Of a DNA stretch of 35,653 nucleotides, positions 1 to 35,653 are shown one piece after another. The position numbers and the translations under genes were made by a program. How positions within the stretch are numbered: position 1 is the first letter of the stretch; the number at the start of each line of letters is the position of its first letter. The notes under the pieces were generated by a model. It saw only the letters and a list, made by a program, of their open reading frames with translations, did no database searches and was not told where the DNA came from. Location of the stretch: positions 1-35,653 of IMG/VR virus record IMGVR_UViG_3300032163_000062. The stretch is one strand, 5' to 3'. The stretch comes from a virus.

Positions 1-127
1 GCCAGCGGCAATTCTGTGGTTCGTAGTTGCCGGACGAGTCGATACGATCGATCTGATGCTTCTGGCTTGGCGGTTCTCCCATATCGGCCAGGAAGGCGAT
101 GAAGGATTCCCTCCATCGCCCGCAGAC
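1..127. repeat. Left copy of 127-bp exact terminal direct repeat
   Basis: Bases 1-127 are identical to 35527-35653. The repeat lies inside one open reading frame that continues across the joined ends, so it marks circular closure or permutation of the contig rather than a biological long terminal repeat. The exact length of 127 matches a common assembler k-mer overlap. The unique genome length would be 35,526 bp. Confidence 0.95.
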
Positions 128-361
128 GGAGATCCCTTTCGCTCCGTACGTCGGATAGCCTATGTTTTTCGGGTTCTCGCAACGCTCAATCATGTGATGC
201 CAAGTGCTGTATACCTTCGTTCCACGCATTCCGTGGTATTCGAAACTACGGCCTGGCTTCCCAGGATCTCCGTGCTTCCTGGTCCGGCAGTAGTGCATCG
301 GGCACATGCCGCGCCTTCTGCTGGCCCGATTGCATCCGGCAATGCTACAGGGCCGGCTCAT
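1..361 (-). CDS. HNH endonuclease, N-terminal part (gene continues across the contig junction)
   Basis: This is the first 120 codons of a 181-aa protein that starts with ATG at 361 and, after circular closure, continues from 35526 to 35342. The N-terminus carries a small Cys/His cluster (CSIAGC, then CPMHYC), probably a zinc site. A central block (STWHHMIERCENP, then YGAKGISVC, then WRESFIAFL) is typical of phage HNH proteins. The catalytic His-Asn-His-like segment, HQIDRIDSSGNYEPQNCRW, follows. The start overlaps the stop of the Mre11-Rad50 gene as ATGA, so it is translationally coupled. It could be a free-standing homing endonuclease or a packaging/recombination nuclease; the sequence does not decide. 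The in-frame continuation over the repeat is direct evidence for closure. Confidence 0.85.
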   Translation of the reverse strand, partial: MSRPCSIAGCNRASRRRGMCPMHYCRTRKHGDPGKPGRSFEYHGMRGTKVYSTWHHMIERCENPKNIGYPTYGAKGISVCGRWRESFIAFLADMGEPPSQKHQIDRIDSSGNYEPQNCRW

Positions 362-3300
362 TGTGTCCTCTGCATCATGATGCGTTGCGGAATCATTTCC
401 TGCGCCGATTCGCTGTGCGTGATGATTAGGGTGTGGCGTCGGCCGCTCTCGTTGTGCTCCACCTCGAGGAGTTGGAAGTACTTCGCGCGCGACTCAGGAT
501 CGAGCGCTCCATCGCATTCGTCCTTGAAGCATGTGAGGAAACGAATGCCGGTCGTCTTGTCTCTGACAATCGAGAACGCCGCATAGATCGCCTGTTTGAT
601 CCAGACCGACTCGCCGCCGGACAGCGTCTCAATCGGCTGCTCGCTCAGGAGTTCGTTGTCGAGAACGATGATTGCGAAGTCCTCGACTTGGCGCGTCTTG
701 CTGCCCTTCCCTGCCATGCGGGTCGTGCGCAACTCGATTGAGAAGCGCGATCCATACGCGGCAGAGAGCAGACGGTTGGCCACCTCCGCGATGCCCGGGC
801 CCATTGCGTCGAGCTCCAGCGCCTGGATTCCGTCCGGCCCGCATGCCGTCTCCAAGTACCGCCACTCCGCGGCCTCGGCCTCCATACTGACCAGTGAGGT
901 CCGCAACTCCTCGAGCTCGCATTTCTGCTTCGTTATCGCCGCGAGTTGCTTCTCGGCAGCCTCCAGCTTCGCCGCTGCGGTGGCCCGCTCTTCCTTCGCC
1001 GTCGTGTAGTCCGCGCGCGCCTGCTCGTACTGCTTCACGGCCTCCTCATGCGCGGGAGCGATTGACGGGTCCAGAGATGCGCGGATGCGCGCTGCCTTCT
1101 CGTTCAGTGAACGAGCGTCAGCCTCCAGCGTCTCGATGCGCGCGGTGAGCTCCGCGATCTTCGCCTCAGCCTGCGCCGCGGCCTCGAGGACTTTCTGCGC
1201 CGCCGTGATATCGAGTTGCCCCAGGGCCGCGCGGATCCGCGTGAGTTCCGTCTCGTCGGCCGGCGGGAGGTCGAGTGGCTCCGGTGCGGGAGGATCAATG
1301 ATTTCGATGATCTCCCCGTCCTTGCTCATGATCTGATTGCCGAGCGCGTGGATCTTCTCGCCGATCTCCCGGAATTGCGCCTGCTTCTCTTCCCGGCCGG
1401 CGTTGAGGTCTTTGTGCCAGTGCTCCCTTTCGGCGCCGCATTCCGGACATTCGTCGGTCAGAGGTTTTTCGACTTCCCCCTCGAGCCGCTTGTACTGCGA
1501 AAGAAAAACTGCATGATCTTGCTCCAGGCGCGCTTTCTCCGTGCGGAGCCGGGTGCGCTGCACTTCGAGTCCTCGGACATCAGCCGCATGAGCCTTGAGC
1601 GCGTCTGAGTACTCAGTGCTGCGTCGGGCTCGCTCGGCATTGATTTTGGATAGCCGCTCACTCTCCTTGCCCTCCTGCTCCTTGAGCTGCGCGTGATAAT
1701 CGATGTTCTCCTTTGCAATCTTGCGGCGATTAACGGCGTCATGAAAATCAATAATCTTCTTTCTGTCTTGTTCAGCCTGGTCGCCCTTACCAATCGATTC
1801 TTGCTCTGCCGCCTTCGCGTCCCGCTCGATCTGCTCCTGCTCGACCTTGAGCACGTGCAGGGTCTCGACTTTCTCGCGGCATTCCTTGCCCGTCGCCGTG
1901 AGGTCCTCAATCTTGGCGTCGGAGTTCTGGACCTCAGCCCTGCTCCAATCGATCCGGCCGGCGATCTCCGGCTCCTCAGCGACGAAGCGCTCCAGGAGCG
2001 TGACCTGCCCGCGGCCCGTCGTGATGCTACCCTCGATGGCTCCCGCGCGCGCCTTCGCGCTCTCCGCATATGCCTGGAGATAGTCCAGCCCCGCGAGCTC
2101 GCGAAAAATGGCCTTGCGCTCGCCCTTGGTGGCGTCAGATAGGTCGGGGTTGTTCTTCGTCGGCCGCTGGGAGACGAACGCGCTGCGGAGGAAGAGCGGC
2201 AGGCTTCCGATGAGGCCCGTGATCGCCTGCTCGTAGTCCTCCTTGCGGCCGTTCGTGAGTGGCTCCCAGTCGCCACGGATAACCCCCTCCGAATCGGGAG
2301 CGCCGGGCGTCTCCTCGGAGGCAGTTGCGGCGCGGAACAGGTGGTACTTCACGACCCCGCTGGCGTTCGCGCCGTCGATCTCCATGAGCGCGCGGTACTC
2401 GGTCCCGGTGCGCTCGTCGCAAAACCAGAGCTCGCGCGTAGAATCCCGCAGGCGGAAATGGTCCTGGAGCTTCCCGTCCCGCGTGAGCATGCAGGGGTAC
2501 GGGTGCATGTTTTCGATGACCGTTGACTTCGCAGATCCGTTGACGCCGATCATGGCAATCAGACCGGGATCGTAGCCGTCGAGGTTGTAATCGACTTCGT
2601 CCTTGCGCTGGCCCTTCCACACGCCAATGGCGCCCCGGAGCCGGAGCCGGCGCAGGCGGAAGTGGAAGCCCGCGGCCGCGCCCCGCTCGGTGGCTTCGCG
2701 CTCCAGGAGATCGGCCTTGAGCAGAACGGATTCGGCGACGGGCTGATCAACTGTGCGATTTCCCGGAGGCTCGAAATTGGATGCCTCCGCATAGACCGTG
2801 ACTTTCTCCCGCAGCCGGTGCTTCTCCGTGATCTCCGCAGCGCGCACAGTCTCTGTCGGGATCAGCTCGACGGTAACGCGGGAGCCGGGCAGAGCGCCGG
2901 TTGCGAGATAGGCTTCGAGCATGGCGTCCGTGTCGATCTGCGCCGCCTGCTCTTTCGTCGCCCGGTAGCAGACCCACGCCTGCACGCCTTCGACCTCAGG
3001 GCCGGCGGGCTCGGGCCAGGTCACCACGAATTTGCAGCGCCGCGGGTGAGGATAGGGAACGCGGGTGACGGCGGCATCGCACGCACCCAGCCCGAGTTCG
3101 ACCAGGTTGAAGCCGCTCTGCCCCAGCTCGCCCCAGTTCACCGGGTACGCGCTGCCTGGGTAGTACGCCGGCAGGCCGGGGATCTGCTGCGCCAGGTGAA
3201 TATCTCCCAGCGCGTAGTAATCAGCGCCTACCGGAGCGAGATCCTCACGGCCGATCGTGATGCTCCCCGCTCCGATGACCTGGCCGTTCTGCATGCTCGC

Positions 3301-3906
3301 GCCCTCGACGGGACCGTGGTAGAGCATGACGCATGGCAGCTCCGGGTGCTGCGCCCGGATCGCGCCCAGGCCCAAGAGGATCGAGCGCAGCGCGATTTTC
3401 ATCGCCTCGCCCGTCTCCCGCGCGTTCGCGGCCTCCTTGCCCGCGAGGAGCCATTCACGCGAAGGTTCGGGGCAGCCGAGAATGAGGAGTCGCGGCTTGT
3501 CTTTATAATCGAGATTTGGGCTGTAATGGATTTCCATATCTTTCGTCACAGAGACTACATCGCCGCCTTCGTCGAGCAAGTATGGAACGCCGGCTGTGAG
3601 TATGACGAAAGAATGTTCGGCTCCGAGTGCCATCAGCGCATCGTAGCAGCCCGGCAGGTCATGCGTAGGCGTGCCGGCCACTGCCGCTATCGGGCAGACG
3701 TCCAGGATGCGCTGGATCACCGCCAGTAGCGCGGGAAAGCCGCCCGCCGTGCTGTTCTGTGCACCGCGGTCAAAGAGGTCGCCGGAGATCGTGACAAACG
3801 CGGGCTTCTCCCGCTCGGCCGTCTCTGCCAAAGTCGTGAGGCTCGCAAGCGCCTCGACCTGATGCTCGCGGGAGAAATGGATATCGGCTGTGTGGAGGAT
3901 TTTCAT
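358..3906 (-). CDS. Single-chain Mre11-Rad50 (SbcD-SbcC) fusion
   Basis: A 1182-aa protein joining an SbcD/Mre11-type metallophosphoesterase (about residues 1-390) to an SbcC/Rad50-type SMC ATPase (about 400-1182). The nuclease half shows D8-x-H10, GDLFDRG (D43), GTPTHD (78-83, in place of GNHD), an LYHGP block and GDIH. The ATPase half has Walker A GVNGSAKST at 454-462 (Ala459 where Gly is usual), long coiled coils with a zinc hook CPEC (820-823), signature LSGGE (1095-1099), Walker B FKDECDGALD and an H-loop THSES. In the usual system the two halves are separate subunits that resect or clip DNA ends. A fusion fixes 1:1 stoichiometry. It is coupled by ATGA to the 93-aa gene upstream and to the HNH gene downstream. 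The role is inferred to be phage recombination or end processing. Confidence 0.93.
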   Translation of the reverse strand: MKILHTADIHFSREHQVEALASLTTLAETAEREKPAFVTISGDLFDRGAQNSTAGGFPALLAVIQRILDVCPIAAVAGTPTHDLPGCYDALMALGAEHSFVILTAGVPYLLDEGGDVVSVTKDMEIHYSPNLDYKDKPRLLILGCPEPSREWLLAGKEAANARETGEAMKIALRSILLGLGAIRAQHPELPCVMLYHGPVEGASMQNGQVIGAGSITIGREDLAPVGADYYALGDIHLAQQIPGLPAYYPGSAYPVNWGELGQSGFNLVELGLGACDAAVTRVPYPHPRRCKFVVTWPEPAGPEVEGVQAWVCYRATKEQAAQIDTDAMLEAYLATGALPGSRVTVELIPTETVRAAEITEKHRLREKVTVYAEASNFEPPGNRTVDQPVAESVLLKADLLEREATERGAAAGFHFRLRRLRLRGAIGVWKGQRKDEVDYNLDGYDPGLIAMIGVNGSAKSTVIENMHPYPCMLTRDGKLQDHFRLRDSTRELWFCDERTGTEYRALMEIDGANASGVVKYHLFRAATASEETPGAPDSEGVIRGDWEPLTNGRKEDYEQAITGLIGSLPLFLRSAFVSQRPTKNNPDLSDATKGERKAIFRELAGLDYLQAYAESAKARAGAIEGSITTGRGQVTLLERFVAEEPEIAGRIDWSRAEVQNSDAKIEDLTATGKECREKVETLHVLKVEQEQIERDAKAAEQESIGKGDQAEQDRKKIIDFHDAVNRRKIAKENIDYHAQLKEQEGKESERLSKINAERARRSTEYSDALKAHAADVRGLEVQRTRLRTEKARLEQDHAVFLSQYKRLEGEVEKPLTDECPECGAEREHWHKDLNAGREEKQAQFREIGEKIHALGNQIMSKDGEIIEIIDPPAPEPLDLPPADETELTRIRAALGQLDITAAQKVLEAAAQAEAKIAELTARIETLEADARSLNEKAARIRASLDPSIAPAHEEAVKQYEQARADYTTAKEERATAAAKLEAAEKQLAAITKQKCELEELRTSLVSMEAEAAEWRYLETACGPDGIQALELDAMGPGIAEVANRLLSAAYGSRFSIELRTTRMAGKGSKTRQVEDFAIIVLDNELLSEQPIETLSGGESVWIKQAIYAAFSIVRDKTTGIRFLTCFKDECDGALDPESRAKYFQLLEVEHNESGRRHTLIITHSESAQEMIPQRIMMQRTQ

Positions 3907-4184
3907 TCGACGATCTCCTTCTCCACGACGCTGACACCCCCGGCCGCAACCGTCGGCACGTCGAACACCGGCTGCGGCATCGCGAACGGCACCCCGTCCT
4001 CTGCCGCTACTGCCGCCGCCTCTTCGATATCGAGAAGGAAGTCGGCGTTGAGCTTCTTCTTGAGGTCCGCGACGTTGCCCTGAATGTGGACGCTATGCAC
4101 GTCGAATGTAGCGAGGGCATCATGCCCGTGCCGCGTCCCGCTGACCGTGAATGCGATCCCGTCGAGAAGGAAATACACGGTCAT
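3903..4184 (-). CDS. Hypothetical 93-aa protein in recombination block
   Basis: A small acidic protein beginning MTVYFLLDGIAFTVSG. The N-terminal half reads as alternating beta strands (HDALATFDVHSVHIQGNV), followed by a helical Lys/Asp segment (LKKKLNADFLLDIEEAAAVAA) and a Pro/Val-rich tail. I recognise no family. It overlaps its upstream neighbour and the downstream Mre11-Rad50 fusion by ATGA at both ends, so it is made together with them and may be an accessory of that complex; this is inference from context only. Confidence 0.75.
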   Translation of the reverse strand: MTVYFLLDGIAFTVSGTRHGHDALATFDVHSVHIQGNVADLKKKLNADFLLDIEEAAAVAAEDGVPFAMPQPVFDVPTVAAGGVSVVEKEIVE

Positions 4185-5302
4185 GCCGCACCTGCCTTCT
4201 GGAGATGCGCGATGAAGCGGTCGATCACGCCGTTGATTTGCGCGAGCGTGGCGTCCTTGTTGGCCAGCGTGGCGTCGAGCAGGGCGGTGGCTTTCGCAGA
4301 GCCCCTCACCTTTCCCCTGTAGCCCTCCAGCATCTCGCGCGCGGCATCGATGGTCGATTTCTCCGGCGTCTCTGCCTCGAGCTCGAAGGTGTCGACGGCG
4401 GACTGCGGCGCGATCACTTCCCCGCTCTGCTCGCCCACGGTGCGGGCGATGGGCGCGCCATTTTCTTTGACTACCGTGACATCGATGGCTTCTTCCGCTG
4501 CCCTGATTTCCGCCGCGATCTGATGCGAAGAATCTCGCGGACCGAAAATGCTCCGTGATGCAGAAACCATATTGTTCAGCGCCGCCTCACGCATGCGGGG
4601 ATCTGCAAGCAGTTTGTCCGTATCGATCTGGACATGAGGAAAGGCGAAAGGCTTTTTCAGTTCTTCGATTGTGTATTCGTTTTTCACTTTCAGAGCCAGC
4701 CGAATGACACGTAGGTGGGCGCCGGTGTCCCCAAGTTCATCACGTGACTTTTTCTTCTGGATCATTGCCCTTTGGACTTCGCGATCAACGTGGGCAAGCT
4801 TCTCAGATTCATTCTTCCACTTGCCGCGAACGGGGTAGTTGTCTTTCCATTCGACAATCGGTCCCTTCTCGGCATCGTCTGCCGCGTTTTTTCTGAGTTC
4901 CTCCTCAATGGCATCCAGATCAATCACCTTTTCGGCGACAAGAATTACCCATTGGCCGTTGGGTTTTTGCATAGCAGCCGTTGCTTTATTGCGGCTCATG
5001 CGCGCAGTCCGTTCTACTCCTCCGGTATGAGCAGGGTCCCATTGGAGAGTTAGAGCGTTGGCCATCGCCATAAGCGGGCGCTTCCCGAGGCTCCTCTTGT
5101 TCGATGATGGTTTCAATGCAAAACAATCAGGTCCTTTGGGATCCGGGTCTACCGAAACCATTTCAATGGTGACCTTTTCAAATTCTCCGAGAACATCACC
5201 AAAGGTTTCTGTGGGCAGAATGAGATTCACCTTTGACAGATCAATTTTCTGTCGCTCGATTGCCGCCTGTATGACGGCAGGGACATTCGTGATAGAATCC
5301 AT
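4181..5302 (-). CDS. Unknown 373-aa protein of the recombination block
   Basis: Starts at ATG 5302 behind a strong AAGGAG site (5310-5315). Mostly soluble and mixed alpha/beta. A central segment (ALTLQWDPAHTGGVERTARMS, then NGQWVILVAEKVIDLDAIEEE) precedes a basic patch (AMIQKKKSRDE) and a block (GAHLRVIRLALKVKNEYTIEELKKPFAFP) that resembles helical segments of phage DNA-metabolism proteins. I cannot assign a family. Its position directly before the coupled 93-aa and Mre11-Rad50 genes makes a single-strand-annealing, ssDNA-binding or loading role possible but unproven. The acidic C-terminal third, with a helical end, would suit protein-protein contact. Confidence 0.85.
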   Translation of the reverse strand: MDSITNVPAVIQAAIERQKIDLSKVNLILPTETFGDVLGEFEKVTIEMVSVDPDPKGPDCFALKPSSNKRSLGKRPLMAMANALTLQWDPAHTGGVERTARMSRNKATAAMQKPNGQWVILVAEKVIDLDAIEEELRKNAADDAEKGPIVEWKDNYPVRGKWKNESEKLAHVDREVQRAMIQKKKSRDELGDTGAHLRVIRLALKVKNEYTIEELKKPFAFPHVQIDTDKLLADPRMREAALNNMVSASRSIFGPRDSSHQIAAEIRAAEEAIDVTVVKENGAPIARTVGEQSGEVIAPQSAVDTFELEAETPEKSTIDAAREMLEGYRGKVRGSAKATALLDATLANKDATLAQINGVIDRFIAHLQKAGAA

Positions 5303-5440
5303 TTATCGGCTCCTTCTGCCCCTCGCGGGGCGGTCTGAAAAGCCGGGCGAGCGGGAAAATCTGACAAGCCCCCCGCCGCCCGGTAGGAGCCGAAGACGCG
5401 CTGCTTGTCGGCGCGCGCACGCGGCTCCCGGTGAAAACTC
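5303..5440 (-). other. 138-bp gap with no convincing gene
   Basis: A GC-rich gap between the stop of the 64-aa gene and the start of the 373-aa gene. It contains the strong ribosome binding site of the latter at 5310-5315. An open frame on the minus strand here is rich in Pro/Arg/Ser and does not look coding. No clear promoter or U-tailed hairpin was found. It is one of the few breaks in an otherwise overlapping gene series, so it may hold an RNA processing or secondary promoter site. Confidence 0.4.
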
Positions 5441-5635
5441 CTATGCCACTTCGTCGGCGAGCTTCATTCTCGCCGCTTTCGCCTCCTCCCTTCCTGCCTC
5501 GAGCCCGCGCTTGAGCAGGTCGCGCGCCTCTTCAACGGTGGGCGCTTCGCCGGTCACGTCGAGCTGCGCGATGTTTTTCGCCGATTGCGTGACGTTGATC
5601 CGCACGCGCGTGGTGGTCTCGTTCTCGGAGCTCAC
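5441..5635 (-). CDS. Hypothetical 64-aa protein
   Basis: The GTG start at 5635 is chosen because an AAGGAGG site lies 5 nt upstream and the start forms a GTGA overlap with the preceding gene's stop (5632-5634). A longer frame extends upstream but would overlap that gene fully. The protein has a short beta segment (TTRVRINVTQSAKNIAQLDVTG) and a helical, Glu/Lys/Ala-rich C-terminus (PTVEEARDLLKRGLEAGREE). The pattern resembles small phage accessory proteins. No function can be assigned. Confidence 0.75.
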   Translation of the reverse strand: MSSENETTTRVRINVTQSAKNIAQLDVTGEAPTVEEARDLLKRGLEAGREEAKAARMKLADEVA

Positions 5636-5886
5636 TGCATCCTCCTTGCCGGATTCTGCTCCGGCCCGCTTCTGGATGGACCTTCCCGCCTCACGGCCTG
5701 CTTCTTCGTCAACTCCAGGCGGGACTCGTCGATCCATTCGTACTCGGCGATCTTTCCGTCCTTCGTCAACTCGGGCGAAAGGAGCCCGTAATGAGTGCAG
5801 CCAGTCATGTACTCGGTCCGCCCCATGACGACGCCGATATACCCGGTGATCTTGTCGCGGAGAACCTCGCCAAGTTTGAACTTCAC
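5632..5886 (-). CDS. Small conserved-type phage protein, SH3/KOW-like fold suspected
   Basis: An 84-aa protein beginning MKFKLGEVLRDKITGYIGVV followed by GRTEYMTGCTHYGLLSPEL and EYEWIDESRLEL. The layout (lgd.v.Dk.TG..G.v..r..yltGc..Y.l.p ... ewfDe.rLe) is one I know from many hypothetical proteins in phage early regions, and it reads as a small beta-barrel. The C-terminal 20 residues are basic and disordered and overlap the next gene's ribosome binding site. The ATG at 5886 overlaps the stop of the upstream membrane protein (ATGA, 5883-5886). Confidence 0.8.
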   Translation of the reverse strand: MKFKLGEVLRDKITGYIGVVMGRTEYMTGCTHYGLLSPELTKDGKIAEYEWIDESRLELTKKQAVRREGPSRSGPEQNPARRMQ

Positions 5887-6284
5887 GCGGAGGCCTCCCC
5901 GCTTTCCAACTTCGGCGCTTCTGCCGCTGAGTCCGTTGCCACTTCCGCAGGGGCCGCCGCGATAGTCAGATGCACCTCGCCGATGCCCTCAAAGACATGG
6001 CCGTTGGTCGAAAGGGAAACGCCCCCCTTTGCCTTGCTCAGCAGCTCCTCAATGAGCAGCGGCAGAGTCTCGGGCATGTAGTGAGCGTCCGGGGCAGCCT
6101 TCACCCCCGCAAGAACCTCAGCAGGCGTCCCCTTTTTCTCAATATTCCAGCTCATGAACCCTCCCCGGAACTTGCGTTCCTCGCACCTGATTCTGATGGC
6201 CATGTAACACATGGCTCCTCCCAGTACCAGAAAAGTGATGATGAGAAATTGCACCCCGAACGGGATCGCGCTAAATGGGATCAT
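5883..6284 (-). CDS. Membrane-anchored small protein with strong internal start
   Basis: A 133-aa reading frame. Residues 1-43 form one membrane helix (FGVQFLIITFLVLGGAMCYM) followed by a basic stretch. Residues 44-133 begin MSWNIEKKGTPAEVLAG and resemble a free-standing family of small phage proteins ending in VSLSTNGH-type repeats. A strong GGGGAGGG site stands before the internal ATG (6155), so two products, anchored and soluble, may be made from one frame. Use of the upstream ATG (6284) is supported by its short overlap with the preceding gene, whose stop is at 6271; otherwise there would be an unusual 115-nt gap. The C-terminus is Ala/Glu-rich. Confidence 0.65.
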   Translation of the reverse strand: MIPFSAIPFGVQFLIITFLVLGGAMCYMAIRIRCEERKFRGGFMSWNIEKKGTPAEVLAGVKAAPDAHYMPETLPLLIEELLSKAKGGVSLSTNGHVFEGIGEVHLTIAAAPAEVATDSAAEAPKLESGEASA

Positions 6285-6507
6285 TCGGGCCCCCCTGCCC
6301 TGCCAATTTCTTGCCCCCTGGCGCGGGGCGCACTAGTGCGCCCGCATTTTTTGGGGGATGGTGAGCACCTTTCTTACTTCTGGTCTTGGCAGCGTAGCAG
6401 GCCCATTTCGCGAACGCCGAAAGGGACAGGCCATGAGCCGCCGCGTAGACCGTGAATTCGAGTTTCTGCTCCTCCGTATCGAACGAAAAGCTCACCTCTC
6501 TGTTCAC
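6271..6507 (-). CDS. Ribbon-helix-helix-like small protein
   Basis: A 78-aa protein from a GTG (6507) that overlaps the upstream stop as GTGA; the longer in-frame extension is rejected because it lies over that gene. The segment NREVSFSFDTEEQKLEFTVY followed by AAAHGLSLSAFAKWACYAA has the strand-helix-helix rhythm of CopG/Arc-type DNA-binding proteins: a beta strand with polar alternation, then A..hG.slSaf...A. The C-terminus is basic and Pro/Gly-rich. A role as an early transcription regulator is inferred from this pattern and its position near the start of the leftward operon; it is unproven. Confidence 0.65.
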   Translation of the reverse strand: MNREVSFSFDTEEQKLEFTVYAAAHGLSLSAFAKWACYAAKTRSKKGAHHPPKNAGALVRPAPGGKKLAGQGGPNDPI

Positions 6508-6695
6508 GATCCCCTCAGCGCCAGGTAATCCGTCCGCACGCGCAAGGCTTCGATTCTCATCGGGGTGCCATAGTCGGGATACCTGGGATGATCGGCGCCC
6601 ACGTGGGAGCCGAAACGAGCAGGGTAGACTAGGCAATCGACCTCGTAGGGCACGCCGTCGATGGAAATCCGCACGGTGGCAGGGGTCGGCCTCAT
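6504..6695 (-). CDS. Hypothetical 63-aa protein
   Basis: A small protein beginning MRPTPATVRISIDGVPYEVD, which predicts two or three beta strands, then a Pro/His/Asp-rich stretch and MRIEALRVRTDYLALRG. Its ATG overlaps the stop of the AbrB-like gene (6692-6695) and its stop overlaps the next GTG. I recognise no family. The overlaps on both sides support translation. Confidence 0.65.
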   Translation of the reverse strand: MRPTPATVRISIDGVPYEVDCLVYPARFGSHVGADHPRYPDYGTPMRIEALRVRTDYLALRGS

Positions 6696-6904
6696 ACTGC
6701 GCCTTTCCGAGATTGATGATTTTTCTTCAGGTAGAAATGGAGAGAGTTATCCCGCTTGTCGGTAAGCGCTGTGTATTCGTCGCCGAGCATCGCTCCTGCG
6801 TATTTCATCCACAGCCGCGGCGCTGCCAGAGTGCAGGAGGTCTTCCCCTTTTTCCGGATTGTGTAGGAGCCGATTTCGACCAGATACTTTTTTGGGATCA
6901 TCAC
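6692..6904 (-). CDS. AbrB/SpoVT-like small DNA-binding candidate
   Basis: A 70-aa protein read from GTG 6904 (ATG at 6901 is an alternative). The pattern YTIRKKGKTSCTLAAPRLWM followed by GAMLGDEYTALTDKRDNSLHFYL matches the swapped-hairpin AbrB/SpoVT layout (R..g...l.lP..w....g...GD........  L.i) that is frequent in phage and archaeal small regulators. The tail is basic (KKNHQSRKG). It overlaps the upstream 112-codon frame by 158 nt, so either the upstream protein is shorter than its open frame or the two share coding sequence. The regulatory role is inferred. Confidence 0.6.
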   Translation of the reverse strand: MMIPKKYLVEIGSYTIRKKGKTSCTLAAPRLWMKYAGAMLGDEYTALTDKRDNSLHFYLKKNHQSRKGAV

Positions 6905-7085
6905 GCCGCACCAAATCCGCGATCTCGTCGCGAAGGACGGCGTTCTGTTCTACCAGCTCTCGCGTGTAGCAGATCATGCGATTCAATTCCCGCGTGATCT
7001 GATTGCTGACCCCGACGAACACTTCGTAGATGGAGATTCGCAACTCTGCGCGAAGTCCTTCCACAATTTTTGAATTGGGAGACAC
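6747..7085 (-). CDS. Hypothetical early protein, coiled-coil N-terminus
   Basis: The GTG start at 7085 has AAAGGA 8 nt upstream. Residues 1-66 (SPNSKIVEGLRAELRISIYE, then VSNQITRELNRMICYTREL and VEQNAVLRDEIADLVRRDD) look like a genuine helical, coiled-coil protein. The last 45 residues lie over the AbrB-like gene in another frame and may not be meaningful. A second open frame begins at ATG 7128 behind GGAGGG and, if one base of the G6 run near 7103 were missing, would continue into this protein. The true N-terminus is therefore uncertain. This is the first gene of the leftward series. Confidence 0.55.
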   Translation of the reverse strand: MSPNSKIVEGLRAELRISIYEVFVGVSNQITRELNRMICYTRELVEQNAVLRDEIADLVRRDDPKKVSGRNRLLHNPEKGEDLLHSGSAAAVDEIRRSDARRRIHSAYRQAG

Positions 7086-7138
7086 AGGTTTTTCCTTTCC
7101 CCCCTCCCCTTGTTCTGACGTGGGCCATGATACCCTCC

Positions 7139-7186
7139 GTCAGCTCCCATGTTCAGGTCCCTGGATATCTATTATCGGAAGCTGAC
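7139..7186. promoter_or_regulatory. Nested inverted repeat in the divergent intergenic region
   Basis: The outer arms GTCAGCTCCC (7139-7148) and GGAAGCTGAC (7177-7186) pair at 9 of 10 positions. Inside them lies CAGG-TC-CCTG (7154-7163). In the leftward transcript this could fold as a two-tier leader hairpin, and as DNA it could be a regulator site between the early promoter and the first gene. It has no U-tract, so it is not an ordinary terminator. Confidence 0.45.
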
Positions 7187-7193
7187 AACAGAT

Positions 7194-7222
7194 ACGGTAG
7201 CATCCCGCGGAGGGGGTGTCAA
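7194..7222 (-). promoter_or_regulatory. Candidate leftward early promoter
   Basis: On the minus strand there is a perfect -35 TTGACA (7222-7217), a 17-nt spacer and TACCGT (7199-7194) as -10. The -10 matches the sigma70 consensus at only three of six positions, so activation or a phage factor may be needed. It is well placed to start the long leftward series. Confidence 0.4.
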
Positions 7223-7333
7223 TAAAAATCAGTGTCTGCGCGAAGTTTTTCTAAACGATTTGTGAGCCATTATGACACAATGCAAAGCGCAATAGTGATA
7301 CACAGGGGCGTCATTTTGATGCATAACGATTTC

Positions 7334-7362
7334 TTGCAATCTCACCTGTCAGGCTCTATTAT
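7334..7362 (+). promoter_or_regulatory. Candidate promoter of the lipoprotein gene
   Basis: TTGCAA (7334-7339), a 17-nt spacer and TATTAT (7357-7362) fit sigma70. The expected transcription start, near 7369, falls at or beside the ATG at 7370, so a transcript from here would be almost leaderless. It may be a chance match. Confidence 0.35.
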
Positions 7363-7648
7363 GGTGCCGATGAAAAAAATGATTGCCCTTGTGCTATCAG
7401 CGCTCCTGCTTTCCTCTTGTCTGCAGAAGCCGCCGCCTACCACCCCGGTACTCGCCCCGTTCATCCTGAAGTATGGGAAGCCTGCAATCACAAGTGACGA
7501 AAAGCCTAAAATCAAGGACAGTATCTACACTATGACCTTTGATTTCTTGCCAAAGGAGAAATCTTGGATCATAGTTAAACTATATTGGACGCAAGGCATG
7601 AAGGAATGGAAGGTGGAATCCGTTCACGACTATAGTTCCGGCCAGTAG
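7361..7648 (+). CDS. Predicted lipoprotein, moron-like
   Basis: The protein begins MVPMKKMIALVLSALLLSSC. It has a basic start, a hydrophobic core and the lipobox LSSC, so signal peptidase II cleavage and lipid attachment at Cys20 are expected. The mature part (about 75 aa) begins with a Pro-rich stretch and contains two amphipathic beta-like segments (DSIYTMTFDFLPKEKSWIIV, then KLYWTQGMKEWKVESVHDY). ATG 7370 (MKKMIAL) is an alternative start, and an in-frame extension from 7232 is unlikely. Small phage lipoproteins expressed apart from the lytic genes often act in superinfection exclusion or host surface change; that role is inference. Local base composition is AT-richer than the leftward genes. 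Confidence 0.75.
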   Translation: MVPMKKMIALVLSALLLSSCLQKPPPTTPVLAPFILKYGKPAITSDEKPKIKDSIYTMTFDFLPKEKSWIIVKLYWTQGMKEWKVESVHDYSSGQ

Positions 7649-7746
7649 CCCAGCCTACTTCCACGCCCCGAGCGCCCGCCCTGCCTCGTAGACAAGCGCT
7701 GCCAGCTAAAAACCGTGCCAAGTACCTGCTTTAGCCGGGAAATATA
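7649..7746. other. Short gap after the lipoprotein gene
   Basis: I see no gene and no clear terminator in these roughly 100 bases. Transcription from the lipoprotein gene may run on into the next two genes. Confidence 0.4.
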
Positions 7747-7765
7747 TTTGCAACTATTTTGCAAA
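7747..7765. promoter_or_regulatory. Perfect inverted repeat upstream of the cassette promoter
   Basis: TTTGCAA-CTATT-TTGCAAA is a perfect 7-bp arm repeat centred near 7756, about 50 bp before the expected transcription start and just upstream of the -35 box. This is a classical place for an activator or second operator. Confidence 0.6.
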
Positions 7766-7770
7766 ACCAC

Positions 7771-7799
7771 TTGACAATAACCTATCGGTAGGTTATATT
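7771..7799 (+). promoter_or_regulatory. Strong sigma70 promoter with built-in palindromic operator
   Basis: TTGACA (7771-7776), a 17-nt spacer and TATATT (7794-7799) are almost consensus. The spacer is nearly filled by ATAACCTA-TCGG-TAGGTTAT (7777-7796), an 8-bp-arm inverted repeat that runs into the -10. A protein bound there would block RNA polymerase, so this promoter is probably repressed. It lies 21 nt before the first well-supported start codon. Confidence 0.85.
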
Positions 7800-7820
7800 T
7801 GAGGCATGGAGGATAGAGAA

Positions 7821-8087
7821 ATGACAAAGCAAGAGAGAGCGGATGAAGTGAAGGCGATTGTTGACAAAACAGAACCTATTGCCCAGTGGGGCGGATCGTC
7901 GAAAGCCTGGTCGTCGCCTGATGGATCGAAGGTAAGGGTATACGTCAACAACAAAAAAGCAGAATCCAGTGCGTGGATCGATATCAAGGATGATGAAATC
8001 ATACTGCATGAGACAAGAGGTAACTCGATGACCCGGAACGCAATTGCCGAAGCCCTGCATATACCGATGGCCAAAGTCCGGATGTAG
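7821..8087 (+). CDS. Unknown 88-aa protein under the operator-controlled promoter
   Basis: The ATG at 7821 is chosen because GGAGG (7808-7812) stands 8 nt upstream; an ATG at 7806 lies at the predicted transcription start. The protein has an N-terminal helix (MTKQERADEVKAIVDKTE), a beta-rich middle (KVRVYVNNKKAESSAWIDIK) and a C-terminal segment (SMTRNAIAEALHIPMAKVRM) that could form a helix-turn-helix-like pair. I cannot assign a family. The regulated promoter raises the possibility that it is an autoregulator or a lysogeny/exclusion protein. Confidence 0.75.
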   Translation: MTKQERADEVKAIVDKTEPIAQWGGSSKAWSSPDGSKVRVYVNNKKAESSAWIDIKDDEIILHETRGNSMTRNAIAEALHIPMAKVRM

Positions 8088-8096
8088 GAGGATTAA

Positions 8097-8435
8097 ATGA
8101 CAAACATCAAAATAGGCGACAAGGTACGGATGAATAACACCTATCTTGCAACCCTTACTATGGCTGATGCAAAAAAGGAAAGAAGACGTAGTTACGTTGT
8201 GACGAAAATAAGGATCATCTCCACTGATGGAGTGTGTAGGGTAGATATGATAGATGGCCGTGGACAGGCAACGGCTACCGCGATGGGGTGGATCGTACCC
8301 TCCACAGTATCCTCCGCCGCCCGCGCCCTCGGCTCCCGCACGAGCGCCGCGAAAAAAGCCTCCAGCCGCGAGAACGGGAAGCGGCCCCCGAAACCAGGAT
8401 CACGGCCGCGCGGACGGCCACCAAACAAAAGATAA
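8097..8435 (+). CDS. Small protein with SH3-like N-terminus and AT-hook tail
   Basis: A 112-aa protein with GGAGG (8087-8091) before ATG 8097. The N-terminal 65 residues (TNIKIGDKVRMNNTYLATLT ... SYVVTKIRIISTDGVCRVDM) resemble a small beta-barrel with a conserved GDKV turn. The last 40 residues are Lys/Arg/Pro/Ser-rich and end in GSRPRGRPPNKR, which carries the GRP core of an AT-hook flanked by Arg/Pro. Such a tail binds the minor groove of AT-rich DNA. It is co-transcribed with the 88-aa gene and ends just before a terminator. A nucleoid-protein-like or transcription-modulating role is inferred. Confidence 0.75.
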   Translation: MTNIKIGDKVRMNNTYLATLTMADAKKERRRSYVVTKIRIISTDGVCRVDMIDGRGQATATAMGWIVPSTVSSAARALGSRTSAAKKASSRENGKRPPKPGSRPRGRPPNKR

Positions 8436-8451
8436 ACTGTCAGAGAACAAG

Positions 8452-8475
8452 AGCCGCAGTAATGCGGCTTTTTTT
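8452..8475 (+). terminator. Rho-independent terminator of the rightward cassette
   Basis: AGCCGCA-GTAA-TGCGGCT forms a perfect 7-bp stem with a four-base loop, followed by seven T. It stands 16 nt after the AT-hook gene and meets the end of the leftward lysis genes. On the minus strand there is no U-tract after the stem, so it should act rightward only. Confidence 0.93.
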
Positions 8476-8476
8476 A

Positions 8477-9052
8477 TCACCACCACCCCAGAGCGTGGCC
8501 CGTGAGATACGCGATAGCGCCTAGCCCCACCACCCCCCCGCCTACCCCTACGATCTGCCATGGTAGCAGCTTCGCTTGTTCGGCTATCAGGGCGGCGGCA
8601 GAGTCCCTTCTCAGAGCATCCCCGGCCTCACGGGCCGCCGCTAAGTCCACGGAGAGCTTGCCGAACGAGATCGTGAGCTTGTCCAGCGAGGTCTGCAATC
8701 TCCCCTGCGCCAGCCCCGATGCTACCAGCGCCGCCGATGAGTCTGTCAATTGTTGATCGAGCATCACCGAGCTGGCCCGCAAGGACAGTATTTGTATGTT
8801 GAGCGTCTGCAAATCGTCGCTCTGCTGTAACACGAGCTGCTGTTGCGTTTGCGCTTTCAATTCGAGCACTGCCAAGGTCAAGTCGGCTTGCAGCAAGGCT
8901 TCCAGCGGCGTCAGTGAGGGCGCTATCGAGCCGCTTGTTGTCATCGGCGAGTCTGGCTCTTGCCCCCATAAGCGGACCGATAAGAGCAAACCAGCCAACA
9001 CAAGCGCACAAAGCAGCCCCCAAAAGTATAAGGCCCGCCGCGATGGCAACAT
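8477..9052 (-). CDS. Membrane/coiled-coil protein, spanin-like (frame A)
   Basis: A 191-aa protein with an N-terminal membrane helix (ALYFWGLLCALVLAGLLLSV), a long Leu/Gln/Ala-rich helical section with heptad character (about 50-150) and a second, Gly-rich hydrophobic segment at the C-terminus (VGVGGGVVGLGAIAYLTGHA) ending in WW. This layout fits a protein crossing the periplasm between two membranes, as spanins do, but no clean lipobox is present. Its start lies only 7 nt after that of a second membrane/coiled-coil gene in another frame, with 425 nt of overlap. The 150 nt beyond the overlap are open and protein-like, which supports this frame. Confidence 0.6.
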   Translation of the reverse strand: MLPSRRALYFWGLLCALVLAGLLLSVRLWGQEPDSPMTTSGSIAPSLTPLEALLQADLTLAVLELKAQTQQQLVLQQSDDLQTLNIQILSLRASSVMLDQQLTDSSAALVASGLAQGRLQTSLDKLTISFGKLSVDLAAAREAGDALRRDSAAALIAEQAKLLPWQIVGVGGGVVGLGAIAYLTGHALGWW

Positions 9053-9059
9053 TCTTCAT
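8628..9059 (-). CDS. Membrane/coiled-coil protein, i-spanin-like (frame B)
   Basis: A 143-aa protein starting MKNVAIAAGLILLGAALCAC: one membrane helix, then a long Ala/Arg/Asp/Leu helical domain (RARLADDNKRLDSALTDAAG onward) and a Gly-rich C-terminus. The ATG at 9059 overlaps the upstream zinc-ribbon stop as ATGA, the commonest joint in this genome. A longer start at 9137 would overlap that gene. A single N-terminal anchor plus periplasmic coiled coil is the usual inner-membrane spanin plan. Nearly the whole gene is nested within frame A, reminiscent of embedded Rz/Rz1 pairs. One of the two could still be a shadow. Confidence 0.6.
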   Translation of the reverse strand: MKNVAIAAGLILLGAALCACVGWFALIGPLMGARARLADDNKRLDSALTDAAGSLAASRLDLGSARIESANATAARVTAERRFADAQHTNTVLAGQLGDARSTIDRLIGGAGSIGAGAGEIADLAGQAHDLVRQALRGLSGGP

Positions 9060-9241
9060 GACCCTATCGAAACGATCTTTGTGAAATCGGCGGTGGAACT
9101 CCATTTGGTAGTATAACTGTTCTTTTGTTCGCCGCATTTCACACAATAGATTTTGGTCTCATTCGAGTTTTGCGTGAGTGGCTTGGTAATGGAACGAGTC
9201 CTATACTCACCACAGGCACAATAGACTCTTGTTTGCACCAT
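9056..9241 (-). CDS. Small zinc-ribbon protein in lysis module
   Basis: A 61-aa protein from ATG 9241, which follows the holin stop by one base (TGATATG). Two cysteine pairs, CACG near residue 8 and CVKCG near residue 33, are spaced as in a zinc ribbon, with polar Thr/Ser/Lys-rich loops between and after. The frame is open further upstream but would overlap the holin. A structural or regulatory role is possible; nothing identifies a partner. Confidence 0.65.
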   Translation of the reverse strand: MVQTRVYCACGEYRTRSITKPLTQNSNETKIYCVKCGEQKNSYTTKWSSTADFTKIVSIGS

Positions 9242-9242
9242 A

Positions 9243-9503
9243 TCATTGTCCGAGAATGGTAGTCTTGCCAGTCTTGTAGGCATAGGCCGCGAGAGCACTG
9301 TAGATGAACGCCATCAGCGCGATCTTCAACGCGCCCTCGAACCAGAACTTCGCCACTGCGGCGGGGATCGCCAGCATGAGCGGCAGAAGCGGATACCACC
9401 GTTCAAGCGTGGCCTTCGGGTCAAAAACCGTGGTGAGAATCTTGGCCAGACCTACGATTGCCGCAACAAGGGCAACGTCAATTCCGATAGATGTTAAGTC
9501 CAT
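9243..9503 (-). CDS. Holin-like protein with three membrane helices
   Basis: An 86-aa protein with hydrophobic segments at about residues 5-27 (IGIDVALVAAIVGLAKILTT), 39-56 (PLLPLMLAIPAAVAKFWF) and 58-76 (ALKIALMAFIYSALAAYAY), charged loops between them and a short polar tail. Size, topology and position two genes after the M23 peptidase fit a class I holin, which would open the inner membrane for the endolysin. A ribosome site GGGAGAGG precedes the ATG. Function is inferred from topology and context. Confidence 0.75.
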   Translation of the reverse strand: MDLTSIGIDVALVAAIVGLAKILTTVFDPKATLERWYPLLPLMLAIPAAVAKFWFEGALKIALMAFIYSALAAYAYKTGKTTILGQ

Positions 9504-9512
9504 AACCTCTCC

Positions 9513-9731
9513 CTATGAGTTTAATTCTGGGAATAGATCATCTATACTTTTCGCCCGCTTGACTCCAATGCCGAGCCGGGCAAGCCATATCGTCCATCGT
9601 GTCCGCAAGTTCGGTTTTTCGTTCGTCCAGATTTTCGATAGACTGAACTCAGACATCAGCGAACAATACGTAATCGGTGGTTCGCCCAGGTCAAGAGTTT
9701 GCGCATCGGATGAAGTGACTGATGTTCGCAT
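9513..9731 (-). CDS. Hypothetical 72-aa protein between endolysin and holin
   Basis: The ATG at 9731 has GGGAGGA about 4 nt upstream. The protein has an Asp/Ser/Thr-rich N-terminus, then SLSKIWTNEKPNLRTRWTIW and an amphipathic Arg-rich section ending SIDDLFPELNS. No signal, membrane helix or known domain is evident. Its place inside the lysis module suggests an antiholin or regulator, but nothing else supports that. Confidence 0.6.
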   Translation of the reverse strand: MRTSVTSSDAQTLDLGEPPITYCSLMSEFSLSKIWTNEKPNLRTRWTIWLARLGIGVKRAKSIDDLFPELNS

Positions 9732-9741
9732 ATCTTCCTCC

Positions 9742-10161
9742 CTATGGATATTTCTTTGGAACTTGCATCACGATTTCCGGGTCTACCCACCGCCTGATTT
9801 GCAAATGGACATGCGGGCGCGGTGCTTCTTTCGGCACAGCGGCCAGAGAACCCAATATCTGCCCCATGGTCACGACCTGCCCAACCCGCACGCGCACCAA
9901 GTCAAGGTGACTGTAGGTTATCTGCACCGGGTCCACCGCGAGGTCCTTGTTGACCACGTCCACCGTCATCCCGCCGGGGTCCGCCGCAGGGTAGACCGCC
10001 TGCACCGTGCCGGGCACGCTGTTGAGCACCTCCTGCCCGACGGTCCCCGCGAAGTCCAGCCCCATGTGGTTCGGGCGGATCACCGAGCGGAAAAGATCGC
10101 TCTTGGTGAATGTCGCCAGCGGGTACACAAAATCTACGCCGAGAATCCAGTTCTTGTTCAC
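9742..10161 (-). CDS. M23-family (LytM) peptidase, probable endolysin
   Basis: A 139-aa protein with the M23 zinc-metallopeptidase signature: HMGLD (H32, D36), YSHLD (H85) and PHVHLQI (H117, H119), joined by the usual beta-sandwich pattern (GTVQAVYPA, VGQVVTMGQILGSL). These enzymes cut peptide cross-links in peptidoglycan. The small size, equal to a single catalytic domain without a cell-wall-binding repeat, and the holin three hundred bases downstream argue for host lysis rather than a tail-tip enzyme. The GTG start overlaps the upstream stop (GTGA, 10158-10161) with an AAGGTGGG-like site upstream. No signal peptide is present, so export depends on the holin. Confidence 0.88.
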   Translation of the reverse strand: MNKNWILGVDFVYPLATFTKSDLFRSVIRPNHMGLDFAGTVGQEVLNSVPGTVQAVYPAADPGGMTVDVVNKDLAVDPVQITYSHLDLVRVRVGQVVTMGQILGSLAAVPKEAPRPHVHLQIRRWVDPEIVMQVPKKYP

Positions 10162-10436
10162 TTATTCCCACCTTTTTGGCTAACCACGCCATTAGTTACG
10201 ATCTTAGTCAGATCGGAATATGCGTCGGTTATTTCCGGCGCGACATCGCCGTTGTGCTCTTGTACATGCAGTCCGAGGAGAGCCCACACGCCCCGAGTAA
10301 GAATAGGCACAACGCGCTCAAGCCTGTCGATCCGTTTGGGGCTACGCCACTGCCGGGCCACAAGCGCAGCGAGCGCGACAAGAATGAGCGCCCCTACTGT
10401 GCTGCCGATCCCGATGATAATTCCGTCTGTCATCAT
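10158..10436 (-). CDS. Small single-span membrane protein of the lysis module
   Basis: A 92-aa protein starting MMTDGIIIGIGSTVGALILV: an N-terminal membrane helix (about residues 6-28) followed by a basic stretch (RQWRSPKRIDRLERVV) and a soluble tail. GGGAGGG lies immediately before two adjacent ATGs (10436, 10433), of which the second has the better spacing. It could be a second holin, a pinholin or a membrane regulator of lysis. It is coupled to the M23 peptidase by GTGA. Confidence 0.65.
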   Translation of the reverse strand: MMTDGIIIGIGSTVGALILVALAALVARQWRSPKRIDRLERVVPILTRGVWALLGLHVQEHNGDVAPEITDAYSDLTKIVTNGVVSQKGGNK

Positions 10437-10481
10437 CCCTCCCTCGCTCCATCTCCACGGTGTAGCGTCATCGTTGCTCTC

Positions 10482-11396
10482 CTAACTGTCATAGCCCAAA
10501 TAATTAGCGTACAAAGAGACATTGTTGTAGAGGGTTCCCGTATACAATTTCCTGCTCGCGCCTATTCTTATAAACCCTCTCCAACTAGCCTGTTGTATCT
10601 GAGCCGCCCCAGATGCCGCTTTATGCCCTACTCGTAAAGAAAATCCAACCTTGTAGCTATTGTTGAACCCGGTTGCCCCAGCATCATAATCCCACGCGAT
10701 TACTTCATCCGCAGCATTTTCAAGAGTTGTACTCTTATAACCCACGAGGTATATTTCGGCTCTCTTCGCTCCTACGGGAAGTCCAAGAGCCGCCAGATCC
10801 CAGATGTGCGGAGCAGATGTCAAGTCGGTTAGTCCATTGAGATCAAACCCCGTGAGTGTCCTATTTGCCTCATGCGGCGTCCCGAGGCTCGGCTCCAGCG
10901 CAACAGGCTGGACGACGCCGCCGACGATCTGCCAACCCGCAGCCATTCCACGAACGCGGCAATACTGATTGATCAGCCCGACGCGGCATGTCGTGGCCGA
11001 CCCGCCGGGCCAGAGAATCAACTCTGCGCCCTCGCCATCTAGGATTATTTCCCCCGCTCCCGAATCAATTTTGCTAACCTCGATTTCTCTTCCGAGATTA
11101 TCTGCGAGCGTTGGCAATGCAATGGTACGATCAGAGGCACCTGTAGTGACGGAGATAGTCTCGTATCCGTCATTGTCGAGGACTGTATACCCCGCGCTGG
11201 ATAACACCTTCTCGGTCACCCGCGCGGAACGGTAGGCCCATTTCAGAGAGTTCCATGCCGTCGAGCCATTCCCTACTTTGTGGAGTCCGAGGAGCGCGGC
11301 GTCCGTAACAAATCCAAGCTCCCCCAAAAGGAGCACCGGGTTCGCCGCGGCCCATTCCGCCAGCGTCCCCCTGCGAAGCTGTATCTGACTTGCCAT
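10482..11396 (-). CDS. Tail fibre / receptor-binding protein, Mtd-like N-terminus
   Basis: A 304-aa protein beginning MASQIQLRRGTLAEWAAANP followed by VLLLGELGFVTDAALLGLHKVGNG. This is the short N-terminal motif of many phage tail fibres (IQLRRGT..eW...NPvLa.GE.G..tD), known from the major tropism determinant family. The middle is Gly/Thr/Ser-rich beta structure and the C-terminus reads as a separate lectin- or knob-like domain (AEIYLVGYKSTTLENAADE ... YKVGFSLRVGH). It probably forms a trimeric distal fibre that binds the host surface. It is the last structural gene before lysis. Confidence 0.8.
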   Translation of the reverse strand: MASQIQLRRGTLAEWAAANPVLLLGELGFVTDAALLGLHKVGNGSTAWNSLKWAYRSARVTEKVLSSAGYTVLDNDGYETISVTTGASDRTIALPTLADNLGREIEVSKIDSGAGEIILDGEGAELILWPGGSATTCRVGLINQYCRVRGMAAGWQIVGGVVQPVALEPSLGTPHEANRTLTGFDLNGLTDLTSAPHIWDLAALGLPVGAKRAEIYLVGYKSTTLENAADEVIAWDYDAGATGFNNSYKVGFSLRVGHKAASGAAQIQQASWRGFIRIGASRKLYTGTLYNNVSLYANYLGYDS

Positions 11397-11410
11397 CTAT
11401 AGCCTGCCTC

Positions 11411-12049
11411 TCATACCCAGATTCCTATCTGTCTCAATCTCAGGGTATTTGTTACACCGTCAGTTGGGACCAGCGATGCATACCAATCAAATTTCTTGTC
11501 ATTAACTGGGACATCAATATCCCCTATTAAAGATGCTGATGCAAAACTCGGGGGCGAGCCTCCACCGGCGTTGAAGCCCATATTTCTTCGCGAATAGCCA
11601 TTAGCATTTGTTGCACCATTTGGTCTGAGATAAAGGAGGGCAGAAACACCCGTAGCGGTTCCTCCGTTGGATGTAATTTCGAAGATCAACCTGGCGCCCC
11701 TGGTATTTGTATTTCCTAGCGTGATGATAGATATGCCATTTTGCCATACACTCTGAGTGAATGGTACGGATTGAACAAGAAGATGAGCAGGCTCGTCATC
11801 ATTAAAAAGATAGAGACGCCCCATTCTATAAGCAGAACTAAGAAACTGTGCATCTGGTAGATCATCAAGTATATTCCCCGCTGAATCGGTGACGCTGGAC
11901 GCGGCTTCCCGTCCTATATTATATATTCTTCCTGCAGCATCGGAGCCTTTAAGTGATCCCCCGAAAATTGATCCATCATTAAGATGCAGGTCCCCAACAA
12001 TTTCAGTCCGTGCCGAGGGGAAGCCGCCATCGATCCTCGTCTTTACCAT
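11411..12049 (-). CDS. Tail fibre or tail tip protein
   Basis: A 212-aa protein whose N-terminus (VKTRIDGGFPSARTEIVGDL HLNDGSIFGG) and repeated short beta stretches (ISIITLGNTNT, ARLIFEITSNG, SALLYLRPNGAT) resemble fibre proteins. The Asn/Ser/Gly content is high and base composition is AT-richer than in the capsid genes, common for receptor-binding genes exchanged between phages. It overlaps the hub gene by 7 nt and precedes the Mtd-like fibre, so the two probably form one adsorption device. Exact function unknown. Confidence 0.7.
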   Translation of the reverse strand: MVKTRIDGGFPSARTEIVGDLHLNDGSIFGGSLKGSDAAGRIYNIGREAASSVTDSAGNILDDLPDAQFLSSAYRMGRLYLFNDDEPAHLLVQSVPFTQSVWQNGISIITLGNTNTRGARLIFEITSNGGTATGVSALLYLRPNGATNANGYSRRNMGFNAGGGSPPSFASASLIGDIDVPVNDKKFDWYASLVPTDGVTNTLRLRQIGIWV

Positions 12050-13530
12050 GACGATGCCGTCCCGCCGTCATAGACAAAATCCCAGGTCGCGGTATCCGCG
12101 GCGCCACCATCAAGGGTGATATCGATAATTTCAGTGAAGCCTAGTGGCGCGGTGCCGCTCGTGGACGTGGACAGCGCAGTGTAGGCTGTTATGCCCTCAA
12201 GCTGGTAGCTGATTTCTTCTGTAAATAAATTATCGACGGCCTCCGTCACGACACATGTGTTATTGATTGATAGCCAGCTCGTTTCTTGCACCGCTACGAT
12301 GTCGCCCGGATTAAAAGCTGTCTTTGATTTCGCATAATAAATGAATGCGACATATTTATAATAGCGCGTCGTTGCACTACTGAGCTTTTCCGCATCAGCC
12401 TGCGCATATATCCAGTCCGTTTCGATATCGAGTATCTTGTCCGATATCAGCGGATTCGGCGTCTCTGTCCAATTCAGCACCGTTTTGCAGATTGCATTCC
12501 CTATCACGTCGAGCTTGGTGATATAATGCTGCGCGCTATCCTCGTTGTGTATCTTCAGCTTCGCCCGCTTCAATTCATCAGTGAATGTATCAACTATGAT
12601 CCCTGATTCGGCGATGATGTCTAGCACGCATCCGTTGACGCCGACAATTTCATAATTGTTGTACTCGTAGTCGATGTAAATGTCTTTTGTATCAGAATCG
12701 ACAGGATAATAGGCGCCGGCGGCAAGCGGGATGTTGCATTTTAGCGTTGCCGTTCCCCCCGTTGTATCAGATGCCACGACTACGCTGCCGAATGTATCCT
12801 GCTCCCACCACTTCACGCGAACGCCATCGTATTCTCTTTGCGCACGCGATATCCTAAATGAGCCGAGCATGTTCCCCCCGGCCCCGGCATTCAAAACATT
12901 CGCGCCAGCAGAGACAGAGGCCGGGGCAAAGTTGTAGAGCTGCAACTTGCCCGCATCCGTGAAATAAAAGGCGTAGCCATATTCAAAAGTGATTTTCGAG
13001 AGCGCATCCCAATAAGTGGTATCGCCCTTGATCACAATATAATTCGGGATCAATTTTGCGACCGCTGGAATGGCGGCATCCGCATCGCCCGCGGTGAGTC
13101 CCGCGGCCACAAGAAGTTGATGGACTATTGATGTCCCGGTCCCCGAAGGCTTGCAAACATCGTAATTCGTCCAGTTAATTGAGGTCATTATTTTGCGCTG
13201 CAGCAGAAAACCCCGGTCGACGCACTCAATTCGTGTAGTATCGATGCGGCTCAATTCAATAATGTCGAAATTGGGTCGGACAATTCCTGTGAACCACGCC
13301 GTGCTGTTTTTCGTGACGGTTATCAAGATATCTTTGTCCGTAGTCATAAGTAAATTATGAATCGTGCTGCTGAATCGGATCGAAAAGGTGAGCGTGTTGA
13401 CGGTCGGACTCAGCTTATTCCAGATCCTGCGACTGCGCTGGCAAGTCTTGCGCATGACTAAATCTGAAACATCCCTATTCCCCGAACCGTCTTGAAAATC
13501 AAGGAGAAAGATAAAGGTATCGGCCCACAT
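12043..13530 (-). CDS. Tail hub / baseplate-type protein
   Basis: A 495-aa protein. ATG 13530 is preferred because it forms a TGATG joint with the tape-measure stop; an upstream ATG (13557) would lie inside that gene. The sequence is beta-rich throughout (LTFSIRFSSTIHNLLMTTDK, DILITVTKNSTAWFTGIVRP, TRIECVDRGFLL) with a segment KGDTTYWDALSKITFEYGYA that resembles hub proteins of the gp27/gpD-like fold. In siphophages the gene after the tape measure usually encodes the distal tail or hub proteins that attach to the tube end. Assignment rests on position and fold pattern. Confidence 0.7.
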   Translation of the reverse strand: MWADTFIFLLDFQDGSGNRDVSDLVMRKTCQRSRRIWNKLSPTVNTLTFSIRFSSTIHNLLMTTDKDILITVTKNSTAWFTGIVRPNFDIIELSRIDTTRIECVDRGFLLQRKIMTSINWTNYDVCKPSGTGTSIVHQLLVAAGLTAGDADAAIPAVAKLIPNYIVIKGDTTYWDALSKITFEYGYAFYFTDAGKLQLYNFAPASVSAGANVLNAGAGGNMLGSFRISRAQREYDGVRVKWWEQDTFGSVVVASDTTGGTATLKCNIPLAAGAYYPVDSDTKDIYIDYEYNNYEIVGVNGCVLDIIAESGIIVDTFTDELKRAKLKIHNEDSAQHYITKLDVIGNAICKTVLNWTETPNPLISDKILDIETDWIYAQADAEKLSSATTRYYKYVAFIYYAKSKTAFNPGDIVAVQETSWLSINNTCVVTEAVDNLFTEEISYQLEGITAYTALSTSTSGTAPLGFTEIIDITLDGGAADTATWDFVYDGGTASSW

Positions 13531-15203
13531 CAGGCAGTCAACCCCAGCGCGATGCACTGTTCAAGTTCTTTGTCGATCTTCAAGACAAGATCGCGGAAAC
13601 CGCCCTCCCCTGTTATGACATCGGTGTTGATCTGGATCATCCCGACGTTGACTGTAATATCACGCGCTGCCGTATAGCTGGCCCCGCCCCCCGTGGCTCC
13701 GCTTGCCGACGTAATTGCCGCCGCCCCGGTGCTAGTCAACGTATTGAAATCAATCGGTGTGAGAAATCCAGTATCAGGTGCACGGGTACCCGCCGCCAGG
13801 TTCCCCCAGTTCAACGTCACTATATTCCGGATGACCTGCCCGAGGTTGTAGAGAAGATTCGCAACAAGAATGATGGCGTTGCCAAACGGCACGATGCCGA
13901 AATTGTAGATAGCGACAAATATCCAGCCCAGGAGCTCGATGACCGGCGATAGAGCCTGAAAAACAGGGATAAGCACGAGGCCTATTGTGTTGCCGAGCAC
14001 GACGAGGATCCCGACGAACGGCGCAAGGACGGAATCCACGACGGGGCCGAGCGTGTTTGCCATCGCGGTCAAAATCGTATTCGCCCAATCCAGCAGCATC
14101 GAAAGCGACGTGAAACGCTTGGCTATATCCGTGAGCCAACTTAGGTCAAGGTACGTGCTTTCGGGCTTATCGAATTTGCTTGGCCTTTTCTGCTCTTTCG
14201 TTCCGTCTTTTGCTGCTCCGTATGCCCTTGCCAAGTCCGTGATCCATGCCTGCGTATTGGGGATTAACTCTTCGCGAAAAGCTCTTGCAAGGTCAGTTAT
14301 CGACGCCTGCAAATTCTGGGTAGGCTCACGGTATGCCCGCGCCAAATCCGTGATCCATGACTGTGTGTCAGGTAATCGCATCGGTTCAACGGGATAACCA
14401 AATGGCCGATACCCTTGAGAGATTGTCTCGGTAGCTAGTTCCTTCACTTTGACGGGGATCCCGCCGGGATTGTTTTTTATCCAGTCGAAGTTTCTTGCAA
14501 TTTCCTTCTGTAATTGCTCAATTCGTGTATTGTTGAGTGCGATGTTTGCATTTATCGTTGCAACTTCATTGCTGGCGCTCACTTGCCTGTGGGCAGCCAT
14601 CGCCGGGGTAAGCGACGGAGACGGAGTGGCCGCAGCAGTTGCACCTTTCTGTGCCTCGGTGAGGTCTAATGTTAGTTGCAGGCGTTTCGCGATGGCATCC
14701 GAGAGTTCGATCTCTTTCGCTTTTTGGTCAGCGAGCGCCTGTGCATATTCCTCCGCGGCCCTTATTGCGGCATTGCTGTATTTCTCCATGAAGGTTTTAA
14801 ATTCGGCGTTGTAATCCTTCAAGGCCTGTGTCGCGTTGGCCGTCGGGTCCACCATATCGATGAAGAGCTGGCGAAGCGGGCTAATTGCTCCCGAGATCGC
14901 ACCGCCGATGCGCGCTTTCACCGTGTCCATGGCCACCCCGAAGGTCCGCGCCGAGCCCTCGGCGTTCACCATCTCGGGATGCAGATCGATGAAGGATTTC
15001 TCGCACTCCGCCGCAGCCTGCGTGACCCGACGGAATACAAGCATGATGCCACCGAGCGCGCCGCCCCCCATCAGCATGCTTGCGGCCCTGCTCACCTGGT
15101 GGAGTTGTTTCTCGATGTTCTGCAATCCATCAGCGGCAGACCTGATCCCGGCCTGCGATTCATCTTTCGAGCGGATGCGATATTCAAGCGTTGGCTCAGC
15201 CAT
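13530..15203 (-). CDS. Tail tape measure protein
   Basis: A 557-aa protein with the tape-measure plan: N-terminal helices (LQNIEKQLHQVSRAASMLMG), a hydrophobic Gly/Ala patch, long helical coiled regions (residues 120-240), and a C-terminal hydrophobic zone (VVDSVLAPFVGILVVLGNTI onward) for membrane passage. Residues about 280-330 hold three copies of a WITDLARAYR-type motif, starting at I284, I302 and I321, with a weaker fourth (WLTDIAKRF near 358). At roughly 0.15 nm per residue the tail would be about 80 nm. Its start overlaps the end of the chaperone frameshift product by 8 nt, the canonical order for siphophages. Confidence 0.9.
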   Translation of the reverse strand: MAEPTLEYRIRSKDESQAGIRSAADGLQNIEKQLHQVSRAASMLMGGGALGGIMLVFRRVTQAAAECEKSFIDLHPEMVNAEGSARTFGVAMDTVKARIGGAISGAISPLRQLFIDMVDPTANATQALKDYNAEFKTFMEKYSNAAIRAAEEYAQALADQKAKEIELSDAIAKRLQLTLDLTEAQKGATAAATPSPSLTPAMAAHRQVSASNEVATINANIALNNTRIEQLQKEIARNFDWIKNNPGGIPVKVKELATETISQGYRPFGYPVEPMRLPDTQSWITDLARAYREPTQNLQASITDLARAFREELIPNTQAWITDLARAYGAAKDGTKEQKRPSKFDKPESTYLDLSWLTDIAKRFTSLSMLLDWANTILTAMANTLGPVVDSVLAPFVGILVVLGNTIGLVLIPVFQALSPVIELLGWIFVAIYNFGIVPFGNAIILVANLLYNLGQVIRNIVTLNWGNLAAGTRAPDTGFLTPIDFNTLTSTGAAAITSASGATGGGASYTAARDITVNVGMIQINTDVITGEGGFRDLVLKIDKELEQCIALGLTA

Positions 15204-15483
15204 TTGATCCTATCTTTTGGAGCTTGTTATTGTCCTCCGAAAGTTTCTCCCAGAACTTTCCTTGAATCGTCTCAAACACCTGGAGCGTCCTGTAAGGCTG
15301 CTCCATAAAACCTCCGGCATAGGGTAGAGCGGGCACCGATCCGTTGTCTCCGTTCACCACAAGCAGATACATCCTGATCAAAGCCCCCCAGCGCGCTACA
15401 TGCTCGCGCGTCGAAGAAGTTAATTGCTCCCCCCAGATCAGCGTGCGAGCGGCGAGACCAAGGCTCTCCCGCTCATTCTCGCC
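15196..15483 (-). CDS. Tail assembly chaperone, frameshift extension (gpT-like)
   Basis: This 95-residue extension is in the -1 frame relative to the gpG-like gene. It is read after ribosomes slip at CCCTTTG (minus-strand codons CCT TTG, 15489-15483). The joined protein would read NEWGQSLPL then GENERESLGLAARTLIW and be 268 aa. The frame has no independent ribosome binding site of note, although an ATG at 15504 exists. In lambda-like phages the long form links the tape measure to tail-tube subunits during assembly and is absent from virions. The direct position before the tape-measure gene fits. Confidence 0.8.
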   Translation of the reverse strand, partial: GENERESLGLAARTLIWGEQLTSSTREHVARWGALIRMYLLVVNGDNGSVPALPYAGGFMEQPYRTLQVFETIQGKFWEKLSEDNNKLQKIGSNG

Positions 15484-16001
15484 AAAGGGAGGGACTGCCC
15501 CCATTCATTCAGCACATAGGCCCAGAGCGTAGCGGAGTCACGAAGCACGGCAAGGATTTCTTCTTTGCTCGTCTTCTCATTCTCAGCGCGCTTCATGCTC
15601 CAGTCGATGAGGCATTCCGGGAAAAGAGTAATAAACCGTGTCTCCGACTTTGGCTTGCCATCAGCCTCAACGCCGATCACTTCTTCGCCCCTCGGTTCGC
15701 GCATGAGGATCCATTCGCCGGCATAGATTGTCGCGAGCTCCGCCAGATCCTCATTTTCCTTTTCGATTTGCGCAAGCGCATCGGCGAGCCTGGCCTTCCA
15801 AACGCGGAGCTCTTCCCTTGCCTCCGCAAGGGCTTTCCCATCCGGCCCTTTGTCATAGGCGGCAATGAGCCCGGTGTAGCTGGCGATCTCCGACTCCGCC
15901 TTCTTCACCCCGGCGTTTTGCGCTGGATCGGTCTTGAAGGCTTTTACCAGCTCGATCCTCGTTTTGAAAAGCCCCTTCGCCTGGATTTCCTTGAGGTACA
16001 T
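15438..16001 (-). CDS. Tail assembly chaperone (gpG-like)
   Basis: A 187-aa, mainly helical protein (LKEIQAKGLFKTRIELVKAF onward) with a central coiled region (EAREELRVWKARLADALAQI) and a helical C-terminus (ILAVLRDSATLWAYVLNEWG). The ATG 16001 has GGGGGA upstream. It lies between the tail tube and tape-measure genes, where siphophages keep a chaperone pair expressed by -1 frameshifting. A slippery heptamer occurs 48 nt before the stop. The 0-frame end (LARMSGRALVSPLAR) is probably the short, abundant form. Confidence 0.82.
   Translation of the reverse strand: MYLKEIQAKGLFKTRIELVKAFKTDPAQNAGVKKAESEIASYTGLIAAYDKGPDGKALAEAREELRVWKARLADALAQIEKENEDLAELATIYAGEWILMREPRGEEVIGVEADGKPKSETRFITLFPECLIDWSMKRAENEKTSKEEILAVLRDSATLWAYVLNEWGQSLPLARMSGRALVSPLAR
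15483..15489 (-). promoter_or_regulatory. Slippery heptamer C CCT TTG for -1 frameshifting
   Basis: In the gpG frame the codons read CTC CCT TTG, giving the X XXY YYZ arrangement C CCT TTG. After a one-base slip the ribosome continues as GGC GAG AAT and stays open to 15196. The two frames are both clearly coding on their sides of the site. Confidence 0.8.
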
Positions 16002-16009
16002 TGGTCCCC

Positions 16010-16984
16010 CTATGTGATGTATTTCGTCGCCCTGGCATCGCGCAGGGTGATCGTCCAGAGCGGATTTGCGGCATTTTCATCCGCGCTCCATTCGAATGTC
16101 TGCCGCAGCCGATTGCCGTCTTGGATCGAAGGGTCGGCCTTCGTGATATAGACGAGCGGGATAGCGAGTGTGAGGGTATAGAACTTCCCCGTGAGAACGA
16201 CATCCGTGCTCGTCCAGACAAAAGAAAGTGAGGTCGTTATCCCTCCCTTGAAAACGGTCGAGCGCGTGGCATCGCTCGTCGTGTCATAGAGAACCTCGAG
16301 CGTCCCCGTGAGCGCGCGGGCTTGAGCCTCGATCTCTGCCATGTTCGACCCCGCCGCCTTCAGCGTGAACAGGTCGTCCTCGACGTTGTTGTTGAAGCGG
16401 ATCGTCCCGCCCTCGACATCATAGGGAGCGCCCCCCACCTGGGCTGCGCACATCGGGAAGCTGAAAGGTTTTAGCGAGGACCTGGAGAGCGTGTCGATGG
16501 TGTCTGTGATCTCATCGTATCCGCGGACAGAGAATGTCGCCCGCAGATAGTCGAGCTTTTTGACGTCCAGAGTCATGCTGTCGAGCTTGCAGCCCACGTA
16601 ACCATAGACCGCGGCGATGCGGTCCACCGTCAGTGTGAGCTTCGGCATGCTCGATGCCGCGACGGCCGACATCGGGGTGAAAACATGGTCATAGACAGCG
16701 CTGCCGCTCACCGCCGCAGGCGATGCCTCCGCGCCCATGACGGCAGAGATCAGCAGGCCGATCTCATCGGGGTAGGCAATGACGGAAAAGTCTCCCTCGA
16801 TCTTCACGCCGAGGATATCCATCACGCCCCCGCCGCGAGTCCCCGTGAGGATGTCGCGCCGCTTGTATGCCGGCACGTAGCGCAAATTTTCCTTCGTGAA
16901 GGAGAGTGCCTGCGACTGCGCAACGATCGTCGAGAAGTTCGATTGAACGCCAGCCTGCAACTTCGCCCCGGTTCCTGAATACAT
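16010..16984 (-). CDS. Major tail tube protein
   Basis: A 324-aa protein with the beta-rich pattern of siphophage tail-tube subunits: KLTLTVDRIAAVYGYVGCKL, DSMTLDVKKLDYLRATFSVR (the G.k.ds..l......l..t.s..G signature) and a second domain (TSLSFVWTSTDVVLTGKFYT). The N-terminal arm (MYSGTGAKLQAGVQSNFSTI) is typical. It sits between the tail terminator and the chaperone pair, as expected. The extra ~100 residues relative to minimal tube proteins may form an exposed domain. It should be one of the most abundant virion proteins. Confidence 0.85.
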   Translation of the reverse strand: MYSGTGAKLQAGVQSNFSTIVAQSQALSFTKENLRYVPAYKRRDILTGTRGGGVMDILGVKIEGDFSVIAYPDEIGLLISAVMGAEASPAAVSGSAVYDHVFTPMSAVAASSMPKLTLTVDRIAAVYGYVGCKLDSMTLDVKKLDYLRATFSVRGYDEITDTIDTLSRSSLKPFSFPMCAAQVGGAPYDVEGGTIRFNNNVEDDLFTLKAAGSNMAEIEAQARALTGTLEVLYDTTSDATRSTVFKGGITTSLSFVWTSTDVVLTGKFYTLTLAIPLVYITKADPSIQDGNRLRQTFEWSADENAANPLWTITLRDARATKYIT

Positions 16985-16998
16985 TCCCTTACCCTCCC

Positions 16999-17490
16999 TC
17001 AGTCTCTACTGAGTAGTTTCTTGATCTGCGTTGTGATGGTTGCGATCCTGACCGCCGGAGACTCCGGGTCACCCGGATAATATGCGATTCCGCGAGTCGA
17101 GATCATGTTCGCGTTCCCCCCCATGGAGCGATCGTCGCGGATCATTTCCCGCACCGCTTCAGTGGTGCGCAGAATCCTTTTCGTTCCGCTGATCGGGTCC
17201 CCTTCGGAAATCGCGATCATGATCTCTGCGGTGACGCTGAGCTCGTCATGCCCGCTATCGGCATCGCTTTCAACGGGCGCCTCCGTTGGATAGATCAGGA
17301 TCATCGGGTATTCCGTCTGCCCCCAGGGGTCGGCATCTGAGACCTGCACATCCTTCGGGGTAGCCAGCGTGACGGGGTCCGCGGCTTTCACGGCCATGAT
17401 GCCCGTCAGATATGCAGCAATGCCGGCTTTAATCCAACTCGCCAGGTTGTAGAGGATGTCCTCGACGGGGCTCTCATAGGTCCCCGGCAT
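16999..17490 (-). CDS. Tail terminator / completion protein
   Basis: A 163-aa protein from ATG 17490 (TGATG joint with the upstream gene); ATG 17505 would add five residues. It has N-terminal helices (VEDILYNLASWIKAGIAAYL), then strands (YPMILIYPTEAPVES, ELSVTAEIMIAISEG), then a helix (KRILRTTEAVREMIRDD), a layout shared by gpU-like tail terminators that cap the tube. Its position between the gp10-like and tube genes supports this. Confidence 0.72.
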   Translation of the reverse strand: MPGTYESPVEDILYNLASWIKAGIAAYLTGIMAVKAADPVTLATPKDVQVSDADPWGQTEYPMILIYPTEAPVESDADSGHDELSVTAEIMIAISEGDPISGTKRILRTTEAVREMIRDDRSMGGNANMISTRGIAYYPGDPESPAVRIATITTQIKKLLSRD

Positions 17491-18089
17491 CAGCTTTTCC
17501 CCCATTCTGCCGTGATGAACTCCTCGACAGTCCGTGCCGCGATGTCCTGCGCTTGCCCGCTGGCGAAAGTGTAGTCAAGCGCGGACCTCAGATAGGGCCG
17601 GCGTGGGATCGTGACCGAGCGCTTCAGGGCATACATGAGCACCATGGCCCCGCCGCGGTTGGCCTTATTCCTCGCGAGCCATATCGGCCGTCTTGCCAGG
17701 AAGAGCCGCCCATCCGACGATCTGATGGGGAAAAGGTCCGTAAACGCGCGCGGGGACTTGCCCTGCGCCATTTGATCGAGAGGGATCGCCAAGTATTTTC
17801 CATGCCTCGGCACGATCGTGCCGCCGTACTCGTGAATCCTTGCATAGGGAATGTTTGATCCGATGCGCACAGAGAAATTGCCGTCCATAACATAGGAAAT
17901 GGATTTCCTGAGAAGCCCGGTGCGCACATGAAGCGCCTGGCCTGTGAGGAAGTATTGCTTCGAGTTGCCGACGACGCGCTCTGCGATCCTGCGGAGCACG
18001 ATATTATGCATCCGCGGTATTTTTTTCAGCCAATCGTCGAATGCGGCCCGGACTTTCGTATCGTCGATCTCAATGCGGTAGTCCAGCAT
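17490..18089 (-). CDS. Head-tail joining protein, HK97 gp10-like
   Basis: A 199-aa protein beginning LDYRIEIDDTKVRAAFDDW. The segment GNSKQYFLTGQALHVRTGLL RKSISY followed by IPYARIHEYGGTI is the hallmark of the HK97 gp10 family (v.TG.Lr.Si ... YA..vEyGt). It is longer than the usual ~130 aa because of an insertion carrying basic and hydrophobic residues (LFLARRPIWLARNKANRGG). The ATG at 18089 is chosen for its TGATG joint with the connector gene; an upstream extension is a shadow of that gene. Confidence 0.82.
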   Translation of the reverse strand: MLDYRIEIDDTKVRAAFDDWLKKIPRMHNIVLRRIAERVVGNSKQYFLTGQALHVRTGLLRKSISYVMDGNFSVRIGSNIPYARIHEYGGTIVPRHGKYLAIPLDQMAQGKSPRAFTDLFPIRSSDGRLFLARRPIWLARNKANRGGAMVLMYALKRSVTIPRRPYLRSALDYTFASGQAQDIAARTVEEFITAEWGKS

Positions 18090-18700
18090 CAGGATGCCGC
18101 CTTCCAATGCGAGACATAGGGATCGAGGAGATCGCGCGCGATCTTCGGCGCACCCGAGTCCAAGACTGTAATGCCTCCCTGCAGGATATTGATGCCGGTA
18201 TGCGCCCAGGCCTTCGTGGTGCGCCGCTGCCAGATGTAGCCGAGCAGCTCGTAGGAGCAAAGGACCAGGTCATAAGGGACGGGATCAGTGCTGTGCGCAT
18301 AGCCCGCCTCATATTCAACTTTGATATTCTGGATTCCCTCGGTGAAGACGGAGCTTACGAGCGCGACAATGCCGGGATCGGATTCGATGCGGATGTCCGC
18401 GGAGGCGAATTGTGTATCCGCGCCGAATGCGCCATCGAGATCATCATAGAGCTTGATTTCGGCGGCCGTGGAATTGATCGGATAGTTCTTCAGAAAAAGA
18501 CGTTCGCGGCCGCTGCCGTTGTAATACTCCGTCAGCGTGCGATTCTTCAACTTTCGCTTCGTATAACGTTCCATCCAGTAGACGACGCAGGCGAGAAGTT
18601 GCCCGCACATATTCTCCGTCGCTGCATCGCTGGACGTGATGTCGAGGTATAACTTCGCATCGGCCAAGGTGACGAGGAAATAGGTGCTTTCGTATGTCAT
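18089..18700 (-). CDS. Head-tail connector protein (gp6-like)
   Basis: A 203-aa protein with the gp6-type layout: LADAKLYLDITSSDAATENM at the start (the ...aK.yLrid...eD..i... pattern), a helix with aromatic and basic residues (VVYWMERYTKRKLKNRTLTE), a loop LKNYPINSTAAEIKLYDD, strands IKVEYEAGYA, and C-terminal helices. It would form a ring under the portal. It overlaps the radical SAM gene by ATGA and the gp10-like gene by TGATG. Confidence 0.82.
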   Translation of the reverse strand: MTYESTYFLVTLADAKLYLDITSSDAATENMCGQLLACVVYWMERYTKRKLKNRTLTEYYNGSGRERLFLKNYPINSTAAEIKLYDDLDGAFGADTQFASADIRIESDPGIVALVSSVFTEGIQNIKVEYEAGYAHSTDPVPYDLVLCSYELLGYIWQRRTTKAWAHTGINILQGGITVLDSGAPKIARDLLDPYVSHWKAAS

Positions 18701-19515
18701 GCCGTCCTCGATTTCACGTTGAAGAACTTCCCCTCTGTGCTGGTATTGTAATTGCAGCGCTCACATAGGCCTATCCATTTCCCCGCTGCGTGCTCGCGCT
18801 TTTTCTCCAGCCGCGCGGGATTCTCGATGAGCTGCTCGATACTGTCCGTGAGGATGTTTCCGAAATCCGTCACCGCGTGGAAATCATGGGCGCACGATAC
18901 AACCTTCCCGCTGGGCAAGATGCAGATTTTGTCCAGATAATCACAGGGGATGCGCGCGACACGCCGGAATAGACGCAGTGTTTTGTCTTGCTTGCCCTGG
19001 TTGTCATATTTGTAGGAGACGCGGATCCCGCCGGGGAAGTCGTGCCACTCGCGGAGGAGGTCGGTCTCGGTGCCCTGATTCCCTTCGTACATGAGGCAGT
19101 CGAGACGTACCTCTTTTATTTTGCGCAGCGCATCGTATTGCGCGCGGATGTTCGCCCGTACCGAATCGAATGATGCCCCGACCGTGTCCTCATACGTCTC
19201 GCGCGTTCCTCCGTTGAAGCTGATCACAACCTCATCGACATCTGGGATCGTGTCTAGGGCGATCGCGTTCGTCGTCATCGCGAGCCAAACGCGATTGTCA
19301 CGATGAATGAGCTCGAAATAGGCCCGGTGATCTGATAGGCTGTAGAGATCGCCGGTATTGTTCAGCATGACCTTCGTGATCTGCGGCGCAGCCACGAGCT
19401 TCTTCCAGATGAAGGCGAAGTTCTCAAGACTCATGGTATCCCCGGGGATCCCCCAGACGGGGCAGGTCTTGCATTTCGCATTGCAGCATGTGGTCACGCT
19501 GATCTTGGCATCCAT
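18697..19515 (-). CDS. Radical SAM enzyme with SPASM-like C-terminus
   Basis: A 272-aa protein. Near the N-terminus CNAKCKTC (Cys11, 15, 18) is the CxxxCxxC site for the SAM-binding 4Fe-4S cluster. Core barrel features follow (KVMLNNTGDLYSL, VWLAMTTNA, DEVVISFNGGTRETYEDTVG). The C-terminal part has CDYLDKIC, ILPSGKVVSC, a GNI segment and CERC, as in SPASM or twitch domains that hold auxiliary clusters. Such enzymes modify peptides, sugars or lipids by radical chemistry. It is the last of three coupled enzymes placed between capsid and connector genes, next to a methyltransferase and a glycosyltransferase, so a joint modification pathway is inferred. The substrate is unknown; the virion surface or a host glycan are options. 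Confidence 0.9.
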   Translation of the reverse strand: MDAKISVTTCCNAKCKTCPVWGIPGDTMSLENFAFIWKKLVAAPQITKVMLNNTGDLYSLSDHRAYFELIHRDNRVWLAMTTNAIALDTIPDVDEVVISFNGGTRETYEDTVGASFDSVRANIRAQYDALRKIKEVRLDCLMYEGNQGTETDLLREWHDFPGGIRVSYKYDNQGKQDKTLRLFRRVARIPCDYLDKICILPSGKVVSCAHDFHAVTDFGNILTDSIEQLIENPARLEKKREHAAGKWIGLCERCNYNTSTEGKFFNVKSRTA

Positions 19516-20321
19516 TAGTGGATTCTCCTGATGAGCACGTTCCGGATATACCCTCCATAAGCAGAGGTGAACACGGTGCGATCCGCGAAAATCTCCGCGT
19601 CGAGCTGGCAGAGACGTTCGACGAACACGCTCGATGTCTCCATGGTGAACTCGCGCAGGTGACCGTGTGATACGGCGCGGGGTAGCGGCAGGTCCCTGTT
19701 ATAGTAGCGAGCATTGGCACCGTTCAGCGGGAACGACAGGAGTAGGCATCCCCTATGCTCCACGAGAGAGAACAGCCAGTCTGCCACCGCATGCAGATCG
19801 CAGGGGAGGTGCTCAAGGACCTCAGTTGCAATGACGAGCTCGGCCGCCGGGAGCGCCGGCATGTCGCACAGGTTGATCTCGACGTTTTTCGAGCGCTCCC
19901 CGAGATCGCGATATTTCCCCAGGCAACCGAACGTCACGCGGGAGGCATGCCTGAGAGCCCAATACCACGACGTGAAGGGAAACGGCGTGCCTAGGTCGTA
20001 GACGCTCTCGGGGATGATCCCCTCGTCCTCCATGAGATGCCAGAAGGCTAGCTGCGCCTGAAATCTCGGCAAATGGCCATTGAAGTACGGCAGGAGATCG
20101 GAAGGTCCGACGCTGGCGTCTCCGGGAAGCCAGGATGGAAGTTTCGCCTGGACGGCCGCGATGTATTCCGCATCGCCGTCCTTCGGGATGATAGGTTGCA
20201 CAACCTCAATCGGCTCCGGAATCGCGGGTCTCTCGGCGGCGTTCTCCCGTTCGACCGCCGCAAAGTAGTCGATGTTTCGAGGGTACCTTTTCCGCAATTC
20301 CAGGAGCCTGTCCTTTGTCAT
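19515..20321 (-). CDS. Class I SAM-dependent methyltransferase-like protein
   Basis: A 268-aa protein. The N-terminal 90 residues (MTKDRLLELRKRYPRNIDYF onward) are not catalytic. They are followed by a Rossmann-like segment: VYDLGTPFPFTSWYWALRHA (a degenerate motif I), RVTFGCLGKYRDLG, VEINLCDMPALPAAELVIA and TEVLEHLPCDLHAVADWL, the last being the EvlEHl block of methyltransferases. The glycine-rich loop is poor, so cofactor binding needs proof. The C-terminus contains RYYNRDLPLPRAVSHGHLRE, like sugar or O-methyltransferases. It is coupled to the glycosyltransferase (ATGA) and to the radical SAM gene (TAATG). Confidence 0.8.
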   Translation of the reverse strand: MTKDRLLELRKRYPRNIDYFAAVERENAAERPAIPEPIEVVQPIIPKDGDAEYIAAVQAKLPSWLPGDASVGPSDLLPYFNGHLPRFQAQLAFWHLMEDEGIIPESVYDLGTPFPFTSWYWALRHASRVTFGCLGKYRDLGERSKNVEINLCDMPALPAAELVIATEVLEHLPCDLHAVADWLFSLVEHRGCLLLSFPLNGANARYYNRDLPLPRAVSHGHLREFTMETSSVFVERLCQLDAEIFADRTVFTSAYGGYIRNVLIRRIH

Positions 20322-21346
20322 GCGGCCCTTTCCTTCCTGCCGCCGGCATAGCGATCAATGATCGCTATGAACTTTTGCGCTGACTGCGCCCAGGTGAAAT
20401 CGTTGCGGATGCGCTCCGATGCGCGCCGCCCTCGCCTTAGCGCCTCGTCGTAGTCCGAATAGACCTGCGCCATTCTGCGCGCCAGGTGTGGAGCATCTGC
20501 GGTCACGGCCTCCGTGGTGTGATAGTTTTCAAGGTGTCCGTCCTCACACCGCTTCACCGTCTGCACCTCCATCATGCTGAAGCGGAGTGGATAACCTTCC
20601 CTCTCGCTGATGAAATCCTTCGGCCCGCTCCAGGGCGTATAAATGCAGGGCAACCCCGTGGCCATAGCCTCCGCCAGCGTGAGACCGAAACCCTCCCCCA
20701 TGGTCGGGAACAGGAAGCAGTGCGCGGCATGATAGAGCACGACGAGATTCTCCAGCGAGTAATTTCGGGTGTCCATGAAGAAATGATTCTTCATCGATGA
20801 GATGAGCCGCTCGGCCTTCGTCGTCTGCGTCGTCTTCAGGATTAGGACGGACCTTTCGAACTCGGCCCTGTAGCGATCCCGGAAGATCGCCCAGGCGATG
20901 GCCACGTGCTCATATCCCTTGCGCGGATTGCTCGCCCCGTTCCATAGGTACGTGAATTGCTCTTTGGCGCTCGGGAATGCTCGCTGGTAGAACGGGAAGC
21001 GTGCGCTGTCGACCCCTTCGGGGCAGCAGACAATAGGGCGCTTCGTGTACTTCGCGAAGACGTGGATATTGTGCGTGCATGGGACGACGATGAGGTCGGG
21101 GAACTGCAGCGGCGCGATCCACTCCTTCGGCAACGACTCTCCCTCGTACATCGTGTAGAGCACGTTGAACTTTCCGGGCCTGGGCTCGTAGCCGGAGGGC
21201 ACGACGATGTGGACGGCGACGTCTGCTGAGTCCGTGATCTCGACTCCCTCGCCCAGGAGCGCCGCCTTGAGGTTGCGCTGGTGGGTTGAGTAGCCGTAGC
21301 CGTTGCCCGTCGTATTCCAGTCAGCCGTCCACTGGAGCTTCATCAT
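20318..21346 (-). CDS. GT4-family glycosyltransferase
   Basis: A 342-aa GT-B protein. It begins MMKLQWTADWNTTGNGYGYS and has a central LWNGASNPRKGYEHVAIAWA donor-side segment and the retaining GT4 signature EGFGLTLAE (E-x7-E) followed by AMATGLPCIYTPWSGPKDFI. It ends with the usual basic helix (RRGRRASERIRNDFTWAQSA). The start at 21346 overlaps the stop of the zinc-ribbon gene (ATGA) with AAGGGG upstream; an open extension to 21484 is a shadow. GT4 enzymes move a sugar from a nucleotide donor. Possible acceptors include the capsid protein encoded just upstream, a host surface glycan or phage DNA. Confidence 0.92.
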   Translation of the reverse strand: MMKLQWTADWNTTGNGYGYSTHQRNLKAALLGEGVEITDSADVAVHIVVPSGYEPRPGKFNVLYTMYEGESLPKEWIAPLQFPDLIVVPCTHNIHVFAKYTKRPIVCCPEGVDSARFPFYQRAFPSAKEQFTYLWNGASNPRKGYEHVAIAWAIFRDRYRAEFERSVLILKTTQTTKAERLISSMKNHFFMDTRNYSLENLVVLYHAAHCFLFPTMGEGFGLTLAEAMATGLPCIYTPWSGPKDFISEREGYPLRFSMMEVQTVKRCEDGHLENYHTTEAVTADAPHLARRMAQVYSDYDEALRRGRRASERIRNDFTWAQSAQKFIAIIDRYAGGRKERAA

Positions 21347-21507
21347 TTCCCCTTGAGATGGACCCGGGGGTCTTCCGGCCCCCAGGCCCTTTCCATGTCG
21401 ATGGTCTTCGGGACCGTGGCGACTCCGCACCTCTTGCAGTGCATCATCACCACGGCCCAATAGACCCGATGGCACGCGGGACACTCCCGCGAGGTCCTGA
21501 GATCCAC
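21343..21507 (-). CDS. 54-aa zinc-ribbon mini-protein
   Basis: A small gene read from GTG 21507 to TGA 21343, filling the gap between the capsid and glycosyltransferase genes. It encodes two cysteine pairs, CPAC (residues 9-12) and CKRC (24-27), 11 residues apart with WAVVMMH between, typical of a zinc ribbon, then a charged tail ending LKGK. Its stop overlaps the next ATG. No strong ribosome site precedes the GTG; translation may depend on the capsid gene, whose stop is 6 nt upstream. It could be a metal-binding adaptor for the cassette; function unknown. Confidence 0.72.
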   Translation of the reverse strand: MDLRTSRECPACHRVYWAVVMMHCKRCGVATVPKTIDMERAWGPEDPRVHLKGK

Positions 21508-21513
21508 GCCGGT

Positions 21514-22848
21514 CTAAGCCGAGGTCACGATCCTGCCGTACATGTTCGCCAGGTGCTGCGCGAACGCGTACCGGGTGAAGACCGCGAAGATCGTCTGATG
21601 CGCGAGCCCCTTCGTGTACGGGTCCACGAAGAAGGAGATCGCGTCGGAGCGCTTCCCGATGAGGAAGCCGTACAGATCTCCGAAGACGATGAACCCCGTG
21701 CTGGCCGCGCTCGTGCTCGGTGCCTGCACAACCTCCTGTGTGGGGAATCCGAGAATCGATCCGGGGGCGGCGGCGACCATCGACGGAAGGAAGAGAGGCC
21801 GCTTGTTGCCGTCCTGCAGGTTGTAGATCGTGTTCCAGAGAGTTGAGCGGTGGGAGTAGAACTTGAACCGCGAGCCCTTCACCACCTTCGCGATAATGGC
21901 CCGGATATCGGACTCCAGGAGCATCGAGAATGCCGCGCTGCTGCTTCCGAACGCGACTGAGTAGCCGGCGCTCTTGAACACTCCGCTCACCGGCGAGCCC
22001 GGTCCGAGGAACACACAGGAGTCGACGGTCTGCCCGACCGCCTCCGAGAACTGGTCGAGGAGCTGGGCGACGAATCCGCCGCTGACCACCGCATCCTCGA
22101 GGTCCTCGTTCGTCACGTGCGTGTAGCCGTCCAGGCGTTTGGCCGTCAGCGTGGTCTGGTCGACCGTCGGAGAGACGACCGCTGCCGCCGTTGCCTCGGT
22201 ATTGACCGCCACACCGCTGAGGGATGAAACAGTCGCGTTCTCCTTGTTCACGAGTTTCACGTCTGAGCGCATGTTCTCGATGCGGCAGTTCTGCAGCGCA
22301 ACAGACTCGTCGCGCGCATAGGCGTCCCAGACATCGCTCTGCTCGGTCGGCGTCAGGAATCCACCTGCCGTTGTCGTGCCCTCGTTCAGGCCTTCCTTGA
22401 AGTGAACGTCGACCTGGTGCCCGGGCTGTTTCAGGGCCTGGTCATAGAGATCGATCCAAAATTTTGCGACCCGCTCCGCGCGTTCAGGATCCGCCTTGAA
22501 CTCCGCATGGATCACGGCGTGCTTCTCGCGGCTCTTGTCCGTGCCGCGCATGAGAGTCGCGATCTCCGCCTTGAGCCTGTAGCCCTTGTATATGCCCGGG
22601 GTGCCGACTGTGATGCCGCTGCCCGCGGGCGCGTGCCCTCCATCGATGCTGGCGCCGAGTCCCTGAAGCTGCGAACGCAGCTTCGCGCTCTCGCGCGTCG
22701 CCTCGTCGAGCTTCACGCTCGCCTTGGTCTCCGCCTTGAGGCGTTCTTGCTCGGCGATCTCCTTGAGGATTTCGTCCTCGAACGCCTGCTTCTTGGCCGG
22801 GTCGGTTTCCTTCGCGAGCAGTTCGCGAAGGAGTTTCAGTTTGTCCAT
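21514..22848 (-). CDS. Major capsid protein, HK97 fold
   Basis: A 444-aa protein. Residues 1-65 form a charged coiled coil (LKLLRELLAKETDPAKKQAF, ILKEIAEQERLKAETKASVK), the delta or scaffold domain that is usually removed. The rest has HK97 landmarks: LTPTEQSDVWDAYARDESVA, then VSPTVDQTTLTAKRLDGYTH (strand pair leading to the spine), VTNEDLEDAVVSGGFVAQLL, and the C-terminal axial part GFIVFGDLYGFLIGKRSDAI to FTRYAFAQHLANMYGRIVTS. It follows directly after the protease. It should be the most abundant virion protein. Confidence 0.93.
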   Translation of the reverse strand: MDKLKLLRELLAKETDPAKKQAFEDEILKEIAEQERLKAETKASVKLDEATRESAKLRSQLQGLGASIDGGHAPAGSGITVGTPGIYKGYRLKAEIATLMRGTDKSREKHAVIHAEFKADPERAERVAKFWIDLYDQALKQPGHQVDVHFKEGLNEGTTTAGGFLTPTEQSDVWDAYARDESVALQNCRIENMRSDVKLVNKENATVSSLSGVAVNTEATAAAVVSPTVDQTTLTAKRLDGYTHVTNEDLEDAVVSGGFVAQLLDQFSEAVGQTVDSCVFLGPGSPVSGVFKSAGYSVAFGSSSAAFSMLLESDIRAIIAKVVKGSRFKFYSHRSTLWNTIYNLQDGNKRPLFLPSMVAAAPGSILGFPTQEVVQAPSTSAASTGFIVFGDLYGFLIGKRSDAISFFVDPYTKGLAHQTIFAVFTRYAFAQHLANMYGRIVTSA

Positions 22849-23462
22849 ATGGACCTGCCTTTCTTTTCGTATTTTTCCGCGACGCTGATGATCGGACTCT
22901 TGACGCTCGGCTCGCGCTCTTCCCGGTCGCCTGCCGGCTCGCGGTCTGTCGCGTGCTCTTGGTCGTGGTCCAAAGTCAGCATCTTGGCAATGGCTGCGAG
23001 CGGGGAGCCACGACGTGACTCCGCATCCCGCAGGATGGTTGCGTTTGCATTCGCGGGGACAGGGACGCCCGAAAGCTCGAGGAGTTCCCAGGATTTATAG
23101 GTCCTCACGTTGTCGATGACATCGATCTTCTCGAAGTCCGGAAGGAAGCCGATTGAGAAGCTAGACAGAAATCCCTCGTCGTAGAGGTACCGCGCTTCCT
23201 TGCCGAGTTCGGTATCTGCGAAAGCGATGTCGATGATTAACTCTTTGTCCGTGGCCTTCCCGCTGAGGGGCTTGCCGATGGGAAACGCGCCCCAGTTGTG
23301 GCCATAGAGGACGCTGCCCGTTTTCAAAAAATGATCGAGGTTCGTAATGCCGGATGGGATTACGCGCTCACCCTGCCGATCAATATCGTCGGTGGTGGCT
23401 CGAACCGAATAACGATTCTCGCCCTTGTCGCCCTTGACGATCGTACCCGTGATGATCTTCAT
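22836..23462 (-). CDS. Prohead protease, HK97 type (U35-like)
   Basis: A 208-aa protein from ATG 23462 with GGGAGA upstream (ATG 23489 is in frame but lacks this). Family landmarks are RQGERVIPSGITNLDHFLKT, GSVLYGHNWGAFPIGK with the catalytic His, LIIDIAFADTELGKEARYLY, and FLSSFSIGF with the catalytic Ser, then SWELLELSGVPVPANANATI. The C-terminal 60 residues are Arg/Glu-rich, likely a self-cleaved tail. It matures the capsid protein, whose start it overlaps by 13 nt. Confidence 0.92.
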   Translation of the reverse strand: MKIITGTIVKGDKGENRYSVRATTDDIDRQGERVIPSGITNLDHFLKTGSVLYGHNWGAFPIGKPLSGKATDKELIIDIAFADTELGKEARYLYDEGFLSSFSIGFLPDFEKIDVIDNVRTYKSWELLELSGVPVPANANATILRDAESRRGSPLAAIAKMLTLDHDQEHATDREPAGDREEREPSVKSPIISVAEKYEKKGRSIWTN

Positions 23463-23478
23463 GTCGCTTCTCCCTTTT

Positions 23479-24222
23479 TCATGCCGCACGCTCCAGCATC
23501 ATTGCGGCGAATGCAACGAGTAGCTCCTCATCATCGCGCTCGATTAACATTTCGAGATCACGCCGCGCTTCCGAGAATTGCCCGGGGGCGGGAGCGGCCT
23601 GCGCGACACGAGTCGCGACGGCAGGCGGGAATGCGAGGACTTCGCCGCTTTGTGCAGGGAGTGGTGTCGACTGGAAGACAACGGCCGAAGCCGGAGGAAC
23701 GACCCGCGGAGCCAGCATCGCATTCCATGCCCTGCTGAATGTGACAGTGATGTCGCCGGAAGGTTCAGCTTGATCTTCCGCCGCTGCCTCCTGGGGAGAG
23801 GCTGCCGCGTTCTGCGATGGCGCGAGTGCGACCTGTGATGTCAATGCCAGGAGGCTGATCGCCCCTCCAAGACCTTGCGAAGGTACCGCCATGGCCTCGG
23901 TGATCGCCGTGGTGAACGTCTGCCTGCCGAAGAAGTCAAACTCGGCCATGGCATCGATTCCCGTCTCGATTCTATTCCCGGTTCTGCGCAAGCCGAGGAT
24001 CACGTCGCTCGCAGGATTAGGGAATGCGAAGTCGCCGAGCACGTCGATGGCATTTATGGAATGCGCCGGCGCAACATACGGCGTGTATGCCGGGTCGTGA
24101 TCCTCGAAAAACGCCTCGACGGCAAGCGCCTCGAGCTCCGCGGATTGCGGCCCGAACGACGCGCGCCGCAGCCCGAGGATCGGAGAGGACATCAGCGAGG
24201 GGAATCGTGCGTCGTTTCCCAT
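23479..24222 (-). CDS. Unknown protein of the head module
   Basis: A 247-aa protein from ATG 24222 (TGATG joint). It begins GNDARFPSLMSSPILGLRRA, and a second VILGLRRTGNRIETGIDAMA later suggests an internal repeat of the LGLRR element. The middle is Ala/Gln/Ser/Pro-rich and probably disordered (SQNAAASPQEAAAEDQAEPS). The C-terminus is a helix with many acidic residues (RRDLEMLIERDDEELLVAFA). The low-complexity acidic character and position before the protease could suit a scaffold or head accessory protein. No family recognised. Confidence 0.7.
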   Translation of the reverse strand: MGNDARFPSLMSSPILGLRRASFGPQSAELEALAVEAFFEDHDPAYTPYVAPAHSINAIDVLGDFAFPNPASDVILGLRRTGNRIETGIDAMAEFDFFGRQTFTTAITEAMAVPSQGLGGAISLLALTSQVALAPSQNAAASPQEAAAEDQAEPSGDITVTFSRAWNAMLAPRVVPPASAVVFQSTPLPAQSGEVLAFPPAVATRVAQAAPAPGQFSEARRDLEMLIERDDEELLVAFAAMMLERAA

Positions 24223-25034
24223 CAGCCCTGCCCTGCTTTGAAGGAGCCCTGGATTACGCCTGTCGTCGTCGTGGAGCACATGACCATGAACGCGAGACAG
24301 GCATCGTCGTAAATCTGCGGCATGCCGAGGAAGAACGCATCAAAGATGTCCCCGACGTTGGCAATCATCAGCGGGATCTCCGCGATGCGCCGCAGCAGAG
24401 TGATGCCGATGTCGCCGGCCGTGCCCGAGGCGACGGTTGTAATGAAATTCTTTGGAGCCTTCACACCGGTCGTCGTCGGGTCCAGGAGGAATGGGAACAT
24501 CTGCCCCACGCTCTCGGCGTTCGCGGGATGCGTATAGGTTGCCACCTTGTCGGCATCCGCTTGGTCGGTGTAGGTGACGCTCCATGCGGAGCCCGTCGCA
24601 CCGGGGGCGCCGTAGACTTCGCCCCAAATCTCCACCCCGGCGCCGAGCGCATCGGGTCGCGTTAAGGCACCTGGGGTTACAATAGCCAGGGTGGTCGGGT
24701 TGCCGCCGTTGGTGGTCAATCCCGAGCACTGCCAGAGGCGGTCGTAGAGGACGAGCTTGCCGCTGACCGAGCCCGCCATGATCATCTGCAGGAGATAGGA
24801 TAATGCGGGGGCCACGGGATTGCCGAAATTGAAAGCGCCGATCGTCGCCTTTGTCGGCACATAGCCCGAGCCGATCGTGTAGGCCGGGGGAGTGGATGCC
24901 GCGGGAGGCCAGCCGGCGGCCTTCCAGAGCGAGTGCCACAGGCCCGCGCCCTCGGAGGTGAGGGAGGGCTTGAATAGGTCCATCTTTATTCCAGCGGCGA
25001 GAGCTGCAATCAATTTGTCACGCGTGTCGATCAT
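24222..25034 (-). CDS. Unknown probable virion protein
   Basis: A 270-aa protein beginning MIDTRDKLIAALAAGIKMDL, with a Gly/Ala/Thr/Pro-rich body (PPAASTPPAYTIGSGYVPTK), strands such as GKLVLYDRLWQCSGLTTNGG and ITLLRRIAEIPLMI, and a Thr-rich end. The composition matches structural proteins. The ATG overlaps the stop of the 137-aa gene (ATGA). It may be a head decoration or tail-fibre-like adaptor. Function cannot be assigned from sequence. Confidence 0.7.
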   Translation of the reverse strand: MIDTRDKLIAALAAGIKMDLFKPSLTSEGAGLWHSLWKAAGWPPAASTPPAYTIGSGYVPTKATIGAFNFGNPVAPALSYLLQMIMAGSVSGKLVLYDRLWQCSGLTTNGGNPTTLAIVTPGALTRPDALGAGVEIWGEVYGAPGATGSAWSVTYTDQADADKVATYTHPANAESVGQMFPFLLDPTTTGVKAPKNFITTVASGTAGDIGITLLRRIAEIPLMIANVGDIFDAFFLGMPQIYDDACLAFMVMCSTTTTGVIQGSFKAGQG

Positions 25035-25444
25035 CCGAGCGCCTCCTGATGCGTGAACGTCGGGAACAGAACTTCTCCATGCTGGACGATGGAAACAGTA
25101 GGCATCTCCAAATCACATCCGCTGCCAGTTATCCCGCATGTGCCATCGCCCATCGCCGTCGCGCCGTCGGCCTTGAAAAGCCGATAGAACTGCGCTGTGC
25201 CAGTTACATCGGCGTCGATCTCTTTCGCTATGGCGTTCGCCGTGATCAGTCCGTTCGATGCCGCGACAAATGCGGGGTTGCCGAATGTTCCTTCGGCAAG
25301 TTGGACCGCGGCGCCGAGTGAGGTATCCGCCGTCGCGGGCTTCGTGCCCTGGTAGAGCCTGATTTTCCCGCTATTCATCGCGGCGCCCCATGCATCCGCC
25401 TTCGCGCTTGCCGCGGTGGTCGATACCTTGATCTCATGCGCCAT
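25031..25444 (-). CDS. Unknown probable head protein, 137 aa
   Basis: A small protein starting MAHEIKVSTTAASAKADAWG, rich in Ala/Gly/Thr and beta-like (KIRLYQGTKPATADTSLGAA, GTAQFYRLFKADGATAMGDG). The motif I.lY.G..P...d...g..vqLa... is seen in small virion proteins of uncultured phages. It overlaps the portal gene end by 11 nt. A decoration or stabilising role is possible. Confidence 0.7.
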   Translation of the reverse strand: MAHEIKVSTTAASAKADAWGAAMNSGKIRLYQGTKPATADTSLGAAVQLAEGTFGNPAFVAASNGLITANAIAKEIDADVTGTAQFYRLFKADGATAMGDGTCGITGSGCDLEMPTVSIVQHGEVLFPTFTHQEALG

Positions 25445-27716
25445 CGGTTTTCCCCTTCGCTCTCATTCCCTTCGCGCGTCCGTCGGAGTCTCGCTCAATC
25501 TCGAATGAACCCTCGATTGACTCACTCGATGGTAAGTTCACCCGAAGATTGATTACATGGGCAGGCGCGGTCTGCTTCGTGCGGATTCCCGCCAGCCTGC
25601 CATCGGCGTCGCGAACGATTGCAAAATCAGTCTCAGAATCCTCGGCGTTCTCGTTGGGTTCCATGTCCAGGGTCTTCTCCCCCTCATAAACCGGTATCAT
25701 GATGCACCGGCAATTGATGACCTCAGTAGCATCGCCCGCGGGATCGAGCGGGTATTGCAGTCCGTTGGCGAATGCCTCATCCCAGGGCACGACCTTGCCG
25801 TCGAGATTCGCATGGGTGTCCCTGACTTTTGCGTCCCGTGAGGATATCCACTTCTTCGCTTTGGGGAAGGTCGTCTTCATGCCTTCATAGCGGCCTTCAG
25901 AATAGGCGCCGTGCACTTCTGTCCGTGCGATCGTGCGTGCGTGCCGGTCGAACTCGCCGAGTTGCTCCTTGATGTTTGCGACCAACAGATCCGCGGTCTG
26001 CTGCTCGGTCATACCCTCGGCGACTGATTGCGCCGTGGTATCGCGGATCACGTTCTGCAGCTTCTCCCGCACAGTGGCATTGACTTCTACGACCTTCGAG
26101 GTATGGCGCTGAATCGCGGCGAGGACCTGCGGGTCGGCGAGATCAAACGTAGAGGCAACGATAGTGCCCGCACCGGTCTCGAGCGCGAGGGATGTCCACT
26201 GCGTGACGATCTTGCCGAGCTCCTCGTCGGAGAAAATGTCGGAGAGAATGCCGGGATCGATCTCGCCCATCTTCACGACGGCCGCGCGCTGCGCCTTCAG
26301 AATCTTCTTGAAGAGCTTCACCGCGGCGTCATGGAAATAGCCCTTGATATCCTGACCGCATTTCACGACCATCGGCGAGGCCTTGCCGTTGATCTCCGTC
26401 CATGCCCTGGACCGTGAGGCCTTCTCTTCGGTGTCGCTCGTGAGCCGCAAGACCGGTGCATCAGTGAACGCCGCGGGGATTGCCTTCGTGGGTGTTGGCG
26501 CAGGGAGGGTGGGTGATTGCGGCCGAGGCTCATCCCCCCAGGGAACCTCTTCAAATCCGAGTTGCAGGCGTGCGTTGACCTGATTGAGTGAAAAGCCCAT
26601 GGCAATCAACTTTACCCCGCTCTCTATTTTTTCAAGCCATGCCCAGTTCAGAGCATCAATCTGTTGCCTGTCGAAATACCCCTCAAACCCGAGCGGCACG
26701 AGAAGCTCGCTATTGATTTTATCCTCGATGCGGACCATGATCGGGACTTCAACGTCTGTCCAGAATCCGCGGCGGGAGGCAAGAGCGTTCGCATAATTGA
26801 CATCCTCATTGATCGCGATCATAGATTTCGGAACGCGCGTGACCATGCAGATATCATCGCGCGTCAGTTTGAACTGCTGGATAAACTCCATGTCCCGCTG
26901 AGAGAGGCCGAGTTGCTTTATGTCGGCGCCGCCGTCGACGAGTGCAGCGCGGTGCGCATGCTGCACGCCTTTCCTGCTGTCGACCAAGCGCTCCCTCTCC
27001 TGCCGATATTGCTCATCGGTGAGAATGTCTTTCCAAGAATAGACTAGGGATGGAGTCGCATCATTTTTGAAAAAGTTGCGGTTATAACGCAGCGCATCAT
27101 AACTGCTCTCAGCGCTGAGGCGCGCGGCGGACATGGGTGCGAGCCCTCGGATATCGTCTTTTGGATTCAGGTATTTATCAAACAGGACTTCTGCGCGATC
27201 AAGGAACACGCGCCTGCCGCCCCGCTGAATCCACCATCCGACCCATGGGCCAGTCTTCGCGCCAAGCCGTGCGGGCTCCATCGAAGAGGGATCAACCGGC
27301 CAGAGAAATGCAGGGACCCCGTCCGACCCGACCTCCCGGTCTTTGATGATGAACCATTCACCTTTGTTTTCGAGAGAAATAATAATCGCCTCCCAGAGTT
27401 GGAAGCGCGAGAGCGCAGGGTTCGGATGAGCGAACAGATCAACTATCCCTCCCGATTCGATGACGGTGTCGGTGCCGAGCTTCTTGATTACAAAAGGGAC
27501 CTGGGCGATTGCGGCTTTGGCGTTCACGCAGGCATAGAACGTCGAGAGTTGCGAATATGGATCTGTGAGGCTGGAATCGTCGTCACGCGAGAAGATTTTC
27601 TTCAGCCGCGGGTCGTCCAGCTTGTAGGTGATCGTGCTCGCGCTTGCATCCTTGGCGATCGCCGCCAAGCCACGCATAACATTCCTGACTCCGCGCAATG
27701 CCGATCTCACGCCCAT
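25434..27716 (-). CDS. Portal protein fused to a MuF-type head morphogenesis domain
   Basis: A 760-aa protein. Residues about 1-410 are an HK97-type portal: YACVNAKAAIAQVPFVIKKL, then WEAIIISLENKGEWFIIKDR, AEVLFDKYLNPKDDIRGLAP, RNFFKNDATPSLVYSW, and DDICMVTRVPKSMIAI. After a Pro-rich linker (about 410-440), residues about 470-690 form a MuF/Mu gpF-like domain with GMTEQQTADLLVANIKEQLG, ARTIARTEVHGAYSEGRYEG, KKWISSRDAKVRDTHANLDG and INCRCIMIPVYEG. The tail holds two copies of an F.I.RD.DGR.....R element. The two parts are separate genes in most phages. The portal is the DNA channel; MuF proteins are minor head proteins, some carrying exported enzymes. Confidence 0.93.
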   Translation of the reverse strand: MGVRSALRGVRNVMRGLAAIAKDASASTITYKLDDPRLKKIFSRDDDSSLTDPYSQLSTFYACVNAKAAIAQVPFVIKKLGTDTVIESGGIVDLFAHPNPALSRFQLWEAIIISLENKGEWFIIKDREVGSDGVPAFLWPVDPSSMEPARLGAKTGPWVGWWIQRGGRRVFLDRAEVLFDKYLNPKDDIRGLAPMSAARLSAESSYDALRYNRNFFKNDATPSLVYSWKDILTDEQYRQERERLVDSRKGVQHAHRAALVDGGADIKQLGLSQRDMEFIQQFKLTRDDICMVTRVPKSMIAINEDVNYANALASRRGFWTDVEVPIMVRIEDKINSELLVPLGFEGYFDRQQIDALNWAWLEKIESGVKLIAMGFSLNQVNARLQLGFEEVPWGDEPRPQSPTLPAPTPTKAIPAAFTDAPVLRLTSDTEEKASRSRAWTEINGKASPMVVKCGQDIKGYFHDAAVKLFKKILKAQRAAVVKMGEIDPGILSDIFSDEELGKIVTQWTSLALETGAGTIVASTFDLADPQVLAAIQRHTSKVVEVNATVREKLQNVIRDTTAQSVAEGMTEQQTADLLVANIKEQLGEFDRHARTIARTEVHGAYSEGRYEGMKTTFPKAKKWISSRDAKVRDTHANLDGKVVPWDEAFANGLQYPLDPAGDATEVINCRCIMIPVYEGEKTLDMEPNENAEDSETDFAIVRDADGRLAGIRTKQTAPAHVINLRVNLPSSESIEGSFEIERDSDGRAKGMRAKGKTDGA

Positions 27717-28960
27717 CCGATATGGGCCCCCCTGGGTCTGTGAATCGACTCCGTCGCATAGCGGACGGCTGCGATCCCATCGTTCTTGAAGTCCACGAAC
27801 TCATCGAGGACGTTGCCGTGCTTGTCCTCCCGGTATTTGAAAAGCGGGATCTCCGCGGCGATGCCCGGGCAGCGGCTCTTGTGAATATGCATTTTGCGGT
27901 GCTTCATGAAGTCGATCCCGAACTTCTCGCTGCCCGGGCCCTTTTTCGAGGCAATCACATTCCAGCCCGACTGCCGCCATTCCTTGATGCGATCCGGCTC
28001 CGCACTGTCCGCGGTGGTCGAGGCATTCTTCACGCGGCTGAGGATCTGGCGGCTCTCGAAGTAGATTCCCGAGTCCTGGATCAATTCCCCGTTCGTGCGC
28101 TGCCGCTCGTAGACCTCGTCGAAGATGTACAGCTCGTTGTCCTTCATGCCGACAAGCTCGAAGGCGAAGGGGTGATTGAAGCCATAGTCCTGTCCCTGGT
28201 AGATGGCATCGAAATCCGCCAAGTCTAGCGGGAAATCCTCGATCACGTAATTAGAGAACACAACATTGCCGATGACGCCCCACTCACCCAGGGCATAGAT
28301 CTGATAATACGTGAGGTCCTCATCTTTGAGAGCCTCGAGCTCCGCTCGATCATCGGGCGCGAGCCAGGCGTTGTCCTTGTATGTGGTCTTCAGCACCGTC
28401 GCGCGCTCTGGCGCCAGGGGATTGTCGAAGAAGCGGCCCTTGAGCCAGTGCATCGCATCAATCGGGTTGAACGTATACGTGACCTGCTTCGGTACGGCCG
28501 CGTGACCGCGGAGGCGGAGGCGGAGCTGTCTGTCATCGGAGGGCGTGATCGCGCTCGCTTCCTCGACCCAGATATCCGTGAGCGGCCCGGTGACGAATGT
28601 GAGCGACTTTAGCTTCTCGGGATCATCAAGCCCGCGGAATAACATCTGATTGCCGTTGTGCTTGCAGGTGATCGAGAGCGGGTTGATTGTTACATGAAAG
28701 ACATCACGCAGACCCCACATATTGATGACCTGGTTCATCTGCGCGAAGGTGCTGTCGCGGTTCGCCTTATCGACCTTGCATACACCCATGATGTTATGCC
28801 CGCGCTTCGTCACCATGCGGTAGACGTAGCGCTGCGCCGCGAATACCGACTTCCCGGATCCCGCACCGCCATAGAGCACGTTGAAACGTTTGGCGTCCCA
28901 GAGCAGCGGGTAGTAGACAGGGTTGATGACCTCGGGAAGACGCGAGAAATCAATCTTCAG
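27707..28960 (-). CDS. terL: Terminase large subunit
   Basis: Read from CTG 28960 this is a 417-aa protein: MKIDFSRLPEVINPVYYPLL at the start, Walker A YGGAGSGKS (31-38), VGVCKVDK-type adenine segment, Walker B LTDIWVEEAS, the coupling region, and a C-terminal nuclease (YQGQDYGFNHPFAFELVGMK, ELYIFDEVYERQRT, DSAEPDRIKEW, YFESRQ). It cuts and pumps DNA into the prohead. AGGAG (28970-28974) lies 9 nt before the CTG. The only nearby in-frame ATG (29005) lacks such a site and would overlap TerS by 56 nt. The frame is open much further upstream and joins the N-terminal half of TerS. Confidence 0.92.
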   Translation of the reverse strand: MKIDFSRLPEVINPVYYPLLWDAKRFNVLYGGAGSGKSVFAAQRYVYRMVTKRGHNIMGVCKVDKANRDSTFAQMNQVINMWGLRDVFHVTINPLSITCKHNGNQMLFRGLDDPEKLKSLTFVTGPLTDIWVEEASAITPSDDRQLRLRLRGHAAVPKQVTYTFNPIDAMHWLKGRFFDNPLAPERATVLKTTYKDNAWLAPDDRAELEALKDEDLTYYQIYALGEWGVIGNVVFSNYVIEDFPLDLADFDAIYQGQDYGFNHPFAFELVGMKDNELYIFDEVYERQRTNGELIQDSGIYFESRQILSRVKNASTTADSAEPDRIKEWRQSGWNVIASKKGPGSEKFGIDFMKHRKMHIHKSRCPGIAAEIPLFKYREDKHGNVLDEFVDFKNDGIAAVRYATESIHRPRGAHIGWA

Positions 28961-29470
28961 TGGGTTCGTCTCCTGGCTTCGGTGGAGGAACGACCTCGAC
29001 GACATCGACGTGAACGTCGAGCTCTGCCTTGCGCTTGCCATGGAAATCGGCAAGAAGCTCAACAGCGCGCATGCGAGTAGCGTTGTCCGTATGATCGCCG
29101 AGCGACTTGTCCTGGTAGTATTTTGTGATCTTCGCGCGGAGCATCCGATTGAGCTCACGTGCAAGACGGAGCTCGCCGAGGTCCGCGGAGTCGAGGACAG
29201 AAGGCCAGACAACTTTTTTTTTATGCGCTTCAGCATGCGGCTGCCGGCCTTGCTACAATTCTCGACGCTGACTTCCGGGCTGATCAGGTGATAGGCATCG
29301 GCCAGTGACAGGCCATGCAGGTAATGCATGGTGAATCGAGATTCGCGCGGCGTCAGTTTTCCAAGTTCTGCGATGCGGCCCAGGGTAACCCTCCCGGCTG
29401 GCGAAATGTGGAGCGCTGGGAGGAAGTCAGCGCTCCCGGGGTTCTGGCCCCCATCATTTCGCCCTCTCAC
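28950..29470 (-). CDS. terS: Terminase small subunit, requires a -1 frameshift
   Basis: The N-terminal 80 codons (GTG 29470 or a later start) encode LGKLTPRESRFTMHYLHGLS, LADAYHLISPEVSVENCSKA and GSRMLKRIKKK, a terminase small-subunit HTH region. The natural continuation lies in the -1 frame: VVWPSVLDSADLGELRLARE, MLRAKITKYYQDKSLGDHTD, NATRMRAVELLADFHGKRKA, ending in an acidic tail. The frames meet at A9G (29222-29213), with A AAA AAG in register. The whole product would be about 173 aa, normal for the family. In the 0 frame the ribosome would enter TerL. The change may be programmed, a true mutation, or a homopolymer error. Confidence 0.82.
29213..29219 (-). promoter_or_regulatory. Slippery heptamer A AAA AAG in terS
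   Basis: In the GTG-initiated frame the codons read ATA AAA AAA AAG TTG, so A AAA AAG is in the X XXY YYZ register, the classical bacterial -1 site used by dnaX and many insertion sequences. Slipping one base continues as GTT GTC TGG. Nine consecutive A (29222-29214) also make indels likely here, so programmed use is unproven. Confidence 0.6.
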
Positions 29471-29527
29471 CCTATCCGTTCGGATTTTTTGGGAGTCGTG
29501 TTCGGATTTATGTTCGGATTGATAGCA

Positions 29528-29770
29528 TCATGGATCGCGTGAATGCAGCCGGGCATAGCGAATCCGATCGTAGCGGTTCTTTATTTTTTGATATGCAAAA
29601 CGTCGGGCTTCATCGCCGAGCGGAGGATTCTTGAGTTCACAGAGTTTCATCCATGCTTCCGAATGCGCGTCTTTCTGATCTTCAACGTTGGAGAAATGGC
29701 GCCGAGCCTGCTCCCAGATGTAGCGGTCAAGCTCGGCGTCCCCGCACAGTTTTAAGATTCGTCGATTCAC
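29528..29770 (-). CDS. Sigma-factor region-2-like small protein
   Basis: An 80-aa protein from GTG 29770. ELDRYIWEQARRHFSNVEDQ followed by KDAHSEAWMKLCEL, then EARRFAYQKIKNRYDRIRYA, follows the ECF sigma region 2 pattern (a...a.....eDa.dv.Qe.f..l ... w...ia.n...d..R). Region 4 is absent, so it is not a complete sigma factor. A G9 run stands directly before the start. Being immediately ahead of the terminase it could drive late genes, as small sigma-like phage proteins do. It could also be a DNA-binding helper for packaging. Confidence 0.65.
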   Translation of the reverse strand: MNRRILKLCGDAELDRYIWEQARRHFSNVEDQKDAHSEAWMKLCELKNPPLGDEARRFAYQKIKNRYDRIRYARLHSRDP

Positions 29771-30026
29771 TCCCCCCCCCGGTGTGCCGCGAAATTATGG
29801 CCGCTTTGGGTTCAACCGCCGAACCGTCCTCGCCTCGCCTCGCCCTGCCTGGCCTCGCCTCGCCAGGCCAGGCCTGGCCCAAATAATCTTTCATCCTGTC
29901 AATAAATACTGGCTGCGATGGATTTTCAAATTCCCGTCGAGTTTCGCCAGTTCCGCGCACACCACCGCATCCGACTTACCAATGCTGCGGCGAGGGAGTA
30001 TTACATGAATCTGGAATTGTTCAAGT
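29771..30026 (-). other. 256-bp gap with GC-rich repeats, no convincing gene
   Basis: It holds tandem repeats of a CGCCT unit, a 14-bp palindrome and an AT-richer stretch (29881-29940) with no coding pattern. A 77-codon minus-strand frame crosses it, but its composition follows the repeats. It is the longest non-coding space ahead of the terminase genes and therefore a candidate packaging site. Confidence 0.5.
29831..29880. repeat. GC-rich direct repeats plus 14-bp palindrome (possible cos/pac)
   Basis: CCTCGCCTCGCC occurs at 29833-29844 and 29853-29864, 20 bp apart. GGCCAGGCCTGGCC (29866-29879) is a perfect palindrome directly after. Ordered repeats beside a symmetric site, about 400 bp upstream of terS, are what a terminase-binding and cutting region can look like. 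Confidence 0.55.
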
Positions 30027-30356
30027 TCAAGGTCCCGCCTTTTCTATCGCGTCCGCCACGTCCTGCACGGAGCGCGCGACGAACACCAGCGCGCCTGCCT
30101 GGCGAAACTCGCGCATGACCTGCTCCTGATCGGCGCTCACAATTCCGTCGGGCCCTTTGACCTCGACTTGGAACATCCGCCCGGTCTTTGGCATGCAACC
30201 AATGATATCAGGCGCGCCCTTTCGATGAGGCCGCACAATGCGCACTCCGCCGCCTGGCAGATAATGGAGGCCGTGCGTCTGGATCGCGGGAATGTGGCGG
30301 AGGCGCAGGTACTGCATGATGTCGCGCCCGATGTCGGACTCACGGGGCTCAATCAT
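30027..30356 (-). CDS. VRR-NUC domain nuclease
   Basis: A 109-aa protein; ATG 30356 is chosen for GGGAGGG 6 nt upstream, and longer in-frame sequence is a shadow. It starts MIEPRESDIGRDIMQYLRLR and shows VRR-NUC landmarks: E/D in the first helix, RKGAPDIIGCMPKTGRMFQV with PD, VEVKGPDG with E-x-K, and the C-terminal QEQVMREFRQAGALVFVARS helix-strand. These stand-alone phage nucleases of the PD-(D/E)XK type act on DNA junctions or ends. Located late in the replication block next to a zinc-finger protein. Confidence 0.9.
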   Translation of the reverse strand: MIEPRESDIGRDIMQYLRLRHIPAIQTHGLHYLPGGGVRIVRPHRKGAPDIIGCMPKTGRMFQVEVKGPDGIVSADQEQVMREFRQAGALVFVARSVQDVADAIEKAGP

Positions 30357-30393
30357 TGCTATCCCTTCCCTCCTTCGCTTGCCTCGACCACGA

Positions 30394-30894
30394 TCAGGTA
30401 TCGCAATAGCCACCGCATTCCAAGCTGACATTACCGAGATTTTTCTCGCCGCCAGCATCCGGCCCCTTCGGCAAATATCCTGCCCCGCGGCAAGCCGCAC
30501 ATTCCTCCATGCCGTCCCGCAGCGCGCCGGGGGGAGAGGGGGCGGGGTGCCTCCGATCGTAGGGAACATACTCGCCGTAACACTCTCCCCATGTCCTGCC
30601 GTGCTTGTGATAGAAGCCACCTTTTCCGTCCGGCATAGTGACGCGACCACCAAGGTCGATTCGTCCGCACTCCTTGCACTTCCACGGCCCCATCCATTCC
30701 CCCGCCTCCCCCGGCTCGGCGCGGGCGAGGATGGCGCGGGCCGCAGCCATTGCATCGTTCAGCTCTTGCCCTTCGGCCACCGTGATGGGCTGTACAAGTC
30801 CACAGCGTTTGTCAGTTGCTCCTGACTGATCCGCGGAATAGGCGTCGGCCGCATCAACCAACCGCGCCAGCGCATCAAGGTCGTGCGTGTTCAT
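30394..30894 (-). CDS. Zinc-finger protein of unknown function
   Basis: A 166-aa protein with AGGAGG before ATG 30894. An N-terminal helical part (MNTHDLDALARLVDAADAYS, ELNDAMAAARAILARAEPGE) precedes a cysteine-rich half: WKCKECGRIDLGG, CYGEY, CAACRGAGYLPKGP and CGGYC. The CxxC pairs suggest two zinc sites; the CxxCxGxGY part resembles a DnaJ-type repeat. It may bind nucleic acid or protein. It overlaps the replication initiator by 20 nt. Confidence 0.75.
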   Translation of the reverse strand: MNTHDLDALARLVDAADAYSADQSGATDKRCGLVQPITVAEGQELNDAMAAARAILARAEPGEAGEWMGPWKCKECGRIDLGGRVTMPDGKGGFYHKHGRTWGECYGEYVPYDRRHPAPSPPGALRDGMEECAACRGAGYLPKGPDAGGEKNLGNVSLECGGYCDT

Positions 30895-31834
30895 CTATTT
30901 CCTCCTTGCTCTTTTCCCCCGCCGCGGGATCCCCGGGGATGTCGTCCTCGAACGTGTCAGGGGGTGTTTCTTGGAGCGCAGATTCCCGCTCATACTGCGC
31001 AGTCTTACTTTTTGAGCAATCATATTTGTGCGACCCTCTGACCCCACACTCAATGCATGGCGTTCCTATTGGGGCCTCATTCAGATAGCTTTCAAACTTT
31101 GTTCCGAAAAGCGTCAGCGGCCGCAGGTAGCCGACCATTTTCGGATCGCGCAACCACTGAGCGCACTTTGATTCGATGACCCGTTCAAAGTCCTGGAGAC
31201 GGAATCCTTCATGCCACCTGGCTTTTATGAGTTTTCGGGTAGCTTCCGCCTCAGCCCTGAAAGACGTGTGAGCGAAGCGGTTGAGAAAATCGACGACTTG
31301 CGAGTATTGTATTGGCTCCTTCTCCCTGCTCTGAGAGTCTACTAAAGTCATCACGGGGTCGGGGACCGTATCGGTGCCCGACATTGAATCTTCTTCCGTT
31401 CCCTTCCTTCCATTCCCTTCTTTCCCTTCCATTCCCTTCATCGCGCCAGGGTGCGGCGCCGGCGCACCTTCCTGCGGGAGCACCGCACCTTCCTGCGGGA
31501 TGTCATACATCGTTATCCAGCCTATAGTTACGAGCCGTGGCAAGGCCTCGACCCACACCTCGATTGGAATATGCGTCATACGAGCGAGACTGTCCGCATT
31601 GATAGGTTCGCCATGTCCCCGCAGGAGGGTGCCGCGAATGTCGCACCTTGATGCGACTTCCACGAGCGCACACCAGGCGCCGAAATGAGCTGGCCCGTTC
31701 GGATGGTGCAGAAGCCTAGTGTAGCCATCCCCATCATGACGATTCGGCATCGGGACCCACGCCATTTTCTTCAATTCGCGCGTGCGATTATTCTCGTAGT
31801 GCTCGGCCCATCCGACGATCTCAATCACTGGCAT
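30875..31834 (-). CDS. Replication initiation / DnaD-like phage protein (Phg_2220_C-type)
   Basis: A 319-aa protein. The N-terminal half (RTRELKKMAWVPMPNRHDGD, then HHPNGPAHFGAWCALVEVAS and SLARMTHIPIEVWVEALPRL) is the winged-helix part of phage replisome organisers. A low-complexity linker (Glu/Gly/Lys/Pro, with a repeated LPQEGA) leads to VVDFLNRFAHTSFRAEAEAT, RKLIKARWHEGFRLQDFERV and KMVGYLRPLTLFGTKFESYL, the conserved C-terminal domain of these proteins. A CIEC...HKYDC pair near the end may bind zinc. It probably loads the host helicase at the origin, which may lie in or near this gene. Confidence 0.88.
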   Translation of the reverse strand: MPVIEIVGWAEHYENNRTRELKKMAWVPMPNRHDGDGYTRLLHHPNGPAHFGAWCALVEVASRCDIRGTLLRGHGEPINADSLARMTHIPIEVWVEALPRLVTIGWITMYDIPQEGAVLPQEGAPAPHPGAMKGMEGKEGNGRKGTEEDSMSGTDTVPDPVMTLVDSQSREKEPIQYSQVVDFLNRFAHTSFRAEAEATRKLIKARWHEGFRLQDFERVIESKCAQWLRDPKMVGYLRPLTLFGTKFESYLNEAPIGTPCIECGVRGSHKYDCSKSKTAQYERESALQETPPDTFEDDIPGDPAAGEKSKEEIDEHARP

Positions 31835-32348
31835 TGTCTGGCTCCTGATATCCCCGGATGTCGCCGTATTCCTTCAGGTTCATAATTGTGCGCGGATCAT
31901 AGTTTCGGTTTGCTTTTGATTTCGGCCTGGCAATAGCGTGCGAGAGCGCAAGATTCGTCAACGTCGCGGTCATTATTTCCTCATAAGATTTCGCCAACCT
32001 ATCCAGGTGGCCGCTCGAATGGCACGCGCGGCAGAGCACGGCAAGACAATTCATGGCGCGGAACTCTTGCCCGCGGAAAGCGTAGCTTCGATGATGGACG
32101 TCAAGATTTCTTGGAGATCCGCAGGCGGAGCATTTTTCATCTGCCATGGCGATGGCATTCTCACGGATGATCGACCAATACAACGTCTGGAGATATGCGG
32201 GGTAAAACAACGCTTTGAGGTGGCGTGTGTCGTGTGGTGTGGTTATTTTCTGCACGAAAGAGAATCTTTGCGCGGGAGTGCGCAGAACTTGAAAGAGCTG
32301 CTGATTGCATACGGCTGTTGATTTCCCGCACAGATCAATTTTCGCCAT
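31821..32348 (-). CDS. HNH endonuclease-like protein
   Basis: A 175-aa protein. A basic N-terminal half (CGKSTAVCNQQLFQVLRTPA, LKALFYPAYLQTLYWSIIRE) precedes CSACGSPRNLDVHHRSYAFR GQEF, then LAVLCRACHSSGH, an HNH core with two CxxC pairs binding zinc and a DVHH motif. The C-terminal part is basic. It is a second, unrelated HNH protein in this genome. It sits within the replication block as a possible homing or recombination enzyme. The ATG follows a 12-codon open stretch with a strong ribosome site. Confidence 0.82.
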   Translation of the reverse strand: MAKIDLCGKSTAVCNQQLFQVLRTPAQRFSFVQKITTPHDTRHLKALFYPAYLQTLYWSIIRENAIAMADEKCSACGSPRNLDVHHRSYAFRGQEFRAMNCLAVLCRACHSSGHLDRLAKSYEEIMTATLTNLALSHAIARPKSKANRNYDPRTIMNLKEYGDIRGYQEPDNASD

Positions 32349-32406
32349 TCAGTCCCCGTCCCAGTCCACGATCTTCATGTACGTCACGTCCCCTCCCTTG
32401 GCCCTT

Positions 32407-32637
32407 TCATCCGACAGCCTCCTCGGCTCTGTGGAACGTCCGATTCATAAACTTGGACTGGTTGAAGTTCATGTCCTCACGGTCGATCTTGGCGAGCCAG
32501 TCGTTGACGAACGTCTGCTGGTACTCATCCAGGAGCTCCTCGTGCCGCTTCAGGAAGGCCAAGCGCTCCCGCCACCGTTTGCGGGTCTCCTCGGATACCA
32601 GTTGCTCCGGGGGGAACAGAGGGCGCTCACCTTTCAT
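32407..32637 (-). CDS. Small conserved-type phage protein, 76 aa
   Basis: It starts MKGERPLFPPEQLVSEETRK at ATG 32637, which overlaps the methyltransferase stop (ATGA). Segments RWRERLAFLKRHEELLDEYQ, TFVNDWLAKIDR and FNQSKFMNRTFHRAEEAV form three helices. I know this pattern (flkrh...l.ewe..Fv.di......ls..Qs..l..i...v) from small proteins in phage replication regions, without known function. A longer in-frame extension is only a shadow of the methyltransferase. Confidence 0.78.
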   Translation of the reverse strand: MKGERPLFPPEQLVSEETRKRWRERLAFLKRHEELLDEYQQTFVNDWLAKIDREDMNFNQSKFMNRTFHRAEEAVG

Positions 32638-34061
32638 CGCTCGCCCCGTGACGCGCCACAATGTGGCGACGTAAAATCCAGCATCGGCCGGCCCGCGACC
32701 GGTGCGAGGCGGCGCTTCTGCAGCTCGACGTACTCCGGCTTCAACTCGATGAGGATTGCCCGCCGCCCGTATTCCAGCGCGACCTCGGCCACGGTTCCGC
32801 TGCCGCCGAATGGGTCGAGGACAGTTCCGCCGATGGCCGGGAGGCCGCAGGTGCAGGCCGCATGCGGATGCCAACTCTTGCCGATCAAGCCGCCCGATTT
32901 CTCCACTTCCTTGACCCACGGTGCGCCGCACTTCGGGCATGCGTGCTCGGGGCACCCTGCGAGGATGCATGGCTGCACGAGCTTGCGGGGGAACGTGGCG
33001 AAATGCGCCTCTTTATATCCAAGCGGGTTGACAATAAACGCGAGTGGATCGCCCTCCTCGTCCGTCAGGAGTCCTTGCCATGACTCCATAAACCAGTCCG
33101 CATTGCGGCGATTGCGTTTCTCGACAGGAAGGGCGAGCGAAGCCTGGAAAGAGCGGTTTGCGGCTATTCCCGAGCCGGCCTCGGATATCTTTCGTGTCGT
33201 TCCTGCCATTACCGCCCTCATGGGACCGTTTGTCTTGTTCCCGCCATTGGCGCGGAAGCTTCCGACTTGCTCTGCGAGGTTCTGAGAGATGCGGGCATTT
33301 GTTGCCTTGCTCGCTTCGCTCTTTATGGCTTCGGCATCCCAGAAGTAGCGCGCAGACTTGGAAAACAGGAACATATATTCGACGGCAGTTGCGGGCCGGT
33401 CGGTCACGCTCTCGGGCATGGGGTTTCTCTTTATCCACGGACATGCAGAGCGCAGATACCAGCCGTCGGCCTGCAGCGCGAACGCCACGCGCCAGGGGAT
33501 GCCGACGAGGTCCTTTGCTTTCAGGCCGTCGATGCGCCCGGTCGGCTTTCCGATCCTTTGCCCGCCCTGATAGCGTCCCTCTTCGAGGCTCCCATGCCCG
33601 ACGCCTTCGATCCCGCCACGCCCTCCTCCGACATACGAATCGCCTAAATTAATCCAGCATGTTCCATCCTTGCGGAGCACGCGGCGCACGGCGCGGAACA
33701 CCTCGACCATCTTGGCGACGTACTCCTCGGGTGTGGCCTCAAGGCCGATCTGCGCGTCGATGCGACGAGCGCCGCACCTGGGGCAGTCGCGCCCCGCCGG
33801 CTCTTCCCGATGATTTGCGCTCGCCGATCCGTTTCGGAAAGGGTCCGCGAAGCCCTCACGCTTCTCGTGCTCTGTGCTCTCCTTCACGATACGCCGGTGA
33901 TCGCACTCCGCGCTCCCGCCTTCCCACTGGCCCGTGCCGTAGTCCCGCAGGCCCCAATACGGCGGGGAGGTCACGACGCAATTGACCGACTCCTCGGGCA
34001 GTCCCGCGAGCACAGAGAGCACGTCGCCGGTGTAGAGCGTGGCGTCGCCGACTCGCGTCAT
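32634..34061 (-). CDS. DNA methyltransferase, N4/N6 beta-type
   Basis: A 475-aa protein. Motif IV TSPPYWGL (SPPY 32-35) is near the N-terminus and motif I DPFGGSGT near residue 416, with IELKPEYVEL after it; this order (IV before I) marks the beta class. The SPPY form is commonest in N4-cytosine enzymes, but N6-adenine is not excluded. The middle holds the target-recognition part and CPRC, CPEHACPKC and CTC cysteine pairs. It would methylate phage DNA, protecting it from host or from the phage's own nucleases. The start at 34061 overlaps the PolX-like stop (ATGA). No partner restriction enzyme is adjacent. Confidence 0.93.
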   Translation of the reverse strand: MTRVGDATLYTGDVLSVLAGLPEESVNCVVTSPPYWGLRDYGTGQWEGGSAECDHRRIVKESTEHEKREGFADPFRNGSASANHREEPAGRDCPRCGARRIDAQIGLEATPEEYVAKMVEVFRAVRRVLRKDGTCWINLGDSYVGGGRGGIEGVGHGSLEEGRYQGGQRIGKPTGRIDGLKAKDLVGIPWRVAFALQADGWYLRSACPWIKRNPMPESVTDRPATAVEYMFLFSKSARYFWDAEAIKSEASKATNARISQNLAEQVGSFRANGGNKTNGPMRAVMAGTTRKISEAGSGIAANRSFQASLALPVEKRNRRNADWFMESWQGLLTDEEGDPLAFIVNPLGYKEAHFATFPRKLVQPCILAGCPEHACPKCGAPWVKEVEKSGGLIGKSWHPHAACTCGLPAIGGTVLDPFGGSGTVAEVALEYGRRAILIELKPEYVELQKRRLAPVAGRPMLDFTSPHCGASRGER

Positions 34062-34624
34062 ATCCGGTCCTTCGGCTGGCGGTAGGGAAGCCCGGCGAAC
34101 TCGAATACCGCCTCTTCGCTCTCCATCCTCCTGATTTCGCTCCCGCGCGAAAAACCTATTCCGTAGGGGTTCCATTTCCAGCCGCGGTCGATCGCTGCCA
34201 TACAGATGCGCAGGTTCAATTCCTTCGGCCCTGTGCGACAGACAAGGTAGTTGAACCAGTTCTCCTCCGTTGCAGTGAATAGGTCGACGTGGATCCCGGA
34301 GGGGATGTGTACCATGAGCTTGTTCTTGGGGCCGTACATCTCGCTTCCCTTGGAGTTTAGGCGGCGCCCCAGGATGCGTGCTCGCTCCAGCCCGTCAATC
34401 CGGCCGCCCGCGAGGCTCACGGTGATCGACCGGAAGAGATCCTCGGGGTCGGGCTGCTCCTGCATGACCGGGATGTACAGGATTTCGATATCCCCCACGT
34501 CTGGCTTTTGGCGACGAAGCGATCCCGCGATCTTGATGCGCTTGCAGCCCGGCCGCAGATGATTGCAGATGTCCTCAGCGATGCCTTCCGCGACGATCCA
34601 CGGATAACGAGGCCTATCGTTCAT
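34058..34624 (-). CDS. PolX-like nucleotidyltransferase
   Basis: A 188-aa protein with the DNA polymerase beta/X palm signature: KIAGSLRRQKPDVGDIEIL (G34-S35, R37-R38, D45, E47) and HVDLF (third acidic residue D114), then NWFNYLVCRTGPKELNLRIC and NPYGIGF of the C-terminal palm/thumb. The second acid is Glu, not Asp, and no 8-kDa lyase domain precedes the palm, so this is a minimal form of about the size of known small viral PolX enzymes. It may fill gaps during repair, or act as another nucleotidyltransferase. Coupled on both sides by ATGA. Confidence 0.82.
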   Translation of the reverse strand: MNDRPRYPWIVAEGIAEDICNHLRPGCKRIKIAGSLRRQKPDVGDIEILYIPVMQEQPDPEDLFRSITVSLAGGRIDGLERARILGRRLNSKGSEMYGPKNKLMVHIPSGIHVDLFTATEENWFNYLVCRTGPKELNLRICMAAIDRGWKWNPYGIGFSRGSEIRRMESEEAVFEFAGLPYRQPKDRI

Positions 34625-35019
34625 CCCCCTGTTACCTTTCGCTCCGCGAGTTCACGCCGAACGCGAATGTTATGATTGTGCTCGAACGCGAAGCCCTCCC
34701 CGAGCAGGCCCGCCATGCGGATGTTCTCGGAGATCACGCGCTCATTTAATTCCTGCTCTTCTATCAGCCGCGCACAGACCTTTTCGTACTTAGCTTGCAA
34801 CTCCGTGTTACACTCGCGCTTAAACGCCACCTTCGACTTTCGCGTTCTGATTGTTATGACGATTCCGTTGATGATGGGTGCGAAGAAACCTATGACGGCG
34901 CATAACACGAGGAAGGCCGTGAAAAGCCTTCGCGGGTCGACGTGCAGGACGCGCTGTAATATCGCGTTGAGGATCATAAGATTATCGAGCTGGATTTGTC
35001 GTATTGTGTCGATGATCAT
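34621..35019 (-). CDS. Membrane coiled-coil protein of unknown function
   Basis: A 132-aa protein. GGGAGGGGGA directly precedes ATG 35019. One membrane helix (LFTAFLVLCAVIGFFAPIIN and following residues) is flanked by basic residues (TIRTRKSKVAFKRE). A coiled coil follows (TELQAKYEKVCARLIEEQEL). The C-terminus is basic. The topology resembles early membrane proteins or replication-anchoring proteins. No family recognised. Confidence 0.7.
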   Translation of the reverse strand: MIIDTIRQIQLDNLMILNAILQRVLHVDPRRLFTAFLVLCAVIGFFAPIINGIVITIRTRKSKVAFKRECNTELQAKYEKVCARLIEEQELNERVISENIRMAGLLGEGFAFEHNHNIRVRRELAERKVTGG

Positions 35020-35070
35020 TCCCCCTCCCTATAGGTAAAAAGGCTCATTACAAAAAAGCGCGACGCTGCG

Positions 35071-35160
35071 CTATGCTTTCACAGTGCCGGAGACGGTTGG
35101 CTCGACTCCGGCGGCGATCTGTAGATACGGGTATTCGCTTTTCTCCCGCGGCGCCTCCAT
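35071..35160 (-). CDS. 29-aa candidate mini-protein
   Basis: ATG 35160 has AAAGAAAGGGA immediately upstream. The peptide (MEAPREKSEYPYLQIAAGVE, then PTVSGTVKA) has ordinary protein composition. Not recognisable; supported only by the ribosome site and setting. Confidence 0.35.
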   Translation of the reverse strand: MEAPREKSEYPYLQIAAGVEPTVSGTVKA

Positions 35161-35169
35161 TCCCTTTCT

Positions 35170-35277
35170 TTAGGATTCATGGACTCGCCAACGGCGAGCA
35201 TCTGCTTGCTTTGACAAGACCGGGCGGCAGGAGGGAGAGGCGATGGTGATGATCTGATTGATTGCCAGGGCGCTCAT
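35170..35277 (-). CDS. 35-aa candidate mini-protein
   Basis: ATG 35277 overlaps the stop of the preceding 23-codon ORF (ATGA). The N-terminus is MSALAINQIITIASPSCRPV and the end is basic. It could be a coupling ORF rather than a functional protein. Confidence 0.35.
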   Translation of the reverse strand: MSALAINQIITIASPSCRPVLSKQADARRWRVHES

Positions 35278-35345
35278 TCTACGCCCCTCCTCATCTCGAT
35301 CTTCTGCCCGATAGCCTCCTGGACCTCGGGCGAGTGCGTGATCAT
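35274..35345 (-). CDS. 23-aa candidate mini-protein coupled to the HNH gene
   Basis: ATG 35345 overlaps the HNH stop (ATGA), the joint used throughout this genome, and its own stop overlaps the next ATG. The peptide begins ITHSPEVQEAIGQKIEMRRG, an amphipathic helix. Its function is unknown. Confidence 0.4.
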   Translation of the reverse strand: MITHSPEVQEAIGQKIEMRRGVE

Positions 35346-35653
35346 TGCGCGGCCTCCTTCCAGCGGTTGCCGCGTATGATGTTGTCGATACTTCCGGTGC
35401 GGAGATTGAACCTCTCAGCTATTTCCCGGCTGGATTTTCCTTCAGACTTCATCCGGCGAATCTCGCGTGCCTTCTCCATGGTGAGTTTGACGCATCTTCT
35501 GTTTCTGAGATTCTCTGTCGGGGAAAGCCAGCGGCAATTCTGTGGTTCGTAGTTGCCGGACGAGTCGATACGATCGATCTGATGCTTCTGGCTTGGCGGT
35601 TCTCCCATATCGGCCAGGAAGGCGATGAAGGATTCCCTCCATCGCCCGCAGAC
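35342..35653 (-). CDS. HNH endonuclease, C-terminal part (same gene as at 1-361)
   Basis: This part encodes the C-terminal portion of the junction-spanning HNH protein; 35527-35653 duplicates codons also present at 1-127. The HNH core (HQIDRIDSSGNYEPQNCRW) lies across the repeat boundary. It is followed by a basic linker and a helix-turn-helix-like tail with the pattern KLTMEKAREIRR ... SSREIAERFNL ... IDNIIRGNRW, a common DNA-recognition module appended to phage HNH nucleases. The stop overlaps the start of a 23-codon ORF (ATGA at 35342-35345). The full-length protein is 181 aa. Confidence 0.85.
   Translation of the reverse strand, partial: VCGRWRESFIAFLADMGEPPSQKHQIDRIDSSGNYEPQNCRWLSPTENLRNRRCVKLTMEKAREIRRMKSEGKSSREIAERFNLRTGSIDNIIRGNRWKEAAQ
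35527..35653. repeat. Right copy of 127-bp exact terminal direct repeat
   Basis: Identical to bases 1-127. Joining the two copies restores an intact 181-codon HNH gene, which argues that the molecule is circular or circularly permuted and fully covered by this window. Confidence 0.95.

Follow-up and report, generated by a model that had tools for sequence, protein, structure and literature searches.

To our knowledge, glycosylation of phage virions has barely been characterised and is known mainly from mycobacteriophages. In Mycobacterium phages, capsid and tail-tube proteins are reported to be glycosylated by phage-encoded enzymes, with the glycans at their C-termini (Freeman 2023, Cell Host Microbe, as cited in PMC12619734). 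The window analysed here, a 35,653-nucleotide stretch of viral DNA (IMG/VR record IMGVR_UViG_3300032163_000062), carries a candidate for a different version of this trait. An earlier reading of the letters alone (the sequence-only reading) had described a four-gene cassette between the capsid and connector genes. All four open reading frames are present (Table 1), and the overlapping start/stop joints are as it claimed: ATGATG between the mini-protein and the glycosyltransferase (GT), ATGA between the GT and the methyltransferase-like protein, TAATG between the latter and the radical SAM enzyme, and ATGA at the head-tail adaptor. GC content was even over the island, giving no sign of recent import, and no anti-phage defence match was returned by PADLOC among the window proteins.

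Table 1. Genes of the island, its borders and the candidate acceptors in the window.
Feature	Position	Strand	Basis
Zinc-ribbon mini-protein, 54 aa, CPxC...CxxC, optional island member	21343..21507	-	ORF; no Pfam match above cut-off
GT4 glycosyltransferase, constant core of island	20318..21346	-	PF00534, PF20706, phrog_2170; E218-x7-E226 invariant
Protein with class I SAM methyltransferase fold, variable part of island	19515..20321	-	PF13489 sub-threshold; AF2 model
Twitch radical SAM enzyme (C-terminal domain with one auxiliary Fe-S cluster)	18697..19515	-	PF13186, PF04055; 7 invariant Cys; AF2
Major capsid protein, HK97 fold, candidate acceptor	21514..22848	-	PF05065 1.4e-24, phrog_10 6e-29
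Head-tail adaptor, downstream island border	18089..18700	-	phrog_442 6e-16; 4-base overlap with stop of radical SAM gene
Tail protein, probable tail tube, second candidate acceptor	16010..16984	-	phrog_290 ('minor tail protein') 2.8e-24; tube role inferred from position

The GT is solidly assigned from its sequence to the GT4 family (GT-B, retaining). Two GT4 profiles exceeded their cut-offs (PF00534, 46.5 bits against 26.4, 3.9e-12; PF20706, 51.9 against 26, 7.8e-14), phrog_2170 matched at 1.4e-27, and both glutamates of the E-x7-E donor-site motif were invariant in the alignment of relatives. The GTs of related viral contigs were 42-62% identical to that of the window. A tblastn search of 50,697 phage records (1e-5) returned 142 matches, none of them in Mycobacterium phages; by this search, no homology of the GT to the virion GTs of mycobacteriophages was found.

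Profile matches of the radical SAM enzyme were to SPASM (PF13186, 1.6e-6) and Radical_SAM (PF04055, 4e-4). Its CX3CX2C motif (C11, C15 and C18) was invariant in 18 homologues, and the barrel of the AF2 model (pLDDT 93.5) matched radical SAM structures, so that sequence and model together solidly predict a member of that superfamily. The sequence-only reading had called the enzyme radical SAM/SPASM-like, of which only the first term stands. The SPASM motif comprises seven cysteines, CX9-15GX4C-gap-CX2CX5CX3C-gap-C (PMC6231123), and was not found in the 18 homologues, whose conserved part is CX11GX4C...CX2C; all four of these cysteines (C191-x11-G-x4-C208 and C251-x2-C254) were invariant and point to a Twitch domain with one auxiliary cluster. 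BtrN was its sole sequence relative in the PDB (4.3e-6), and the model matched the folds of BlsE, SkfB, anSME, BtrN, DesII, SpeY and also SuiB. Some E-values of the peptide- or protein-acting matches (SkfB, anSME and SuiB) were better than that of BtrN, which counts against the virion-decoration explanation favoured below. A role as RiPP maturase was rejected: the model opens at the first barrel strand, leaving neither an RRE nor an N-terminal peptide-binding domain, and no small ORF that could be a precursor was common to all islands, the zinc-ribbon ORF occurring in a minority only. The family looks restricted to phages, as a scan of 84,980 species genomes returned one match, itself a phage contig.

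Evidence from sequence for the methyltransferase was weak (Methyltransf_23, PF13489, 1.6e-4, below the Pfam cut-off), and its AF2 model (pLDDT 76.7) matched many class I SAM methyltransferases in the PDB (best E 9e-8). Relatives were found in contigs L003 and L011 only. The mini-protein also lies directly upstream of the GT in L003, L010, L013, L014, L028 and L030 and is missing from most other islands.

Single-sequence scans of viral contigs with radical SAM, capsid and portal queries found no relatives and tblastn of the radical SAM enzyme and the methyltransferase in named phages gave no matches; alignments were therefore used as queries. Related islands were then found in about 45 uncultured viral contigs. 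In the window and most contigs, the GT or radical SAM gene nearly always directly follows the capsid gene. A second seat lies between the tail terminator and the tail-tube/major tail protein gene (L004/L005, L139, L140 and the second GT of L046), and the GT of Arthrobacter phage Kitkat likewise sits after its tail terminator. When relatives were surveyed for scattered copies, every informative one in the viral-contig scans carried its GT or radical SAM gene at one of these two seats and none outside the virion operon, bearing out the proposed co-location with virion genes. The sequence-only reading had also held that virion genes are normally contiguous at this point, which does not apply to this head lineage: in a portal-anchored scan, the island occupied the joint in six of the seven contigs whose capsid gene was complete and matched strongly. 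The proteins encoded next to the two seats are those most abundant in the shell, and both are reported to bear glycans in Mycobacterium phages. Gene-level homology, pN/pS of 0.05-0.17 for the GT and radical SAM genes and conserved placement in dozens of contigs exclude a chance origin of the island.

The partners of the GT are exchangeable and include sulfotransferases, an NAD-sugar epimerase, a GDP-mannose 4,6-dehydratase (7e-113), GNT-I/GT2 enzymes, methyltransferases and unrelated radical SAM enzymes. The clearest exchange is between contigs L021 and L022, whose flanking proteins are mostly 82-92% identical while the radical SAM genes between them are unrelated; their DNA is 81% identical and colinear up to the end of the GT and again from the start of the adaptor. 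From these alignments, the pair is read as having exchanged the radical SAM gene alone. L029 and L033 differ by the exact gain or loss of one sulfotransferase. Purifying selection on the radical SAM gene is as strong as on the capsid gene (pN/pS between relatives 0.05 and 0.08 for the former, 0.05 and 0.16 for the latter). GT distances track portal distances as tightly as capsid distances do (r 0.90 and 0.89, respectively), indicating that the GT is resident rather than passing.

Could the island instead be an accumulation of ordinary morons, unrelated accessory genes piling up at a permissive spot without a shared pathway? The wide variation in accessory genes and the structural-looking proteins inside some islands (L015, L018 and L046) would fit. 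However, the GT is constant, the radical SAM enzyme or an unrelated one recurs beside it, selection on the island genes is strong and their contents are nearly all sugar chemistry, and we regard this explanation as very improbable.

On balance, the probable explanation is that the island is a resident, diversifying set that makes a tailored sugar and attaches it to the virion shell, either the capsid or the tail tube, as read from the genes. This is indicated by the bona fide, conserved GT4 and radical SAM enzymes, the sugar-enzyme partners, the two seats, the clean swaps, selection, residency and the phage-restricted radical SAM family; glycosylation of the virion itself is predicted from gene position. 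Specific co-adaptation of GT and capsid was rejected, which counts against virion decoration: the distances correlated (Mantel r 0.84), and the partial r was about 0 after correction for portal distance, leaving nothing beyond shared descent. Also counting against virion decoration, no dedicated acceptor tail was found: the capsid C-terminal '...TAAS' tail occurs in the GT-less relatives L064 and L075 too and is not diagnostic.

The strongest competitor is modification, late in infection, of a glycan on the host surface (LPS O-chain, capsule, teichoic acid or S-layer), which would keep out superinfecting phages, free progeny from debris or disguise the cell; the late-operon seat would then reflect timing only. 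Sets of sulfotransferase, epimerase and GT are typical of bacterial glycan loci, which favours this alternative, and soluble GT4 enzymes can also use lipid or polysaccharide acceptors, which counts against virion decoration. So do the lack of a GT match in any Mycobacterium phage record and the location of distant GT relatives in Streptomyces and Rhodococcus phages, away from the capsid region. Enzyme swapping is compatible with receptor variation too, and host-glycan modification is the usual interpretation of phage GT islands, as for the GT and radical SAM cassettes of pelagimyophages, inferred to modify the O-chain (PMC7029224). Against it, alternation between the capsid and tail-tube seats is not predicted, and lysogenic conversion is unlikely given that no integrase or resolvase was found in the window or in 13 related viral contigs, which are fragments. 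We consider modification of a host glycan rather unlikely.

Direct action of the radical SAM enzyme, with or without the methyltransferase, on a virion protein or peptide (RiPP-like or anSME-like side-chain chemistry), the GT then glycosylating the new site, is improbable. The fold matches to SkfB, anSME and SuiB and the small protein encoded upstream of the GT are what such a pathway would offer. On the other side are the domain content of the model described above, the nature of the small protein (a zinc ribbon present in some islands only), accessory partners that are sugar enzymes, and the standing of BtrN as closest sequence relative. Glycosylation of hypermodified phage DNA bases to evade restriction is the least credible alternative: DNA-glycosylating virus GTs are known (Pyle 2024, as cited in PMC12619734), but no thymidylate-synthase-like gene was found in the window or the 13 related contigs, the island accompanies virion rather than replication genes, and the window instead carries an ordinary N6/N4 DNA methyltransferase. 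A Tet/JBP search was negative but carries no weight, its control also giving no match.

Under the favoured explanation of virion decoration, the cassette would be this phage's form of an island that has long been resident and reshuffles quickly; it would be co-translated with the capsid gene, presumably late in infection. The GT4 enzyme would move a sugar from an activated donor to an abundant virion protein, here most likely the capsid, and the methyltransferase and Twitch radical SAM enzyme would then tailor it, in an order that we assume. The probable reaction of the latter is oxidation (alternatively deoxygenation or epimerisation) of a hydroxyl, by analogy with BtrN and its sugar-like ring. 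Assembled particles would bear an unusual glycan, and swaps of tailoring enzymes among neighbouring phages would make their outer chemistry differ between close relatives. Such variation would be expected if the surface is recognised by something, be it the host surface, competing receptors, grazers or animal immunity. Tentatively, a widespread lineage of small siphoviruses may possess a 'particle serotype' locus, in which a GT4 that stays constant next to the capsid or tail-tube gene and exchangeable tailoring (radical-SAM oxidation, sulfation) yield a variable virion glycan that is changed by single-gene replacement. The swapped sets in dozens of uncultured phages suggest that phages keep altering their own particle-surface chemistry. 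If true, the trait would be widespread and still evolving, would draw on surprising reactions (radical SAM, sulfation) and would have escaped notice because its carriers have not been cultured. Phages would then have a virion glycan tailored by radical SAM chemistry, the first of its kind, and an equivalent of surface-antigen switching. Such islands would account for sugar enzymes at fixed places in phage head operons, offer the capsid and tail tube as testable acceptors, and prompt one to ask who reads the surface of the particle. As a small set confined to phages, the island enzymes would also be a resource for radical chemistry on sugars.

Among known enzymes, BtrN (PDB 4M7T), the radical SAM dehydrogenase of butirosin biosynthesis, resembles the island enzyme in size, CX3CX2C core and four-cysteine C-terminal Twitch domain (TM-score 0.62/0.67), but shares 15% identity with it and belongs to an aminoglycoside pathway. 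Arthrobacter phage Kitkat gp29 is a GT4 relative (28% identity) that lies between the tail terminator and downstream tail genes; unlike the island GT, it stands alone, with no adjoining radical SAM or methyltransferase gene. The hypervariable regions of pelagimyophages also contain phage GTs, and radical SAM gene cassettes there distinguish close relatives, but these lie in the tail-fibre region and are read as modifying the host O-chain (PMC7029224), whereas the present islands lie at the capsid and tail-tube joints of small siphoviruses. The sequence-only reading knew of no comparable system described for phage capsids, a claim that must be narrowed, as in the account of PMC12619734 Mycobacterium phages are reported to glycosylate their capsid and tail-tube proteins. 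The GTs here adjoin genes for the same two kinds of protein that bear glycans in that account; set against it, the island, known from its genes, couples its GT to a Twitch radical SAM enzyme and swappable sulfotransferase, epimerase and methyltransferase inside the head operon. Tailoring by radical SAM enzyme and sulfotransferase, together with slot-swapping, appears to be new for phage virion glycosylation.

The window, a single 35,653-base record from an uncultured virus, carried on its minus strand a siphovirus morphogenesis operon, recognised by profile matches, with genes for terminase, portal, prohead protease, HK97-fold capsid, head-tail adaptor, neck proteins, tail protein and a tape-measure-like protein. 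The sequence-only reading had placed an enzyme cassette between the capsid and connector genes. Indeed, the capsid-adaptor interval held four ORFs whose start and stop codons overlap, encoding a zinc-ribbon mini-protein (54 aa), a GT4 glycosyltransferase (GT), a methyltransferase-fold protein (MT) and a radical SAM enzyme (rSAM). No reverse transcriptase accompanied the Mtd_N protein of the window among the ORFs scanned.

Features of the window and of related uncultured viral contigs (L-numbers); rSAM2 is a second radical SAM family, unrelated to the window rSAM, in the same slot
Sequence	Positions	Strand	Feature
Window	21514-22848	-	Capsid gene, upstream border of island
Window	18089-18700	-	Head-tail adaptor, downstream border of island
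Window	358-3906	-	1182-aa protein, N-terminal metallophosphoesterase and C-terminal SbcC-like part; apparent SbcD-SbcC fusion
Window	10482-11396	-	Tail-fibre-like protein bearing Mtd_N, the N-terminal domain of major tropism determinants
Window	9304-10485	+	Open frame of 393 aa running against the minus-strand genome, no family match; could be genuine or a shadow ORF
L015	12097-14468		Island region with a structural-looking repetitive 462-aa protein between rSAM2 and adaptor; possibly head fibre or decoration protein
L018	6674-8493		Island region with a structural-looking 361-aa protein (no PHROG match) between rSAM2 and adaptor; possibly head fibre or decoration protein
L018	5803-6636		rSAM2
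L016	11208-12038		rSAM2
L021	7436-8263		rSAM2
L025	1064-1513		Transglutaminase-like protein within island (one relative)

In named phages, only distant relatives of the GT turned up, and none of the rSAM or the MT. Scans of uncultured viral contigs driven by alignments, with E-values relative to the candidates, recovered 30 GT loci and, from two scans combined, more than 20 distinct rSAM contigs, which were annotated with window-derived blast and profiles; all close relatives were metagenomic fragments, many of them short. An rSAM scan of 84,980 species genomes matched one contig, itself phage. In almost all contigs with visible context, the GT immediately followed the capsid gene, a GT-anchored tally biased to GT-bearing contigs; in some, an accessory gene stood between the two. 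A second seat was the tail terminator-major tail protein joint (L004/L005, L139, L140 and the second GT of L046). Among scan relatives with visible context, no rSAM or GT lay outside the virion operon. Consistent with this picture, among the matches listed by a scan that was anchored on the portal and did not depend on the GT, the GT occupied the capsid-adaptor joint in six of the seven contigs with a complete, strongly matching capsid gene (L045, L046, L048, L053, L057 and L115, not L055) and was mostly missing from more distant heads.

On the likeliest reading, the island would be co-translated late with the capsid, and the GT4 enzyme would add a sugar to an abundant virion protein. The main rival is modification of host glycans, which is how such cassettes of GT and rSAM genes are usually interpreted in pelagimyophages (PMC7029224). 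Gene position favours the virion, rather than the host surface, as the target, because the seats lie next to the genes for the two main shell proteins, capsid and tail tube, the same pair on which glycans are reported for Mycobacterium phages (PMC12619734).

The window GT matched GT4 profiles, and its E-x7-E motif was kept in an alignment of relatives at 47-49% identity. The MT assignment is weakly suggested by sequence and moderately by its model. In the rSAM, CX3CX2C and CX11GX4C...CX2C were conserved across an alignment of 18 homologues (40-55% identity), and the published distinguishing motif (PMC6231123) marks this as a C-terminal Twitch domain with one auxiliary cluster. The sole rSAM sequence relative of this enzyme among solved structures was BtrN (4.3e-6), a butirosin dehydrogenase that oxidises a hydroxyl on a sugar-like ring (PMC9012708). 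Structure comparison was compatible with more than one kind of substrate, since fold matches included both sugar or aminoglycoside-type pathway enzymes (BlsE, DesII, SpeY) and peptide-acting ones (SkfB, anSME, SuiB); the confident model (pLDDT 93.5) had no peptide-binding extension. RiPP-like chemistry by the island enzymes is less likely, as is DNA modification. On the favoured virion-glycan reading, the MT and Twitch rSAM would tailor the sugar.

The GT was the constant island member, and its partners differed between contigs: sulfotransferase, NAD-sugar epimerase, GDP-mannose dehydratase, GNT-I/GT2-like GT, several methyltransferases, unrelated rSAM families and zinc ribbon. The nearest GT relative of the window (L008) gave no MT match between its GT and rSAM. 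L021 and L022 were colinear at 81% DNA identity, with portal, capsid, GT, adaptor and tail proteins at 82-92% and the most distal at 74%, and unrelated rSAM genes occupied their GT-adaptor intervals, a pattern that shows a single-gene replacement. L029 and L033 were colinear apart from one exact sulfotransferase insertion, likewise a single-gene event. The rSAM2 family weakly resembled prokaryotic viperins (PADLOC pVip 1e-10), yet had additional C-terminal Cys. Within pairs, purifying selection on the rSAM was as strong as on the capsid (pN/pS 0.05 versus 0.05, and 0.08 versus 0.16), and GT divergence tracked portal divergence (r 0.90). Exchange of the tailoring genes would probably diversify the particle surface.

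Virion glycosylation by phages is already known; literature searches limited to open-licence papers turned up no description of such an island. The window GT differs from that of the Mycobacterium phage systems and matched no Mycobacterium phage. Unlike known phage virion glycosylation, the GT here is coupled, judging from the genes, with radical SAM chemistry, methylation and sulfation, in an island whose seat is fixed yet whose contents reshuffle.
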